A stretch of 64,000 nt of DNA, taken from assembly GCF_015234135.1 (NCBI RefSeq), contig NZ_JADGIK010000006.1, forward strand, positions 62,001 to 126,000, given 5' to 3'. Position 1 is the first letter of the stretch. Every line of letters begins with the position of its first letter. The position numbers and the translations under genes were made by a program. The notes under the pieces were generated by a model, which saw only the letters and a program-made list of their open reading frames with translations, was not told where the DNA came from and ran no database searches. Shown piece after piece: positions 1-64,000 of the stretch. This DNA is from Faecalibacter rhinopitheci. Lineage in GTDB: Bacteria > Bacteroidota > Bacteroidia > Flavobacteriales > Weeksellaceae.

Positions 1-416
1 AAGGCATATCCAATTACTACTCCATAATAAAGTAAATAAATCAAAAAGTATTCTCTAAAACTTGGAATTAACAAAATTACTGCTAAATAAACAACAGTAC
101 TTAATCCGATTAAATATAGTTTAGCAGAAATTACTTTATTAACGATAATATTTAATCTCTTATTATGATGTTCATACAAAGAAATTTGTCTTGTAGCAGA
201 GTTATTAAATCCATAATCAATAAGTATTTGAAAATAGATAATAAAAGCCATAACAAAATTTAATAACCCGAATTTTTCAATTCCAATAGTATCAATTAAA
301 AATCTAAAAGTTATTAAAGGCACAAACATTTCTACGGCTTGGTTTATAGCTAGAAATATAAAATTCAGAATTAATTTTTTGTGCTCTTTATATTTTATTA
401 AAATTTGCTGTATCAA
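1..416 (-). CDS. Wzx-type oligosaccharide flippase, N-terminal part (cut by window edge)
   Basis: The minus strand is open from a TTG codon at 416-414 to the window edge (about 138 residues). The product has alternating hydrophobic helices and carries GFNNSATRQIS about 70 residues in, matching the GFN-SATR signature of the polysaccharide flippase family (Wzx/RfbX, PF01943), which moves undecaprenyl-linked O-antigen or capsule units across the inner membrane. An in-frame TAA lies just upstream of the TTG, so the only alternative start is a rare ATT at 419. The Wzz-like gene upstream on the same strand (1047-1934) supports a surface-polysaccharide locus continuing to the left. Family call is good; substrate unknown. 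Confidence 0.8.
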   Translation of the reverse strand, partial: MIQQILIKYKEHKKLILNFIFLAINQAVEMFVPLITFRFLIDTIGIEKFGLLNFVMAFIIYFQILIDYGFNNSATRQISLYEHHNKRLNIIVNKVISAKLYLIGLSTVVYLAVILLIPSFREYFLIYLLYYGVVIGYA

Positions 417-470
417 AATTTGTTATAAATAAAACAAGGATATAAAAATATCCTTGTTTGTTATGTGTTA

Positions 471-1037
471 CTAAAATTGAGTATTTAAAACTTTTTCTAA
501 CTCAAGAATAAAATCGTGAGTCGTATTCAGAAAAGGGTCGTAATCGTCGTTAACCTTTTTGAAAGTTAGTTTCCTACTTGATTTATCATAAGAAATAAAG
601 TCATTCGGCTTAAAGTATTTGTCTATTTCATCACCGAACATATAAAACTCTCTAGGACCACTTTTTATTTTAATGAAATTAATCTTAATAGACTCTTGCT
701 TATCATTACTACTAATATCAATTCTTAGGTCATTCGGAATAATTCCTTGAGGAAATTTAACTTCTACAGATTGATGTCCATCAATATCAGCTGCACCAGC
801 GTAGATTACATTTTTATCATCAAACCAGCCAATAGATTTATCTTTCCAAAAAACAACAATTTCATCATTTGTATTGAAATCAGCATTAATTGTTAATTCT
901 AAATCATTTGATAAATTCGCTGTATTATCATTTAAGGTTAATTGTCTTTTTTCTGTTTTTTCAACAGGTTTTTTGTCCTCACCACAACTTTGTAAAATAA
1001 AAATACTTACAAAAAGTAAAATAGATAGTTTTTTCAT
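471..1037 (-). CDS. Hypothetical lipoprotein
   Basis: The 188-residue product starts with a lysine-rich, hydrophobic signal and a lipobox (LQSC, Cys18), so it is probably exported and lipid-anchored. The rest is mixed charged beta-type sequence with no motif I recognise. It begins 9 nt after the Wzz-like gene and is followed 54 nt on by the flippase gene, so the three are probably co-transcribed. That placement suggests, without proof, a link to surface polysaccharide, but the gene could equally be a passenger. Confidence 0.6.
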   Translation of the reverse strand: MKKLSILLFVSIFILQSCGEDKKPVEKTEKRQLTLNDNTANLSNDLELTINADFNTNDEIVVFWKDKSIGWFDDKNVIYAGAADIDGHQSVEVKFPQGIIPNDLRIDISSNDKQESIKINFIKIKSGPREFYMFGDEIDKYFKPNDFISYDKSSRKLTFKKVNDDYDPFLNTTHDFILELEKVLNTQF

Positions 1038-1046
1038 TTAATAATA

Positions 1047-1934
1047 TTATTTTTTTAGAATCATTTTAATAATTAGGAAAATACTTAAGAATAAAAACGG
1101 GAAAACGATAACTAATAATTTAGTTTTACTCTCTTCTTGAATATTTAAGAAATGAGAAGTCTTTTTGATGATATTAGTAGAATTAATTTTTTCTAATATT
1201 AAAGACTCATTTTCTTTAATCAAATTGTTTTTAGTGTTAATTAAATCGTTTAATTGGTTATTATCATTAAAATAAACCAAATTAGGACTTTTATTATCGG
1301 TAACATCGGTATTAAATTTAGCTAAGACTGAATTAATTTGTTCAATTGTCTTACCATTAGAAATAATACGTGCTTCATTATTTTTAATTAAAACTTTTTT
1401 AACCTCATTGTAGTGTTTATTTTCATTTAAGAAGTGCATTAACTTATCAATATTACTTTCATTCAATGTTTGCTTTTTAGTTATAATATTGATTTGATGA
1501 ACTCTATAGTTCTTACTAGTTTTTTCATCATCTGCAACCTTATTTATATCTCCATCTTCAGCAAATAACTTTATAAGGTCATAGTTTTTTTCACTCTCTT
1601 GTACAAATTGATAAACACTGTTGACTGGTTCTATACTAATTTTTGAAATTGGAGATGTTAAGCCAATTGAATTTAAGAAAACTGTGTCTTTATCTTTGAT
1701 CTTTGAGTTTATTAAATCGATTTCATTGTATAGATAGTCTACAGTACCATAATTAGGAGAAACTAATATTCTACTTTCATATTTCTTTAGTACCGGAGAA
1801 ACGAAATAACCTAAAATCGCACCAATGATTGTTAAAAAAAACATCATTAATAGATTGTCTTTAATAAATCGGAAGAATGAAGTAAATGTTTTATTAATTA
1901 TTTTGAATAAATCAATTTCTTGATTAGAAGTCAT
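1047..1934 (-). CDS. Wzz-like polysaccharide chain-length determinant (PCP family)
   Basis: The 295-residue protein has the typical Wzz/PCP-1 architecture: a cytoplasmic N-terminus, a transmembrane helix at about 28-50 followed by the basic KKYES stretch, a long periplasmic part of about 220 residues with predicted coiled coil near 225-255, and a second transmembrane helix at about 272-293 ending in KK. Such proteins set the modal length of O-antigen or capsule chains in concert with the polymerase Wzy. No Walker kinase motif is present, so it is not a fused BY-kinase. The Wzx-type gene downstream agrees. Sequence identity to known Wzz proteins looks low, so the call rests on topology and context. 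Confidence 0.65.
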   Translation of the reverse strand: MTSNQEIDLFKIINKTFTSFFRFIKDNLLMMFFLTIIGAILGYFVSPVLKKYESRILVSPNYGTVDYLYNEIDLINSKIKDKDTVFLNSIGLTSPISKISIEPVNSVYQFVQESEKNYDLIKLFAEDGDINKVADDEKTSKNYRVHQINIITKKQTLNESNIDKLMHFLNENKHYNEVKKVLIKNNEARIISNGKTIEQINSVLAKFNTDVTDNKSPNLVYFNDNNQLNDLINTKNNLIKENESLILEKINSTNIIKKTSHFLNIQEESKTKLLVIVFPFLFLSIFLIIKMILKK

Positions 1935-2026
1935 ATATTTTGTTTAGTAGTTAAATTAATTTTCCAAAGATACAAATCTTATGAAATGATCATTAGAAAG
2001 AAAACTTTAATTATTAATTATTTTTA

Positions 2027-2058
2027 AAAAACCTCAGAATTATAATCCTGAGGTTTTT
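2027..2058 (-). terminator. Rho-independent terminator after the DUF6341-like gene
   Basis: AAAAACCTCAG and CTGAGGTTTTT form a stem around a short AT loop, with a T-run on the minus strand. It lies 25 nt past the stop of the small minus-strand gene at 2083-2274. Confidence 0.75.
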
Positions 2059-2082
2059 ATTTGATATTTTTTGAGTTGAATT

Positions 2083-2274
2083 TTACCAACCTGTATAATC
2101 TTTCTCGTTCTCGCTACCGAACTGCGTTAACCTATATAACCACCAGATGATTAAAGAAATTCCAACGATGGTAAAGAACCATCCAGCCCAATAACCAATT
2201 GGTAATAATAGAGTTTCAAACATCCATTTAAAAAGGCTACCAATTGCAAAAAATAAATCAGTTATTAATCCCAT
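2083..2274 (-). CDS. DUF6341-like small membrane protein
   Basis: The 63-residue product is nearly all hydrophobic and aromatic, with one or two membrane segments (about 5-25 and 28-48) and a polar C-terminal tail ending in YTGW. It resembles the small DUF6341 proteins of Flavobacteriia, which in that class sit divergently to a DUF6427 membrane protein, exactly as here (39 bp to the gene at 2314). A TAnnTTTG box on the minus strand at 2308-2301 (TAACTTTG) could be its promoter, although no -33 TTG is visible. Function is unknown. Confidence 0.65.
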   Translation of the reverse strand: MGLITDLFFAIGSLFKWMFETLLLPIGYWAGWFFTIVGISLIIWWLYRLTQFGSENEKDYTGW

Positions 2275-2313
2275 ATCCTACTTTATTGCTTAATTTGCAT
2301 CAAAGTTATAAAA

Positions 2314-3258
2314 ATGTTAGTTAATCTACTTGCGAAAAGGAATTTTTTTATACAAATTTTTATCATCATTTTATTTTCTATACTCGGTGCTACGAATTTT
2401 AATAGCATTTATCTGAGTAATTTAGAAATTATAGGGCTATCATTATCTTTCCTAACGATAGGTTATGTAGTATATATAGATAGTGATAATGAATTAATTT
2501 CTAAGAGTTCCTATACTACATGGTTTTATATCCTTTGGATGATGCCATTTATGGTACAGCTATTGGATTATAAAATGGCGGGTAGTTTACTATTAGTTAC
2601 ATATATAACCAGTAAACTAATTTACTTTGAAACAGATCAATCCAAAACGTTTGAAGCTTTTGATATTGGAGTTTTTTTAGGCTTTACAATTCTATTAAAT
2701 CCCCCTTTATTTATATTAGGTCTAGTAGTGTTTACTTATTTTTTAACCTTAAAAGGGATAGATTCATCTATTATAATATTAGCCATTTTAGGATTATTAG
2801 TTCCATTATTAGTCTTCGTACAAATAAGTTATTTATTAGATTTCAACTTCTTAATTGATTATTATCAAAAAGCTTTGAGTTTCAATTTTTTTGAATTTGA
2901 TATTAAGCAAATCTTTCTTGTACCTATTGTTATTTTCGCAATAGTTGCATTTGCAAATTTTTTAATAAATGCGAATAAAGAATCTGTTCATGTAAAAAGA
3001 GTGTTTCTTTTGTTACACTTAATGTTGATTTCTTTAATATTAATTTGTGTATTATATGGAGGTGCTGAAATTAAATTTTTATGTTTTTTCGGAATTTTAT
3101 TTATGATTATTTTTACAAAATACTTCGCAAATAAAAAACCCCATATGAATTGGTTAAAGGAAACCATCCTATGGAGCTATTTAGTTTGTATGCTATTTTA
3201 CAATTTTTATGATCGAATTCCTCGTATCTATAGTTTGATCACCGAGGTAAGTTTTTAG
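2314..3258 (+). CDS. DUF6427-like polytopic membrane protein
   Basis: The 314-residue protein has about 8-10 hydrophobic segments spread over its whole length (for example 10-30, 33-52, 67-85, 117-140, 150-172, 196-216, 232-250, 255-270), so it is an integral membrane protein. Length, topology and the divergent small DUF6341-like partner match the DUF6427 family of Flavobacteriia, whose function is not known to me. Its last 66 nt overlap the 3' end of the convergent lpxH-type gene in another frame, which is unusual. Confidence 0.6.
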   Translation: MLVNLLAKRNFFIQIFIIILFSILGATNFNSIYLSNLEIIGLSLSFLTIGYVVYIDSDNELISKSSYTTWFYILWMMPFMVQLLDYKMAGSLLLVTYITSKLIYFETDQSKTFEAFDIGVFLGFTILLNPPLFILGLVVFTYFLTLKGIDSSIIILAILGLLVPLLVFVQISYLLDFNFLIDYYQKALSFNFFEFDIKQIFLVPIVIFAIVAFANFLINANKESVHVKRVFLLLHLMLISLILICVLYGGAEIKFLCFFGILFMIIFTKYFANKKPHMNWLKETILWSYLVCMLFYNFYDRIPRIYSLITEVSF

Positions 3259-4020
3259 TTCAAAATCATTACCATCGAAAACTCCGTATGTAAAATAATT
3301 GATCCAATCACCTAAATTAAAGTGTTTGGATTTTTTTATGGTAATTTCCATTGGTAAGTGGCGATGTCCATAGATTAAATAATCGTAATGTTTACGTTCC
3401 AATTGCCTTTCAGAATATTGGATTAACCATTCATTATCTACACCTAAAAAGTGAACATCTTCATCACCAGAAATCATTTTGTTTTTTCGTGATGCTGTAA
3501 TTCCTAACCACATTGCAATATCTGGATGTAAAAGATAAAATAAGAATTGACAAATTTTATTCGTAAATACTTTCTTCATTCTTTTATAACCCATATCTCC
3601 TGGACCTTTACCATCACCATGTACGATAAAGAATTCTTTCCCATTGATAATAAAGTCTTGTTTGTCCCAGAATACAATCGCATTGATCTGTTCTTCCAAA
3701 TAGTTTTTCATCCATAAATCATGGTTACCAACAAAAAAATAGATAGGGATACCACGATCTGCTATTTCGGCTAATTTTCCAAGTACTCTAATAAACCCTT
3801 TAGGAACTACATATTTATATTCGAACCAAAAATCAAATAAATCTCCAAGTAAAAACAGTGTTCCACAGTCATCTTTAATTTCATCTAACCATTTTACAAA
3901 ATGTTTTTCACGTACAAGACTATCTTCTTCATTTGGTGCACCAAAATGATGATCTGAAGAAAAATAGACCTTTTTACCAGGAGCTAAATCTATATTTATT
4001 GGTTGTCTTCCGCTAACCAT
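3193..4020 (-). CDS. lpxH: UDP-2,3-diacylglucosamine diphosphatase (LpxH-type metallophosphoesterase)
   Basis: The 275-residue protein shows the calcineurin-like phosphoesterase metal motifs in order: SSDHHFG (D23, H25), GDLFDFWFEY (about 58), GNHD (about 98), HGDG (about 135) and YGHRH (about 218). The GDLFDFWFEY block is characteristic of LpxH-type enzymes, which hydrolyse UDP-2,3-diacylglucosamine to lipid X in lipid A synthesis at the inner-membrane face. Paralogues of unknown substrate exist in Bacteroidota, so substrate assignment is inference. The start overlaps the 3' end of queD by 25 nt, consistent with coupling, and no other good start is visible. The 3' end overlaps the convergent membrane-protein gene by 66 nt. 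Confidence 0.85.
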   Translation of the reverse strand: MVSGRQPINIDLAPGKKVYFSSDHHFGAPNEEDSLVREKHFVKWLDEIKDDCGTLFLLGDLFDFWFEYKYVVPKGFIRVLGKLAEIADRGIPIYFFVGNHDLWMKNYLEEQINAIVFWDKQDFIINGKEFFIVHGDGKGPGDMGYKRMKKVFTNKICQFLFYLLHPDIAMWLGITASRKNKMISGDEDVHFLGVDNEWLIQYSERQLERKHYDYLIYGHRHLPMEITIKKSKHFNLGDWINYFTYGVFDGNDFELKTYLGDQTIDTRNSIIKIVK

Positions 4021-4448
4021 TCTCCGTAAGAATTTTCAGTTTCATGAAGTTTTAAGGCGACAAGTTCTATTCCTTCAGGCAGACGATTTTTTATTTTATC
4101 TACCATCCATAGCATCATATTTTCACAAGATGGTTGATAGTCCGTAAATATTACTTTATGTCCTTCTTTGATCAGATTTTCTCCCAATGATTTATGTGGA
4201 GAGTTTTGGTTTAATAAAATGACATGGTCAAATATATCAACAACTTCCTCGTTAACAATCTTTTTTAAATCTCCAAAATCCATCACCATTCCTAATTTCA
4301 CGTCATTTACGTCTTCAGAAGGTTTACCTTTTATCGTTACGAATAATTTGTACGAGTGTCCGTGTATATTTTTACATTTTCCATCATAACCATGTAGAGC
4401 ATGTGCTGTTTCAAAGTTAAATGTCTTTGTAAGTCTTACAATTTTCAT
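3996..4448 (-). CDS. queD: 6-carboxy-5,6,7,8-tetrahydropterin synthase / PTPS family
   Basis: From the ATG at 4448 the product is 150 residues and begins MKIVRLTKTFNFETAHAL. It shows the PTPS/QueD zinc histidines (FETAHAL and NIHGHSY), the cysteine just before the HGH motif (CKNIHGH) and the C-terminal LHET-NSYGEW block. QueD converts 7,8-dihydroneopterin triphosphate to 6-carboxytetrahydropterin, the first committed step of queuosine/7-deazaguanine synthesis. A frame extending 10 codons upstream to 4478 exists, but a minus-strand TACCTTTG box at 4483-4476 would lie in it, so the internal ATG is preferred. It is followed by lpxH with a 25-nt overlap. Confidence 0.9.
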   Translation of the reverse strand: MKIVRLTKTFNFETAHALHGYDGKCKNIHGHSYKLFVTIKGKPSEDVNDVKLGMVMDFGDLKKIVNEEVVDIFDHVILLNQNSPHKSLGENLIKEGHKVIFTDYQPSCENMMLWMVDKIKNRLPEGIELVALKLHETENSYGEWLAEDNQ

Positions 4449-4475
4449 TAAATTTATTATTAATGCTTTAATCTG

Positions 4476-4483
4476 CAAAGGTA
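4476..4483 (-). promoter_or_regulatory. -7 promoter box for queD-lpxH
   Basis: TACCTTTG on the minus strand matches the Bacteroidota -7 consensus TAnnTTTG and places transcription start near 4470, about 20 nt before the queD ATG at 4448. No convincing -33 TTG at the proper spacing was found. Confidence 0.45.
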
Positions 4484-5149
4484 ATGGAAATCAAAACAAT
4501 CCTAAATTCTTTGGTTGATTTATTTTTTCCCATGAGATGTATCCATTGTGATGATGTGATAATTACATCTCAAACGTTGTGTGCATATTGTGCAGGAAAT
4601 TTATCTTACACACATTGGGAATTAGACCGTAAGAATAAAGCTTTTAAGCAATTGTATCAAAATTGTAGAGTAGAAGCAGCATATAGTCTTTTACATTTTG
4701 ATAAAAGAAATGCTACACAATCAATTTTACATGAAATTAAATATAAAAATAGGCCAGAACTAGGAATTAGTTTGGCGGATAAAATTCAACTAGATTTAAG
4801 TAATTTTGATGGTATAATACCAATTCCACTTCATTCAAAAAGATTAAAATCTAGAGGATATAACCAAATAGAATTGTTTGCAAAACAACTGGCAATTAAT
4901 AATCAGTTACCTTATCTTGATAAATTGTTAATCAGAAATAAATTTAATTCTTCCCAAGTTTTTAAATCAAAAAAAGAAAGAATTAATGATTTAAAAAATG
5001 CTTTTCTTCTTACAGATACAACAATTAAAGGTCATTATATTGTTGTGGATGATTTATTAACGACTGGAGCTACACTTAGCCAAGCTGTCTTACCTTTTAA
5101 TGATTTAAACGATGTTAAAATAAGTGTAATTACAATAGCATGTGCTTAA
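4484..5149 (+). CDS. ComF family phosphoribosyltransferase-like protein
   Basis: The 221-residue protein has an N-terminal four-cysteine zinc ribbon (C19, C22, C33, C36) and a C-terminal PRPP-binding loop VVDDLLTTGAT at 187-197, with the family block IPIPLHSKRLKSRGYNQ at about 112-128. This is the ComF/GntX layout. In naturally competent bacteria ComFC acts in DNA uptake with ComFA and PriA; in Bacteroidota the role is less clear. Length is normal. It is divergent from queD and followed 28 nt later by the lipoprotein gene, probably in one operon. Confidence 0.88.
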   Translation: MEIKTILNSLVDLFFPMRCIHCDDVIITSQTLCAYCAGNLSYTHWELDRKNKAFKQLYQNCRVEAAYSLLHFDKRNATQSILHEIKYKNRPELGISLADKIQLDLSNFDGIIPIPLHSKRLKSRGYNQIELFAKQLAINNQLPYLDKLLIRNKFNSSQVFKSKKERINDLKNAFLLTDTTIKGHYIVVDDLLTTGATLSQAVLPFNDLNDVKISVITIACA

Positions 5150-5177
5150 TACAATGCTTTTTTATTAACTTGCACGC

Positions 5178-6866
5178 ATGAATAAAGCTGTTGTCCTAAG
5201 CCTATTTTTATTAGGTATTATTTCATTTAATTCTTGTGCGCGCCAAGGTACTCCAAGTGGTGGACCAAGGGACGAAACACCACCAAAATTAATTGGTTCT
5301 AATCCTGATACTTTGGCCGTTAATGTGGATCCAAATATCAAGGAAATAGAGATTAATTTTGATGAATATATTCAAATTAAAGAATATTCTAAAAATTCGG
5401 TTATTTCTCCACCCTTTGATCGTAATCCTATTGTTACGCCAATTAGTATGGCAGAGAAAAAAGTGAAGATTAAGTTACAAGAACCTTTACAACCCAATAC
5501 TACGTACAGTTTTAATTTTGGAGATGCAATCCAAGATTACAACGAAAACAACAAATTGTCTAACTTTAATTACGTTTTTTCTACAGGTAGTTACATAGAT
5601 TCCTTATCTATTAAAGGAAAAATATACTCTGGATATGATTTTGATTTACCTAAAAAAGTTTTAGTTGGATTATATAAGTACGACCAAAATTTTAATGACA
5701 GTATTATTATAAAACAAAAGCCATATTATATCGCAAGGGTAAATGAAAATGGAGAATTTAATTTAAAATACTTACGTGATGGTCAGTATAAAATTATTGC
5801 GTTTGAAGATGCCTTAGAGAATACAAAATTTGATTTTGGAAAGGAAAAAATAGCTTTTAATAATGAAGTAATAGAACTTAAGGAAAATCAAAATGTAGAT
5901 TTAAAATTATTTCGTCAGAAACCATCATATCGCATTGTAAAATCTGAACAAAAAGGTTTTGGACAGTTGTTATTTAAAACTGAAGGAGCAGAGCAGCCAA
6001 TAAAAATTACACCTATTGGACGTGATTTTAAAACCGCTAAAATTGATATTCATTTAGAAAAAGATTCGGTTAATTTTTGGTTTAATCCCGAAGTTGAAAA
6101 ATTTGAGAATAAATCTGAAAGACTACGATTTGCTATTCAACATAAAGAGAAAATTGACACCGTTAGTTTATTATATACAACACCTATAAAAGAATATGAA
6201 TTAACGTTTAAACCACTAAATGATTCAAAATTAGCTCCAAATCAGAATTTTAAAATTTTAGCTTCTGCGCCTATAAAATCTATTGATAAATCATTAATTA
6301 ATGTTTTTAGAGATACTATTGAAATTCCATTTGATGTTAACATAGATTCTATTAATAAGCAAATTATACATTTTAATTTTAAAAAGGATTTAGCAGAAAA
6401 ATTTGAAGTTAATGCTCTTCCTAAAGCATTTATTGATCATTTTGAAGCACCTAATGATACATTAGTTTATCAACCAAATACGGGAACTAGAGAAGACTTT
6501 GGAAGTTTAAAAGTTCGTGTTAATAACTTACAAGAAGGTTTTGTTATTCTTCAATTAATTAAGAAAAATCAAACTTACGATATCTATGAAGAAAGAAAAG
6601 GAGTAGGTAGAGAGTTTGATTTTATTAATCTTTTACCAGGAGAATATTATCTAAGATTATTGGTAGATAAAAATAACAATGGAATATGGGATACAGGAGA
6701 TATTTTATCAGCCCGACAACCCGAGCCAGTATATATTTATCCTACGAAAATAAATGTAAGACCAATGTGGGATGCAGATGAAACATGGATAATTAATGAA
6801 GAAAGTGAAAAATTTGTTTTGCCAATTGAAAAAATTCCCGAAGAAGAAAAGAAAACTAATAAATAG
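5178..6866 (+). CDS. Ig-like (Big_5) domain lipoprotein
   Basis: The 562-residue product has a signal peptide with lipobox-type ending FNSC (Cys20) and then the block GGPRDETPPKLIGSNPD, which opens the bacterial Ig-like Big_5 domain (about 32-135, ending FNYVFSTG). The later part is a chain of beta-rich modules, with a prealbumin-like turn NNGIWDTGD near 505-515. Proteins of this design are common exported lipoproteins in Flavobacteriia and sit next to comF in several genomes. Probably outer-membrane anchored; molecular function unknown. Confidence 0.75.
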   Translation: MNKAVVLSLFLLGIISFNSCARQGTPSGGPRDETPPKLIGSNPDTLAVNVDPNIKEIEINFDEYIQIKEYSKNSVISPPFDRNPIVTPISMAEKKVKIKLQEPLQPNTTYSFNFGDAIQDYNENNKLSNFNYVFSTGSYIDSLSIKGKIYSGYDFDLPKKVLVGLYKYDQNFNDSIIIKQKPYYIARVNENGEFNLKYLRDGQYKIIAFEDALENTKFDFGKEKIAFNNEVIELKENQNVDLKLFRQKPSYRIVKSEQKGFGQLLFKTEGAEQPIKITPIGRDFKTAKIDIHLEKDSVNFWFNPEVEKFENKSERLRFAIQHKEKIDTVSLLYTTPIKEYELTFKPLNDSKLAPNQNFKILASAPIKSIDKSLINVFRDTIEIPFDVNIDSINKQIIHFNFKKDLAEKFEVNALPKAFIDHFEAPNDTLVYQPNTGTREDFGSLKVRVNNLQEGFVILQLIKKNQTYDIYEERKGVGREFDFINLLPGEYYLRLLVDKNNNGIWDTGDILSARQPEPVYIYPTKINVRPMWDADETWIINEESEKFVLPIEKIPEEEKKTNK

Positions 6867-6909
6867 ATAAAATATAAAAGCGAGCTATTAGCTCGCTTTT
6901 ATATTTTAT
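6867..6909. terminator. Bidirectional terminator between the Big_5 lipoprotein gene and radA
   Basis: A perfect 19-bp inverted repeat with a 5-nt loop (core AAAAGCGAGC / GCTCGCTTTT) fills the 53-bp gap between two convergent genes and carries T-rich flanks in both directions. Confidence 0.9.
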
Positions 6910-6919
6910 CCATATTCAA

Positions 6920-8284
6920 TTATTGGAATAATGTTCTATATATATCTTCAACCTTAGAAACCCGAACAATACGAATACCAAAATCTGTATCTTTAATTTT
7001 ATTGTATTTAGAAATAAAAATCACATCAAACCCAAGTTTTTCCGCTTCCATAATACGTTGTTCTACACGATTTACCGCTCTAATTTCACCACTTAAACCT
7101 ACTTCTCCCGCAAAGCAACAATTATCCGGAACCGCAGAATCTTCGTTCGAAGAAAGGATAGAGGCAATTATCGCTAAATCGATAGCAGGATCGTCTACTC
7201 GAATACCACCTGTAATGTTTAGAAAAACATCTTTCATATTCAATCGAAAACCGGCTCTTTTTTCTAACACAGCCAAAAGCATGTTTAATCGTTTTGCATC
7301 AAAACCAGTTGCAGTTCGCTGAGGTGTTCCATAAACTGCAGAAGAAACTAGAGCTTGTATTTCAATTAACATAGGTCGAACACCTTCTAAAGTGGCCGCA
7401 ATTGCATTTCCGCTCAATAGTTCATCTTTTTTGGTAATCAAAACTTCCGACGGATTGGTTACCTCGCGTAATCCAGCGCCTTGCATTTCGTAAATCCCAA
7501 TTTCGGCGGTAGATCCAAAACGATTTTTATTGGCACGAAGAATTCGGTAAATATGATTTCGATCCCCTTCAAATTGTAACACTACATCCACCATATGTTC
7601 CAAGATTTTAGGACCAGCGATTACACCTTCTTTAGTAATATGTCCAATCAAAATAATGGGCGTATTGGTTTCTTTGGCATACTGAATTAGCTCAAACGTT
7701 GTTTCACGAATTTGAGAAATACTTCCTGGAGAAGATTCCACATGTGGGGTTTGTAAAGTTTGTACCGAATCGACAACTATTAGTTGAGGTTGAATTTCTT
7801 TCGCATGTGTAAATATTTTTTGCGTATTAGTTTCTGGTAGAATAAAACATTGATCTGATTCAATTCCGATACGTTCAGCACGTAACTTAACTTGAGAAAC
7901 CGATTCTTCACCAGAAACGTAAAGAATTTTTACAGTATCTAATTTCAAAGCTACTTGTAGCATTAATGTTGATTTTCCAACACCAGGTTCACCACCAACG
8001 AGAATAACAGATCCTGGAACGATTCCACCACCTAAAACACGATCTAATTCTTGATTTTTTGTAGAAATTCTAATTTCGCCTAAAGGATTAATTTCACGAA
8101 TATTAAGGGCAAATGTTTTTTCTTGTTTCGAACCTTTTTCTTTCCAAGCTTTCTTGTCCTCGCCTTTATCTACAATTTCTTCTACAATGGTATTCCATTC
8201 GCCACAAGCTTTACATTGCCCCATCCACTGAGAGGTTTGTGTCCCGCAACTTTGGCAGAAGTATGTTGTTTTTGTTTTAGCCAT
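6920..8284 (-). CDS. radA: DNA repair protein RadA
   Basis: The 454-residue protein has the complete RadA layout: a C4 zinc finger (C10, C13, C24, C27), the Walker A motif GGEPGVGKST at 97-106, a Walker B region LIVVDSVQTL at about 168-177, the RadA-specific KNRFG motif at 253-257 and a C-terminal Lon-protease-like domain without an obvious catalytic Ser-Lys pair. RadA is a RecA-like branch-migration ATPase that processes recombination intermediates. Length is the family norm. It faces the lipoprotein gene across a shared terminator and appears to be a single-gene unit. Confidence 0.97.
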   Translation of the reverse strand: MAKTKTTYFCQSCGTQTSQWMGQCKACGEWNTIVEEIVDKGEDKKAWKEKGSKQEKTFALNIREINPLGEIRISTKNQELDRVLGGGIVPGSVILVGGEPGVGKSTLMLQVALKLDTVKILYVSGEESVSQVKLRAERIGIESDQCFILPETNTQKIFTHAKEIQPQLIVVDSVQTLQTPHVESSPGSISQIRETTFELIQYAKETNTPIILIGHITKEGVIAGPKILEHMVDVVLQFEGDRNHIYRILRANKNRFGSTAEIGIYEMQGAGLREVTNPSEVLITKKDELLSGNAIAATLEGVRPMLIEIQALVSSAVYGTPQRTATGFDAKRLNMLLAVLEKRAGFRLNMKDVFLNITGGIRVDDPAIDLAIIASILSSNEDSAVPDNCCFAGEVGLSGEIRAVNRVEQRIMEAEKLGFDVIFISKYNKIKDTDFGIRIVRVSKVEDIYRTLFQ

Positions 8285-8503
8285 TGTATTTTATTTTTTG
8301 ATCAGTAACAAATTTAATCATTCACCGCGACAAATTGAGTCCTTTAAAAAATCATTTTTCTTAAAACTATTAACAACAATACAGGTTTTGGTTAAAAAAA
8401 TATTATGTTTATTAACAATGTTTTATGTTTAGATAAAGTTGCGTTAAATGTTAAAAAATAGTCTGTAAGTAGATTATTTTTAACTCAAATTAAACACATT
8501 AAT

Positions 8504-9289
8504 ATGAGTAAAACTCTACATGCTATTATACTATTCTTATTGTCTTTTTTCGGTTACTCACAACAGGTGATGATAACAGGTAAAGTCGAAATTGATAATG
8601 TAGATGAACCAATGAATCTAAGTACAATTATCATTGAAAATCTATCTACATTTTCTAAAACAAAAGCGAATGATGGAGGCATCTTTTCGATAAAAGCGAG
8701 TGAAGGCGATATTCTACAATTTACCAGTGGGTTTACAACAGAAAGAAATATTAAAATCACATCACCTATCTTATCCAAAGGATTTATCCAAGTGCATCTC
8801 GATTTAGAAGTTATTGAGTTAGCAGAAGCTAATCTGAATACTTTAAAAAAGAATTTAAAAGATAATATTTCAAAAGAAGATACCAAGCAAACAAACTTTT
8901 ATAAAAGCTTAGGTTTAGATCCAAATCTACAATATATAGAAGTTAATCCGAACGTAACTTCCTCTATCAATAACAATGGAATTGTAGATCCAACATTATG
9001 GATTTCTGCGCTGACAGGTCAACACAAAAAAGATATCCAAAAAGATGAATATTTTAAGAAGGAAAATCGTGTAAAAAAAGTAATTGAATTCTTTACTACC
9101 GATTATTTTATTGATCGATTAAAAATTCCAGCCCATAAAATCAATGAATTTATACACTTTTGTTATGCTCAAAAAAACATCAATTTAAAGCAGTTAATTG
9201 AAACGCATCGGATGGAAGAAGTGGAAGATCATTTACTCACACAAGCTGAGATTTATATAGAATTATTGAATAAAACAATCAATAAATGA
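8504..9289 (+). CDS. Secreted carboxypeptidase-regulatory-like domain protein, paralogue 1
   Basis: The 261-residue product has a signal peptide (about 1-19, cleaved after GYSQ) followed by a CarboxypepD_reg-like beta-sandwich (about 20-115), the fold found at the N-terminus of TonB-dependent receptors but without a barrel. The block VIELAEANLNTLKKNLKDNI at about 104-123 recurs almost unchanged in the next gene. The C-terminal half has a helical FFTTDYFIDRLKI region also shared with the neighbour. It overlaps the next start by ATGA. Function unknown. Confidence 0.65.
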   Translation: MSKTLHAIILFLLSFFGYSQQVMITGKVEIDNVDEPMNLSTIIIENLSTFSKTKANDGGIFSIKASEGDILQFTSGFTTERNIKITSPILSKGFIQVHLDLEVIELAEANLNTLKKNLKDNISKEDTKQTNFYKSLGLDPNLQYIEVNPNVTSSINNNGIVDPTLWISALTGQHKKDIQKDEYFKKENRVKKVIEFFTTDYFIDRLKIPAHKINEFIHFCYAQKNINLKQLIETHRMEEVEDHLLTQAEIYIELLNKTINK

Positions 9290-10062
9290 GGACTTATTTT
9301 ACTTTTTTGTTATTGTTAATAACGTGTTTAGTTAATGCACAAGTGGTTGATTTCGTTGGTAATGTAATTGTTGATAACGTGGAGAAAAATTATAATAAAT
9401 CAGGAATTCATATTATCAATAAAAGAACAAAAGAACTTTATACAACGCAATCAGATGGAACTTTTAAAATGAAGGTTCAAGTGAATGATGAATTAGTATT
9501 TAAAAGTGATTTTACACAAACACGAATAATCAAAATTACTGAATCAATATTAAATAAAGGCTTCATCAATGTGCATTTGGATGTAGAAGTGATTGAATTA
9601 GCAGAAGCGAATCTGAATCCGTTGAAACCGAATTTAAAAGACAATATCAATACAGACCGAACGGCAGCTGAAAAATTACAAGATGAGGTGAATTATGTTT
9701 CGCCAGAATTTCGTCAAAAAATGCTTTTAGAACACGAAGATGCAGCTGCACGAAGAGCAATTGCACAAACTGGTGGTGTAAATTTGATGGGATTTGGAAC
9801 AGCTATTTTCGGTGTAAAAAGTAAGACAAAGCCTAAAGTAAAATCCAATTTTGAAATCGCGGAAGCGATCAAGAAATATTTTACAATAGATTATTTTATC
9901 AACGATTTAAGAATTGAAGAGTATCAAATCAATCAATTCTTGAGTTTTTGCTTTAAAGAATCATCAGTTATTAAAACACTTTTTGAAAAAGGAAGGATTG
10001 AAGAAGTCATTCTCCTTTTTGAAGAATTAGCGCTAGAATTTAATCGAAAAATGAAAACTTAA
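9286..10062 (+). CDS. Secreted carboxypeptidase-regulatory-like domain protein, paralogue 2
   Basis: This 258-residue protein is a tandem paralogue of the preceding gene: signal peptide ending VNAQ (about 18), a regulatory-like domain with VIELAEANLNPLKPNLKDNI at nearly the same position, and the shared YFTIDYFINDLRI helix near the C-terminus. The middle (about 125-180) differs and is alanine/glycine rich. The ATGA overlap with paralogue 1 indicates translational coupling. Its stop overlaps the convergent UPF0104 gene by 4 nt, leaving no room for an intergenic terminator. Function unknown. Confidence 0.65.
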   Translation: MRTYFTFLLLLITCLVNAQVVDFVGNVIVDNVEKNYNKSGIHIINKRTKELYTTQSDGTFKMKVQVNDELVFKSDFTQTRIIKITESILNKGFINVHLDVEVIELAEANLNPLKPNLKDNINTDRTAAEKLQDEVNYVSPEFRQKMLLEHEDAAARRAIAQTGGVNLMGFGTAIFGVKSKTKPKVKSNFEIAEAIKKYFTIDYFINDLRIEEYQINQFLSFCFKESSVIKTLFEKGRIEEVILLFEELALEFNRKMKT

Positions 10063-11081
10063 GCTTTTATGTTCTTAGTACTAATTTGATTAATACGAAC
10101 CATTGATATTAATCCAAAACTAATCATGGAGATGACTTGTGCAATGTAAAGTACTAAACCAAAATAATCGCCAATGGCTTTTCCTTCGTTTTGTTGCCCG
10201 CCAGTTGCCAAGTAAATTGCCGAAAAAGCGATCGACATAATATAAGGATAAGCTAATCCACCGGAAACGGGTAAAATCATTCCTAAAGAACCAGCAATCA
10301 ATAAAAATAAGCCTTCAGGTATTCCGAAATGAGAAGTGTCTGGAAAAGCAAAGAAAACGACATACGTCATGAAGAAATAACAAATCCAGATGGCAAATGA
10401 ATAAAAGACAAATAATCCTCTTTTTTGTAATTTTGAAATGGAAAGAATTCCTTCCCACAAACCTTTTAAAAATTCAATAACCTTTCGATATATCTTAGTC
10501 TGGATAATTTTATTCCAAAAAGAACATATTAAAATAGTACTTACACAAATAATTGCGGCAGCGATATAATATTTTAGATAAGATGTTTCTTGAGAAACAG
10601 AATTCGTATTTTCTTTATTACCTATCTCTATGAAATGAATAAATGTATCGTAATTAAAAAGAAGAGTTAGGCCAAATACTCCTCCAAGAAAAAATAAGTC
10701 AATTACACGTTCTAATACAATTGTTCCGAAAGATTTTTCGAAAGGAACATGTTCCATTTTATACATAGAAGTTGCACGAGCTACTTCACCACTTCTAGGA
10801 ATAGTAAGGTTCATGAAATAAGCGAAAGAGATAGCCCAGAAGCCAGATGCGGTTTGAGTATTGTAGCCCATAGGATGAAGAAGAAGATTCCATCGAGCTG
10901 CACGTAGCCAATAAGAAAATATACTGAGAGCCATAGAAACAAAAATCCAAATGTAATTAGCTTCTTTTAATGCATTTTGAACTCTTCCAAAATCAATTTG
11001 CTTCACTGTTATTACGATAAAAAATACCGCTAACAATGAAGCAATGATAAGAAAGAGAGATTGTTGAATCTTACTCTTCAT
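10059..11081 (-). CDS. Lysylphosphatidylglycerol synthetase TM-region / UPF0104 family protein
   Basis: The 340-residue protein has about eight membrane segments and the family blocks WLRAARWNLLL (about 62), FMNLTIPRSGEVARA (about 88-102), FGTIVLERVIDLFFL (about 118) and the P-rich LPVSGGLAYPY (about 275). This is the AglD/MprF-N (UPF0104) fold, which transports or flips lipids in characterised relatives; no aminoacyl transfer domain is attached. It is followed upstream by panD 18 nt away, so panC, panD and this gene form one minus-strand operon. The substrate is unknown. Confidence 0.8.
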   Translation of the reverse strand: MKSKIQQSLFLIIASLLAVFFIVITVKQIDFGRVQNALKEANYIWIFVSMALSIFSYWLRAARWNLLLHPMGYNTQTASGFWAISFAYFMNLTIPRSGEVARATSMYKMEHVPFEKSFGTIVLERVIDLFFLGGVFGLTLLFNYDTFIHFIEIGNKENTNSVSQETSYLKYYIAAAIICVSTILICSFWNKIIQTKIYRKVIEFLKGLWEGILSISKLQKRGLFVFYSFAIWICYFFMTYVVFFAFPDTSHFGIPEGLFLLIAGSLGMILPVSGGLAYPYIMSIAFSAIYLATGGQQNEGKAIGDYFGLVLYIAQVISMISFGLISMVRINQISTKNIKA

Positions 11082-11099
11082 AAATTTTTATGTTCGTTT

Positions 11100-11447
11100 T
11101 TAGTCTAAACGATTGTTTTCATTTGGGAATACAATTGTAGGCTCAAAAGTTTTAGCTTCTTCATAATCCATCATTGCATAAGTGATTAGGATTACTGTAT
11201 CGCCAACTTGAACACGACGTGCTGCAGGTCCATTTAAACAAATTTCACCACTTCCACGTTTACCTTTGATAATGTACGTTTCAAAACGCTCTCCATTTTC
11301 TTGAACAACGATTTGAATTTTTTGACCAACTACCATTTTTGCAGCATCAATCAAGTCTTCATCGATTGTGATACTTCCAATGTAGTTTAGTTTTGCATCT
11401 GTTACTTTAACTCTATGGATTTTAGAGTGAAAAACTTCTATCATCAT
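11100..11447 (-). CDS. panD: Aspartate 1-decarboxylase
   Basis: The 115-residue proenzyme shows [20 protein letters not shown], with the self-cleavage site Gly24-Ser25 that generates the pyruvoyl group, and the downstream NGPAARR motif. PanD makes beta-alanine from aspartate for pantothenate synthesis, feeding the PanC enzyme encoded 68 nt upstream in the same direction. Length matches the family. The protein could also start at Met2 (MIEVF), which would shift numbering by one. Confidence 0.97.
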
Positions 11448-11515
11448 AATTGCAAAATTGTGCGTATTAAGCGCTTTATAATTAAGTTGCTAATTTACGA
11501 TTAATAATTGATTTT

Positions 11516-12358
11516 TTAGAATTGAATATTGTCTATCAATCTGATATCTCCTGCATATGCTACCACAAATCCTCTAGCTTTTTGATGCTCTCTAAACGAC
11601 TCTAAAGTTTGTAAAGTTTCTTCATCAGTAATTTCAAAATATTCTAATTTGAAAGATGACTGATCAAAAGTTTGTTGTACAAATGCTTTAATCTCATCGG
11701 GAGTTTTTCCTTCATTTTTTAAAGAAACGGCATCTTGTAATACCTTGTAGATAAAAGGAGCAGCCTCAAGATTTTCTGCGGATAATCTCACATTACGAGA
11801 GCTTAATGCCAATCCATTTTCTGCACGTTTAATAGGAACAGGTACAATTTCAACAGGTAATTGTTCTTGTTTTACCATTTCTTGTACAATACGAACTTGC
11901 TGAAAATCTTTCTCTCCAAAGTATGCACGATCTGGGTTAACAGCTCTGATTAATTTGGAAACAATTGTAGCAACACCATCAAAGTGACCAGGACGAAATT
12001 CGCCTTCCATTACATTTTCTATTCCTCCAAAATTGTATTTTTTCGCAACTTCACCTTCTTCGTATAAATCTGATACTGAAGGTAAATAAACAAAATCAAT
12101 ACCATTTTGTGTTAATAATTCGATGTCTTTCTCTTCAGTTCGAGGATATTTTTCTAAATCTTCAGGATTATTAAATTGAGTTGGGTTTACGAAAATACTA
12201 ACAATTGTATAGTCATTTTGAGCGATAGAAAGTTTGGCCAAAGATAAGTGACCTTCATGTAATGCGCCCATTGTTGGAAGAAAACCTATGGTTTTACCTT
12301 CCTTTTTTAAATTTTGAATAAAAGGAGTTAATTCGTCCTTTTTGTTAAATACAACCAT
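11516..12358 (-). CDS. panC: Pantothenate synthetase
   Basis: The 280-residue protein has the nucleotidyltransferase HxGH motif in FLPTMGALHEGHLSL (H34, H37), FVNPTQF at about 57-63, FGEKDFQQ at about 148-155 and the KMSKS-equivalent ALSSRN. It ligates pantoate and beta-alanine with ATP. Panthothenate pathway partner PanD is the next gene. It is divergent to the GT5-like gene at 12478. Confidence 0.97.
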   Translation of the reverse strand: MVVFNKKDELTPFIQNLKKEGKTIGFLPTMGALHEGHLSLAKLSIAQNDYTIVSIFVNPTQFNNPEDLEKYPRTEEKDIELLTQNGIDFVYLPSVSDLYEEGEVAKKYNFGGIENVMEGEFRPGHFDGVATIVSKLIRAVNPDRAYFGEKDFQQVRIVQEMVKQEQLPVEIVPVPIKRAENGLALSSRNVRLSAENLEAAPFIYKVLQDAVSLKNEGKTPDEIKAFVQQTFDQSSFKLEYFEITDEETLQTLESFREHQKARGFVVAYAGDIRLIDNIQF

Positions 12359-12431
12359 ATCAATGTTGTTAAAAAAAAACTAATATAAAGGCAAAGCTAC
12401 TATAAGCAAATATAATATCAACAATTTTTTG

Positions 12432-12439
12432 TAATTTTG
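12432..12439 (+). promoter_or_regulatory. -7 promoter box for the GT5-like/DUF4270/glmS unit
   Basis: TAATTTTG fits TAnnTTTG exactly and predicts a start of transcription near 12443. It overlaps a possible GTG start at 12439, which argues for the ATG at 12478 as the true start. A -33 TTG at proper spacing was not seen. Confidence 0.5.
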
Positions 12440-12477
12440 TGCCTTATTTATTCATTAGGAAAATAGTATATAGAATT

Positions 12478-13293
12478 ATGGAAGGAAAACGCATATTGTA
12501 TGTAACAACAGAAATGACTCCTTATTTTCCTGAAAATCCGATGTCGTCTCAAGCATTAGACTTACCTAAAGTTATGCAGAGTAATGGTGCTGATGTAAGA
12601 ATTTTTATGCCTCGTTTTGGTGTAATTAATGAAAGAAGACATCAGTTACACGAAGTTATTCGTCTTTCAGGAATGAATATGATTGTGAATGATTTGGATC
12701 AACCTTTGATTATCAAAGTAGCGTCTGTTCCAGGGGAAAGATTACAAGTTTATTTTATAGACAACGAAGAGTACTTTAAGCGTAAAGATGTTTATACTAC
12801 TACAGATGGTGATTTATGTTCAGATAATGACGAACGTGCTATTTTCTTCGCAAAAGGTGTTTTAGAAACAGTTAAAAAATTAAATTGGAAACCAGACGTT
12901 GTTCATGTAATGGGATGGATGTCTAGTTTAGTGCCACTTTATCTGAAAAAGTATTATGCAGATGATCCTTTTTTCCAAGATGCTAAAGTTGTTGTTTCTT
13001 TATTTGATAATGGATTCGAGGGAGAATTAGACAATAGATTATTAGAAAAGTTATCTTACGATAAAATTGAAGATGAACTTAAAGATTATTTAGCCAAACC
13101 AACACATTTAGGAATGATCCAATCATCTTTACATTTTGCAGATGCAGTTGCCAAAGGAGAAGAGGTTATCCCTCAAGATGTTAAAGAATATATTGAAACA
13201 CAAAATATCCCTTTATTAGAATATTGTGAAAAAGGACAATCAAAAGAAGTCTATAACAATTTTTATATTGAAGAGGTGATGAACTCAAATTAA
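12478..13293 (+). CDS. Glycogen/starch synthase-like protein, GT5 N-terminal half only
   Basis: From the ATG at 12478 the product is 271 residues, about half a normal glycogen synthase. It resembles the N-terminal Rossmann domain of GT5 enzymes (RILYVTTEMTPYF at the start, ADVRIFMPRFG, then WKPDVVHVMGWMSSLVPLYL at about 138-157), but the ADP-glucose-binding KxGGL motif expected after the first strand is replaced by NPMSSQALDLPKV, and the whole C-terminal GT-B domain is missing. It is therefore unlikely to be a working glycogen synthase. The same arrangement panC, glycogen-synthase-like gene, DUF4270, glmS recurs in Flavobacteriia as I recall, so it is probably a conserved gene rather than a recent truncation. 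Confidence 0.7.
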   Translation: MEGKRILYVTTEMTPYFPENPMSSQALDLPKVMQSNGADVRIFMPRFGVINERRHQLHEVIRLSGMNMIVNDLDQPLIIKVASVPGERLQVYFIDNEEYFKRKDVYTTTDGDLCSDNDERAIFFAKGVLETVKKLNWKPDVVHVMGWMSSLVPLYLKKYYADDPFFQDAKVVVSLFDNGFEGELDNRLLEKLSYDKIEDELKDYLAKPTHLGMIQSSLHFADAVAKGEEVIPQDVKEYIETQNIPLLEYCEKGQSKEVYNNFYIEEVMNSN

Positions 13294-13313
13294 TATAACT
13301 ACTCTAAATTACA

Positions 13314-14906
13314 ATGAAAAAAATATTTAATATCTTAATGACATCTGTCTTAACGTTAGCAATTGGTAGCACAATTGTAGCGTGTGAAGATGAAACATTA
13401 GGATTAGGAAGTGGGTTAGTTAGTGGAGATGCAGAAGGAAATGTAACTTCATTAGATGTAATCGCTTTTAATACATACTATGATTCGCTTAGAGCTGATC
13501 AAAAGGTTCTACAAAATGCAATTTTAGGAGCTTATGAGGAACCTATTTTTGGAAATACAAAAGCCAAATTAATCTCTCAATTTAGATTAACTTCTCTTAG
13601 TCCTAGTTTTGGAAATAATCCTCAAACAGATTCTGTTCATTTATTTATTCCTGTATATTATAATTCTACAAAAGATTCTGTAAAAACGGATACTTTAAAT
13701 TTAAGTAAGCCAGGTGTTAAAGCAGAAGATTCTGATACAATTTTAATTCGAAAAACTTATAAAGTTGATTCTATTTACGGAAATCGTAATGCGTCATTAC
13801 GTTTAAATGTAAGAGATATTAATACAGTTCTTTATTTAGATTCTGCTTATTATTCTAATCCAAAACTTAGACCTCAAGATCAGATCAATACAAATTCTAC
13901 AGTGTTAGGATCAGCAAGTATTGGAGGTAAAGTACAGAATATTACAATTAAGCAGAAAGTAGCTACTACTAATATCTATGAAGAACCAGTAGGATACAAA
14001 ATAGCTTTAGACAAAAATTACTTTCAAGATAAAATTATTAAAAACGAAAAAACAGGTAATTTAGATGATTATGCAAGTTTTATTCGTCGTGTAATTCAAG
14101 GTTTTGATTTATCTGTTGAAGAAAACAACGGTTTCTTATTTACATTTAATCCTAATCTAATGAAAATCAGAATGTATTATTCAAATGATAATACAACAGC
14201 TGATAACAAAGTAGAAAGAAAATCTAATAATTTAGAATTTAATTCTAATAATATTTGGGCAACTTCTGGAGGTTCTAACGTTCAGATTAATCAAATAGAA
14301 AATACGAATAAAAGTTCATTGGTAATGAACAATATTAATAATCCTGATCGTGTAAATGGTTCGTCAAGATTATTTTTAAATGGATCAGATGGAACAAGAG
14401 TTAATTTAAGATTTATAGAAGATCAAATTAATGATTTAAAATCTAAAAAAGCATCAGAAAATTGGACCATAATAGGTGCAAAACTTCAATTTCATATTGA
14501 TGAAGCTTATAATTTTCCTAAACCTGATTATATTATGGGATGGAATAATTATAAGAAAGATGGAAAATATGTGAATGAATTATATTCTGATATGTTAGAT
14601 TTTTATAATTCATATCCTCTAAATGTTCATTTTAACCCAATTATTGGTGATAATAAATATTATACATTAGATATTACCAAACATTTAAAGAAAATGGTAG
14701 AAAGTGGTGAAGTGTTTGAAGATCAAGAAATGATAGTAACGTTAGGTAACTTTTTAATGAGTCCTACAGATGCATCAACGATTTTCTCATCAAGTCCATT
14801 CTACACAAATAGAATAGCAAATCCGTACAGAATTGTTTTACATGGAAATGCTACTGAAAATGCAGATAAAAAACTTAAACTTTTAGTGTATTACACTAAG
14901 AAATAA
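13314..14906 (+). CDS. DUF4270 family lipoprotein
   Basis: The 530-residue product has a signal peptide with a lipobox-type end (TIVAC, Cys24) followed by EDETLGLGSGLV, the opening of DUF4270 proteins of Bacteroidota. The body is beta-rich and acidic to neutral. These are surface or outer-membrane lipoproteins of unknown function, regularly placed before glmS. Here the gap to glmS is 13 nt and to the GT5-like gene 20 nt, so the three are surely one operon. Confidence 0.8.
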   Translation: MKKIFNILMTSVLTLAIGSTIVACEDETLGLGSGLVSGDAEGNVTSLDVIAFNTYYDSLRADQKVLQNAILGAYEEPIFGNTKAKLISQFRLTSLSPSFGNNPQTDSVHLFIPVYYNSTKDSVKTDTLNLSKPGVKAEDSDTILIRKTYKVDSIYGNRNASLRLNVRDINTVLYLDSAYYSNPKLRPQDQINTNSTVLGSASIGGKVQNITIKQKVATTNIYEEPVGYKIALDKNYFQDKIIKNEKTGNLDDYASFIRRVIQGFDLSVEENNGFLFTFNPNLMKIRMYYSNDNTTADNKVERKSNNLEFNSNNIWATSGGSNVQINQIENTNKSSLVMNNINNPDRVNGSSRLFLNGSDGTRVNLRFIEDQINDLKSKKASENWTIIGAKLQFHIDEAYNFPKPDYIMGWNNYKKDGKYVNELYSDMLDFYNSYPLNVHFNPIIGDNKYYTLDITKHLKKMVESGEVFEDQEMIVTLGNFLMSPTDASTIFSSSPFYTNRIANPYRIVLHGNATENADKKLKLLVYYTKK

Positions 14907-14919
14907 AATACTTACTAAC

Positions 14920-16767
14920 ATGTGTGGAATAGTTGGATATATAGGTCATCGTGAGGCTTATCCCATAATTATTAACGGTTTAAAACGTTTAGAATATAGA
15001 GGTTACGATAGTGCTGGTTTAGTATTATCTACTCAAAACGGTTTTCAGTTAGCGAAAACAAAAGGTAAAGTTGTTGATCTAGAAGAAAAAGCTTCAGGTT
15101 TAGATAAAACACCTCATATTGGTATTGGACATACACGTTGGGCTACACATGGTATTCCTAATGATGTAAACTCACATCCACATATGTCTAATAACAATCG
15201 TTTGGTTTTAGTACATAATGGGATTATTGAAAATTATGAATCTATCAAACAATTATTGATTGATAAAGGTTATATTTTTCATAGTGATACAGATACGGAA
15301 GTTTTAGTAAACTTTATTCAACTATTTCAAGATGAAAAAGGATTAAACTTACAAGACGCAGTACGCACAGCTTTAAATGAAGTTATTGGGGCATATGCAA
15401 TTGCAGTTTTAGATAACCAAGATCCTGATACTGTTGTAGTGGGACGTTTAGGTAGTCCTTTAGCTATTGGAATTGGTGAAAATGAATTCTTTGTAGCTTC
15501 TGATGCTTCACCTTTTATTGAGTTTACGAAAGATGCGATTTATTTAGAAGATGGAGACATGGCTACTATTCGTTTAGGTGAAGCTGTTGATGTCCGTACA
15601 ATTCAAAGTAACGAAGTTGTCTCTTTAGATATTCAAGAATTACAATTAAATATTGAGGCTATTGAAAAAGGTGGTTATGATAATTTCATGTTAAAAGAAA
15701 TTAACGAACAACCTCGTTCTATTCGCGATACAATGCGTGGTAGATTATTAGTAGATGAAGGTGTAATTAAAATGGCCGGAATTTGGGATAATCAAGAAAG
15801 ATTTCTAAATGCTAAACGTATTATTATCGTTGCATGTGGAACTTCTTATCATGCTGGTTTAGTTGCAGAATATATGATTGAAGATTTTGCTCGTATTCCA
15901 GTAGAAGTAGAGTATGCTTCAGAATTCCGTTACCGTAATCCAATCATTAAGAAAAGTGATGTTGTGATTGCAATTTCTCAATCAGGAGAGACTGCTGATA
16001 CTTTAGCTGCTTTAAAATTAGCGAAAGAAAAAGGTGCTTTTATTTTCGGGATTAATAATGTAGTTGGGTCTTCTATTGCACGTATTACAGATGCAGGAGC
16101 TTATACACATGCAGGTCCAGAAATTGGAGTTGCTTCTACAAAAGCTTTTACAGCACAATTAACAATCTTAGCTCTAATTGCATTAAAATTAGGAAAGCAT
16201 AAAGGTGAATTAACTAACGAAAAATTCAACTTATTAACTCGTGAATTAGAGCGTATTCCTGATTTAGTACAACAAATATTAGATAGTTGTGAAGGTGTAG
16301 TAGATCAAATCGCTGAAAAATATAAAAATAATAGTAATGCAATTTACTTAGGACGTGGATACAACTATCCATCAGCCTTAGAAGGAGCATTAAAGTTAAA
16401 AGAGATTTCATACATCCATGCAGAAGGTTATCCTGCAGCAGAAATGAAACATGGTCCTATTGCATTATTAGATGAGAATATGCCTGTTATTGTTATTGCT
16501 ACTAAGAAAGGATATTATGAGAAAGTAGTTTCTAATATACAAGAAATTAAATCTCGTTCAGCGAAAGTAATTGCAATTGTAAACGAAGGTGATCTTCAGG
16601 TAACTTCATTAGCAGACGATGTGATTATAGTGCCAGAAACTGCTGAAGAGTTCTCTCCAATTTTAACAGCTATTCCATTACAATTATTATCATATTGGAT
16701 TGCAGTTAAATTAGGTAAAAATGTGGATCAACCACGTAATTTAGCTAAATCTGTTACCGTAGAATAA
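14920..16767 (+). CDS. glmS: Glutamine-fructose-6-phosphate aminotransferase (isomerizing)
   Basis: The 615-residue enzyme starts MCGIVGYIGHR, with catalytic Cys2 of the glutaminase domain exposed after Met removal, GHTRWATHG at about 72-80 and EYRGYDSAG at about 25-33. Two SIS domains follow (CGTSYHAG at about 307; SQSGETADT at about 351; YLGRGYNYP at about 476) and the C-terminus ends in KSVTVE. It makes glucosamine-6-phosphate for peptidoglycan and lipid A. No glmS ribozyme is visible in the 13-nt leader, as expected outside Firmicutes. A terminator follows. Confidence 0.98.
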   Translation: MCGIVGYIGHREAYPIIINGLKRLEYRGYDSAGLVLSTQNGFQLAKTKGKVVDLEEKASGLDKTPHIGIGHTRWATHGIPNDVNSHPHMSNNNRLVLVHNGIIENYESIKQLLIDKGYIFHSDTDTEVLVNFIQLFQDEKGLNLQDAVRTALNEVIGAYAIAVLDNQDPDTVVVGRLGSPLAIGIGENEFFVASDASPFIEFTKDAIYLEDGDMATIRLGEAVDVRTIQSNEVVSLDIQELQLNIEAIEKGGYDNFMLKEINEQPRSIRDTMRGRLLVDEGVIKMAGIWDNQERFLNAKRIIIVACGTSYHAGLVAEYMIEDFARIPVEVEYASEFRYRNPIIKKSDVVIAISQSGETADTLAALKLAKEKGAFIFGINNVVGSSIARITDAGAYTHAGPEIGVASTKAFTAQLTILALIALKLGKHKGELTNEKFNLLTRELERIPDLVQQILDSCEGVVDQIAEKYKNNSNAIYLGRGYNYPSALEGALKLKEISYIHAEGYPAAEMKHGPIALLDENMPVIVIATKKGYYEKVVSNIQEIKSRSAKVIAIVNEGDLQVTSLADDVIIVPETAEEFSPILTAIPLQLLSYWIAVKLGKNVDQPRNLAKSVTVE

Positions 16768-16788
16768 AATTTTAACAAATTTAAATAT

Positions 16789-16819
16789 AAAAAAGGATAG
16801 CATTTTGCTATCCTTTTTT
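16789..16819 (+). terminator. Terminator after glmS
   Basis: AAAAAAGGATAGCA, a TTT loop and TGCTATCCTTTTTT form a perfect 14-bp stem with a T-run 22 nt after the glmS stop. Confidence 0.9.
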
Positions 16820-16871
16820 TAGCACTATTAATTAAAATTAAGATATATTTAAAAACTTATAAATTAAAATC

Positions 16872-17459
16872 ATGTTCACAGGAATTGTAGAAGGATTGGG
16901 TAAAGTAGTTTCCATTGAAAAAGAGCAATCAAATGTTAATTATTGGATAGAAGCTGATTTTACAAATGAATTAAAGATAGATCAGAGTGTAGCGCATAAT
17001 GGTGTTTGTTTGACTGTTGTAGATTTTAAAGACAATCAATATAAAGTAACTGCCATACAAGAGACCTTAGATAAAACAAACCTAGGGGATATTATAACAG
17101 GCGATGAGGTCAATCTAGAGCGTTGTATGCAATTTAATGGTAGAATAGACGGTCATATCGTACAAGGCCATGTAGACCAAACAGGAGTGGTAAAATCAAT
17201 CGAAAATAAAGATGGGAGCTACGTAATTACAATTAATTATGACGAACAGTCTACTGGAAATGTAACAGTAGCTAAAGGTTCTATTTGTCTTAATGGAGTA
17301 AGTCTTACGGTAGTACACAGTACGATTGGAGAATTTTCTGTTGCTATAATTCCTTATACTTGGGAATTTACAAATTTGCACTCTTTTCATGAAGGTAAAA
17401 AGGTGAATTTAGAATTTGATATATTAGGAAAATATATTAAACGATTAATGATAAAATAA
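16872..17459 (+). CDS. ribE: Riboflavin synthase, alpha subunit
   Basis: The 195-residue protein begins MFTGIVEGLGKV, the near-invariant riboflavin synthase start, and contains two lumazine-binding repeats (about 1-90 and 95-190) with NGVCLTVV at about 42 and its copy NGVSLTVV at about 139. It dismutates two 6,7-dimethyl-8-ribityllumazines to riboflavin. The histidine kinase gene begins 4 nt after the stop, so the two are likely co-transcribed. Confidence 0.96.
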   Translation: MFTGIVEGLGKVVSIEKEQSNVNYWIEADFTNELKIDQSVAHNGVCLTVVDFKDNQYKVTAIQETLDKTNLGDIITGDEVNLERCMQFNGRIDGHIVQGHVDQTGVVKSIENKDGSYVITINYDEQSTGNVTVAKGSICLNGVSLTVVHSTIGEFSVAIIPYTWEFTNLHSFHEGKKVNLEFDILGKYIKRLMIK

Positions 17460-17463
17460 AAAA

Positions 17464-18936
17464 ATGTCTTCACGTAATCGTATTAATTTCACTTCCATAC
17501 CCATAAAAATTACATTGTATATGATTGCAGTGCTGTTAACCACTGCCATATTAATGTTAATTATTACCAATCGCCATTTTAACGAGCAAACAGGGCGATA
17601 CCATGAGGATATATTAAAGCGAAAAGAAAATGCAGTACTAGCATCTATAGATTACTTATTGGATACCTACCCAGGTAAAGTTACCAAGGATAATGTGTAC
17701 CAAATATTAGAAGGTAAAATTTTAGAAATATCAGATATTAATAAACTTAATATCATCATTTATGATCTAAGAGGTAATGTAATGTTGTCTACACAGATAG
17801 AAGAGCCTAGACATCCTGTTTTACCACAAAATATTCTAGATAGTTTAGCTAAAAATGAATATTATAATGAAACCTTAGATTCTAAGGATGAAAATAGATC
17901 ATACTATGCATCTTACAATTATATAAAGGATGTAAGTGAGTTCGAAAATTTCGCAATTATCAATTTGCCTTATGAAACGAATGATGTCTTCTTACAAGAA
18001 GATATGTTTACACTTATGGGAAGTTATGGAGTCGCATTTCTATTTATTTTGCTCTTAGGAGCTATAATGATATATGTCGTAAGTAAGAATACTTTTAATA
18101 AATTAAGTTCTTTTGCTGACCGTATAAAAGAAACGCAAGTAATATCCAATAATAGACCTATTCAATATGAGAAGAATGATGAGATAGGAATTCTTGTGGA
18201 CGCATATAATGAAATGCTAATAAAACTGAAAGAACAATCAGAAATGTTAGCAGAAGTTGAAAGACAAGAAACGTGGAGAGAATTTGCTCGACAAGTTGCT
18301 CATGAAATCAAAAATCCATTGACACCTATGAAGTTAATGATTCAAAGTTACATGAGGAAATTTGACTCGGAAGATGAGGTTTTAGTAGAACGCACCAACA
18401 GAACGTCAAATATATTGATGCAACAAATAGAAACTATTGAGTCTATTGCAAATGCCTTTTCTGATTTTGCTAAAATGCCTTCTAGACAAGATGAAATGAT
18501 TGATATGGTACAAGTCATTCAAAATACTTTAGAGATTTTTTCAATAAAACACATCACATTTACTTTTTCAAACCCTAATATTCAAACAATGTTTGATAAA
18601 CAATATTTGAATCGTATTGTTACAAATATTGTAAAAAACTCTTTCCAAGCAATTCCACCAAATCGTACACCTAAAGTATCCGTAGATATTAATCTAAAAG
18701 ATGATATGATATTTATAACGATTGAAGACAACGGAAAGGGAATATCAGAAGAAGAAAAAAGTCAAATCTTTAAGCCTCGTTTTACTACAAAATCAAGCGG
18801 ATCAGGAATAGGACTATCGATGGTTAAAAAAATTATAGAAGACTATAATGGAAAAATTACTTTTGAAAGTTTTGAAGATTTAGGAACGAAATTTATAATA
18901 CAATTACCCTATACAAATGAGCATAAAACCATTTAG
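17464..18936 (+). CDS. Membrane sensor histidine kinase (NtrY-like)
   Basis: The 490-residue protein has a transmembrane helix at about 15-36, a periplasmic sensor part of about 140 residues, a second helix at about 184-206, a HAMP-like segment and a kinase core with phospho-acceptor H280 in ARQVAHEIKNPLTPMKL, an N box (NIVKNSFQA), DNGKGI and the GSGIGLSMVKKI ATP lid. The AHEIKNPLTPMKL block resembles NtrY-type kinases. No response regulator is adjacent, so it is an orphan kinase. Its last 20 nt overlap the next gene, indicating coupling with the methyltransferase. Confidence 0.88.
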   Translation: MSSRNRINFTSIPIKITLYMIAVLLTTAILMLIITNRHFNEQTGRYHEDILKRKENAVLASIDYLLDTYPGKVTKDNVYQILEGKILEISDINKLNIIIYDLRGNVMLSTQIEEPRHPVLPQNILDSLAKNEYYNETLDSKDENRSYYASYNYIKDVSEFENFAIINLPYETNDVFLQEDMFTLMGSYGVAFLFILLLGAIMIYVVSKNTFNKLSSFADRIKETQVISNNRPIQYEKNDEIGILVDAYNEMLIKLKEQSEMLAEVERQETWREFARQVAHEIKNPLTPMKLMIQSYMRKFDSEDEVLVERTNRTSNILMQQIETIESIANAFSDFAKMPSRQDEMIDMVQVIQNTLEIFSIKHITFTFSNPNIQTMFDKQYLNRIVTNIVKNSFQAIPPNRTPKVSVDINLKDDMIFITIEDNGKGISEEEKSQIFKPRFTTKSSGSGIGLSMVKKIIEDYNGKITFESFEDLGTKFIIQLPYTNEHKTI

Positions 18937-19624
18937 GTTTAAACAATTTGAGATTTATCAAGATAAAACCGCCATGAAAGTAGGTACAGACGGTGTACTA
19001 CTCGGAGCTTGGTCAAATTTGCAGTCAGGAAATAAAATTCTTGATATTGGTACTGGTACAGGTCTTATTGCATTAATGCTAGCACAACGATTTCCTGAAT
19101 CATATATTACAGCAATAGAATTAGATGATGATGCTTTTCATCAAGCAATAGAAAATTTTACTAACTCAAAATTTTCTAATCAAATATGTGGCGTAAATTC
19201 ATCATTACAAAGCTTTTCTTCTGATCAAAAATTTGATTTAATAGTCAGTAATCCTCCTTTTTTTATTTTGAATGATAGGGTGGATTTTGACGCCCGAAAG
19301 CAAGCTAGGCAACAAGAAACCTTAACTTTTGAAGATTTATTGTTTCATACAGCAAATCTCTTAACGACTCAAGGAACTGCTTGTTTTATTATTCCATATG
19401 ATTTAGAAGATAATTTCATCGCTCTTGCAGCTCAACATAATTTATACCCCAATGAGATTGTTCACGTTAAGGGAAATATAAATAGCTTAATAAAAAGAAG
19501 TTTAATAAATTTAAGTTTTACTGAAAAAGATAAATCAATATCAGAATTAATCATTGAAGTAGAACGTCATCAATATACTAACGAATACATTAACTTAACC
19601 AAAGATTTTTATCTTAAAATGTGA
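18917..19624 (+). CDS. trmN6: tRNA1(Val) (adenine-37-N6)-methyltransferase
   Basis: The 235-residue protein starts with FRFKQFEIYQD and KVGTDGVLLGAW, the signature opening of TrmN6/YfiC, followed by the SAM loop DIGTGTG at 43-49 and the N6-adenine catalytic motif NPPFF at 112-116. The enzyme methylates A37 of tRNA-Val1. It overlaps the upstream histidine kinase by 20 nt and the following methyltransferase gene starts right at its stop. Confidence 0.9.
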   Translation: MSIKPFRFKQFEIYQDKTAMKVGTDGVLLGAWSNLQSGNKILDIGTGTGLIALMLAQRFPESYITAIELDDDAFHQAIENFTNSKFSNQICGVNSSLQSFSSDQKFDLIVSNPPFFILNDRVDFDARKQARQQETLTFEDLLFHTANLLTTQGTACFIIPYDLEDNFIALAAQHNLYPNEIVHVKGNINSLIKRSLINLSFTEKDKSISELIIEVERHQYTNEYINLTKDFYLKM

Positions 19625-19626
19625 TA

Positions 19627-20634
19627 ATGAATACATACCAACTTTATAATTCTACCTATGCTTCCAAAGAAGTAATAAAACTTGATAAAAAATTAAAAAC
19701 TATTGATTTTGATGCACTTAATATATTTGAATATAATCTGAGTTATATTAAGAACATGAAACCTACATTGTTCTATTTTCTTCAGATTTATGACTATACA
19801 ACAAATCTACTGATAGGAAATCAAGATATAAAAGATCAATGGATAATAGATTTTGGTGGAGGTCATGGATTTTTAAGTATATATCTAAAAATGAGAGGTT
19901 TCAATGTTATTTATTGTGATTTTAACGCTAAATCTGTTGAAACTGCTCAAAAAATTAAAGCAGAGATTGGCTTTGGTCCAGATTATTTTATAGAGGGTTC
20001 TTATCAAGAAATAGTAGATTTTGTTCAAACAAAGCAATTAGATGTACATTATTTAATATCCACAGATACGATTGAGCATGTTTACGATTTGAATGAAATG
20101 ATAGGTTGCTTTAGTCAACTAAACAAGCAGCTTAAAATGATATTTACGACAGCATCTAATCCTGAGAATGCAATCAAATCACGAAAATTGCGCCAATCCA
20201 TGGTAAAGTATGAATTAGAAGAAAATTTGCCGTTAAGAAAAAGATTTCTAAAAGAAAACTATCCTGAATTTGATGAAGCTACTATTCAAGATTTAGCTAA
20301 AAACTCACGTGGTTACCGCTATATTGATTTGCCAGATTTTGTTAGTCATTACTTATCTACAAAACAATTTAAACAACTTTCTATTGATGGATATAATACC
20401 TGCGAGCCTAAATATGGTGAATGGTTGGAAAGGATTTTACCATTAGAGGATTATCAAAAATTAGCAAAAAAATATAGCTTTGATTTACAAATAAATAATG
20501 GGTTTTATTGTCAGATAGATAAGTTTGGAATGAAAGGAAAAGTGGTTCAAATGCTGAATAGATTTAACTTAAAAAATAATAAATCAGGTCAATTTTTAGC
20601 GCCATTTATTACGTTAAAATATAGTAGATCATAA
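19627..20634 (+). CDS. Class I SAM-dependent methyltransferase, substrate unknown
   Basis: From the ATG at 19627 the product is 335 residues; a GTG start at 19621 that overlaps the previous stop is possible. A glycine-rich SAM loop WIIDFGGGHGF lies at about 72-82, followed by CDF at the end of the next strand (motif II acidic residue) and a DTIEHVYDL motif at about 146. The C-terminal third (KYGEWLERILP) shows no domain I recognise. It ends at a strong terminator. Small-molecule or sugar methylation is possible, but nothing in the sequence decides this. Confidence 0.7.
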   Translation: MNTYQLYNSTYASKEVIKLDKKLKTIDFDALNIFEYNLSYIKNMKPTLFYFLQIYDYTTNLLIGNQDIKDQWIIDFGGGHGFLSIYLKMRGFNVIYCDFNAKSVETAQKIKAEIGFGPDYFIEGSYQEIVDFVQTKQLDVHYLISTDTIEHVYDLNEMIGCFSQLNKQLKMIFTTASNPENAIKSRKLRQSMVKYELEENLPLRKRFLKENYPEFDEATIQDLAKNSRGYRYIDLPDFVSHYLSTKQFKQLSIDGYNTCEPKYGEWLERILPLEDYQKLAKKYSFDLQINNGFYCQIDKFGMKGKVVQMLNRFNLKNNKSGQFLAPFITLKYSRS

Positions 20635-20640
20635 AATAAA

Positions 20641-20673
20641 AAAACGCTCAATTACATCGTAATTGAGCGTTTT
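20641..20673. terminator. Bidirectional terminator between the methyltransferase gene and pckA
   Basis: AAAACGCTCAATTAC, loop ATC, GTAATTGAGCGTTTT: a perfect 15-bp stem in the 59-bp gap of two convergent genes, with A/T tracts on both sides. Confidence 0.9.
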
Positions 20674-20693
20674 GTAATAATATATAAATCTGA

Positions 20694-22265
20694 TTAGATT
20701 AATGGTCCTCCTGATAATAATTCTGGAGTTGCAAATTCTGCAAATTTTTCAAAATTCTTTTTGAATTTATCTGCTAAAATTTGTGCATTTTCTTCATAGG
20801 CTTCTTCAGAAGCAAAAGAAGTAGCTGGATTTAATTTTTCAGCATCCACACCTTCTATGGCAACTGGAACTTCAAATCCGAAGAATTTATCTTGCTTAAA
20901 TTCAGCATTATCTAACTCTCCGTTTAATGCTGCATTAATAACTGCACGTGTATCTTTTAAAGACATACGTTTCTTTTGTCCATTCCATCCTGTATTAATT
21001 AACCAAACATTAACACCAGTTTCTTCAACTTTTGCGCTCAACATTTCAGCATATTTAGTTGGATGTAAAGGCATAAAAGGTGCACCAAAACAAGAAGAGA
21101 ATGTTGTCTGAGGCTCCGTAATTCCAGCTTCAGTTCCAGCAACTTTTGAAGTATATCCTGAGATAAATAAATAAGCAGCTTGCTGTGGATTTAACTTAGC
21201 AATAGGAGGAAAAACACCATATGCATCAAAAGATAAGAAGAAAATATTTTTAGGATTTTTTCCTACTGATGGTTGAGCGATATTTTCAATATAATCAATA
21301 GGGTAAGAAACACGTGTATTTTCAGTTATATCTGTATTTGCAAAGTCAACTTCTTTAGTTCCCTCAACATATCCACAGTTTTCTAATAAAGCTCCTTCTT
21401 TAATTGCTCCATAAATTTCTGGTTCACCTTCTGCAGATAAGTTAATTACTTTTGCATAACATCCACCTTCAAAGTTAAAAACAGTATTATCTGCTGTCCA
21501 TCCATGCTCATCATCACCGATTAATCGACGACTTTTATCTGCTGATAAAGTAGTTTTACCTGTACCCGATAAACCAAAGAACATCGCTGTATCTCCGTTT
21601 TCACCAGAGTTTGCTGAACAGTGCATTGGTAAAGTGTTTTTATCAACTGGCATAATAAAGTTTAAGGCAGAAAAAATTCCTTTTTTCATTTCTCCTGTAT
21701 AACCAGTACCACCATTTAAAACAATTTTACGTTTAAAATTTAAAATTGAAAAGTTATGTTGTCTAGTTCCATCATTTTCAGAATCAGCAACAAAAGTTGG
21801 GGCATTAATAATAGTCCAATCAGAATCACCGAAATTAGCTAATTCTTCTTCACTTGGACGAATAAACATGTTATAGATAAATAAATTGGCTCCTGGAGTT
21901 TCAGTAATTGCTCTAATTTTAGTTTTGAAACGGTCATCAGCACAAGCAAAAGCATCACGAACATAAATGTCTTTTCCGCTTAAGTGTTTAACAACTTTAT
22001 CGTATAATGCATCAAATTTTTCTGAGTCAAAAGGTATATTGATGTTTCCATCCCACCATACAGAATTTTCTGTTATATCATCTTTTACAATAAAGCGGTC
22101 TTTTGGTGAGCGTCCTGTAAATTCTCCTGTTAAGATATTAACTGCTCCCGATGAAGTAACTTCACCTTGTCCCGTCTCAACCATTTTCTTTGTTAACTCT
22201 TCTGGAGATAATTGATAATGTGTCGTGGAATTTAAAATTCCGTAATTTGCCAATTCTACACTCAT
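20694..22265 (-). CDS. pckA: Phosphoenolpyruvate carboxykinase (ATP)
   Basis: The 523-residue enzyme has the ATP-type signature: GLSGTGKTTLS kinase-1a loop at 231-241, FNFEGGCYAKVI at about 264-275 and the metal-binding LIGDDEHGW at about 248-256. It converts oxaloacetate to PEP in gluconeogenesis. Length is typical. A minus-strand TAAATTTG box at 22320-22313 is a candidate promoter, giving a leader of about 45 nt; the nearest upstream TTG is 16 nt away, slightly short of the usual spacing. Confidence 0.98.
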   Translation of the reverse strand: MSVELANYGILNSTTHYQLSPEELTKKMVETGQGEVTSSGAVNILTGEFTGRSPKDRFIVKDDITENSVWWDGNINIPFDSEKFDALYDKVVKHLSGKDIYVRDAFACADDRFKTKIRAITETPGANLFIYNMFIRPSEEELANFGDSDWTIINAPTFVADSENDGTRQHNFSILNFKRKIVLNGGTGYTGEMKKGIFSALNFIMPVDKNTLPMHCSANSGENGDTAMFFGLSGTGKTTLSADKSRRLIGDDEHGWTADNTVFNFEGGCYAKVINLSAEGEPEIYGAIKEGALLENCGYVEGTKEVDFANTDITENTRVSYPIDYIENIAQPSVGKNPKNIFFLSFDAYGVFPPIAKLNPQQAAYLFISGYTSKVAGTEAGITEPQTTFSSCFGAPFMPLHPTKYAEMLSAKVEETGVNVWLINTGWNGQKKRMSLKDTRAVINAALNGELDNAEFKQDKFFGFEVPVAIEGVDAEKLNPATSFASEEAYEENAQILADKFKKNFEKFAEFATPELLSGGPLI

Positions 22266-22312
22266 TTTTGTGATTTTATATAGTTTTTTTAGAATTTAGA
22301 TAGATTATCGCA

Positions 22313-22320
22313 CAAATTTA
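22313..22320 (-). promoter_or_regulatory. -7 promoter box for pckA
   Basis: TAAATTTG on the minus strand matches TAnnTTTG, 47 nt before the pckA ATG. A TTG lies 16 nt further upstream (22339-22337), just under the usual 17-23 spacing. Confidence 0.5.
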
Positions 22321-22429
22321 AATAAAAAATAGCATACAATTTTTGATTTATGTCATTTACTTAAACGTTTTCGTAAAGCAAAAAATGTTATATATTTAAT
22401 GCTTGCTATGCATGCATATAAAAAAAAAC

Positions 22430-22458
22430 TTGGATATCATTTAAGTTTTCTATTTTTG
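22430..22458 (+). promoter_or_regulatory. Bacteroidota-type promoter for acpP-fabF-rnc
   Basis: TTG at 22430-22432 and TATTTTTG at 22451-22458 are separated by 18 nt, an exact match to the -33/-7 consensus (TTG, 17-23 nt, TAnnTTTG). The predicted leader before the acpP ATG is about 27 nt. Confidence 0.75.
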
Positions 22459-22490
22459 CATTAGTTTACAACAATTAAAATTAGAATATT

Positions 22491-22727
22491 ATGTCTGACA
22501 TTACATCAAGAGTGAAAGCGATTATCGTAGATAAGTTAGGAGTTGATGAAAGCGAAGTAACTTTAGAAGCAAGCTTCACAAACGATTTAGGAGCTGATTC
22601 ATTAGATACAGTTGAATTAATCATGGAATTCGAAAAAGAATTTGATATCCAAATTCCAGACGATCAAGCTGAGAAAATTGCTACTGTAGGTCAAGCTGTT
22701 AGATACATCGAAGACTTAAACAAGTAA
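22491..22727 (+). CDS. acpP: Acyl carrier protein
   Basis: This 78-residue acidic protein carries the phosphopantetheine attachment site [12 protein letters not shown] with Ser37, and the usual four-helix ACP length. It shuttles acyl chains in fatty acid synthesis, and fabF follows 16 nt downstream. Codon choice (TTA, GAA, CCA) is like that of other highly expressed genes here. Confidence 0.98.
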
Positions 22728-22743
22728 TAGTTCCCTATTCTAT

Positions 22744-23997
22744 ATGGAATTAAAAAGAGTAGTAGTAACAGGTTTAGGCGCCTTTACACCAATCGGAAAT
22801 ACTTACCAAGAATTTTGGGAAGCTTTAAAGAGTGGTGTAAGCGGCGCTGCGCCTATTACGCTATTTGATGCGAGTCTGTTTAAAACTCAATTTGCGTGCG
22901 AAGTTAAAAACTTTACTCTGACTGATCATTTTGATCGTAAAGAAGCGCGTAAATTAGACCGTTGCGCCCAATTAGGGATTATTGCAGCAAGAGAAGCAAT
23001 TTTAAACAGTGGTATCCTTGAGGATTCTAACGTAAACAAAGAGCGTATTGGTGTAATTTGGGGTTCAGGTATTGGTGGTATCAAAACCTTTGAAGAAGAA
23101 GTTACTGCTTACGCAACAGGAAATGGAACTCCACGTTTCAATCCTTTCTTCATCCCAAAAATGATTGCAGATATTACTCCAGGTCATATCTCAATGGAAT
23201 TTGGCCTTATGGGACCAAATTATACAACTGTTTCAGCTTGTGCTTCATCAACGAACGCTATTATCGATGCGTATATGCTATTACAATTAGGTAAAGCAGA
23301 CGCAATCGTTACAGGTGGATCGGAAGCCGCAATTACTGAATCTAGTATTGGTGGATTCAATGCCTTACACGCTTTATCAACACGTAATGATGATCCTAAA
23401 ACGGCTTCTCGTCCTTTCGACAAAGACCGTGATGGATTTATTATGGGTGAAGGTGGTGGATGTATTATTCTTGAAGAATATGAGCACGCAATTGCTCGTG
23501 GAGCCACTATCTATGCAGAACTAGTAGGTACAGGTCTGTCTGCCGATGCTCATCATTTAACAGCTCCACATCCAGAAGGGTTGGGTGCGTTTAATGTGAT
23601 GAAAAATGCAGTAGAAGATGCTGGTATCCAATTAGCAGATATTGATCATATCAATATGCATGGAACATCAACTCCTTTGGGAGATATAGCAGAATCAAAA
23701 GCAATCACTAAATTATTTGGTGAACATGCATACAATATTCAAATTAACTCAACTAAATCTATGACAGGTCATCTTTTAGGTGCCGCAGGGATTGTAGAAG
23801 CTATTGCAGCGGTTAGTTCAGTACAAAATGATATTGTACCTCCAACAATTAATCATTTTACGGATGATGAAAATCTTGATCCAAAAATTGATTATACATT
23901 CAATGTAGCAAAAGAAAGAGTAGTTAACTACGCTTTGAGTAATACATTTGGATTTGGTGGACATAATGCATGTGTGATATTTAAGAAGTATAAGTAA
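22744..23997 (+). CDS. fabF: Beta-ketoacyl-ACP synthase II
   Basis: The 417-residue enzyme has the KAS active site: Cys166 in VSACASSTN, His306 in NMHGTSTP and His343 in MTGHLLGAAG. It elongates acyl-ACP with malonyl-ACP. It sits directly after acpP and its stop overlaps the start of rnc by one base (TAATG), so the genes are translationally coupled. Confidence 0.98.
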   Translation: MELKRVVVTGLGAFTPIGNTYQEFWEALKSGVSGAAPITLFDASLFKTQFACEVKNFTLTDHFDRKEARKLDRCAQLGIIAAREAILNSGILEDSNVNKERIGVIWGSGIGGIKTFEEEVTAYATGNGTPRFNPFFIPKMIADITPGHISMEFGLMGPNYTTVSACASSTNAIIDAYMLLQLGKADAIVTGGSEAAITESSIGGFNALHALSTRNDDPKTASRPFDKDRDGFIMGEGGGCIILEEYEHAIARGATIYAELVGTGLSADAHHLTAPHPEGLGAFNVMKNAVEDAGIQLADIDHINMHGTSTPLGDIAESKAITKLFGEHAYNIQINSTKSMTGHLLGAAGIVEAIAAVSSVQNDIVPPTINHFTDDENLDPKIDYTFNVAKERVVNYALSNTFGFGGHNACVIFKKYK

Positions 23998-24749
23998 TGT
24001 TTTTCTTAAAAAATTTATTTTCTTTCAAAAAAAAACAAGTTGATTCGTCAACTGGAGATCCTTTTATTGATTTTTTATACTCAATATTAGGGTATTATCC
24101 ATCGAATGTGAAAATATTCGAGGAAGCCTTTACCCATCGATCTGCTCAAAAGAAAGATGAGCAAGGAAATAGTATAAATTTTGAGAGATTAGAATTTTTA
24201 GGAGATGCATTACTTGGTGCTTCGGCTGCCACACACTTATATAAAGAAGCTCCAGATCAACAAGAGGGTTATCTAACGAAAATGCGCTCAAAAATTGTTT
24301 CTAGAAAACAATTAAATTCAATATCTAAACAGTTGGGGTTATTAGATCATTTAGAGCCTAAAAACAATCATTCTAATCTTGGAGAAGATGTAAATGGAGA
24401 TTTGTTAGAAGCTTTAGTTGGTGCAATCTATGTGGATAATGGGATAAAAGCTGTAGAAACTTTTATTAAAACTAAAATTATCGAACCTTATGCGGATTTA
24501 GAAAGACTAGAGCATACTATTACTAGCCATAAATCTTTGGTGTTGGAATGGAGTCAAAAAACTAGAAATACGCTAAGATTCAATACTTTTGAAGAACAAA
24601 ATGCAGAAGATCTACAAGTGTTTGTATCTGTTATACGCCTAAATGATAAAGTAATTTCAAAAGGCAGAGGAACATCAAAGAAAAAAGCTGAAGAAAGCGC
24701 TTCGAAAAGAGCCTATTATTCGCTTCAAAAGAAAATGGAAAATATATAA
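23997..24749 (+). CDS. rnc: Ribonuclease III
   Basis: The 250-residue protein has the RNase III signature NFERLEFLGDALL at about 61-73, the second catalytic acidic cluster GDLLEALVGAIYVD at about 140-153, and a C-terminal dsRNA-binding domain (about 178-246, ending GTSKKKAEESASKRAYY). It cleaves double-stranded RNA in rRNA maturation. The acpP-fabF-rnc order is common in Bacteroidota. A short N-terminal extension of about 20 residues precedes the RNase domain. Confidence 0.96.
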   Translation: MFFLKNLFSFKKKQVDSSTGDPFIDFLYSILGYYPSNVKIFEEAFTHRSAQKKDEQGNSINFERLEFLGDALLGASAATHLYKEAPDQQEGYLTKMRSKIVSRKQLNSISKQLGLLDHLEPKNNHSNLGEDVNGDLLEALVGAIYVDNGIKAVETFIKTKIIEPYADLERLEHTITSHKSLVLEWSQKTRNTLRFNTFEEQNAEDLQVFVSVIRLNDKVISKGRGTSKKKAEESASKRAYYSLQKKMENI

Positions 24750-24753
24750 TTGA

Positions 24754-25212
24754 ATGGCTGAATACCTCTTATTGGATGATTTTATTGACTTTCAATTAGT
24801 AGGAGTTAATTCATCTTTTGAATCATCTTTTCAATTCATATATCATCTAAATCAACAGTTTGAAACAAGATTTCAGCGAATTAATGATTTAGATATCTTA
24901 ATTAATCAACAAGAATTCTTTTTTTCGACCTTCTATTGGTACGATGTTTTTAATAAGATAGATTATCATATTATTAAAAATAGACCAACAGAGTCGATAT
25001 CAAAAAATAAAGGGGTAAATTTATCTCAACTTTTTCCTGCAGATTTTCCTTTGGTATCAGAATATGATGAGTGTAATTATATTCTGAAAATTACAGGATG
25101 GGATGAGGATGTTACAGATTTGAAATTACCTTTCAAAACCACTAACTTTATTGATAAATTAAAAATTTATGATATTGAAGATATCCGCGATGCAGATAGA
25201 TTGATATTTTAA
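24754..25212 (+). CDS. IPExxxVDY-family protein, divergent
   Basis: This 152-residue protein sits 4 nt after rnc and before pyruvate kinase, the place where Flavobacteriia carry the small IPExxxVDY family. It starts with LLLDDFIDFQLVGVNSS, typical of that family, and ends ADRLIF, like the usual KSK-NLIF ending. The naming motif, however, is degenerate here: the matching stretch reads VSEYDECNYILKI at about 97-109. Function unknown. Confidence 0.7.
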   Translation: MAEYLLLDDFIDFQLVGVNSSFESSFQFIYHLNQQFETRFQRINDLDILINQQEFFFSTFYWYDVFNKIDYHIIKNRPTESISKNKGVNLSQLFPADFPLVSEYDECNYILKITGWDEDVTDLKLPFKTTNFIDKLKIYDIEDIRDADRLIF

Positions 25213-25248
25213 ATTTAAAATAAGAGTACAAAAAAAGGGAAAACTATT

Positions 25249-26691
25249 ATGGTATACGATAAAAGCTATCTAAAAAAGACTAAAATTGTTGCTACACTTG
25301 GTCCAGCAACTGAGCGTCGTGAAGTAATTTTAGAAATGATGAAAAAAGGTACGGATGTATTTCGTGTTAATTTTTCTCATGCAGATTACGAAGACGTAAA
25401 AAATAAAATTGAAACTATTCATCAATTAAACGAAGAATTCGGGTATAATACAGCTGTGTTAGCTGACTTACAAGGTCCAAAATTACGTATTGGTAAAATG
25501 GAGCACGAAGACTTTGTGATAAATGATGGTGATATATTAACGTTTACAAACGAAAATGTAATCGGTACAAAGGAAAAAGTGTACATGACTTACAAAAAGT
25601 TTGCACAAGATGTACAAGTTGGGGAAAATATCTTAATTGATGATGGAAAATTAATTTTTGAGGTAATTGAAACTAACGGAACTGATATCGTTAAAGCAAG
25701 AACAATCCAAGGTGGACCATTACGTTCTAAAAAAGGGGTTAATCTTCCAAATACAAAGATTTCTTTACCTGCTTTAACAGAAAAAGATAAAGAAGACGCA
25801 ATTTTTGCCATTCAAAATAAAGTAGATTGGTTTGCATTATCATTTGTTCGTACAGGACAAGATGTTGTTGATTTGCAAGAATTTATTAGTGAACATGCAG
25901 GTTTTAAAATTCCTATTATCTCTAAAATTGAAAAGCCAGAAGCTTTAGAAAATATTGATGATATCTTAGTTCATTCAGATGGATTAATGGTAGCTCGTGG
26001 AGATTTAGGAGTAGAAGTTCCTTTCGAAATTGTACCAAAAGCACAAAAGGAATTAATCGACAAAGCTAAATTAGCGCGTAAACCAGTTATCGTTGCTACG
26101 CAAATGATGGAGACAATGATTTCTAGTTTAACTCCTACTCGTGCAGAGGTTTCAGATGTTGCAAATGCAGTATTTGATGGAGCAGATGCAGTAATGCTAT
26201 CAGGGGAAACTTCAGTTGGTTTATATCCAATTCAAGTGATTGAAAAGATGACGAAAATTCTTCAAACAGTTGAAGATGATAGCCATATCAATGTTCCTGA
26301 ACATAAACCACAAAATAGAAATGAACGTTTCGTAACAGATATCGTTTGTTACAATGCAGCTAAAATGGTTTCACATACCGATGCAAAAGCAATTGCTACA
26401 TTAACGTATTCTGGGTATACAGCTTTCCAAATTTCATCTCACCGTCCAAATGCTTTTATCTTGGTTTTCAACCCAAGTAAACGTATTAATCGTATGTTGA
26501 ATTTACTATGGGGAGTAAAATCTATTAACTACGATCCACGCGATACATCTACGGACCAAACGGTAACGGAGGTTAATATCTTAGCAAAAAATCACGGTTA
26601 TGTAGATTATGGTGATTATATGGTAAACTTAAATGCAATGCCAGCTTTCGAGAAAGGAATCACAAATACATTACGTATTTCGATGGTTTAA
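25249..26691 (+). CDS. pyk: Pyruvate kinase
   Basis: The 480-residue enzyme shows TKIVATLGPAT at about 10-20, the active-site signature PIISKIEKPEALENIDDIL at about 223-241, MVARGDLGVEVP at about 247-258 and the ATQMMETMI region at about 284. It converts PEP and ADP to pyruvate and ATP. It is separated from the IPExxxVDY gene by 36 nt and ends before a clear terminator. Confidence 0.98.
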   Translation: MVYDKSYLKKTKIVATLGPATERREVILEMMKKGTDVFRVNFSHADYEDVKNKIETIHQLNEEFGYNTAVLADLQGPKLRIGKMEHEDFVINDGDILTFTNENVIGTKEKVYMTYKKFAQDVQVGENILIDDGKLIFEVIETNGTDIVKARTIQGGPLRSKKGVNLPNTKISLPALTEKDKEDAIFAIQNKVDWFALSFVRTGQDVVDLQEFISEHAGFKIPIISKIEKPEALENIDDILVHSDGLMVARGDLGVEVPFEIVPKAQKELIDKAKLARKPVIVATQMMETMISSLTPTRAEVSDVANAVFDGADAVMLSGETSVGLYPIQVIEKMTKILQTVEDDSHINVPEHKPQNRNERFVTDIVCYNAAKMVSHTDAKAIATLTYSGYTAFQISSHRPNAFILVFNPSKRINRMLNLLWGVKSINYDPRDTSTDQTVTEVNILAKNHGYVDYGDYMVNLNAMPAFEKGITNTLRISMV

Positions 26692-26716
26692 TCTTTTTGA
26701 TAAGAATAAAATATAC

Positions 26717-26750
26717 AATCCTTTTAGGCTTCGGCTTGAAAGGATTTTTT
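26717..26750 (+). terminator. Terminator after pyk
   Basis: AATCCTTTTAGGC, loop TTCG, GCTTGAAAGGATT followed by a T-run: a 13-bp stem with two G-T wobbles closed by a stable UUCG tetraloop. Confidence 0.88.
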
Positions 26751-26775
26751 TATTGATGAATATCCACGTTAAAAC

Positions 26776-26807
26776 TTGTCTATTCAGTTGAATAATTGTT
26801 AAATTTG
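26776..26807 (+). promoter_or_regulatory. Bacteroidota-type promoter for pheS
   Basis: TTG at 26776-26778, 21 nt, TAAATTTG at 26800-26807. Transcription would start near 26812, 17 nt before the ATG at 26829. This rules out the TTG at 26796 as the start of translation. Confidence 0.75.
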
Positions 26808-26828
26808 TATCCAAATCGGTTTAAAATT

Positions 26829-27848
26829 ATGATTGACCAAATCAAACAATATATAGAAGAAGTGAAAAACTTCCATTCGACAAATGCTGCCGAAATTGAG
26901 GAGTTTAGAATTAAATTTTTAGGTAAAAAAGGAATTTTAAATGACTTGTTTGCACAATTCAAAGCAGTTCCTAACGAAGAGAAGAAAGAATTTGGTCAAG
27001 TTGTTAATGAATTAAAAACATTGGCGACAGAAAAATCAACAGTTCTTAAAAACGAAATCTCTAGCGAAGGTACAACGGATGCAGGTTTAGATTTAACTCG
27101 TCCAGGAGAGCCAATGCCTTTAGGATCTCGTCATCCAATCAACATTACAAAAAACAGAATTTTAGAAATTTTCAAACGTATTGGTTTTGGTGTTTCTGAA
27201 GGTCCAGAAATTGAGGATGATTGGCATAACTTTACAGCATTAAATTTACCAACATATCACCCAGCACGTGATATGCAAGATACATTCTTTATAGAGCAAG
27301 ATCCAGATATCGTTTTACGTACACATACTTCGTCTGTACAAATTCGTCATATGGAAAACAACGAACCACCAATGCGTTTCTTAGCGCCAGGTCGTGTTTA
27401 CCGTAACGAAGCGATTTCTTCTCGTTCTCATATGATGTTCCACCAAATAGAAGGTTTATACATCGATAAAGGAGTTTCTTTTGCAGATTTAAAGCAAACA
27501 TTAAGCTACTTTACACAAGAGTTATTCGGAAAATCAGAAATTCGTTTACGTCCTTCTTACTTCCCGTTTACAGAACCATCTGCTGAAGTTGATGTGTATT
27601 GGGGATTAGAAACTGAAACAGATTACCGAATGACAAAAGGTACTGGATGGTTAGAAATTATGGGATGTGGTATGATTGATCCTAATGTATTGAAAAATGT
27701 AAATATCGATCCAGAAGTTTATTCTGGTTACGCATTCGGTATGGGAATCGAGCGTATTGCGTTGTTATTATACCAAATTGGTGATATCCGTTTATACACA
27801 GAAAATGATGTTCGTTTCTTAGAGCAATTCAAAGCTGAATTATTCTAA
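26829..27848 (+). CDS. pheS: Phenylalanine-tRNA ligase, alpha subunit
   Basis: From the ATG at 26829 the product is 339 residues: an N-terminal coiled coil (about 1-80), then the class II synthetase core with GSRHPIN (motif near 105), motif 2 [20 protein letters not shown] at about 190-209 and motif 3 [18 protein letters not shown] at about 300-317. It charges tRNA-Phe together with PheT, which is not in the window. The reading frame extends upstream to a TTG, but the promoter box lies there. A terminator follows directly, so pheS is transcribed alone. Confidence 0.97.
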
Positions 27849-27869
27849 TTATAGAACTAAATAATATTG

Positions 27870-27897
27870 AAAAAGGAACTCTTATGAGTTCCTTTTT
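27870..27897. terminator. Bidirectional terminator after pheS
   Basis: AAAAGGAACTC, loop TTAT, GAGTTCCTTTT, 11-bp perfect stem with T-runs on both strands. The stop codon of the convergent binding-protein gene lies at its right edge. Confidence 0.88.
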
Positions 27898-28955
27898 TAT
27901 TTTAATTGTTGATAGAAGTAGAGTTCATAGTTTGGGAATAAATTAGGATAAAATATCTTACCTAAGTCATTTAAAATAATATCTGGTCGAACAATTCCCG
28001 TTTCATAATAATCTTGCGCACCATTAGGTAAACTTCTTTTGTTAGAATTATATATTTCTCCATTTTTATACGCATCAAACCAAATATAATTTGGGTAAGC
28101 AGCCTTCATTTGTGCTAAATTTTCATAAGTGGGATTTATCCAATGCGTCGCATTTTTCCCGGCAGCATATACTTCTTCAAAAGTAAGATTTAATGCATTT
28201 TTGCCCGTTTCATCGTGATAAATATAATTCCCTTTCGCATCTTCAATCAATTTAGCTTGTAAAGCGTTTCCAGGAGGCAAATACCAAATATCTCCGTACA
28301 TTGAATTCACTAAAGTTGAAACATTACCTGTTCCTTTGGATTGTATAATTGTTTTAATTGAGTCATATTTATTAGACGTATTTTCAAATTTTGATTTTGC
28401 TAATTGATCTTTTTTTAAAATTTTCCCAAACACTTTTATATATTCTAATCTTCCCAAAGGATCATTCTCTTTATATTCATCGATGTAAAGAATTTTTACT
28501 CCATTTTGTTCTAGTTGTTCATGATATTTTGCTAAAGTTGGATTTGAACTTGCAATAATTAATTGAGGTCGATGTTTTAAAATCGTTTCAACGTATAATT
28601 CATTTGAGTTACCAATTTCAAGAATACTTTTATGAGCTATTTTATCGCCTATTTTCGTATTATAAATATAATCTGCATCCACAACACCTCGAATTGTTGA
28701 GATAGCCTCTAATTCGTCTAAATACGCAATTGCAGCAGTTGTTTCTACCATTATTTTACTAATAGGCAGTTCTGCTTCTAGAAATACTGTTTTATTTCCG
28801 TTTGATTCTATGATTAATGAGTTATTAGTTTCTTGAATTGTTATATTCTTAGCGAAATTTAATTCGAATAAATCTGAAGATTTATTTTCATCTTTTGTGT
28901 TAGTACAAGCAAAAAATGAAAAAAGTATAGTAGTTACAAATAATTTTTTAGTCAT
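27897..28955 (-). CDS. ABC transporter substrate-binding lipoprotein (BtuF/FepB type)
   Basis: The 352-residue product has a lipobox (SFFAC, Cys17) and then the fold of cluster A-2 periplasmic binding proteins: EAISTIRGVVDADY (about 82), ETILKHRPQLIIASS (about 125-139), EYKENDPLGRLEYIKVFGKIL (about 165) and PDIILNDLGKIFYPN near the end. Relatives bind cobalamin, heme or iron-siderophores. No permease or ATPase gene lies next to it, so the partners must be elsewhere. Ligand cannot be told from sequence. Confidence 0.8.
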   Translation of the reverse strand: MTKKLFVTTILFSFFACTNTKDENKSSDLFELNFAKNITIQETNNSLIIESNGNKTVFLEAELPISKIMVETTAAIAYLDELEAISTIRGVVDADYIYNTKIGDKIAHKSILEIGNSNELYVETILKHRPQLIIASSNPTLAKYHEQLEQNGVKILYIDEYKENDPLGRLEYIKVFGKILKKDQLAKSKFENTSNKYDSIKTIIQSKGTGNVSTLVNSMYGDIWYLPPGNALQAKLIEDAKGNYIYHDETGKNALNLTFEEVYAAGKNATHWINPTYENLAQMKAAYPNYIWFDAYKNGEIYNSNKRSLPNGAQDYYETGIVRPDIILNDLGKIFYPNLFPNYELYFYQQLK

Positions 28956-29076
28956 ATAAATAATACAATTTCGAGCGATGAAGTTAATAAATTAATAAAA
29001 AACAAATTATTTTATTTAATAAAGTTTTGATTAATAATTAATTAAGGTTTTTAACTAATTTTTTTGAATGAAAAGC

Positions 29077-29108
29077 TTGCATAATTGGATAATACTTGCG
29101 TATATTTG
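29077..29108 (+). promoter_or_regulatory. Bacteroidota-type promoter for tRNA-Arg
   Basis: TTG at 29077-29079, 21 nt, TATATTTG at 29101-29108, an exact -33/-7 match placed 40 nt before the tRNA. Confidence 0.75.
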
Positions 29109-29147
29109 CAACCGAAATAAAGAACGAAACTGTTCAGTATTTTAAAT

Positions 29148-29221
29148 GGCCGAGTGGCGCAACTGAATAGCGCACTTGATTACGGCTCAAGAGGTTACAG
29201 GTTTGAATCCTGTCTCGGTCA
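29148..29221 (+). tRNA. tRNA-Arg (anticodon ACG)
   Basis: The 74-nt sequence folds as a cloverleaf: acceptor GGCCGAG / CTCGGTC (one G-T pair), D stem GCGC/GCGC, anticodon stem CTTGA/TCAAG with loop TTACGGC giving anticodon ACG at 29182-29184, and T arm ACAGG-TTTGAAT-CCTGT. Discriminator A; the CCA end is not encoded. The wobble A is expected to be edited to inosine by TadA, so the tRNA would read CGU, CGC and CGA. Confidence 0.97.
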
Positions 29222-29230
29222 CAAGCTATA

Positions 29231-29258
29231 ACTCATCAAGTAATTGATGAGTTTTTTT
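29231..29258 (+). terminator. Terminator after tRNA-Arg
   Basis: ACTCATCAA, loop GTAA, TTGATGAGT and a run of seven T, 10 nt after the tRNA. Confidence 0.9.
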
Positions 29259-29276
29259 ATGGCTTTATTTTTTGCA

Positions 29277-29813
29277 TTACCAAACCGTATCAAGTTTAAA
29301 TGATTGTAATAATTGATTAAAATTTCGTGTATTAATCTTGTCATCGTCTTCATTAAATACTTCGATATTAAATGTGCTATCAGTTTTCAAAGCTGAAAAA
29401 GTTCTACCAGAATGTCCGATAAATCCTTCACTTAATTTACTATCAATTAGAGTTTTTAAATAAGTGTTTATTGCTTTTTTATGATTATCGATAAGTTGAA
29501 TTGTATCATTTCTAATCCATTGATGAAATTCTGGTTCTCCATAAAATTTACCTATTTTATTACAATCTACTTCTGATTTTTTATAATTTAAATAAACATG
29601 ATTGTCTTTTCCAAAGAATTCTAAAATTTCATCGTGACCGCCCCATTCTCCACATTCATCAAATGATGCAGTGATGTAAAATCGTAGTTTTTCATTTCGT
29701 TCACCTAATTGTAGGCTATTAAAAAAACTATTAGATTTATTATGATTCTTTGACTTGTCTTGAGAGCAACCTAATAAAGCGATGATAAAAAATGAGAATA
29801 TTAGATGTTTCAT
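29277..29813 (-). CDS. Hypothetical lipoprotein
   Basis: The 178-residue product has a lipobox (ALLGC, Cys16) followed by a polar linker SQDKSKNHNKSN. The mature part is charged and beta-rich, with GEWGGHDEILEFFGK at about 57 and two cysteines (in DECGEW and EVDCNK) that could pair. No family recognised. It lies downstream of der on the same strand but behind a terminator-like hairpin, so it may have its own promoter. Confidence 0.6.
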   Translation of the reverse strand: MKHLIFSFFIIALLGCSQDKSKNHNKSNSFFNSLQLGERNEKLRFYITASFDECGEWGGHDEILEFFGKDNHVYLNYKKSEVDCNKIGKFYGEPEFHQWIRNDTIQLIDNHKKAINTYLKTLIDSKLSEGFIGHSGRTFSALKTDSTFNIEVFNEDDDKINTRNFNQLLQSFKLDTVW

Positions 29814-29844
29814 AGAAAGCTGTTGTAATATTCTAAATATAATA

Positions 29845-29872
29845 AAAAAGCCATCCCGAAATGGAATGGCTT
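29845..29872 (-). terminator. Terminator after der
   Basis: On the minus strand AAGCCATTCC, loop ATTTC, GGGATGGCTT and a T-run. The single plus-strand mismatch becomes a G-U wobble on the minus strand, pointing to that direction of use. It lies 8 nt past the der stop. Confidence 0.85.
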
Positions 29873-29879
29873 AAAGAAA

Positions 29880-31187
29880 TTATTTTTTTCTGAAATAAAT
29901 TTCAATTGGAACCCCTGTAAAGTCAAACTCACGTCTTAAATGGTTTTCAATAAAACGTTTGTAAGGCTCTTTTACATATTGCGGTAAATTCGCGAAAAAT
30001 GCAAACTGAGGTGTTTTTGTTGGTAACTGTGTTACGTATTTAATCTTGATATACTTTCCTTTGATTGCTGGAGGAGGAGTAATCTCGATAATTGGCAACA
30101 TAATTTCGTTTAACTTACTTGTACGGATGCGACGAGAACGATTTTCAAATACTTGAATAAAAGTTTCAACCGCTTTGTGTACACGTTGTTTAGTTAATGC
30201 AGAGATGAACAAGATTGGAACATCATTGAAAGGAGCTATTCTACGACGAATAGAATCTTCAAATTCTTTCATTGTGTTTGTTTCTTTCTCAACAAGATCC
30301 CATTTGTTAATTAAAATTACAACACCTTTTTTGTTTCTTTCTGCTAGGTATAAAATGTTTAAGTCTTGTGCTTCGATTCCTCGAGTTGCATCAATAACTA
30401 AAACACAAACATCACATTCTTCAATAGAGCGGATAGAGCGCATTACAGAGTAAAACTCTAAATCTTCACTAACTTTTCCTTTTTTACGCATTCCGGCAGT
30501 GTCAACTAAGACAAATTCCTGACCGAATTTATTGTAAAGAGTTTCTATAGAATCACGTGTTGTTCCGGCGATATCTGTAACAATGTTACGTTCTTCACCT
30601 AATAATGCGTTGATAAATGTAGATTTCCCTGCATTTGGGCGTCCAACGATAGTTACACGAGGTAATCCTTCGTAAGGATCTTCATATACCACATCTTCGA
30701 AACAATCAACAACATCATCTAATAATTCTCCTGTACCCGATCCTGTCATTGCAGAAATCGTGTGCATTTTCTCGATACCTAAGTTGTAAAACTCATATGT
30801 ATCGTGAATGTTTTTGTTGGTATCGACCTTATTCACAACTAAGAATGTAGGCTTCTTAGTGCGTCTTAAAAGGTTGCCAACTTCCTTATCCATATCCGTT
30901 AAACCAGCTTGGTTATCAACCACAAACAAAATAACATTTGCTTCGTCGATTGCTAATTCTACTTGTTTACGAATTTCTTCTTCAAAGGTATCATCTGACC
31001 CTACGACATACCCTCCGGTATCGATTACAGTAAATTCTTTACCAACCCATTCTGATTTTCCATAGTGACGGTCGCGTGTAACACCAGAAGTGTCGTCCAC
31101 GATTGCTTGTCTTTTTTGGATTAAACGGTTGAAGAAAGTAGATTTACCTACGTTTGGTCTTCCTACAATTGCAACTAAATTTGACAT
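29880..31187 (-). CDS. der: Ribosome biogenesis GTPase Der (EngA)
   Basis: From the ATG at 31187 the product is 435 residues with two tandem GTPase domains: GRPNVGKS (9-16) with NKVD (about 117), and GRPNAGKS (about 182) with NKWD (about 294), followed by the KH-like C-terminal domain ending [11 protein letters not shown]. Der assists 50S subunit maturation. A longer frame to 31226 exists, but a minus-strand TACCTTTG promoter box at 31199-31192 lies within it. The box is so close to the ATG that the mRNA may be leaderless. Confidence 0.96.
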
Positions 31188-31191
31188 TTGG

Positions 31192-31199
31192 CAAAGGTA
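31192..31199 (-). promoter_or_regulatory. -7 promoter box immediately before der
   Basis: TACCTTTG on the minus strand, 4 nt before the der ATG. A TTG is present 24 nt further upstream, one more than the usual limit of 23. Confidence 0.45.
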
Positions 31200-31290
31200 C
31201 ATATTTTGATAATTATATTTTATCAAAATATTAAATCCTTTAAATAAATATTTTAAGTGCTATTATATACGCTATCAGCTGATTGAATGG

Positions 31291-31298
31291 TATATTTG
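31291..31298 (+). promoter_or_regulatory. -7 promoter box for the AEC transporter gene
   Basis: TATATTTG matches TAnnTTTG and lies 17 nt before the GTG at 31316. No -33 TTG is visible. Confidence 0.4.
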
Positions 31299-31315
31299 AG
31301 TTTAAATTTCTGAAG

Positions 31316-32233
31316 GTGTCGAATATTATATTATTATTTCTTTGCTTATTTATTGGTGTAGGTATCAGAAGATTACCCAATTTTCCGAAAAATACATATG
31401 TAGTTCTTAATCAATTTGTTCTATATATATCACTCCCTGCAATGGCGTTGTTTTATTTACCTGAGATTAAATTGAACTTAGATTTATTGTTTCCTTTATC
31501 TGTATCTTATATAGGATTTATTGGTGCAGCAATATTTTTTATAACACTAGGAAAGATATTTAATTGGTCAAAAAAGTTGATTGGATGTTTATTATTAACT
31601 GCAGGTTTAGGGAATACTTCTTTTGTTGGAATTCCTATGATACAAGCGCTTTTTGGAGATGAAGGGATTAAAACTTTAATTATTGTGGATATTCCGGGTA
31701 CAGTAGTAGTGTTATCGAGTTTTGGAATGTTAACCGCGATATCGTGTTCTAGAGGAACAACTAGTTTTAAATCTATCTTATTAAATTTAATAAAATTTCC
31801 ACCTTTTATAGCGTTTGTAATCGGAGCTTGTATGGTTATAACTGGTTTACATTTTCCTATTGCAATAAAAGATGTTTTATCAAAATTAATGCTTACTGTA
31901 AGCCCATTAGCATTGGTTTCAGTAGGTTTTCAGCTACAAATAGAAAAAAGAAGTAAACATTGGAAGTTTTTATTAATTGGGTTATTATATAGTTTAATAA
32001 TTTGGCCAATAGTATGTTTCTGTCTTTATTGTCTAATTTTTAATCAAAGTGGTTTACCAATTAAGGTTTCTATTATGGAAGCAGCAATGCCGCCTATGAT
32101 AACAGGCGCTATTATTGCCGTTCAATATGGTTTGAAACCTAAACTGGCAAATATGATGATAGGTATAGGAATTCCAATTTCTTTTATCACAATTGGAATT
32201 TGGTATATTTTCTTAGAATGGTATCTAAATTAA
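31316..32233 (+). CDS. AEC family transporter (auxin efflux carrier type)
   Basis: The chosen GTG start at 31316 gives 305 residues beginning (V)SNIILLFLCLFIG, the normal opening of flavobacterial AEC proteins; a TTG 11 codons upstream is possible but a TAnnTTTG box lies in the extension. There are about ten membrane segments, with the helix-break region GLGNTSFVGIPMIQALFG at about 98-115 and a matching AAMPPMITGAIIAVQYGL near 265. This is the Mem_trans (PF03547) fold. Family members export or import organic acids such as malate; substrate here is unknown. Confidence 0.88.
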   Translation: MSNIILLFLCLFIGVGIRRLPNFPKNTYVVLNQFVLYISLPAMALFYLPEIKLNLDLLFPLSVSYIGFIGAAIFFITLGKIFNWSKKLIGCLLLTAGLGNTSFVGIPMIQALFGDEGIKTLIIVDIPGTVVVLSSFGMLTAISCSRGTTSFKSILLNLIKFPPFIAFVIGACMVITGLHFPIAIKDVLSKLMLTVSPLALVSVGFQLQIEKRSKHWKFLLIGLLYSLIIWPIVCFCLYCLIFNQSGLPIKVSIMEAAMPPMITGAIIAVQYGLKPKLANMMIGIGIPISFITIGIWYIFLEWYLN

Positions 32234-32246
32234 ATAGAGTTTTTAA

Positions 32247-32290
32247 TACAAAAAAAAGGATTACTTATTAAAGTAATCCTTTTTTTTGTA
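32247..32290. terminator. Bidirectional terminator
   Basis: A perfect 20-bp inverted repeat, TACAAAAAAAAGGATTACTT with loop ATTA, between the convergent AEC and nucleotidyltransferase genes. It has eight-base A and T tracts on either side. Confidence 0.92.
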
Positions 32291-32725
32291 TTAAGCTTTT
32301 TTAAGAAGTTTTAGTTGTTCTTTTTCTGCAACAACTTTTCTTAATCCTGAGCTCGAAAAACGGTGATCTCTAGAATTATAATATAACTCAATACCTTTTT
32401 CTTCACAGTATGTACGTCCTGTAAAATTCTGATCTTTATATTCAATCCCGATAATACGAACATCAATATCGAATGATTTTAATATATCTTCTAAATCTTG
32501 TTCAGTAGCGTAAGGAACAATTTCATCTACGAATCTACATCCTTTAAGTTGAATATATCTTTCTACAACAGTTTGTGTCGGTCTATTTTTTTCAGGACGA
32601 TCAAGTGTAGGATCAGTTTGTAATCCAACAATTAGATAGTCACATTGTTTTTTTGCATCTTCTAACATTTTTATATGTCCCGCATGGAGTAAATCAAATG
32701 CGCTGAAAGTGATACCAATTTTCAT
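32291..32725 (-). CDS. Cytidylyltransferase-like nucleotidyltransferase (TagD type)
   Basis: The 144-residue protein has the HxGH motif HAGH (H14, H17) in FSAFDLLHAGHIKMLEDAK, and a C-terminal RTYCEE block at about 109-114 in the place of the RTEGISTT motif of TagD. The fold is that of glycerol-3-phosphate cytidylyltransferase (CTP + glycerol-3-P to CDP-glycerol); relatives use other small phosphorylated alcohols, and the exact substrate is open. It lies 41 nt after the cupin gene on the same strand, so both may serve surface-sugar synthesis. Confidence 0.82.
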   Translation of the reverse strand: MKIGITFSAFDLLHAGHIKMLEDAKKQCDYLIVGLQTDPTLDRPEKNRPTQTVVERYIQLKGCRFVDEIVPYATEQDLEDILKSFDIDVRIIGIEYKDQNFTGRTYCEEKGIELYYNSRDHRFSSSGLRKVVAEKEQLKLLKKA

Positions 32726-32766
32726 AGTTTATTGTAAATAGTTATTTAGTCTTTTAGGTGGTTGGG

Positions 32767-33114
32767 CTAGTCATTCCCACGGTTATAATCATCTTCAATT
32801 CGGAAAATATCATCTTCTCCAAAATAAGTCCCAAATTGAACTTCAATAAATAGTAGAGTTTCATCTCCAATATTTTGAATTCTATGTTTAGCTTGTAAAG
32901 GAATATTAACAACTTCTCCAGAAGTATATACAGTGTCAATACCATCTAAAGTTACTTTAGCAGTACCTTTTATAATTGTCCAAACTTCAGCTCTATGCTG
33001 ATGATATTGATAAGAAAGACGTCCGCCAATATTTACTTCAATACGCTTCACTTTATGTGTGCTTTCATCTTCTAATACATAGTATTTACCCCACGGTCTA
33101 TTGCCTATCTCCAT
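32767..33114 (-). CDS. Stand-alone ManC/PMI type II cupin domain
   Basis: The 115-residue product matches the C-terminal mannose-6-phosphate isomerase cupin of bifunctional ManC proteins: RPWGKYYVLE at the start, SYQYHQHRAEVWTIIKGTA with the metal-binding HxH...E at about 36-48, and IPLQAKHRIQN with the third histidine. The GDP-mannose pyrophosphorylase half is missing, so this is a single-domain isomerase-like cupin. Such free cupins occur in polysaccharide loci. The next gene encodes a nucleotidyltransferase. Confidence 0.85.
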   Translation of the reverse strand: MEIGNRPWGKYYVLEDESTHKVKRIEVNIGGRLSYQYHQHRAEVWTIIKGTAKVTLDGIDTVYTSGEVVNIPLQAKHRIQNIGDETLLFIEVQFGTYFGEDDIFRIEDDYNRGND

Positions 33115-33219
33115 TGTTATTACAATTTAATATAAGATTTCTTAAAAATCTTCTTATATGCAAGTTAAAGAAAAAAATCCAAAGAAAACTTTTGTATTTA
33201 ATTTAAAGTTAAAATAAAA

Positions 33220-33245
33220 AAACCCCAAACTTACGTTTGAGGTTT
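33220..33245 (-). terminator. Terminator after tRNA-Phe
   Basis: On the minus strand AAACCTCAAAC, loop GTAA, GTTTGGGGTTT and a seven-base T-run; a T-G wobble shows the minus direction. Confidence 0.85.
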
Positions 33246-33251
33246 AAAAGG

Positions 33252-33324
33252 TGGTGCCTCCAGGAATCGAACCAGGGACACAAGGATTTTCAGTCCTTTG
33301 CTCTACCAACTGAGCTAAGGCACC
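33252..33324 (-). tRNA. tRNA-Phe (anticodon GAA)
   Basis: The minus strand folds as a cloverleaf: acceptor GGTGCCT / AGGCACC, D arm with AGCTCAGTTGGTAGAGC, anticodon stem AAGGA/TCCTT around loop CTGAAAA (anticodon GAA) and T arm CCTGGTTCGATTCCTGG. Discriminator A, CCA not encoded. A TATATTTG box at 33348-33341 on the minus strand is the likely -7 promoter element. Confidence 0.98.
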
Positions 33325-33613
33325 TTCTTATTTGGGACTGCAAATATAAGATATGTTAATTGAATTTTCCTAATTTATTATTAATATTATTTATTTTTTA
33401 TTTTGTTTTAATTCATATTCTATTGATTTTTAAAGTTATAATTTAAATTATTATATAATTTTTTTTGAATAATAGATAAAATCAAATAGATTTATTGATA
33501 AAGTTTTGTATTAATTAAAGATAGAACAGGGAATCAATTAAAGTGTTATAATACATCATTTCAATAAAAAGTGTTTTCTTCGCTTTATAGATTATTAGCA
33601 CCAATATTATAAA

Positions 33614-34087
33614 ATGAAAATACGATTTATTCAACCTAATGAGAAACAAGAAATAAAAGCATTATTTATCCGAGAATGGAATTCTAATATGATGGTTTCG
33701 CGCAGTCATCAACACTTTGTAGAAAATTTAGAATGTGTGATTGCAACTACTGAGGATAAGATAAGTGGAGTTTTAACGTTTAATATCCGGAATAATCAAG
33801 CAGAAATTGTATCCTTAGATAGTTTTGAAGAAGGGAAGGGAATCGGAACAAAATTATTAGATTTTGCTTTGAATCACTTTAAAATGCTAGATTTAGAGCG
33901 AATTTGGTTGATTACTTCCAATGATAATTGCCATGCGATGCGTTTTTATCAAAAAAGAGATTGGATAATGGTAAATATTCATCTCAATGCAATTGAAGAA
34001 GCTCGAAAAATGAAACCTGAAATTCCGTTGATTGGATATGACAATATTCCGATCTTACACGAAATCGAATTTGAATATAATTTATGA
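33614..34087 (+). CDS. GNAT family N-acetyltransferase
   Basis: The 157-residue protein has the GNAT acetyl-CoA loop in the form GKGIGTKLLDFAL at about 73-85, preceded by the beta-strand QAEIVSLDSF, and the NDNCHAMRFYQKRDW block at about 103-117 typical of the fold's last part. Acceptor is unknown. The stop overlaps the ATG of a small membrane-protein gene (ATGA), which in turn overlaps another, so the three are translationally coupled. Confidence 0.85.
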   Translation: MKIRFIQPNEKQEIKALFIREWNSNMMVSRSHQHFVENLECVIATTEDKISGVLTFNIRNNQAEIVSLDSFEEGKGIGTKLLDFALNHFKMLDLERIWLITSNDNCHAMRFYQKRDWIMVNIHLNAIEEARKMKPEIPLIGYDNIPILHEIEFEYNL

Positions 34088-34254
34088 AAAATATAATTTT
34101 TAAAAAGATTTTCATTACAATCATAATTTTACTAGTTGTGTATATAATGATTGATGCCGTACTCAATTGGGACGAAGCTGTAGCAGCATTTGACCGAGGA
34201 TATAATAATATGAATCAGATTAATGAACAACGAAGTAAAGAACACTTAAAATGA
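34084..34254 (+). CDS. Small single-span membrane protein (56 aa)
   Basis: A 56-codon frame starts at the ATGA overlap with the GNAT gene and ends at the ATGA overlap with the next one. The product has a lysine-rich start (MKNIIFKK), one hydrophobic helix at about 8-24 and a polar tail with AVAAFDRGYNN. Overlap on both sides and a normal positive-inside pattern support a real gene. The tail resembles that of the following micro-protein (hydrophobic residues, F-x-G-[YF]-N), suggesting they are paralogues. Function unknown. Confidence 0.7.
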   Translation: MKNIIFKKIFITIIILLVVYIMIDAVLNWDEAVAAFDRGYNNMNQINEQRSKEHLK

Positions 34255-34394
34255 TAAAATCCAATCTTTTGAATCCTAAATCGATTCTAAAAATTATTAT
34301 TACAGCTCTTTTAGTATATGGAGCAATTTATTTATTTGATCATTATAATGAGTTTATTATTGGTTTTATAGAAGGTTTTAATAAAAAAGATTAA
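34251..34394 (+). CDS. Small single-span membrane protein (47 aa)
   Basis: A 47-codon frame starting at ATGA, with a basic N-terminus (MIKSNLLNPKS), a helix at about 13-29 and a tail FIIGFIEGFNKKD that looks like a relative of the tail of the preceding protein. A terminator hairpin starts 8 nt after the stop, so the operon is complete. Too short for confident family assignment; could be a regulatory or assembly subunit of a membrane complex. Confidence 0.65.
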   Translation: MIKSNLLNPKSILKIIITALLVYGAIYLFDHYNEFIIGFIEGFNKKD

Positions 34395-34401
34395 GATGAG
34401 A

Positions 34402-34426
34402 AAAGCCACTTTATAGAAGTGGCTTT
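34402..34426. terminator. Terminator hairpin between micro-protein operon and metG
   Basis: AAAGCCACTT and AAGTGGCTTT form a 10-bp stem with a 5-nt loop, in the 65-bp gap between convergent genes. The T-tracts are short. Confidence 0.7.
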
Positions 34427-34459
34427 ATACTTAATACATTTTACTTTTTACAAAGAAAA

Positions 34460-36496
34460 CTATCCAACTTGAACACCATTTGGCGTTTCAGCTTCTGGAT
34501 TAACGAATGTTAATTTTCCGTCTTCTTTATCCGCGAATAATAACATTCCGTGCGATTCGATTCCACGAATTTTACGAGGCGCTAAGTTTGCTAAAACCAT
34601 CGCTTGTTTACCAACAACTTCTTCTAATGTAAAGTGTTCTGCAATTCCTGAAACGATTGTACGAACGTCCATTCCTGTATCCACTTTTAATTCGAATAAT
34701 TTATCAGCTTTTTCTACTTTTTTCGCTTCTAAAATTGTTCCGATACGGATATCCATTTTTTGGAAATCATCAAAAGAAATTAATTCTTTTTGAGGTTCAG
34801 CGTTTGGATTCGTCATATTATTTTTTGTTTTACTTTCTTGTAATTTATTGATTTGTGCTTCTACAGCATCATCTTCGATTTTGGCGAAAATTAATTCAGA
34901 AGCTCCTAATTGGTGACCTTCAGCCACAAATTCATTCGTTGATTCTAACGTATTCCAGTCGATTTTATCCACTTTCATCATATTTAAAATCTTCTCTGAA
35001 GCAAATGGTAAGAATGGCTCAGCTAACTGACCTAATGCAACTGCAATTTGAGTCGCCGCATTCATAATTCCTTTTACTTCTTCAGGATTGTCACCTTTTT
35101 TCCAAGGCTCTTGTGCTTGTAAGAATTGGTTTCCTAAACGTGCTAAGTTCATATATTCTGTTAAAGCTGCACGGAATTCGTATTTCTCGATGTGTTCACC
35201 AATACGCGTAGCAAATCCTTTGATTTGAGCTACTTCTTCAAATTCAACAGTTTTTGCAGGAACAATTCCTTCATAATATTTGTGCGATAAAACCATCACA
35301 CGGTTGATGAAGTTTCCTAAAATTCCAACTAACTCAGAGTTATTCTTCGTTTGGAAATCTTTCCATGTAAAGTTATTATCTTTATTTTCAGGCATATTTG
35401 CTGCTAATACATAACGCAAAGTATCGGCTTGTCCTGGGAAGTCTTGTAAATATTCGTGTGCCCAAACCGCCCAATTTCTTGAAGTTGAAATCTTATCATC
35501 TTCTAAGTTTAAGAACTCGTTTGCAGGTACATTATCTGGCATAATGTAATCTCCATGCGCTTTCATCATCGTTGGGAAAATGATACAGTGGAAAACGATG
35601 TTGTCTTTACCGATGAAGTGCACTAATTTTGTATCTTCATTTTGCCAGTAATCTTTCCAATCTTTTCCATTTTTTTCAGCCCATTCTTGAGTGAAAGAGA
35701 TATATCCAATTGGTGCATCAAACCAAACATACATTACTTTTCCTTCGGCACCTTCTACTGGAACTGGAATTCCCCAGTTTAAATCACGTGTCATTGCACG
35801 AGGTTTTAAACCATCGTCTAACCATGATTTTACTTGTCCGTAAACATTCGATTTCCAATCATTTTTATGTCCGTCAATAATCCATTCTTTTAAGAAATCT
35901 TGGTATTGATCTAATGGTAAATACCAGTTCTTCGTTTCCTTACGAATTGGCGTATTTCCAGATAAAGCAGAACGAGGATTAACTAATTCTTCTGGGCTTA
36001 AAGTTGATCCACATTTTTCACATTGATCACCATAAGCATCAGGATTTTGACATTTAGGACATTCACCACGGATGTATCTATCTGCTAAGAATTCTTTAGC
36101 TTCTTCGTCGTAATATTGTTCAGTAACGTCTTCAGTAAATTTTCCGTTTTCGTATAAAGTTTTGAAGAAATCTTGAGCAACTTCTTTATGCTTAACTGAA
36201 GTTGTTCGAGAGTAAATATCGAAAGTAACACCAAAATTTTCTAGTGTTGATTTGATATTTTCATGGTAACGGTCTACGATATCTTGTGGAGTAACTCCTT
36301 CATTTTTTGCACGAATTGTAATTGGAATACCATGTTCGTCTGATCCACCGATAAAGGCTACATCTTTACCTTTTCTTCTTAAGTAACGCGCAAAGATGTC
36401 AGAAGGTACATAAACTCCTGCCATATGCCCGATATGTAATGGTCCGTTTGCGTATGGTAACGCAGCCGTGATTGTATATCTATTTGTCTTACACAT
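34460..36496 (-). CDS. metG: Methionine-tRNA ligase
   Basis: The 678-residue enzyme has the HIGH motif in [14 protein letters not shown] (21-24), a four-cysteine zinc knuckle (CPKC...CEKC at about 146-162), the KMSKS-equivalent DDKISTSRN at about 335 and a C-terminal EMAP/Trbp111-like tRNA-binding domain (about 575-678, starting [15 protein letters not shown]) that mediates dimerisation. This is the long bacterial form. It charges initiator and elongator tRNA-Met. Confidence 0.98.
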
Positions 36497-36584
36497 TATC
36501 TTTATACTTTATCCAACAAAGATACAATTTGCATTTTGTTTGATAGATGGTTTTTTATAAATTTAAAACTGAATAACTATCCCT

Positions 36585-36860
36585 ATGATAAATACCCAAA
36601 CAGAAGAAGAGATTATAACTAAAGAGTCTATTGACAAAGAATTGCTCGAGAAAGCTATGATTGATGATAAAATACTTGCAATTTTAGATAATATACAATT
36701 GATATTAATTGTGATTTTAGTAGGTGTAATGATTTACATTACAATTACCAAGATTAAGCAGTATTTAAAAAATAAAAAACTACAGCAAGAAATGGAAATG
36801 GACCAGCAAAAACGTGATTTGATGCGTGATTATAACGAGAAAGAAAATAAAGAAGAATAA
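36585..36860 (+). CDS. Hypothetical single-span membrane protein
   Basis: The 91-residue product has an acidic N-terminus (about 1-30), one transmembrane helix at about 38-58 and a highly charged, probably coiled-coil C-terminal tail rich in K, E, Q and M. It stands alone between divergent metG and its own terminator. No family recognised. Confidence 0.6.
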   Translation: MINTQTEEEIITKESIDKELLEKAMIDDKILAILDNIQLILIVILVGVMIYITITKIKQYLKNKKLQQEMEMDQQKRDLMRDYNEKENKEE

Positions 36861-36893
36861 AAAAGGCGAACTAAATTTTAGTTCGCCTTTTTA
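36861..36893. terminator. Bidirectional terminator
   Basis: AAAAAGGCGAACTAA and TTAGTTCGCCTTTTT form a 15-bp perfect stem between convergent genes. Confidence 0.9.
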
Positions 36894-36910
36894 TATATGT
36901 TTATAATTAA

Positions 36911-39235
36911 TTATTGTTCAATAATTTCTTCTTGAGAATTATCGGGAGCATCTTGATTAATAGATTCTCCAGTACCTTCAATAATATCATTATTATGCGT
37001 TTGATTATATTGATGGAATCCCATTAATGAGGAGCAATCCCATCTAGAATCTATATCGCTAGGTTTTTCAAATTTATCACTTGCTAAGACACCAAATGTA
37101 TTTCCTTTTGCATACACAGATTGCATGTAGTATGCCCATATAGGTAATGCTGTAGCTGCACCTTGTCCCATTGCTGTACCTCCAAAGTGAGCAAATCGAT
37201 CTTCGGCACCAACCCAAACACCAGTAACTAAGTTAGGTGTTAATCCCATATACCATCCATCAGAGTTTTCATTTGTTGTACCTGTTTTACCAGCAACTTC
37301 CGATGTAATTCCATATTTTGTTCTGATCCATGAACCTGTACCACCATCAGAAACACCTTTCATTAAATCAATCATGGTATAAGCAACATATTCGTTTACA
37401 ACCTCACGTGTAGTAGGTGTATAATCACGAATAACTTTTCCTTGCTTATCCTCAATTCTTAAAATTAACTGTGGTTTGATGTAAATTCCACCATTAGCAA
37501 AAGCACTTAATGCTCCAACCATTTCATAAACTGTTAAGTCAGCAGAACCTAATGCAATCGTAGGATCTTTTGTAATTGGAGATTCAACTCCTAAATCACG
37601 ACACATTTGTATAACAGCATCTTCACCAGTTTGCATGATTAGACGAGCTGCTACAACGTTTGTAGATTGAGCTAAAGCTGTTCTTAAAGATTGAGATCCT
37701 CCATATCGTCCATTTGCATTTCTTGGAGACCATTTACCAGGAATACGGTCATTAGATATCGTATGACAAGGTGTTAATCCCAATTGGTTAATTGCTGTAG
37801 CATACACAAATGGTTTAAATGTAGATCCAACTTGACGACGTGCTTGTTTTACATGGTCAAATTTGAAATAATCCCAATTAATACCTCCAACCCAAGCTTT
37901 AATTGTTCCATCTTTTGGATCCATAGACATTAAACCAGCTTGTAAAATGTGCTTATGATATTCAATAGAATCCATTAAAGATTGATTCTTCATGTATTTA
38001 ATTCCTTCCCATGTAAAGAATTTTACTGAATCTCGAGGTTTATTAAATTCATCTCTGATTACTTCATCAGATTTGCCTTCTTCTTTCATTTTTTTGTACA
38101 AATCTGTTCTACGCATAGATTGTTCAAAAATAGATTGACGCTTCTGAGCAGTTACGTTATAGAATGGTGCTAAACTTCTTCCGCGTTGTTCAGCAAAGAA
38201 TTTTTCTTGTGTACCTTTCAAATGCTTTTTAACAGCCTCTTCAGCTAATAATTGCATACGAGAATCTAGCGTAACATAAATTTTTAAACCATCTTTATCA
38301 AGGTTGTAAGTTTTACCTGTTTCTTTTTCATAATCCACAAGCCAAGTTTCAATTTCCTTTCTAAGAGCTGTTTTAAAATAAGCAGAATAAGTTTCATCTT
38401 GTTGAGAAATATACTGTCTATCAGTAACCAAAGGCATATTCTTTAATTGATCTGCTTCTCCTTTAGAAATTTTATTGTACTTAACCATTTGGTCAATTAC
38501 TAAATTTCTTTTTTGCTTAGAGACTTCAGGGTATTTTAAAGGATTAAAAGCAACTGGATTTTGGAACATAGATACTAACGTGGCTGATTCTAGCACATCA
38601 AGATCTTTCGTCGTTTTATTAAAGTAAACTTTTGCCGCAGATTCAATTCCTTTAGCTCCATAGATGAAGTCAAATTTATTAAAATACATCGCAATGATTT
38701 CTTCTTTTGTGTATAGTTTTTCTAACTGTACAGAAGTAACCCATTCTTTAATTTTTTGAAAACCACGCATCATTACATTAGATGAAGGATCTTTTGTGTA
38801 CAGCTGTTTTGCTAACTGTTGGGTAATAGTTGATCCACCACCAGCTTCACCAGCAGAAGTTACTGCACGCATTGCTGCTTTTGCATCTACACCAGCATGT
38901 TCAAAGAAACGAATATCTTCCTTAGCGAGTAAAGCATCTACCAAATGAGGAGGTAAATCTTTATAGTCTACAGGTGTTCGTCGTTCAGTTTCAAAACGAT
39001 CTAATAAAACTCCATCTGAAGATATAATTTCAGATGAAACATAAATATCAGGATTTTCTAAATCACGAACGTTAGGTATTTCACCTAGCCAACCATTAGA
39101 AGCAGCCCAAAATGTTCCTGTAATTCCTAAAATTACAGCAAAAAATCCTAACCAAAGAAGAGTAATAACACTTCTAAACAAAGTCTTATTTTTTCTTGGT
39201 GTAGTTACTTTTTTTGAATTTTTTTTATTCTCCAT
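36911..39235 (-). CDS. Class A penicillin-binding protein (PBP1A type)
   Basis: From the ATG at 39235 the product is 774 residues: cytoplasmic basic N-terminus, a transmembrane anchor at about 20-42, a GT51 glycosyltransferase domain with AKEDIRFFEHAGVD and GGSTITQQLAKQLYT (about 104-165), and a transpeptidase domain with STFKPF (catalytic Ser, about 485), STN (about 541) and KTGTT (about 668). It polymerises and cross-links peptidoglycan. The C-terminal tail is low-complexity and acidic. The chosen start leaves a 7-bp gap to gldH; a longer frame would overlap it. Confidence 0.95.
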   Translation of the reverse strand: MENKKNSKKVTTPRKNKTLFRSVITLLWLGFFAVILGITGTFWAASNGWLGEIPNVRDLENPDIYVSSEIISSDGVLLDRFETERRTPVDYKDLPPHLVDALLAKEDIRFFEHAGVDAKAAMRAVTSAGEAGGGSTITQQLAKQLYTKDPSSNVMMRGFQKIKEWVTSVQLEKLYTKEEIIAMYFNKFDFIYGAKGIESAAKVYFNKTTKDLDVLESATLVSMFQNPVAFNPLKYPEVSKQKRNLVIDQMVKYNKISKGEADQLKNMPLVTDRQYISQQDETYSAYFKTALRKEIETWLVDYEKETGKTYNLDKDGLKIYVTLDSRMQLLAEEAVKKHLKGTQEKFFAEQRGRSLAPFYNVTAQKRQSIFEQSMRRTDLYKKMKEEGKSDEVIRDEFNKPRDSVKFFTWEGIKYMKNQSLMDSIEYHKHILQAGLMSMDPKDGTIKAWVGGINWDYFKFDHVKQARRQVGSTFKPFVYATAINQLGLTPCHTISNDRIPGKWSPRNANGRYGGSQSLRTALAQSTNVVAARLIMQTGEDAVIQMCRDLGVESPITKDPTIALGSADLTVYEMVGALSAFANGGIYIKPQLILRIEDKQGKVIRDYTPTTREVVNEYVAYTMIDLMKGVSDGGTGSWIRTKYGITSEVAGKTGTTNENSDGWYMGLTPNLVTGVWVGAEDRFAHFGGTAMGQGAATALPIWAYYMQSVYAKGNTFGVLASDKFEKPSDIDSRWDCSSLMGFHQYNQTHNNDIIEGTGESINQDAPDNSQEEIIEQ

Positions 39236-39242
39236 GTTATAA

Positions 39243-39722
39243 TTAATCAGCGGTTTGATCAACAATCAAACTGATATCTTCTATTCCTATAAGTTTATCA
39301 GATCTCATACCGTGCCATACTTTTAATTTATATGTACCAGTATCTTTAACCTGTAGATTCTCCCTAAAAACAAGTAACATTTCTTTTGTATTCATTCCTT
39401 TGCCAATCCAAGTTCCATCAGGATTTGCAATGTAATACTGTAAAGTATCAACCATTTCATTTCCTTTAGGATCAGTAAATTTTGTAAACAAATAAATATT
39501 ACTGTATTCGTAATCCATATTATTTCTAAAAACAAACCCAAGATTAACCTTAGCTAAAGTAGAATCTTTAACATCAAAAGAATATTCTAAAGGTTTGTTA
39601 CTTAACCATTTTCCTTTAATATCCTTAGTTTCTTGATGAAAATGTTTAGACTCACAAGATGAGAATAATAATATCAAGATGATAAAAAAACTACTGTTTC
39701 GGATTATCTGGCTTTGGTCCAC
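39243..39722 (-). CDS. gldH: Gliding motility lipoprotein GldH
   Basis: A GTG at 39722 gives a 159-residue lipoprotein whose signal peptide ends in LLFSSC (Cys23); a longer frame from 39812 would place about 50 unusual residues before the lipobox. The mature part matches GldH (GKWLSNKPLEYSFDVKDS, FVFRNNMDYEYSNIYLF, PDGTWIGKGM). GldH is one of the lipoproteins needed for gliding in Flavobacterium, though it is also kept in non-gliding relatives. It overlaps the end of ricT by 32 nt and precedes the PBP gene, the usual order ricT-gldH-PBP. Confidence 0.88.
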   Translation of the reverse strand: MDQSQIIRNSSFFIILILLFSSCESKHFHQETKDIKGKWLSNKPLEYSFDVKDSTLAKVNLGFVFRNNMDYEYSNIYLFTKFTDPKGNEMVDTLQYYIANPDGTWIGKGMNTKEMLLVFRENLQVKDTGTYKLKVWHGMRSDKLIGIEDISLIVDQTAD

Positions 39723-41292
39723 GATTAAATCTTTTTTTGTTTTTGCTTTTAGGTTTTGTTCCTTCTGTTTGAGCTTGATCACCGGCTTGATCAGTGTTCT
39801 TAGGTTCAGCATTTTTATTAGGCTGATTTTTCTGAACGGTAGGTTTCTTAGCTAGTGCAGCAGGATTGGTATTTTTAGCTTCAGCATTTTGGTTTTGACC
39901 TTGCTGAGGTTTTTGTTGATTCGGATTCTTACGCTGATTCGGATTCTTCTTCTTCGCAGGTAATGGATTTTGTCCTTCAGTCAACGTTTGTGTTTTAACC
40001 TCTTGGTTTTGAGGTTTAGCATTTGGATTCTGATTCGGATTTTTCTTTTTGCGTTGATTTGGATTCTGTTTTTTAGGTTGTTGATTCGGATTTCTATCTT
40101 TCTCTACAACTTCAACGTTAGTTTGCTTAGCTGCATTAACAGCTGTATTATTATTTGCTTTTGGTTTAGCTTTTACCCTTTTACGTTTGATTTTCTCTTT
40201 ACGTTCAAAGCGTTCTAAAGAATTTTCTTCAATTACATCTGAAAAATCTGGTATATTTTCGATGATATTTTTAGCTAAATCTTCTAAAGGTTCAGTTTTC
40301 TTTCCGTTTTTATTCATTAATAAAAACTCTTGTACATCTTCTATTGGAAATTTGTACCAAACTACACTTCCTCTTTCATATGAAAACCACATTTCTTTTT
40401 TGAAAACATCAATTTTCACACATTGAGCAAAACCTTTCTCAGTCTCAAATTTGCTTTCGATTGAAGGGAAATGATTTAATGCATCTAAATATGAATCAAG
40501 TTCATAATTTAAACAACATTTTAATTTTCCACATTGTCCAGCTAACTTTTGTGAGTTAATTGATAACTGTTGATAGCGTGCTGCCGCAGTACTTACTGAA
40601 CGGAAATCTGTTAACCATGTTGAACAGCAAAGTTCTCGTCCACAAGAACCAATTCCTCCAATTTTGGCCGCTTCTTGGCGGAAACCAATTTGTTTCATTT
40701 CAATTCTTACGCTAAATTTACTCGCGTATTCCTTGATAAGTTGACGGAAATCAACACGTCCTTCTGCGGTATAGTAAAATGTTACTTTAGCCCCATCACC
40801 TTGGTATTCTACATCACAAATCTTCATTTCCAAATCAAGCTTTTTAGCCATGATTCGGGCATCAATCATTGTTTGTTTTTCTTTTTCTCGAAACTCTTGC
40901 CAAGTTTCTACATCTTTTTGGTTGGCTTTACGATATACCTTTTTTATATCTTCACCTTCCCAAGAAAGATTTTTCTTTTTCATTTGGATTCTAACCAGTT
41001 CTCCGGTAAGTGTAACAATTCCAATATCATGTCCAGGAGTTCCCTCTACAGCGATAATTTCACCGACATTAAGAGAGATCCCATTTTCGTTTTTATAATA
41101 GAATTTTCGATCATTTTTAAATCGAACTTCAACGAAATTGAATGGCTCTTGGCCATTTGGTAGTTTCATGTTCGATAACCAATCGAAAACGGATAATTTA
41201 CCGCATCCATCAGCACCAGTTCCACAGGCACCGTTATTGTTACATCCTTTCGGAAGGCCACTAGTAGAAGTCCCACAAGATCCACATCCCAT
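39691..41292 (-). CDS. ricT: RicT/YaaT-like PSP1-domain protein with low-complexity tail
   Basis: The 533-residue protein has a PSP1 domain (about 45-330) with the iron-sulfur-type cysteines of the family (GSCGRELCCSTWL and AGQCGKLKCCLNYEL at about 216-265) and an N-terminal cysteine/glycine-rich stretch MGCGSCG. In Bacillus RicT works with RicA and RicF in RNase Y-mediated RNA maturation; those partners are not in this window. The last 160 or so residues are a disordered, N/P/Q/K-rich tail with repeated NPNQ units. A minus-strand TACCTTTG box at 41328-41321 is the likely promoter. Confidence 0.9.
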   Translation of the reverse strand: MGCGSCGTSTSGLPKGCNNNGACGTGADGCGKLSVFDWLSNMKLPNGQEPFNFVEVRFKNDRKFYYKNENGISLNVGEIIAVEGTPGHDIGIVTLTGELVRIQMKKKNLSWEGEDIKKVYRKANQKDVETWQEFREKEKQTMIDARIMAKKLDLEMKICDVEYQGDGAKVTFYYTAEGRVDFRQLIKEYASKFSVRIEMKQIGFRQEAAKIGGIGSCGRELCCSTWLTDFRSVSTAAARYQQLSINSQKLAGQCGKLKCCLNYELDSYLDALNHFPSIESKFETEKGFAQCVKIDVFKKEMWFSYERGSVVWYKFPIEDVQEFLLMNKNGKKTEPLEDLAKNIIENIPDFSDVIEENSLERFERKEKIKRKRVKAKPKANNNTAVNAAKQTNVEVVEKDRNPNQQPKKQNPNQRKKKNPNQNPNAKPQNQEVKTQTLTEGQNPLPAKKKNPNQRKNPNQQKPQQGQNQNAEAKNTNPAALAKKPTVQKNQPNKNAEPKNTDQAGDQAQTEGTKPKSKNKKRFNRGPKPDNPKQ

Positions 41293-41320
41293 AGCTTCTT
41301 TATTTTTTAAATTGACAACA

Positions 41321-41328
41321 CAAAGGTA
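41321..41328 (-). promoter_or_regulatory. -7 promoter box for ricT-gldH-PBP
   Basis: TACCTTTG on the minus strand, 28 nt before the ricT ATG, directly after the T-run of the upstream terminator. No -33 TTG. Confidence 0.45.
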
Positions 41329-41375
41329 AAAAAAAAAAGTTCTGCTTTATGATTTATGTTACGTTAGCAGAACTT
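41328..41375 (-). terminator. Terminator after the MBL-fold gene
   Basis: On the minus strand AAGTTCTGCT and AGCAGAACTT pair around a 19-nt loop, followed by a long T-run (about 12). Confidence 0.82.
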
Positions 41376-41383
41376 CAATCAAT

Positions 41384-42250
41384 TTATCCAAAAACTTCAG
41401 TAAATGAGAAGGTTTCAGCTAAACGAATTCCTTTTTCGGTACGCTTTAATGTTGCAAGTTCAAATTCAAAATCATGCTCAAAAAAGAGGATATATTCATT
41501 TTCTATAGCTTCATCAAGAAATTTTCCTTTTTCGTCCACTGTAAGTAATGGTCTTGTATCGAATCCTATAACATAAATAAGAGGAATGTTTCCTGTAGTA
41601 GGTATAAGATCAGCGATATAGACTATTTTTTTCCCTTTATAAGTAATTATAGGAAGCATTTGTTTTTCTGTGTGTCCGTCTACAAACATTACGTCAAAAC
41701 CTAAAGGTGTATTTATAATTCTATTTTCACCTTCTTTTGGAAGTGACAACATTTTAAGCTGCCCGCTATCTTGAATAGGTAAAATATTTTCTTTTAAAAA
41801 TGAAGCTTTTTCGCGTGGATTAGGTTCAGTAGCCCAATTCCAATGTCCCTCATTCGACCAAAATGTTGCATTTTTAAAAGCTGGTTCTAAGAATTCCTTA
41901 GAATTATTCCATTGGATTGCTCCTCCACAATGATCAAAATGTAAATGCGTTAAAAATACATCTGTAATATCATCTCTGTGAAAGCCATGTTTAGCCAAAG
42001 ATTGGTCTAAAGTGACATCTCCAAATAGATAATAAAAAGAAAAGAATTTTTCGTTCTGTTTATTTCCAATCCCCGTATCAATCAAAATCAATCGATCGCC
42101 ATCTTCAATTAATAAGCAACGCATCGCTAGGTTGATTAAATTGTTTGCATCTGCAGGATTTGTTTTATTCCAAATTGTTTTCGGTACTATTCCAAACATT
42201 GCACCTCCATCTAGTTTAAAATAGCCAGTTTCTATTGGGTATAATTTCAT
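41384..42250 (-). CDS. MBL-fold metallo-hydrolase
   Basis: The 288-residue protein has the metallo-beta-lactamase zinc motif HLHFDHCGG at about 109-117, a VDGHTEKQ histidine near 210 and IVYIADLIP (aspartate, about 228). The N-terminus MKLYPIETGYFKLDGGAMFG is that of a large quorum-quenching lactonase/hydrolase-like subgroup in Bacteroidota. Reaction cannot be given from sequence. Single-gene unit with own terminator. Confidence 0.85.
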   Translation of the reverse strand: MKLYPIETGYFKLDGGAMFGIVPKTIWNKTNPADANNLINLAMRCLLIEDGDRLILIDTGIGNKQNEKFFSFYYLFGDVTLDQSLAKHGFHRDDITDVFLTHLHFDHCGGAIQWNNSKEFLEPAFKNATFWSNEGHWNWATEPNPREKASFLKENILPIQDSGQLKMLSLPKEGENRIINTPLGFDVMFVDGHTEKQMLPIITYKGKKIVYIADLIPTTGNIPLIYVIGFDTRPLLTVDEKGKFLDEAIENEYILFFEHDFEFELATLKRTEKGIRLAETFSFTEVFG

Positions 42251-42412
42251 TTTTGTGGTTTTAATAGTTTTATTTTAGAAATGATTTTTAAATGGAATCA
42301 TTTAAAATCATATTATCCAATACAGCGAAGATAAAAAAATAGAATATTTTAAAATAAACATTCATTATTGTATTGAACGACTTAAATTTGTATAAAATTT
42401 ATATATAAGCAA

Positions 42413-43924
42413 ATGGCTAAAGAAGTTCGTGTAAGATTTGCGCCGAGTCCAACAGGTGCATTACATATTGGAGGAGTACGTACGGCGTTATACAATTATC
42501 TTTTCGCAAAGCATCATAATGGTAAATTCTTATTAAGAATTGAGGATACAGATCAAACTCGCTTTGTAGAGGCTGCTGAACAATATATTATTGATTCGTT
42601 AAAATGGTTGGGATTAACTCCAGACGAAGGAGTAGGATTTGGAGGAGAATTAGGACCTTACCGTCAGTCTGAACGTAAAGAAATTTATAAAGGTTACGTT
42701 GAAGAATTATTAGCGAACGGAAAAGCATATTATGCATTTGATACAGCTGAAGAATTAGATACAGCTCGTGCTAAAGCCGAAGAAAATAAAGAAACATTTA
42801 TCTACAATTGGTCTACTCGTGGACAATTAAAAAACTCATTATCGCTATCTAAAGAGGAAACGCAAGCTTTGTTGGATGCAAACACACCATACGTAGTTCG
42901 ATTTATGATTGAAGATACACGTACTGTGTTATTAGATGACATGATTCGTGGTAAAATTTCGATTGATGCATCTACTTTAGATGATAAGGTATTATTTAAA
43001 TCGGATGGAATGCCAACTTACCACTTAGCAAATATTGTGGATGATCATTTAATGGAAATTACACACGTTATTCGTGGTGAAGAGTGGTTACCATCTATGG
43101 CTTTACACGAATTATTATATGATGCATTTGGATGGGAAGCGCCTCGTTTCGCTCACTTACCATTAATCCTTAAGCCAGAAGGTAAGGGAAAATTAAGTAA
43201 GCGTGATGGTGATAAACACGGTTTCCCGGTATTCCCAATGGAGTGGAAGACTGAAGAAGGAATTGCAAAAGGATATAAACAAGAAGGCTATTTCCCCGAT
43301 GCAGTTTTAAATATGTTAGCATTATTAGGATGGAGCTCAGGAACTGATCAAGAAATCTATACGATGGATGAATTGATTGAACAATTTTCTTTAGAAAAAG
43401 TTTCTAAATCAGGTGCACGTTTTTCACCAGATAAAGCCGTATGGTTTAATAATCAATATTTACAGCAAAAATCTGCAGAAGAATTATTACCAGCTTTTCA
43501 AGAGGTTTTAAAAACTGAAGGGGTTGAACTAAATAATACATTAGATATTCAAGTAATTGAATTATTAAAAGAGCGAGCAAATTTCGTAAAAGATATTTTT
43601 GAACAAGGAAAATTCTTTTATACAGCACCAACATCATACGATGAAAAAGCTGCAAAAAAAGCTTGGAAAGATGATTCAAAAGAAATCTTAACGAAATTTA
43701 TTGAAGTTCTAAATTCAACTGAATTTAATGCTGAAATATTGCACGATGCAATGGCTAATTTTGTAACAGCACAAGAAATAGGTTTTGGTAAAATTGGAAT
43801 GCCTTTACGTTTAAGTTTAGTAGGAGCATTACAAGGTCCAGATGTCCCAGTAATTATGGCAATGTTAGGAAAAGATGAAACGATAGCTCGTATCAATAAA
43901 ATTATTGAAACATTAGAAGCTTAA
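42413..43924 (+). CDS. gltX: Glutamate-tRNA ligase
   Basis: The 503-residue class I synthetase has RFAPSPTGALHIGGVRTALY with HIGG at about 18-21, RIEDTDQTR at about 42-50 and the KMSKS-equivalent KLSKRDG at about 262. It loads Glu on tRNA-Glu and, depending on GatCAB, may also mischarge tRNA-Gln. A TAAATTTG at 42383-42390 is a possible -7 box. A strong terminator follows. Confidence 0.98.
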   Translation: MAKEVRVRFAPSPTGALHIGGVRTALYNYLFAKHHNGKFLLRIEDTDQTRFVEAAEQYIIDSLKWLGLTPDEGVGFGGELGPYRQSERKEIYKGYVEELLANGKAYYAFDTAEELDTARAKAEENKETFIYNWSTRGQLKNSLSLSKEETQALLDANTPYVVRFMIEDTRTVLLDDMIRGKISIDASTLDDKVLFKSDGMPTYHLANIVDDHLMEITHVIRGEEWLPSMALHELLYDAFGWEAPRFAHLPLILKPEGKGKLSKRDGDKHGFPVFPMEWKTEEGIAKGYKQEGYFPDAVLNMLALLGWSSGTDQEIYTMDELIEQFSLEKVSKSGARFSPDKAVWFNNQYLQQKSAEELLPAFQEVLKTEGVELNNTLDIQVIELLKERANFVKDIFEQGKFFYTAPTSYDEKAAKKAWKDDSKEILTKFIEVLNSTEFNAEILHDAMANFVTAQEIGFGKIGMPLRLSLVGALQGPDVPVIMAMLGKDETIARINKIIETLEA

Positions 43925-43948
43925 TATTTCTCTTTTAATTTAAATAAC

Positions 43949-43982
43949 AAAAGCCCTTGAATATTTCTATTCAAGGGCTTTT
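43949..43982. terminator. Terminator after gltX
   Basis: AAAAGCCCTTGAATA, loop TTTC, TATTCAAGGGCTTTT, 15-bp perfect stem with T-run; probably shared with the convergent DUF779 gene. Confidence 0.92.
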
Positions 43983-44011
43983 TTATAAACTAAAAATAAA
44001 TAATGAAAAAA

Positions 44012-44386
44012 TTATAAATTGAATTTTAGGGGTTTTAAATTTTCTAATTCATCTGGACTAAAAATTCGATAGTTAATTTTAAAAGTTTTTCCTAACGGAA
44101 CTTCTAACGAAAATCCTCCAGCACCAATCGCATCACTCACATCAATTTCAAAATGTGCGTGTTTCCAATATTCAAAAAGATCTTTATCTACCCAAAATTC
44201 GTAGCCATTAATCGTTCCTATGCATACGTCTTTATAGCGCAAATAATACTCATCTTTCTTGAAACATTGGGGTTGTGTTCCTTCACAGCATCCTCCTGCT
44301 TGATAGAACATTAAATCACCGTGTTGTTTTGCAAGTTTATCTATTAAATCTTTTGCTTTTTCTGTAGCATCAATTCTTGAAATCAT
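44012..44386 (-). CDS. DUF779 family protein
   Basis: The 124-residue protein has the DUF779 pattern: YQAGGCCEGTQPQCF with a double cysteine (about 29-43), CIGTINGYEFWVD and a final FSLEVPLGKTFKINYRIF. The family is encoded next to aldehyde dehydrogenases in many bacteria, as here (84 bp after the ALDH stop). Its conserved cysteines and acidic residues suggest a metal or redox role, but none is established to my knowledge. Confidence 0.88.
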   Translation of the reverse strand: MISRIDATEKAKDLIDKLAKQHGDLMFYQAGGCCEGTQPQCFKKDEYYLRYKDVCIGTINGYEFWVDKDLFEYWKHAHFEIDVSDAIGAGGFSLEVPLGKTFKINYRIFSPDELENLKPLKFNL

Positions 44387-44426
44387 TTAAATTATATTTT
44401 TTCGTGGTTCTGCTACATTTATATAA

Positions 44427-44450
44427 GATAGCGTAATATTATACGCTATC
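44427..44450. other. Intercistronic hairpin between the ALDH and DUF779 genes
   Basis: GATAGCGTA, loop ATATTA, TACGCTATC forms a 9-bp perfect stem without a following T-run on either strand. It could be an attenuating or stabilising mRNA element, or an operator. Confidence 0.5.
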
Positions 44451-44469
44451 AAACCTTTATTTTTTTAGA

Positions 44470-45975
44470 CTAAAAGAAGCCCATTTTATTCTTATTGTAA
44501 GATACTAACATGTTCTTAGCTTGTCTGTAATGATCTAACATCATTTTATGATTTTCTCGACCAATACCAGATAGTTTGTACCCACCAAATGGTGCTCCTG
44601 CAGGATAATTATGATAATTATTTACCCAAACACGACCTGCTTGAATAGCTCTTGGAACTTGGTATAATTGATGAGCATCTCTCGTCCAAACGCCAGCACC
44701 TAAACCATAAATTGTATCATTCGCAATTTCAATTGCTTCTGCTTCATCTTTGAAAGTAGTAACAGCCAATACAGGACCAAAAATTTCTTCTTGGAAAACA
44801 CGCATCTTATTATGACCTTTTAATAAAGTAGGTTTGATGTAATAACCTGATTCGCATTCACCTTGTAATTGATTTGCACCACCACCAGTTAAAACTTCAG
44901 CACCTTCTTCTTTCCCTAAATTGATATAACTTAATATTTTATCATATTGAATTTGTGAAGCTTGTGCACCAATCATAGTTTCAGGATCTAATGGATTTCC
45001 AGCTTTAATAGCATTTACACGTTCTACGACTCTTTCTAAAAATTTATCAGCTATAGATTCTTGAATTAACAAACGAGAAGGACAAGTACAAATTTCTCCT
45101 TGATTTAAGGCGAACAATACAGCACCTTCAATTGCTTTATCCAAGAACTCATCATCATGATCCATTACTGATTCAAAGAATACGTTCGGAGATTTTCCTC
45201 CTAATTCTAGTGTAACAGGAATAATATTTTCTGTAGCATATTGCATTACATAACGTCCAGTTGCTGTAGATCCAGTAAAAGCAGCTTTAGAAATTTTAGG
45301 ATTAGTAACTAATGGTCGACCTAATTCAGAACCAAAACCATTAACGATATTTACCACTCCTGGAGGTAATAAATCTCCAATAATTTCGAATAAATAAAGA
45401 ATAGAAATTGGCGTAGACTCTGCAGGTTTAAGAACGACACAATTTCCTGCAGCCAAAGCAGGGGCTAATTTCCATATAGCCATTAAAATTGGGAAATTCC
45501 AAGGTATAATCTGTGCAATGACTCCCATCGGTTCATATACAATAATAGATACGGTATCTTTATCTAATTCGTTTAGCGAACCCTCTTCAGCACGTATAAC
45601 TGAAGCAAAATATCTAAAATGATCAATTGCTAAGGGAATATCAGCATTAAGCGTTTCACGAACGGGTTTCCCATTATCATAAGTTTCTACTGCAGCAATA
45701 TCTTGAAGGGTCTGTTCCATACGATCAGCAATTTTATTTAATAAAATGCTTCTTTCTGTTGGAGAAGTTTTACTCCAAGTCTGGAAAGCTTCATATGCAG
45801 CATCAACAGCAAGGGTTAAGTCTTCTTCTGATGAATGAGCAGCTTTTGAAAATACTTTTCCTGTTAAAGGTGTTACAACATCAAAATAATTTCCATTAAC
45901 TGGTGGCGTAAATTTTCCGTTGATATAATTATCATACTTATCTTTTAGTTGAGGTAAGTTTATTAAGTTTCCCAT
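44470..45975 (-). CDS. NAD(P)-dependent aldehyde dehydrogenase
   Basis: The 501-residue enzyme shows the ALDH motifs: PWNFPILMAIWKLAPALAAGN (about 159-179, co-enzyme side), the Glu motif VTLELGGKSPNVF (about 256-268) and the catalytic cysteine in NQGEICTCPSRL (about 293-304), with a second cysteine two residues on. It belongs with the ExaC/AldB-type acetaldehyde/aliphatic aldehyde dehydrogenases, which pair with DUF779. Oxidation of aldehydes to acids; substrate inferred only. Same strand as DUF779; an iron alcohol dehydrogenase lies about 2.5 kb away on the other strand. Confidence 0.92.
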   Translation of the reverse strand: MGNLINLPQLKDKYDNYINGKFTPPVNGNYFDVVTPLTGKVFSKAAHSSEEDLTLAVDAAYEAFQTWSKTSPTERSILLNKIADRMEQTLQDIAAVETYDNGKPVRETLNADIPLAIDHFRYFASVIRAEEGSLNELDKDTVSIIVYEPMGVIAQIIPWNFPILMAIWKLAPALAAGNCVVLKPAESTPISILYLFEIIGDLLPPGVVNIVNGFGSELGRPLVTNPKISKAAFTGSTATGRYVMQYATENIIPVTLELGGKSPNVFFESVMDHDDEFLDKAIEGAVLFALNQGEICTCPSRLLIQESIADKFLERVVERVNAIKAGNPLDPETMIGAQASQIQYDKILSYINLGKEEGAEVLTGGGANQLQGECESGYYIKPTLLKGHNKMRVFQEEIFGPVLAVTTFKDEAEAIEIANDTIYGLGAGVWTRDAHQLYQVPRAIQAGRVWVNNYHNYPAGAPFGGYKLSGIGRENHKMMLDHYRQAKNMLVSYNKNKMGFF

Positions 45976-46066
45976 AATTGTTTAAAGTTGAATTGATTAC
46001 TTTGTTTCTAAATTAATATTTATTCTTTAAAAAATATGTTTATAAAAAGTTAATTAACATTGGTAT

Positions 46067-46074
46067 TAAATTTG
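46067..46074 (+). promoter_or_regulatory. -7 promoter box for tmRNA
   Basis: TAAATTTG matches TAnnTTTG and lies 39 nt before the tmRNA 5' end, a distance like that at tRNA-Arg. No -33 TTG at normal spacing. Confidence 0.45.
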
Positions 46075-46113
46075 TAAGTTTGTCATCCATCTTAAATGAT
46101 GAACTTATTACAT

Positions 46114-46508
46114 GGGGCTGACTGGTTTTGACAGCAAGGCCAATGTGTAAGTAAGCATGCAGTGAAATGTTGTGTACTCACTTTAATCAGGCACTTCAAC
46201 TTTTTAACTGGCAACGAAGAGTACGCTTTAGCTGCATAATTCTGAATCAAGTAGGAATTTGCCCAGTCTGTATTAGATACAGAAGCTGAATGTCCCTCAA
46301 AAGCCTTGACTTACGGCGTTTGATTAAGGGACACGGGAAAGTAAGAATAGGAATCCTAGTGCATCGGATGGGTTCCGAGATTTTAAGATGATAAGCGGTT
46401 GACAGAGTGTTTGTTCTCAGTTAATCGTCGAAAATTAAGAATAAACTAAGCATGTAGAAAGCTTATGTGTTGCTTGTTTGGACGCGGGTTCGAATCCCGC
46501 CAGCTCCA
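46114..46508 (+). ncRNA. ssrA: tmRNA (SsrA), tag GNEEYALAA
   Basis: The 395-nt sequence starts GGGGCTGACTGGTTTTGACA and ends GGGTTCGAATCCCGCCAGCTCC plus discriminator A, so the tRNA-like ends pair (GGGGCTG with CAGCTCC). A tag reading frame starts at the resume codon GGC at 46210 and ends with TAA at 46237-46239, encoding GNEEYALAA, close to the GExNYALAA-type tags of Bacteroidota. The RNA rescues stalled ribosomes and tags products for ClpXP-type proteolysis. CCA is not encoded. Confidence 0.97.
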
Positions 46509-46530
46509 CTTTTTTAACAACATTTGTTTC

Positions 46531-46565
46531 AAAAACCTCTATTTTAACAGAAATAGGGGTTTTTT
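46531..46565 (+). terminator. Terminator after tmRNA
   Basis: AAAAACCTCTATTT, loop TAACAG, AAATAGGGGTTTTTT with one G-T pair, 22 nt after the tmRNA. Confidence 0.9.
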
Positions 46566-46719
46566 TGTGTCCATAATATACTAATTATTAATTTTTCATG
46601 CAATTTGTAAAATGAAAGTGGGGAGCATCATATTTTAAATATCCGTATTCAAATTTTATGGATTTAAAAATAAATTAATATAATTTTTAATAAATTCATA
46701 TTTATCCAATTTATTGTTG

Positions 46720-47028
46720 TACATTTGTACCGATATCAGAGATAAGATATTATAAGTTACAAACTAAATCGTTTTACATACCATTTTTTATATTTTTGGC
46801 AAGTAGCCAAACACTTCTTAGACTATTGTATTATTTTACCTTTAATTTTTACTTTTCAATATACTCAATTCTAAATTGATTTTCAATCTCGAATATTAAA
46901 CGTGATATTATCACACGTTAAGATGATAATAAGTTAGGAGAATAAAGTTAACAACTTTTATTAAAGTTAGTTCCTTTAAGATATTATATTGAAGTTTTCA
47001 ATATTCTCCTTTTTTTAAAGTAATTATT
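46720..47028 (+). promoter_or_regulatory. Promoter box and long structured 5' leader of the cold-shock gene
   Basis: No gene occupies 46567-47028. TACATTTG at 46720-46727 is a candidate -7 box, which would give an untranslated leader of about 300 nt. It holds three hairpins: TTTGGC/GCCAAA (46795-46811), AACGTG/CACGTT (46899-46919) and a last large helix AGGAGAATA (46936-46944) with TATTCTCCT (47002-47010). The last one encloses two smaller hairpins (46944-46958 and 46989-47001) and is followed by a T-run just before the ATG. Long folded leaders are known for enterobacterial cspA; homology is not implied. Confidence 0.55.
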
Positions 47029-47220
47029 ATGCAAGAAGGTACAGTAAAATTTTTCAATGAAGCTAAAGGTTTTGGATTCATTACAGTTCAATCAACAGGG
47101 AATGAAATCTTTGTTCACACATCTAATTTAATTGATGATATTAGAGAAAACGATAAAGTTTCTTTTAATGTTGAGCAAGGTCAAAAAGGTATGATGGCAA
47201 CTAACGTAAAAAGAATCTAA
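47029..47220 (+). CDS. Cold-shock domain protein (CspA family)
   Basis: The 63-residue protein is a single cold-shock domain: GTVKFFNEAKGFGFI with RNP1 (KGFGFI, about 14-19) and RNP2 as NEIFVHTSNL (about 27-36), ending GMMATNVKRI. It binds single-stranded RNA/DNA and acts as an RNA chaperone. The gene follows a long structured leader and ends before a terminator, so it is monocistronic. Confidence 0.95.
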   Translation: MQEGTVKFFNEAKGFGFITVQSTGNEIFVHTSNLIDDIRENDKVSFNVEQGQKGMMATNVKRI

Positions 47221-47287
47221 TAATTCTTAATTATAAGTTTGTAAGGTAGTTTAACTATGTTATAAATAATATAATTCAACATACATG

Positions 47288-47324
47288 GGCTAAGTCTTTA
47301 TTGAAAGAACTTAGCCTTTTTTTT
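47288..47324 (+). terminator. Terminator after the cold-shock gene
   Basis: GGCTAAGTCTTT, loop ATTG, AAAGAACTTAGCC (one bulged A) and a run of eight T. Confidence 0.9.
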
Positions 47325-47503
47325 GTGAATAATTTTTACACAATTATTCCTATTAAGTATATCTATCACTTCATATATCTCCATATTTTCCCATTATTTT
47401 TTATAGTCTAATAATTACTCTATTATGTAAATTCTTGTCTATTTTATAAGAAATATTCAAATATTAAAGTATTAATTTTGTAAGAAGTTAGATTGGAATA
47501 ATA

Positions 47504-48379
47504 ATGCTGCAATACAGATTAAAACAATATAAAGAAAAAATAGAAGACGAAAATTTATCTTTTCGTGTTTTTGATTTTTCTGAGGAAAGAATAAATACAT
47601 ATTTGAAACCTCATCAAAATGATCATTTTTGTATATTCATCGTAGAGGAAGGGAAAATTGAATTACAAGTTGAGGAAAAAACCTATGTTTTGAATAATGG
47701 TAAAGTTGCTGTAATATTTCCGAATCAATTAAATTATATTAAAACCACTTCTATAAATCTTCTAGGAAAAATCATTCTATTTGACGAAGTTTTATTTTGC
47801 TCAGATATTTTAAAAAATGAACTTAGCGTTTACAATGTTAATTTATCTACTCAATTAAATTGTACGGTGTTAGGAAAAGATGCATTTGATGAAGGATTGC
47901 GTACAATTAATATTGTGCAAGAAATTTATAACTTTCCAAGTTTAATAAAAAAAGAACAGGCCAGATTTTTTATTAAAACATTTCTTTTAGCATTAATAGA
48001 ATCTGTGCATGGACAGCATATAATTTTAGGTCAAAACTCTACCGATCAACCATTATACGTGCAGTTCAAAAAATTGTTGAATGAGCAATATAAGCATGAA
48101 AGAACAGTGCAATATTATGCCGATCAATTACATATTACTTCAAAAAAATTAAACTCAATCACCAAAAAACATTGTGGAGAAACGGCTATTAATACTATCC
48201 ACGATAGAATTTTAATAGAAATAAAACGACAGTTGATGTTTGCAGACCGTACACATAAGGAAATTGCATTTGATTTAGGATTTAATTCCCCAGCAGCACT
48301 TAATAAATTTGTAAAAGCAAAATTAAACGAAACACCTACACAATTACAAGAAGAATTGGCACAAATGTATAACACGTAG
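47504..48379 (+). CDS. AraC family transcriptional regulator
   Basis: The 291-residue protein has an N-terminal cupin-like sensing domain (about 20-140, with FCIFIVEEGKIELQVEEKTY) and a C-terminal AraC-type double helix-turn-helix (about 190-285): VQYYADQLHITSKKLNSITKK and HKEIAFDLGFNSPAALNKFVKA. The latter is the conserved second HTH. Its gene stands 65 nt before an iron alcohol dehydrogenase gene, which it probably controls. A TAATTTTG box at 47473-47480 is a possible promoter. A 16-bp direct repeat covers its stop codon. Confidence 0.9.
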   Translation: MLQYRLKQYKEKIEDENLSFRVFDFSEERINTYLKPHQNDHFCIFIVEEGKIELQVEEKTYVLNNGKVAVIFPNQLNYIKTTSINLLGKIILFDEVLFCSDILKNELSVYNVNLSTQLNCTVLGKDAFDEGLRTINIVQEIYNFPSLIKKEQARFFIKTFLLALIESVHGQHIILGQNSTDQPLYVQFKKLLNEQYKHERTVQYYADQLHITSKKLNSITKKHCGETAINTIHDRILIEIKRQLMFADRTHKEIAFDLGFNSPAALNKFVKAKLNETPTQLQEELAQMYNT

Positions 48380-48407
48380 GCTTATTTGTATAATGTATAA
48401 CACGTAG
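48364..48407 (+). repeat. 16-bp direct repeat upstream of the alcohol dehydrogenase gene
   Basis: AATGTATAACACGTAG occurs twice, at 48364-48379 and 48392-48407, 28 bp start to start (between two and three helical turns). The first copy includes the last codons and TAG stop of the AraC gene. The pair sits directly upstream of a -7 box at 48416-48423, where an activator would bind. Confidence 0.75.
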
Positions 48408-48415
48408 TACAGAGG

Positions 48416-48423
48416 TATTTTTG
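48416..48423 (+). promoter_or_regulatory. -7 promoter box for the iron alcohol dehydrogenase gene
   Basis: TATTTTTG matches TAnnTTTG, 22 nt before the ATG. A TTTG at 48385-48388 is 27 nt away, too far for a normal -33 box, which fits a promoter needing an activator. Confidence 0.5.
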
Positions 48424-48444
48424 TGGTACAAAATTTAAATATTA

Positions 48445-49596
48445 ATGAGCAAATTATTTGTTGCAGGAGAAGTTTTTCATGGCGCTGGAAGTTTAGAAGA
48501 ATTAAAAAATATAAAAGGTAAAAAAGCATTTATTGTAACTGGAGGAAGTTCTATGCGTAAAAGTGGAACATTAGACAGAGCAATTGCATTTTTGCAAGAA
48601 GCAGGATTAGAAACAATCGTTTTTGATGGGGTAGAAGAAGATCCATCATCAGCTACTAGTTTTAAAGGAGCAGAACAAATGTTAGCTTTTCAACCTGATT
48701 GGATTGTAGGTCTTGGAGGATGTTCAGCTATTGATGCTGCTAAAATGATGTGGGTATTCTACGAACACCCAGAAGCTGATTTTGATGCTATGATTACACC
48801 TTTTACAGTTCCTACATTAAGAAATAAAGCTAAATTTATTGCTATTCCATCTACAAGTGGGACAGGGACTGAGACTACAGGTTTAGCTGTTATTACAGAT
48901 AGAGAAAAAGGGGTTAAATATCCTATTGTTTCTTACGAACTAACACCAGATATTGCTATTGTAGACGGAGAAGTTTGTGCTTCTATGCCAGCACATATTA
49001 CAGCTAATACTGGACTTGATGCTTTAACGCATTGTGTGGAAGCGTATGTATCTAATATTGAGAATAACTACGCAGATGTTTTAGCTAAAGGAGGTTTAGA
49101 GATTGTTTTTGATAATTTAAAAGAAGCAGTAAAAAACCCAACAAATATCAAAGCCCGTCAAAATATGCATGATGCATCATTTATGGCTGGATTAGCATTT
49201 AATAATGCATGGTTAGGAATTGTTCATTCACTTTCTCACCAAGTTGGTGCTTTATACGGTATTCCACACGGAATGTCTAATGCTATCTTTTTACCAAATG
49301 TAATTCGTTACAACGCAAAAGTTTCTACTCGTTTCCCAGATTTAGCTAAAGTAATTGGTAAAGAAACTGCGGAGGAATTGGCACAAGCAATCGAGACTTT
49401 AAGAGGTGAAGTTAATAACATTAGTTCTATAAAAGAATTTGGAATTTCTAGAGAAGATTGGGATAAAAACATTGATTACATTACGCAAAATGCTTTAGTA
49501 GATCCATGTACAGGTTTTAATCCTCGTGTACCAACTTTACAAGAATTAAAAGATATTTATAATGCTTGTTATGATGGATTAGTTTTTAACGACTAA
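48445..49596 (+). CDS. Iron-containing alcohol dehydrogenase
   Basis: The 383-residue protein belongs to the group III Fe-ADH family: nucleotide loop GLGGCSAIDAAKMMW at about 91-105, PSTSGTGTETT at about 134-144 and the metal-binding run with HCVEAY (about 199), HSLSHQVGALYGIPHGMSNA (about 261-280). It oxidises alcohols or reduces aldehydes with NAD(P). Preceded by its likely AraC regulator and followed by a palindromic terminator. Substrate is not decided by sequence. Confidence 0.93.
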   Translation: MSKLFVAGEVFHGAGSLEELKNIKGKKAFIVTGGSSMRKSGTLDRAIAFLQEAGLETIVFDGVEEDPSSATSFKGAEQMLAFQPDWIVGLGGCSAIDAAKMMWVFYEHPEADFDAMITPFTVPTLRNKAKFIAIPSTSGTGTETTGLAVITDREKGVKYPIVSYELTPDIAIVDGEVCASMPAHITANTGLDALTHCVEAYVSNIENNYADVLAKGGLEIVFDNLKEAVKNPTNIKARQNMHDASFMAGLAFNNAWLGIVHSLSHQVGALYGIPHGMSNAIFLPNVIRYNAKVSTRFPDLAKVIGKETAEELAQAIETLRGEVNNISSIKEFGISREDWDKNIDYITQNALVDPCTGFNPRVPTLQELKDIYNACYDGLVFND

Positions 49597-49626
49597 TTAT
49601 TCATAATTAAATCATTGTAATATTAA

Positions 49627-49654
49627 AATACCTAGCTAATATTAGCTAGGTATT
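49627..49654. terminator. 28-nt perfect palindrome, likely terminator
   Basis: AATACCTAGCTAAT followed by its exact reverse complement, then a T-rich stretch, lies 30 nt after the alcohol dehydrogenase stop and 32 nt before the convergent gene end. Confidence 0.75.
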
Positions 49655-49685
49655 TCTATTTTATATTTTAAAACGTTTGCACTGA

Positions 49686-50543
49686 CTAAGGCTCCCAGAT
49701 AATACGAGTCATCACATCCAATTTACTATTCTCATGCTTTGTTAAAGGAATACCTGTAACAAGACCAATTAGTAAATTATGTTTAAGAGCTAATCTAACC
49801 TGAGGTCTTACATAATAATGGAAACCATCTTTGTCAATATCCATATTATTTTCAACACCAATAAAGTTTTTAGAGTTTGGTATTACATACATCATACTGG
49901 CATTAATTGTTGCTCCAACTTCTACTTCACGTTCTTTATAATTATGTTCTATAACAGGACCAGTATATAACATTGTATTAATGTTTCCGAAGTTCTTTGC
50001 TCCTATAAATACAGGATTCATACGCATTCCTGTAAAAACACTTCCTTGGTGTCCTAAACTTTTAAATGTATTAAATTCAAATTCATGAACATAGGCTACA
50101 GCTAAAGACATTTTTCTTTTTTCATTTACTAAGAAAGTATATTGAGTAGCTAATTTTAATCCTTCAACTTTATTATTAGGAACAGCTGTAGGAACTTTAG
50201 TATCTCCATTTGATTTGTTAAAAGAAAATGGAACTTCTACTTCCAAACCTAAACGATCTGCTACTGCCCATTCATATTCTACAAAACCATAATATTCATT
50301 ATAATTTCTGTGACTTCCAACACCAAATCCTACATTTATTTCAGCTTCACCTTTTCGTGCACCTAAATCACGCATTAAGTCAACATACAATGGTTCTGCA
50401 TGACTAACTTTAGCTGGTAATATTCTAGTCTCAGTAGGTGTAGTTGTTACAGAATCTATTGGTACAATGCTGTCATTCTGTATTTGCGCATACGACAAGA
50501 CTGAAAGTAGTATAGTTGTGAATAGTGTTAAATGAGTTTTCAT
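49686..50543 (-). CDS. Exported protein, probable outer-membrane beta-barrel
   Basis: The 285-residue product has a signal peptide (about 1-19, ending SYAQ), a conserved-looking opening HAEPLYVDLMRDLGARKGEAE (about 48-68) and then alternating aromatic/polar strands ending with MTRIIWEP, typical of small barrels. No Bacteroidota family name is known to me. Stands alone. Outer-membrane location is inference. Confidence 0.65.
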   Translation of the reverse strand: MKTHLTLFTTILLSVLSYAQIQNDSIVPIDSVTTTPTETRILPAKVSHAEPLYVDLMRDLGARKGEAEINVGFGVGSHRNYNEYYGFVEYEWAVADRLGLEVEVPFSFNKSNGDTKVPTAVPNNKVEGLKLATQYTFLVNEKRKMSLAVAYVHEFEFNTFKSLGHQGSVFTGMRMNPVFIGAKNFGNINTMLYTGPVIEHNYKEREVEVGATINASMMYVIPNSKNFIGVENNMDIDKDGFHYYVRPQVRLALKHNLLIGLVTGIPLTKHENSKLDVMTRIIWEP

Positions 50544-50731
50544 TTTTTGATCTAATTTGCTTGCAAAGCTATTAGTAGAATTAGGAAGGAATTAGGAATT
50601 TTAGTCTGATTTGAATAAAAATATAAAATACAGTCAATATATTTTTGATGCTTATCATTTTATGATTTTTAAAAGTACCTTATCTTAGTCGATGAATTAA
50701 CATTTCCTAAAATGGATAATAGCAAATAATA

Positions 50732-51427
50732 ATGAGCTCGTACGAATATTATAACTTTCCGATTCAATTAATTAAAGGATTTTTACATGATCATAAAAAA
50801 GTATTGATTGATATTTCTCATTACTGTATCTACCGAATTTTCTTTGATAACTTTGAAAAATACTCTGGTTCTTTCTCTGGATATCAACAAGCATGTAATG
50901 ATTTTGGAGTAGAGTTTAAAAATGTAGCTATGGCTTACCAGAACGGTAAAAATTTATATGAGGCTACTATAGAAAAGAGTCCAATGGTCGGTATGACGTC
51001 AGCAATGTATTGGGATTACTTTACAAATGAAAAATCTGAATTTGAAAAAATTTGTTTATTAGGAGATTTAGCTTTTAAAAGTATCTTAGGTTCTAAATCT
51101 TATATTAAATTAGATAATAAATATTGGTTTAGCAGAATTGATGGAAATGTAAAATCAATAGATAAAGATTTGCTTGATGAGAAAGTGAAACGATATTATA
51201 ATGAATATCAGACCAAAAAAATCAAAAACAATCTTATCGCTAATTGGGGATTGGCTTCCTATTCTCGTTATAATAGAGGTTTTTATATTAGTTATAAAAT
51301 GTCCCTAGAAGATTTAGCTTATCATGCAGAAAAAATAAGAAAATCTACCCAAGACAAAAAGATTAAAGCGGACGTGCAAAATGCACATGAAAAAGCTATG
51401 GCAAGATTATCACAAGAAAATAATTAA
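50732..51427 (+). CDS. Hypothetical protein
   Basis: The 231-residue soluble protein has no signal peptide or membrane helix. It is rich in Tyr, Phe and Lys, with YYNFPIQLIKGFLHD at the start, WDYFTNEKSEFEKICLLGDLAFKSILG at about 90-116 and a long charged C-terminal helix. It lies 15 nt before the Coa1-like gene and is probably co-transcribed. No family recognised. Confidence 0.6.
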   Translation: MSSYEYYNFPIQLIKGFLHDHKKVLIDISHYCIYRIFFDNFEKYSGSFSGYQQACNDFGVEFKNVAMAYQNGKNLYEATIEKSPMVGMTSAMYWDYFTNEKSEFEKICLLGDLAFKSILGSKSYIKLDNKYWFSRIDGNVKSIDKDLLDEKVKRYYNEYQTKKIKNNLIANWGLASYSRYNRGFYISYKMSLEDLAYHAEKIRKSTQDKKIKADVQNAHEKAMARLSQENN

Positions 51428-51442
51428 CCATATATTATATGT

Positions 51443-51880
51443 ATGAATAATTTTGATAACCAATTAGTAAAACCAGAGAGTTGGTTTACAAGAAATTGGA
51501 AGTGGGCTTTGCCACTAGGTTGTTTATCAACAATTGGATTATTTGTAGTAGGAATTATACTTTTCGGAATAATAGGATTTTCTAAAATTTTTAATGGGAA
51601 TAATGATGTTAAAAGTAAAGCAATTGATCTTATCAATAATGAACAAGTTATTGTACAACAATTGGGGTCTCCTATAGATTCTAATGGAATGATGCAAGGT
51701 GCTATTTCCACTACGAATGATGGAGGAAATGCTGATATTTCTGTACCTTTAAAAGGACCTAATGGAACAGGTACTACGTTTATAAAAGCTGTAAAAGTAA
51801 ATGATGAATGGAATTATGAAAGAATTGCTGTTCAGATTGATAAAACAAATGAAATTATAGAAATACGAAAAAAATATTAG
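51443..51880 (+). CDS. Coa1-like membrane protein
   Basis: The 145-residue product has a short cytoplasmic start, one transmembrane helix at about 28-50 (WKWALPLGCLSTIGLFVVG...) and a soluble domain with VQQLGSPID, ISVPLKGPNGTGT and a final beta-strand EIIEIRKKY. This is the pattern of the Coa1 family (PF08695), named after a mitochondrial cytochrome oxidase assembly factor. In bacteria the role is not established. Ends in a hairpin. Confidence 0.75.
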   Translation: MNNFDNQLVKPESWFTRNWKWALPLGCLSTIGLFVVGIILFGIIGFSKIFNGNNDVKSKAIDLINNEQVIVQQLGSPIDSNGMMQGAISTTNDGGNADISVPLKGPNGTGTTFIKAVKVNDEWNYERIAVQIDKTNEIIEIRKKY

Positions 51881-51916
51881 CAACTAAATTTTGAAATATA
51901 ACTCAAAATTTAGTTG
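51881..51916. terminator. Hairpin between the Coa1-like gene and the convergent exported-protein gene
   Basis: CAACTAAATTTTGA and TCAAAATTTAGTTG form a 14-bp perfect stem. The stop codon of the convergent gene (51910-51912) lies inside the stem. The T-run is interrupted. Confidence 0.7.
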
Positions 51917-52860
51917 TTATAATAAGTAATATTTCTTGTGATTATATAAACTGGCTTTTCATTTTCTACTACTTTACAAGTTGTCCAATTTTTATAATTA
52001 TCAAACTCATAGCTAAAAGTATATGTTTTTAATATAGATTTTCCACCTATAAAAGATTGTGCCTTAGCTTCAATAACATTTTTTTGATTATTATAAACTA
52101 ACTCAAGTTTTAAGTTCTGATTTTGATCAAATTGTTGAAACTTTGTTGTTCCTGTATCAATATTTATAAATGTAATATTTCTACGATTATTTATATTTTC
52201 TTCTGTATATATTGGTGTTTTATCATCATAAATATAATATTTGGTCAAACCTTTTTTTCCATCAAAAGAAATATTTTCAATTTTAATTATTTGCCCTTTT
52301 TTATTATAACAAAACTGATTTTTACTAAATATAGTTCCATCTACTTTGGTGGTAATATTTTCTAAACGATGTGAGTAGATAAAATCAGTTTGATAAGAAG
52401 ATGCCGACGATTTACCTTTTACAATTTCTTTTAATACACTTATATTCCCTTTATTATTATATCCGTATTCTTTTAAGGAAGATACGCGTAGTGGATCCTC
52501 GCCATTATTTACTATAGTTGTCTTATGTGTAGTAAGAAGGTAAGAAGTATTATAGGTATAATCTACAAAGCTATAAGTTCCTATTTTTCCATTATAATCT
52601 AAATAATTAGTTCTTTTTGTAAGTTGCCCTCTTTGATTAAATTCTAACTGAAATTGGTTATAATATTCATTTTCTAAAAAAGGTAAAGTAGTAAAGTGTC
52701 CATTTGCATCTTTGGCAGTAGATACTAATTTTTGTATTTTCCCATTCAAACTAAAGTCTTTTAAATTAGTTTTTATTTCATACTCATTTGGAGATAATTC
52801 TTGGGCAATACAAATTTGTACTGCAAAAATATATAATGAAATTGAGAGGAATATTTTCAT
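51910..52860 (-). CDS. Exported protein with YD/RHS-like repeats
   Basis: The 316-residue product has a signal peptide (ending CIAQ, about 20). Its body is made of repeated strand units with the flavour of RHS/YD repeats (EFNQRGQLTKRTNY, YGYNNKGNISVLKE, CYNKKGQIIKIENI, FSYEFDNYKNWTTC). Such proteins in Bacteroidota are usually secreted or surface-located. No toxin domain or transport signal is visible. Single gene; function unknown. Confidence 0.65.
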   Translation of the reverse strand: MKIFLSISLYIFAVQICIAQELSPNEYEIKTNLKDFSLNGKIQKLVSTAKDANGHFTTLPFLENEYYNQFQLEFNQRGQLTKRTNYLDYNGKIGTYSFVDYTYNTSYLLTTHKTTIVNNGEDPLRVSSLKEYGYNNKGNISVLKEIVKGKSSASSYQTDFIYSHRLENITTKVDGTIFSKNQFCYNKKGQIIKIENISFDGKKGLTKYYIYDDKTPIYTEENINNRRNITFINIDTGTTKFQQFDQNQNLKLELVYNNQKNVIEAKAQSFIGGKSILKTYTFSYEFDNYKNWTTCKVVENEKPVYIITRNITYYNN

Positions 52861-53043
52861 AACGGGAAAAGATTATATATATGAAATAATATAAGTTCTC
52901 AAAGTTATAACAACTGAAATATAAAATTAAAAATCTATTATAAAATTTGTTTACAAAAAGTTAATTTATTTGATTTGTAATTAGTTATGTTTTTTAATTC
53001 ATATCTTAAATAAAATTTAAACAACCTAAAATTCTATTTTTTT

Positions 53044-54120
53044 ATGAGTATTAAAGATCAGTTAACAAAATTAGCGAACGAGAAAAATAATCCTTCAATT
53101 ACAATAGCTTTTAACACGCATCGTACTTCACCAAATAATCAGCAGGATGCTATACAATTAAAAAACTTAGTAAAGCAAGCGGAAGAACGTTTATTGAGCG
53201 AATATGATAAAAGAGAAATTGCTGAAATATTAGAGAAACTAAATCAACTACCAGATGAATTAGAAATTAATAAAAACCTTGAAAGTATACATATTTATTT
53301 GTCCAAAGATACTTTTGAATTTATACGTACAACTTGGCCTGTAAGCAATGAAGGAGTGTGGATTGATGATACATTTGCTATTCGTCCATTAATCAAGGCA
53401 ATGAATAGAAATAAAGAATATTTTGTTCTTTATCTTACGCAAAAAGGTGTTCATTTATATCAAGCTTTAAATGATTCGATTGTTAGAGAAATTGAAAATG
53501 AAGATTTCCCTTATACAGAGTCAGCTTATAACTTAACTCATTTATTTACTGATACAGATAATCAGTCTAATAAACTTAAGGAATTTTATAATCAAGTAGA
53601 TAAGGCTATACAACGTGCAAACCCAGAAAATACTCTTCCTTGTCTAGTTGTTGCTACAGAAGAAAATTATAGTTTATTACAACAAGTAGCTGATATTCCA
53701 TCAATGTATGTAGGAAGTATTTCTACTGATTTTAATTCTCCCACTCAGAAGAATGAGTTTATGAAATCAGCATGGGAATTTATGAAAAATTCTCAGCATG
53801 AAGATAGGGCCAAAGCAATAGAAGAAATGCAAGAAGCGGTAGGTAAAGGTCAGGTTTTAACCGATATACAAGAAATTTACCAAGCTGCCATAGATGGACG
53901 TGGAGAACTGCTTATTGTTCATCAAGATTTTCAGCAACCAGTTCGTATGGTTGATGATCGTACGTTTGAATTGGTAAGTGATGCCACAGAGCAAGGTGTA
54001 GTAGATGATATTACCAGCAATATAGCATGGGAAGTGTTATCTAAAAAAGGTAGAGCTATCTTTACAAATCAAGAAGAAATTAAAGATTTAGGAAATATTG
54101 TGTTAAAAACGCGTTATTAA
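53044..54120 (+). CDS. eRF1-like (baeRF family) protein
   Basis: The 358-residue soluble protein resembles the bacterial archaeo-eukaryotic release factor-like (baeRF) families: an N-terminal ITIAFNTHRTSP, then a region with IYLSKDTFEF, a peptidyl-release-domain-like FAIRPLIKAMNRNKEYFVLYLTQKGVHLYQ (about 112-140, not more than a resemblance), and an L7Ae/eRF1 domain-3-like C-terminus (IYQAAIDGRGELLIVHQDF, then VLSKKGRAIFTNQE). Members bind the ribosome in some cases, for example as hibernation factors. No eRF1 GGQ motif is visible, so it is unlikely to release peptides. Monocistronic with terminator. Confidence 0.65.
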   Translation: MSIKDQLTKLANEKNNPSITIAFNTHRTSPNNQQDAIQLKNLVKQAEERLLSEYDKREIAEILEKLNQLPDELEINKNLESIHIYLSKDTFEFIRTTWPVSNEGVWIDDTFAIRPLIKAMNRNKEYFVLYLTQKGVHLYQALNDSIVREIENEDFPYTESAYNLTHLFTDTDNQSNKLKEFYNQVDKAIQRANPENTLPCLVVATEENYSLLQQVADIPSMYVGSISTDFNSPTQKNEFMKSAWEFMKNSQHEDRAKAIEEMQEAVGKGQVLTDIQEIYQAAIDGRGELLIVHQDFQQPVRMVDDRTFELVSDATEQGVVDDITSNIAWEVLSKKGRAIFTNQEEIKDLGNIVLKTRY

Positions 54121-54149
54121 CTAAATGATTAATAAAACTATAAAATAGT

Positions 54150-54182
54150 AAAAGCGATAATTGAAAATCAATTATCGCTTTT
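54150..54182. terminator. Bidirectional terminator
   Basis: AAAAGCGATAATTGA, loop AAA, TCAATTATCGCTTTT, 15-bp perfect stem between the eRF1-like gene and the convergent acetyltransferase gene. Confidence 0.9.
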
Positions 54183-54190
54183 ATATATTG

Positions 54191-54724
54191 TTATTTTAGT
54201 TCATACCAATAGCAATCAATATTAGCATAGTCTAAATGAAAAGTATCAGTAATAGTAAATCCTACTTTTTCTAATATATGTTTAGAAACTTGGTTATCAA
54301 CATGTGTAATGGCATTAATTTTAAAATCGTTTAGTTTCTCTTTAAAGAATTCTAAGCATGCTTCTGCCGCTTCTGTAGCATAGCCTTTTCCCCAAGATTC
54401 TTTTCTTAATCGATAGCCAAAATCCAAATAATCATATTGATTATTTATAGCATCTTCTTCAGGAATATATTTAAATCCTGTCCAACCAATAAATTCATAT
54501 GTTTCTTTATCAATTACTGCAATACGTCCTATACCAAATTTATTATATTGTACATGTAAAGAGTTGATTAAGTTAATAGCATCATCCAAAGATTCTAAAG
54601 GTTTATCGCGTAGAAATGTATGTACTTCTGGTTGCGAATCCATTTCATAATACTCTGCAGCATCTTCTAAAGTTATTGGTCTAAGAATTAACCTCTCGGT
54701 TTCTAGAAAAGGTAAGTGTTTCAT
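54191..54724 (-). CDS. RimJ/RimL-type GNAT acetyltransferase
   Basis: The 177-residue protein starts with ETERLILRPITLEDAAEYYEM, the standard opening of RimJ/RimL-like acetyltransferases, and has the acetyl-CoA loop ESWGKGYATEAAEACLEF at about 123-140 and the final HILEKVGFTITDTF. Acceptor may be a protein N-terminus or a small amine; not decidable. Confidence 0.88.
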   Translation of the reverse strand: MKHLPFLETERLILRPITLEDAAEYYEMDSQPEVHTFLRDKPLESLDDAINLINSLHVQYNKFGIGRIAVIDKETYEFIGWTGFKYIPEEDAINNQYDYLDFGYRLRKESWGKGYATEAAEACLEFFKEKLNDFKINAITHVDNQVSKHILEKVGFTITDTFHLDYANIDCYWYELK

Positions 54725-55078
54725 CTATTTGCTTTTTATAAAGATAGAATAAAATGCTTTTTACATTTGTTCAAAAAAAGTTAAATAAGTAATAATTTGT
54801 TGATGTAAAAATAGTTAGAACTTTATGATTTGTTAAAAACCTTTGTAAGTATTATTAAAAGTAACCTAATATTGCTTAAGATGTAAACCATTTCTAATGA
54901 GTATAAATTCAGGAATTATATATCCAAAAATGAGTAGAATTGAATGGATAAGATGCGAAAGATTTGCTTAAAAACAGTACAGTTTCATGGGAAAAATATA
55001 ATCTGGGTTAAATTGCATGTGTATGATTCGGAATATTAATAATGCTGCTTTTCACCACGAAAAAGGAGAATTTTCATT
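54725..55078. other. Intergenic region without recognisable gene
   Basis: About 350 bp of AT-rich DNA between the acetyltransferase gene and the leuS terminator. A short frame near 55017 runs into the terminator hairpin and looks like chance. No RNA gene or repeat recognised. Confidence 0.5.
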
Positions 55079-55110
55079 AAAAAAAGCCTCGCAATCGCGA
55101 GGCTTTTTTT
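55079..55110 (-). terminator. Terminator after leuS
   Basis: AAAAAAAGCCTCGC, loop AATC (plus strand), GCGAGGCTTTTTTT, a 14-bp stem with T-runs on both strands, 33 nt past the leuS stop. Confidence 0.9.
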
Positions 55111-55142
55111 ATAGTATACAGTGTAATAAATGTATTATTTTT

Positions 55143-57998
55143 TTATCCTACGATATTAATAATTTTTCCAGGAACAATAATTATATTTTTTGGTGTACGA
55201 TCGCCTAATTGTTTGATTGTACGCTCATCTTTCATAACTATTTCCTGAATTTCATCTTTAGATAAAGATAATGGTAACTCTAATAAGAATTTCATTTTAC
55301 CGTTAAAAGAAACAGGATATTCCTTTGCATCTGCTAGTAACCATTTTTCTTCGAAAGTAGGGAATTCAGCAGTAGCAATAGATGTTTCGTAACCTAATTT
55401 TGACCATAATTCTTCTGCGATATGAGGAGCATATGGAGAAATGATAATTGCTAAAGGCTCTAAAATAGCACGTTTAGTTGTTTTTAATTTACCTAATTCG
55501 TTAGCAGCAATCATGAAAGTAGATACTGAAGTATTGAATGAGAAATTGTTAACATCTTCATCAACTTTTTTGATTGTTTGATGTAATACTTTCATTTCTT
55601 CTTTTGTTGCTTCTTCATCGGTTACAAAGAAAGTTTCTTCAGCTCCCGAATGATATAAACGCCAAAATTTCTTTAAAAATGAATAAACTCCTGATAAACC
55701 TTGTGTATTCCATGGTTTAGATTGCTCCACAGGTCCTAAAAACATTTCGTATAATCGCAATGTATCTGCACCATATTGATTACAAATATCATCTGGACTT
55801 AAGACATTATATTTAGATTTTGACATCTTTTCAACCTCGCGACCTGTGATAAGTTTACCGTCTTCTAAAATGAATTCAGCATTAGCATAATCTTCACGCC
55901 ATGCTTTGAATTGATCTGTATCTAATTCATCACCTCCATCTTTTAACATATTCACGTCAACATGGATAGGTGTTGTTTCGTATTGATCTTTTAATCCCTT
56001 AGATACAAATGTATTTCTTCCGATGATGCGGTAAGCAAATGCACTCATTCCTAAAATCATACCTTGGTTGATTAATTTCTTAGCATATTCGTCTGTTGGA
56101 ACTAAGCCTTTATCGAATAAGAATTTTTGCCAGAAACGAGAATATAATAAATGACCTGTTGCATGCTCAGACCCACCCATATATAAATCAACATTTTGCC
56201 AATAATTTACGGCATCTTGAGATACAAATTCTTCACTATTATTCGCATCCATATATCTTAACCAATACCAAGAAGATCCTGCCCAACCAGGCATCGTATT
56301 CAACTCAATCGGGAAAATAGTTTCATTATTGATTAAAGTATTCTCTACAACTTTATTCGTCGTTGTATCAAATGCCCAATGTGTCGCGCGTCCTAATGGA
56401 GGCTCACCTTCAGCAGTTGGTAAATATTCGTCTACTTCCGGTAAGATAATTGGTAATGCTTTTGTAGGAATTGTGTAAGGCATTCCGTCTTTGAAATAAA
56501 CCGGAACTGGCTCTCCCCAGTAACGTTGACGTGAGAAAACAGCTTCGCGTAAACGGAAGTTTGTTTTTCCTTTTCCAAAACCTTTTTCTTCTAAAGCAGC
56601 AATAATTTTTTCTACTGCTTCTTTGTAAACTAATCCATTTAAGAAATCAGAATCTTGTAATTCAAATCCACCTTTTTCAGTAAAAGCAGCTTCCGAAATA
56701 TCTTGTCCTTTGAAGATGTTGATAATTGGTAAATTAAAGTGGTTTGCAAATGCAAAATCACGCTCATCACCAGCAGGAACAGCCATCACAGCTCCTGTTC
56801 CGTAAGAAGCTAATACATAATCCCCAATCCAAATAGGAACTTGTTTTCCTGTGAATGGGTGAATTGCATAAGCACCTGTGAACTCTCCTGTAATATTTTT
56901 AGCATCGGCTAAACGATCTCGCTCCGAACGTTTAGAAGTATAGTCTACGTAAGCATCAACTTTAGCTTTGTATTCTTCTGTTGTAATTTCAGCAACTAAT
57001 GGGTGCTCTGGTGCTAATGTCACATAAGAAACACCGAAAACAGTATCAGGGCGAGTAGTGAAAACTTCAATTTTTTGATCGTTTCCAACAACATCAAAGA
57101 AAATAGACGCTCCTTTAGATTTTCCAATCCAGTTACGTTGTGCTTCTTTAATTGCATCTGACCAATCTAATCCATCTAAACCCGTTAATAAACGATCAGC
57201 ATACGCAGTGATACGCATCATCCATTGTGTCATTTTTTTACGAACAACAGGGAATCCACCACGTTCAGATAAACCGTTGATAACTTCGTCATTTGCTAAT
57301 ACAGTTCCTAAATCTGCACACCAATTTACTTCTGCTTCAGCAAGGAATGTTAGACGATATTTTAATAGAATTGTTTGTTGCTCTTTCTCAGAATAAGCAT
57401 TCCATTCTTCAGCCGTAAAGATCTCAATATCTTCGTCCGCAACAGCATTTATATTTGCATTTCCTTCGGAAGAGAATTTCTCTACTAAACTTGAAATAGA
57501 TTCTGCTTTATCTGTATCAACATTATAATAAGAATCAAATAATTGATTGAAAATCCATTGTGTCCATTTGTAATATTCCGGATTTGATGTACGGATTTCA
57601 CGATCCCAATCGTATCCTAAACCAATTTTCTTTAATTGATTTTCATATCCTGCAATAACATTCCCTTGCTTATCAATTCCACCTTCGATATTTACTTTTG
57701 TCGTAACAGAAGGGTGTTGACCAGTTTGTATAGCATATTGTTCTGCTGGTAATCCAAAAGAATCATAACCCATAGGATGTAAAACGTTGAAACCTTTTAA
57801 TCTTTTGAAACGAGAATAAATGTCTGAGGCGATGTATCCAAGTGGATGACCTACGTGTAATCCTGCTCCAGATGGATAAGGAAACATATCTAAAACAAAG
57901 AATTTAGGTTTATCTGATTTGTTTTCAGCTTTAAACGTTTTATTATCAAGCCAAAACTTTTGCCATTTTGATTCGATATCTTGTGGGCTATATTGCAT
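55143..57998 (-). CDS. leuS: Leucine-tRNA ligase
   Basis: The 951-residue class I synthetase has FPYPSGAGLHVGHPLGY with HVGH (about 47-50), an editing domain with TTRPDTVFGVSYV (about 313-325) and the KMSKS motif EKMSKSKYN (about 709-717). It is longer than the E. coli enzyme because of an acidic insert at about 160-200 typical of Bacteroidota as I recall. Charges tRNA-Leu. A TAAATTTG box at 58037-58030 (minus) is a candidate promoter. Confidence 0.98.
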   Translation of the reverse strand: MQYSPQDIESKWQKFWLDNKTFKAENKSDKPKFFVLDMFPYPSGAGLHVGHPLGYIASDIYSRFKRLKGFNVLHPMGYDSFGLPAEQYAIQTGQHPSVTTKVNIEGGIDKQGNVIAGYENQLKKIGLGYDWDREIRTSNPEYYKWTQWIFNQLFDSYYNVDTDKAESISSLVEKFSSEGNANINAVADEDIEIFTAEEWNAYSEKEQQTILLKYRLTFLAEAEVNWCADLGTVLANDEVINGLSERGGFPVVRKKMTQWMMRITAYADRLLTGLDGLDWSDAIKEAQRNWIGKSKGASIFFDVVGNDQKIEVFTTRPDTVFGVSYVTLAPEHPLVAEITTEEYKAKVDAYVDYTSKRSERDRLADAKNITGEFTGAYAIHPFTGKQVPIWIGDYVLASYGTGAVMAVPAGDERDFAFANHFNLPIINIFKGQDISEAAFTEKGGFELQDSDFLNGLVYKEAVEKIIAALEEKGFGKGKTNFRLREAVFSRQRYWGEPVPVYFKDGMPYTIPTKALPIILPEVDEYLPTAEGEPPLGRATHWAFDTTTNKVVENTLINNETIFPIELNTMPGWAGSSWYWLRYMDANNSEEFVSQDAVNYWQNVDLYMGGSEHATGHLLYSRFWQKFLFDKGLVPTDEYAKKLINQGMILGMSAFAYRIIGRNTFVSKGLKDQYETTPIHVDVNMLKDGGDELDTDQFKAWREDYANAEFILEDGKLITGREVEKMSKSKYNVLSPDDICNQYGADTLRLYEMFLGPVEQSKPWNTQGLSGVYSFLKKFWRLYHSGAEETFFVTDEEATKEEMKVLHQTIKKVDEDVNNFSFNTSVSTFMIAANELGKLKTTKRAILEPLAIIISPYAPHIAEELWSKLGYETSIATAEFPTFEEKWLLADAKEYPVSFNGKMKFLLELPLSLSKDEIQEIVMKDERTIKQLGDRTPKNIIIVPGKIINIVG

Positions 57999-58114
57999 TA
58001 TTGATACGTATATTAAAATTAAATTACTGCAAATTTACATTTTTTACTTATCATTTAAGGAAGATTGCTGATATTTGTAGTTAGAAGAAAACCTAATTCT
58101 TTTAAACCTACCTT

Positions 58115-58513
58115 ATGAAAAATGAACGTGTTGCATATTATAGTATTGTAGCTATTTTCTTTTTAGTTATACTCTTCTCTGTTAGATATATTGTAAATAC
58201 TACCCGCATATTAGTGGATTATGAACAACAAATTACTCCAACAGAAATATTTTGGGAAATAAACAAAAGTGATTCTACTTTAAGGATTAAAGAACCAGTT
58301 TATTTAACTAAATCTTATTATTTGTCTGAACTACAAAGAGAAGCATTTAAAGATAATAATGAAATTTATCAAGAACTGTATCATGATTCAGTTCCTAATA
58401 AAGGTTCGATTCTTAATCTGAAACCGCCTTTTATATTATGGAAGAATAATAAAAATGATACGATAAGGGTTTTTAAAAATTTGAAAACATTAAAATTTAT
58501 CAAAGCATATTAA
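58115..58513 (+). CDS. Hypothetical single-span membrane protein
   Basis: The 132-residue product has a transmembrane helix at about 8-28 and a polar extracytoplasmic part with many Asn and Lys. The stop overlaps that of the convergent histidine kinase gene by 4 nt. No family recognised; a real gene is supported by the signal-anchor start and its clear placement. Confidence 0.55.
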   Translation: MKNERVAYYSIVAIFFLVILFSVRYIVNTTRILVDYEQQITPTEIFWEINKSDSTLRIKEPVYLTKSYYLSELQREAFKDNNEIYQELYHDSVPNKGSILNLKPPFILWKNNKNDTIRVFKNLKTLKFIKAY

Positions 58514-59541
58514 TTAGCTTTTCTAAGATAGAAATAGAAAGTAGAACCTTTACCAAATTTACTTTGTACATAAATTTTTTGTTGATGTGCCTCAAGAATA
58601 TGCTTTACAATCGCTAAACCTAGACCAGAGCCTCCTTGATTTCTATTTCGGGATTTATCTATGCGATAGAATCGTTCAAAAATGCGCTCTATATCTTCTG
58701 GTTTTATTCCTATCCCTTGATCTTTTATAGAAAATTTAATACGCTCTTCCATAACCTGAAAATCAATATTAATTTCCTTTCCTTCATCCGAATAATTGAT
58801 TGAGTTAACGATAAGGTTTATCAATACTTGCTGTATTTTTTCTATATCTCCAATTACTTTTAAAGGGAAATTTTGAGGATGATTAAGATTAATTTTAATA
58901 TTGTTCTTTTCAGCTTTAATTTCCAATAAATCAATTACATCTTGGGTTAATGCAACCAGATTAAAGGTGTTTTTTTGAATATTTATTCTTCCCTTTTCTA
59001 ACTCAGAAATCATGTCTAAATCTTTGACTAAATAGATTAATCGATCTACAGATTTATTAATTCGATTTAAGTATTTATCACGTATATTTTCATCATCTAT
59101 TCCTCCCTCTATTAAGGTTAATAAATAGCCTTGTACAGAAAATAAAGGTGTTTTTAATTCATGAGAGATATTTCCTAAAAATTCTCGGCGATAATTCTCG
59201 CGTTCATTCAAAAAATCAATCTCCTTAGACTGAACTTCTGTAATGTTAGAAATCTGTTGAGATAATTCCTCAAAATCAACAGTTTCAGAAGAATAAAGAG
59301 GTATGTTTTTAGAAACTTCTGAAAAATCTTTTCGGCGCTGATTTTTTACAACTAAAAAAATAAAAATATTTAAACCTGTTAAAATTAAAACAATTAGCGA
59401 AGTAAAATAATAGATATTATCGCTAACGAAATCAATGTTTCCAAACCATAAATAGGTAAGAATAATTATACCACCTGTAATAATGGAAGTAGTTATTAAC
59501 GCATATATAAACAGATTATAGAATTTAAAATTTGAAGCCAT
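58510..59541 (-). CDS. Membrane sensor histidine kinase (PhoR-like)
   Basis: The 343-residue kinase has two transmembrane helices (about 10-31 and 45-65) with a short periplasmic loop of about 12 residues, a linker, H128 in FLGNISHELKTPLF, an N box (NLIVNSINYS), DQGIGI and GGSGLGLAIVKHIL. The tiny loop means it does not sense a periplasmic ligand by itself, as in PhoR-type kinases that work through partner proteins. It follows the response regulator gene after 8 nt, in one operon. Confidence 0.9.
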   Translation of the reverse strand: MASNFKFYNLFIYALITTSIITGGIIILTYLWFGNIDFVSDNIYYFTSLIVLILTGLNIFIFLVVKNQRRKDFSEVSKNIPLYSSETVDFEELSQQISNITEVQSKEIDFLNERENYRREFLGNISHELKTPLFSVQGYLLTLIEGGIDDENIRDKYLNRINKSVDRLIYLVKDLDMISELEKGRINIQKNTFNLVALTQDVIDLLEIKAEKNNIKINLNHPQNFPLKVIGDIEKIQQVLINLIVNSINYSDEGKEINIDFQVMEERIKFSIKDQGIGIKPEDIERIFERFYRIDKSRNRNQGGSGLGLAIVKHILEAHQQKIYVQSKFGKGSTFYFYLRKAN

Positions 59542-59549
59542 TACACGTT

Positions 59550-60230
59550 TTAATCATTGATTTTATAACCAATCCCTTTTATAGTCGTAAAACGGTCATT
59601 CCCAAATTTTTCTCTTAGTTTTCGCATATGTACATCAATAGTTCGCCCTCCTACAATCACTTCATTTCCCCATACTTTTTCTAAAATTTCTTCTCTTTTA
59701 AATACACGTTCTGGATTTGAGGCTAATAAGGCAATCAGTTCAAACTCTTTACGTGGCAACAAAAATATTTCATCTTTAAAAGTCACTTTATACGTTTCAC
59801 GATTAATTTCGAATTCCTTAAGTTTAATAAATTCATCTGGTTGGACTTCGTTCGTATTTCTAAGTTTTAATAAAGCATTTAGTTTACTAATGAGAACTTT
59901 AGGTTTAATGGGTTTTAAGATATAATCATTTGCTCCTGCATCATATCCTGCTAATTGCGAAAAATCTTCTGCACGCGCAGAAAGAAAAACGATAAGAGTG
60001 TCTTTGAAAGAATCTAGTTTTCGTAATTCTGCACACATTTCCATTCCATCCATTTGTGGCATCATAACATCTAGTAGAATTAAATCAGGTTTAAAAATTT
60101 TGGCTTTTTTTAAACCATCTAATCCATTGGAAGCGGTGTCAACTTCAAAACCTTCTTTCTTTAAATTATATCCAATAAATTCTAAGATATCTGGTTCGTC
60201 GTCTACTAAAAGTATTTTGATGTTCTTCAT
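59550..60230 (-). CDS. OmpR/PhoB family response regulator
   Basis: The 226-residue protein has a receiver domain with acidic pocket D10-D11, phospho-acceptor Asp54 in LILLDVMMPQMDG, and a C-terminal winged helix (about 130-225, ending GRTIDVHMRKLREKFGNDRFTT then KGIGYKI). Partner of the histidine kinase encoded directly downstream. The TonB-dependent receptor gene is divergent from it, which hints at control of that uptake system; phosphate is one guess based on PhoB/PhoR likeness. Confidence 0.93.
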   Translation of the reverse strand: MKNIKILLVDDEPDILEFIGYNLKKEGFEVDTASNGLDGLKKAKIFKPDLILLDVMMPQMDGMEMCAELRKLDSFKDTLIVFLSARAEDFSQLAGYDAGANDYILKPIKPKVLISKLNALLKLRNTNEVQPDEFIKLKEFEINRETYKVTFKDEIFLLPRKEFELIALLASNPERVFKREEILEKVWGNEVIVGGRTIDVHMRKLREKFGNDRFTTIKGIGYKIND

Positions 60231-60421
60231 AAATTGGGATTAACATTGAATTAATGTTCAAGTAAAATTAAGATAATATTCGGGAATAAAAACGCGTCAC
60301 TAACTTCTTAACATTGATTTAAAGTTAGCCAATTTTGATAACATATACGTAACAAAATCTTTACATTTTAAAAAACTGTTTGTGGTTGATAGTGAAGAAA
60401 TTTGCTCGAAACAAACATAGA

Positions 60422-63160
60422 ATGAAAAAGAATTTTACTTTACTTTTTGCACTTGTTAGTGCAGGAGTTTTTGCCCAAAACCATATTGAGGTTAAAGGAG
60501 TTCTTTACAATGAACAAACAAAAGAGAAATTATGTGATACTAAATTTTCAGTTAATGATATAGAATTAGAAGCGACTACAGATCACAATGGAAATTTTAA
60601 AATTGCACTACCGGAAGATGCATATGAATTAGAAATTTCAGTTGATGGGTATCAAAAAATCAGGAAAACTTTAGACGAAGAAAATACAATTAATTTATTC
60701 TTACAACCACAAGATATAAAGATTGAAGGTGTAGATCTTTCAACAGCGGTGATTACCGTTCAGCGAAATAAAGCGGCCGAAGCGAATCTATTGAATTTGC
60801 AAAAAAAATCCACTCAAATAATGGAAAATATTGGAGAAGTGGAGATGAACCGCAAAGGAATTAGTGATGCCGCAGGTGCAGTGGCAAAAATGTCTGGTGT
60901 AACAAAACAAGAGGGAACAGGAAATGTTTTTGTAAGAGGGTTAGGGGATCGTTATAATTCAACATCGTTAAACGGTTTACCGATCCCTTCAGAAAATCCA
61001 GGAAATAAAAATATCAAGTTGGATCTATTTTCAACAGATATCATCGAATATATCTCGATGTACAAAACCTACAATAGTACAATCAATGCTGATTTTGGGG
61101 GAGCAAATGTAGATATTACTTCAAAGAAATACGATGGTAAAGGTTTTTTTCAAATTGGTTTAGGAACATCTGTAAATTCAAATGCCATTGATAATGCAGC
61201 TTATCAATTACAAAACGGTCCAAATTATTGGGGATTTAAAACAACATCTATTCCAACAAATGTTTTAGGAGGATATCATTTCCAAAATAGTTTGAATCCC
61301 GTTTCAAGACCTTCTCTTGGAGGATCGATGAATGTAAAAGGAGGTAAAAGTTATCGTTTAAATAATGGCTCAAAATTCGGATTTTTTGCTTCGGCTTCAT
61401 TCGATAGTAAGGGTGAACGTTTGGACCAAGGCGTAGCACGAACAGTGGATGCACACGGAAATGGAATTAAAGATTTTCATCAATTCACAAGCAATCAATT
61501 CAATACCAATACTACTGGATTAGTTAATCTTTTCTACGATATTAATCCGCATCATCAACTTCGAGCAAACAGCATTTTCATCAATAATTCTTCTCAATCG
61601 TTCAATGAATACCGCGGTAATGTGCGTGATATCAATGAGAATGAAAATGGTCTGGTTCGTCGTGCTACGTTTGAACGAAATACTTTATTCATCAATCAAT
61701 TATTAGGAGATCATAAAATCAGTGAACGATCGGATTTCAATTGGGGAATCTCATTTAATACGATAAAAAGTGAAATGCCCGATCGTATTCAAAATACGAT
61801 GCGATTTACCAAGGGGAAATATTTCTTAGCAAGTCAGGATGCTTCGTTGAGTCATCGTTATTTCCAAGAATTAACGGAAAATGAATGGGCAGCAAATTTG
61901 GCGTACAGCTTAAAATTTGGCGTAGATGGATCAGATTACAAAGCGAAATTATCGGTTGGTTATCAAGGAAGATTAAAACAACGCGAATTAGAAGCGAATC
62001 AATTCAATTTAAAAATTAATCGAGGAGATGTCGCTGTAAATCCAAATCAATTGGATGATTTCTTTAATCAAAATAATTATGGTTCTTATTTCTTGATTTC
62101 TACTTTCGACAGTTACAATGGAACCTATCGTCCACAAGAATATACAGGAGAACAAACTATTCAGGCAGGATTCGCTGAATTCGAATATCATTTTTCAGAT
62201 CGATTAATGGCAATTGGTGGTTTACGAGGAGAGTACATCAATCAATTGGTGGATTGGCGAACGGCTTTATCGGAAGGTAAAAACGAATTCGATCAGTTTG
62301 AAGTCTTACCAAGTTTAGCGGTACGTTATAAAATGAACGAAAAAAATAATCTACGTTTTGCTGCATCTAAAACATATACATTACCACAATTTAAGGAACG
62401 TGCCATGTTTGTTTATGAAGATGTAACAGAAATTGAACGAGGAAATCCAATGCTATATGCGTCGACGAATTACAATGCCGATTTAAAATGGGAGTGGTTT
62501 CCCAAGCAAGGTGAAATTTTATCGGTAGCTGCTTTTGGAAAATATATTTTAGATCCGATCAATAAAGTCACAATTGCTTCATCAGCCAACGATCAATCCT
62601 ATGCCAATACGGGAGATTGGGGATATGCCATCGGAGTTGAGGTCGAAGCAAGGAAAGCAATTATAGATCATAAAGGAGATCATCCAGAGCAATTAACGCT
62701 TGGGCTGAATGCGGCTTATATGCACACTAAACAAGAATTAAACGATAACAAAGTCTTCGAAGAAACCTATTTCAATGGCGGTCGAATCAATACCAACTTC
62801 ACGTTTACCGAAGATAGTTTTACAGGTGCTTCTGATTTAGTTTTAAATGCAGATGTTTCTTATTCAAAGAAATGGGAAAAAGGAAGCAGCTTATTAGCAA
62901 CAGTAGCCTACAACTATTTCTCAGATCGTTTGTATTCACTTGGGACAGAAACGAGAGGAAATCAAGTAGATAAAGGATTTGGAACTTTAGATTTCATTTT
63001 AAGAACAACGGTTAATGAAAATATCGGAATTAATTTAGCTGCGAAAAACCTATTGAATCCGGATATCCGTCGTGTTCAAGAAAACTTGAATGGAGCAGTA
63101 GATATTTTGAGCTATAAGCGAGGAATGAACTTCAGTTTAGGGATCAACTACAAATTTTAA
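60422..63160 (+). CDS. TonB-dependent receptor with CarboxypepD_reg-like domain
   Basis: From the ATG at 60422 the product is 912 residues: signal peptide (about 1-19, ending VFAQ), a carboxypeptidase-regulatory-like domain (about 20-100), a plug with GTGNVFVRGLGDRYNSTSLN (about 163-182) and a barrel ending with a terminal Phe (LGINYKF), the usual outer-membrane sorting end. A longer frame to a TTG at 60380 lacks a signal at its start. It imports a substrate using TonB energy; the next gene encodes a lipoprotein likely to be its surface partner. Confidence 0.92.
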   Translation: MKKNFTLLFALVSAGVFAQNHIEVKGVLYNEQTKEKLCDTKFSVNDIELEATTDHNGNFKIALPEDAYELEISVDGYQKIRKTLDEENTINLFLQPQDIKIEGVDLSTAVITVQRNKAAEANLLNLQKKSTQIMENIGEVEMNRKGISDAAGAVAKMSGVTKQEGTGNVFVRGLGDRYNSTSLNGLPIPSENPGNKNIKLDLFSTDIIEYISMYKTYNSTINADFGGANVDITSKKYDGKGFFQIGLGTSVNSNAIDNAAYQLQNGPNYWGFKTTSIPTNVLGGYHFQNSLNPVSRPSLGGSMNVKGGKSYRLNNGSKFGFFASASFDSKGERLDQGVARTVDAHGNGIKDFHQFTSNQFNTNTTGLVNLFYDINPHHQLRANSIFINNSSQSFNEYRGNVRDINENENGLVRRATFERNTLFINQLLGDHKISERSDFNWGISFNTIKSEMPDRIQNTMRFTKGKYFLASQDASLSHRYFQELTENEWAANLAYSLKFGVDGSDYKAKLSVGYQGRLKQRELEANQFNLKINRGDVAVNPNQLDDFFNQNNYGSYFLISTFDSYNGTYRPQEYTGEQTIQAGFAEFEYHFSDRLMAIGGLRGEYINQLVDWRTALSEGKNEFDQFEVLPSLAVRYKMNEKNNLRFAASKTYTLPQFKERAMFVYEDVTEIERGNPMLYASTNYNADLKWEWFPKQGEILSVAAFGKYILDPINKVTIASSANDQSYANTGDWGYAIGVEVEARKAIIDHKGDHPEQLTLGLNAAYMHTKQELNDNKVFEETYFNGGRINTNFTFTEDSFTGASDLVLNADVSYSKKWEKGSSLLATVAYNYFSDRLYSLGTETRGNQVDKGFGTLDFILRTTVNENIGINLAAKNLLNPDIRRVQENLNGAVDILSYKRGMNFSLGINYKF

Positions 63161-63185
63161 AATCAAACAACAAACATAAAAAACA

Positions 63186-64000
63186 ATGAAAAAATCAGTA
63201 TTTAAAGTTTTAGCACTTTTAGCCGTATCATCCGTAACCTTTATAAGCTGTTCTAGTGATGACGATTCTAATGATGGAGGAACAAATCCTTCGGGATTTG
63301 TGGCGAACCCAGCCGATTTTAAAGGTGAATTAAAAGCGGGCGATGAGGTAACCTTAGATCCTTCAAAAGTATATTACTTGACAGGAAAATTACAAGTGAA
63401 TGATGGAGCCAAATTAACGATACCAGCAGGTACTAAAATTGTAGCAAACGGTGGAACATCATCATTTGTAGCAGTAGCACAAGGGGGACAAATCTTTGTG
63501 AATGGAACAGCGACAAATCCCGTAGTGTTTACTTCAGAAAATCGCACACCAGGCGCTTGGGGAGGAGTTGTACTTTGTGGGAAAGCTCCAATCAATAAAG
63601 CTCCAACTGCATCAGCAGAAGTATCTGAATTAACGTATGGTGGATCGGTTTCAAATGACAATTCAGGAGTGATCCAATATGCACGTATCGAATATGCTGG
63701 AGCAGCCTATAATTCTGAAAAAGAATTTAATGGATTGTCGTTATTTGGTGTTGGATCAGGAACAAAGATTGAATATGTACAATTGCACGAAGGTGCAGAT
63801 GATGGGATTGAATTTTTTGGTGGAACGGTTAACACAAAATACATTGTTTCGACAGGAAATGAAGATGATCAATTCGATTGGACTGAAGGATGGAATGGAC
63901 AAAATGAATTTTGGTTTGCCAAAGCTGGTTTAGGTAGAGGAAACCGAGGTATAGAAGCGGATAATAATTCCAATAACCATTCATTAGGACCAATTTCAAA
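63186..64000 (+). CDS. Repeat-rich surface lipoprotein, N-terminal part (cut by window edge)
   Basis: An ATG at 63186, 25 nt after the receptor stop, opens a frame of at least 271 residues that runs off the window. It has a lipobox (VTFISC, Cys22), an Asp/Asn-rich linker (SSDDDSNDGG) and then glycine-rich strand units (TIPAGTKIVANGGT, GQIFVNGTATNPVVFTSEN, GAWGGVVLCG) that look like a right-handed beta-helix. Similar lipoproteins follow TonB-dependent receptors in other Flavobacteriia. The frame continues past the end of the sequence, so length is unknown. Confidence 0.85.
   Translation, partial: MKKSVFKVLALLAVSSVTFISCSSDDDSNDGGTNPSGFVANPADFKGELKAGDEVTLDPSKVYYLTGKLQVNDGAKLTIPAGTKIVANGGTSSFVAVAQGGQIFVNGTATNPVVFTSENRTPGAWGGVVLCGKAPINKAPTASAEVSELTYGGSVSNDNSGVIQYARIEYAGAAYNSEKEFNGLSLFGVGSGTKIEYVQLHEGADDGIEFFGGTVNTKYIVSTGNEDDQFDWTEGWNGQNEFWFAKAGLGRGNRGIEADNNSNNHSLGPIS

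Follow-up and report, generated by a model that had tools for sequence, protein, structure and literature searches.

In the window (the whole stretch of 64,000 nt of Faecalibacter rhinopitheci DNA analysed here), the cold-shock gene csp is preceded by a leader of ~290-294 nt lying between a TAnnTTTG promoter and the csp ATG (47029). Comparison with related genomes indicates that this leader is real and is kept under selection. We estimate at about one half the probability that it is a cis-acting 5′ untranslated leader which would govern how its own mRNA is translated and/or how stable this mRNA is, and analogy with known csp leaders suggests that it is probably responsive to Csp or to cold. 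Features of the locus are collected in Table 1.

Table 1. Features of the csp leader and neighbouring sequence, in positions of the window
Feature	Positions	Strand	Basis or remark
Promoter TAnnTTTG, TACATTTG	46720-46727	+	Bacteroidota-type -7 element; in 10/10 orthologs; conservation begins here
5′ box GATATCAGAGATAAGATATT, predicted local 5′ hairpin (AUAUC with GAUAU)	46732-46751	+	RNAalifold local hairpin
Small hairpin around GGC-AAGTA-GCC	46794-46811	+	In G010, G-C pair exchanged for A-U (compensated)
CTTCTT block, head of a pyrimidine-rich stretch (~46814-46860)	46814-46819	+	Kept in 9/10 orthologs
ATCTCGAATATT, candidate 3′ strand of P1 (partner 46732-46743)	46886-46897	+	8-sequence consensus
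ACGTGATATTATCACACGT, hairpin with invariant ATCAC	46900-46918	+	Ortholog comparison, consensus fold
Terminal helix (probable), 5′ strand AGGAGAATA	46936-46944	+	Comparison, RNAalifold
TAGTTCCTTTA, inside the terminal helix	46968-46978	+	In all 8 genus leaders, with another last base in L093
Terminal helix (probable), 3′ strand TATTCTCCT	47002-47010	+	Full complement of 46936-46944
T-run	47010-47016	+	Not conserved immediately 3′ of the helix in 4/10 leaders
csp gene, 63-aa cold-shock domain protein	47029-47220	+	ORF and domain match
Intrinsic terminator after csp, ordinary, compact hairpin and T8	47288-47325	+	Fold -14.8 kcal/mol

Extent and conservation of the csp leader

Bacteroidota use TAnnTTTG promoters and their transcripts start a few nucleotides after the element; here, the start is predicted at ~46732-46735. 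The original prediction of such a box followed by about 300 nt of untranslated DNA held, the promoter being in place and the following ~290 nt carrying no conserved frame. No ORF of at least 40 aa lay wholly within 46735-47028 on either strand, and lowering the threshold to 20 aa gave one TTG-started frame of 27 aa (+ strand) and one frame of 21 aa (- strand) wholly within the leader. Moreover, no ATG-started upstream frame of at least 8 codons was common to the 10 orthologs, and a leader-peptide attenuator was thus not supported. The csp product itself matched PF00313 (E 1.6e-19). Upstream of the csp promoter, there is a tmRNA gene (46114-46511) followed by its terminator; a link between tmRNA and the leader was rejected since no tmRNA was detected at the other nine ortholog loci.

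We examined conservation in a genus set of 14 genomes, 8 of which had a csp ortholog with at least 84% identity (rows L007 and L008 were dropped, since they denote the loci L091 and L093 again). The leader with the same promoter was found in all 8. A profile of these 8 leaders searched against 245 csp upstream regions retrieved, beyond its own members, only L115 (G073:C1, E 8.8e-35) and L116 (G072:C3, E 3e-34), in which the leader also precedes csp and which belong to two further genera. In all ten orthologs we thus found the features by which we recognize a Bacteroidota csp leader: a TAnnTTTG promoter, a long untranslated leader and csp next to it. Pairwise identity was 0.24-0.45 ahead of the promoter and 0.60-0.86 throughout the leader, compared with 0.70 for third codon positions of csp. 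The jump (to 0.62-0.86) was sharp and lay around the promoter, and conservation continued into the ATG.

L115 and L116 each come from a single sampled genome of their genus, with csp proteins 81% and 79% identical, respectively. Other sampled genomes of these genera were without this csp and its leader, suggesting transfer or patchy loss. The loci L093 and L092 used below come from G010 and G008; in L092, a cobalamin riboswitch (Rfam RF00174, 62.2 bits) was observed downstream of csp, at 2095-2222.

The conserved promoter, together with the terminator-like end before the ATG, would also suit a separate small RNA gene located upstream of csp. However, the element adjoins this csp ortholog at 10 of 10 places and was found nowhere else among 296 family genomes (E 0.01, strict filter), and conservation extends into the csp ATG; we consider such a gene very improbable. 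No second copy of the leader was detected in the own genome, where the best other matches had E values of 1.16 and 2.72. All 10 leaders went into a covariance model of their 5′ 134 nt and so match it by construction; among the 296 family genomes, the model matched nothing beyond them. Absences among these genomes mean little, since the first-look filter scores ~13 of thousands of candidates.

Probable terminal helix and other elements of the leader

The last helix and the T-run described in the original prediction were both present, the latter as seven T. Folding energy of the leader region was unremarkable compared with shuffles (z -0.63 for 321 nt and -1.44 for 151 nt) and, when only the window sequence was considered, 6 of 100 dinucleotide shuffles had an equally long stem close to the ATG. 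The helix is lifted above chance by the onset of conservation at the promoter and by its recurrence at the same place with compensated changes. The same observations bear on a DNA-level explanation, in which regulator-binding sites would be conserved and the RNA folds incidental: the unremarkable z-scores speak for it, but ~300 bp are conserved up to the ATG, compensated base pairs included, and we regard this explanation as highly unlikely.

In an alignment made by hand, at least 7 of the 9 terminal pairs were kept in every ortholog and double changes occurred at 3 of them (A-U/G-C/U-A, G-C/A-U and A-U/U-A), while the MAFFT alignment gave double changes at 2. For L115 and L116, the helix could be drawn by hand with GAGGGUUU or GAGAGUUU against AAAUUCUC; its loss from the consensus on adding these two is at least partly due to alignment. 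The covariation score in the MAFFT alignment was 0.144 vs 0.119 for shuffled alignments (9 of 500 shuffles as good), 84.6% of cells were paired vs 47-67% with the partner slid, and permutation of strands among the 6 distinct terminal-helix sequences gave p 0.025. Three other shuffle controls were not passed: cells paired (143/500), double-change pairs (90/500) and further pair types (293/500). The covariation that was to be sought in relatives was obtained for 2-3 compensated pairs of this helix, whose comparative support is modest. At 37°C, the energy model predicted the helix strongly in only 4 of the 10 orthologs; its probability was 0.37 for the window and did not exceed 0.16 in the remaining five. 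Across orthologs, the helix ends 15-33 nt before the start codon.

We then considered a second, long-range pairing. The first 12 nt of the 5′ box are complementary to 46886-46897, and unguided RNAalifold on the 8 genus leaders returned this candidate helix, P1 (GAUAU-CA-GAGAU/AUCUC-GA-AUAUU, 46732-46743 with 46886-46897), along with a small inner helix, the GGC/GCC hairpin preceding CUUCUU, an ACGU hairpin and the terminal helix. When L115 and L116 were included (10 sequences), P1 and the terminal helix left the consensus and a local 5′ hairpin appeared. P1 had 88% of cells paired, with one-sided changes only and no double change. It was partly broken in L092, L115 and L116, which for the last two partly reflects an alignment shift. 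The energy model preferred the local 5′ hairpin over P1 in most members, and the two structures are mutually exclusive. From their comparative and energy results, we regard the terminal helix as probable and P1 as a candidate.

Among the other elements, the CTTCTT block with its pyrimidine-rich stretch is a plausible Csp-binding site, judging by base composition. The TAGTTCCTTTA block is absent from G072 and G073, the genomes of L116 and L115; it resembles the 16S rRNA tail, and pairing with GAAGGNAC, immediately downstream of the csp start codon, would be possible. Taken across the 10 orthologs, the comparison supported the structured csp leader that had been proposed and showed it to be conserved. 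Folding of these 10 sequences at 5-37°C showed no consistent temperature switch in the energy model; in the window sequence alone, cooling from 37 to 15°C lowered the predicted probability of the terminal helix from 0.37 to 0.03.

Terminator, constitutive and regulatory readings

The terminal helix and T-run had originally been read as a possible attenuator or thermosensitive switch. As an attenuator, they would form an intrinsic terminator at the leader end, whose helix Csp or cold would melt (antitermination). At least 6 T directly follow the helix in the leader of the window and in five further ones, and the nearest NCBIfam model for the csp product is CspE ‘transcription antiterminator’, although its score of 68.3 falls far below the cut-off of 120. 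Against this reading, 4 of the 10 leaders keep the helix without such a T-run, the sequence after the helix being ACTTTTT in L093, ATTTATC in L092 and ATAAAA in L115 and L116; conservation of the helix thus reaches further than that of the T-run. As a terminator, the helix would moreover need to enclose ~57 nt, whereas the ordinary terminators here, 3′ of csp and of tmRNA, are compact hairpins with T7-T8. A terminator scan of 46000-47500, which allows only far shorter loops, detected none. With the T-run conserved in only 6/10 leaders and a negative scan, the terminator was dropped as the main reading; the claim is weak and we find it improbable. A role of the terminal helix at the border of the initiation region appears to fit better.

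In the cis-acting leader that we prefer, folding would change in the cold, or upon binding of Csp to the U/C-rich tracts. When Csp is needed, the initiation region, which is without Shine-Dalgarno sequence, would be held open; when Csp is plentiful, this region would be closed or the mRNA degraded. The stretch to which ribosomes bind would be flanked by the terminal helix, which would not stop transcription. By analogy with E. coli and S. aureus, the leader would most likely adjust csp translation or stability to temperature and Csp level. In the parts of the literature consulted, csp leaders of both species act on translation/stability (PMC9947658, PMC3386247): E. coli cspA is described with a long untranslated leader, alternative folds and CspA binding to its own mRNA, and Csp proteins are described as binding single-stranded, pyrimidine-containing RNA (sections of PMC9947658). 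The S. aureus cspA 5′ UTR, of 113 nt, is processed by RNase III, and both stability and access of ribosomes depend on its structure, that of the 5′ end included (sections of PMC3386247). It is shorter than the leader of the window.

The S. aureus case is also a precedent, by its RNase III processing (PMC3386247, in the part consulted), for a constitutive leader without any sensing, in which a 5′ hairpin and a long leader would protect or process the mRNA and so give high, steady csp expression. A hairpin is possible at the predicted 5′ end in 10 of 10 orthologs, and covarying 5′-end pairing is found in the second type of leader presented below. Such a constitutive role alone leaves conserved blocks such as TAGTTCCTTTA and ATCAC..CGTTAAG unexplained, and we judge it doubtful.

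Membership of the leader in RF01766 (cspA thermoregulator) was rejected at 19.6 bits vs a cut-off of 78 (46962-47081, E 0.0081, 731 bases searched). Both are long untranslated leaders on a cold-shock protein mRNA, but they differ in sequence and helices, and the match runs into the coding part. Rfam gave nothing at gathering threshold at the leader of the window. In Flavobacterium psychrophilum, unassigned structured 5′ regions occur; those named in one section of the report concern pheA, hisG, ftsY, acsA, alaS and rimP, and not csp (PMC9723704). The original prediction knew of no such design in Bacteroidota, and we found no description of a csp leader there in Rfam or in the literature searched, which included the accessible parts of PMC7366714 and PMC8040213 and covered few subscription papers.

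A second type of csp leader in related bacteria

Leaders of ~200-240 nt with TAnnTTTG promoters were also found before csp in Polaribacter, Lutibacter, Aquimarina, a Prolixibacteraceae genome and others. This second type (fl-type) has a distinct core and occurs in other Flavobacteriaceae and in a few genomes outside the family. We gathered 18 members (L060, L033, L028, L027, L059, L050, L086, L011, L206, L133, L134 and L230-L236). An 8-sequence profile found L011 independently and then L206, L133 and L134 among the 245 csp upstream regions, and BLAST with one fl-type leader added seven more csp leaders, L230-L236. This BLAST matched 50 of 397 genomes; 11 loci were examined, comprising the 7 csp leaders and 4 without csp motif, and the rest were weaker U-rich matches. 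No Rfam match was obtained at ten fl-type loci.

In these leaders, the first ~20 nt of the transcript have their complement in a segment ~30-50 nt ahead of the start codon, which ends 29-34 nt before it. Both sides of this 5′-3′ helix have changed between members (CACAAUAAAAGAUACC with GGAUAUUCUUUAUUGUG, AUCCAAGAAAGACACCU with AGGUUCUUUGUUUGGAU, GUUCAAGGUAGA with UCUACUUGAAC). Own duplexes averaged -13.4 vs -9.5 kcal/mol for permuted ones, with 0 of 100,000 permutations as good (n=18), and 34 of 100,000 were as good in a less redundant subset (n=11). When partners were compared separately, only 4 of 11 members paired best with their own 3′ segment. L083, for which no promoter was found, was left out of the helix test; the duplex of this locus did not surpass shuffled ones (163/200). 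By eye, the ACCU of the helix could pair in several members with a nearby AAGGU, as an exclusive alternative.

Similarly to the leader of the window, the fl-type combines a TAnnTTTG promoter, 5′ pairing, a small hairpin, CUUCUU and a U/C-rich tract, but it has the long 5′-3′ helix instead of the terminal helix. An fl-type covariance model (R1) gave only 2 hits among 296 genomes of the order, under the first-look filter mentioned above, and neither the leader of the window nor those of its orthologs scored above noise with it; the profiles likewise did not cross-match. Homology of the two types was thus unsupported by profile or covariance model in either direction, and their kinship is unproven, since neither model finds the other type above noise. 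A weak nhmmer co-linearity (L116, E 7.6) was not taken as evidence.

A third set of csp leaders was observed in genus g17 of the same family, at a guess Chryseobacterium, and in relatives (L124, L147, L156, L148, L155, L154 and L221). Close to the ATG, they show a hairpin of variable sequence, in most of them UGGY..GCCA or AGGAU..AUCCU. A GAG-N4-CTCTT element, as in the fl-type leader, is present in 3 of the 7.

A common csp switch of Bacteroidota, operating without Shine-Dalgarno sequence, is a tentative idea that we rate as rather unlikely. In such a switch, the 5′ end of the transcript would alternate between a local hairpin and long-range pairing to a leader segment further downstream. Csp or cold would shift the balance and with it the state of the initiation region, and the leader of the window would have diverged from this design and have a terminal helix of its own.

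In E. coli and S. aureus, csp genes are known to be regulated through structured leaders, but the Bacteroidota leaders tested matched no Rfam family. The covarying 5′-3′ helix of the relatives offers a directly testable structure. To our knowledge, Bacteroidota rarely use Shine-Dalgarno pairing for translation initiation. With such pairing largely missing from the phylum, a leader controlling initiation would show how genes of this kind are controlled by RNA structure.
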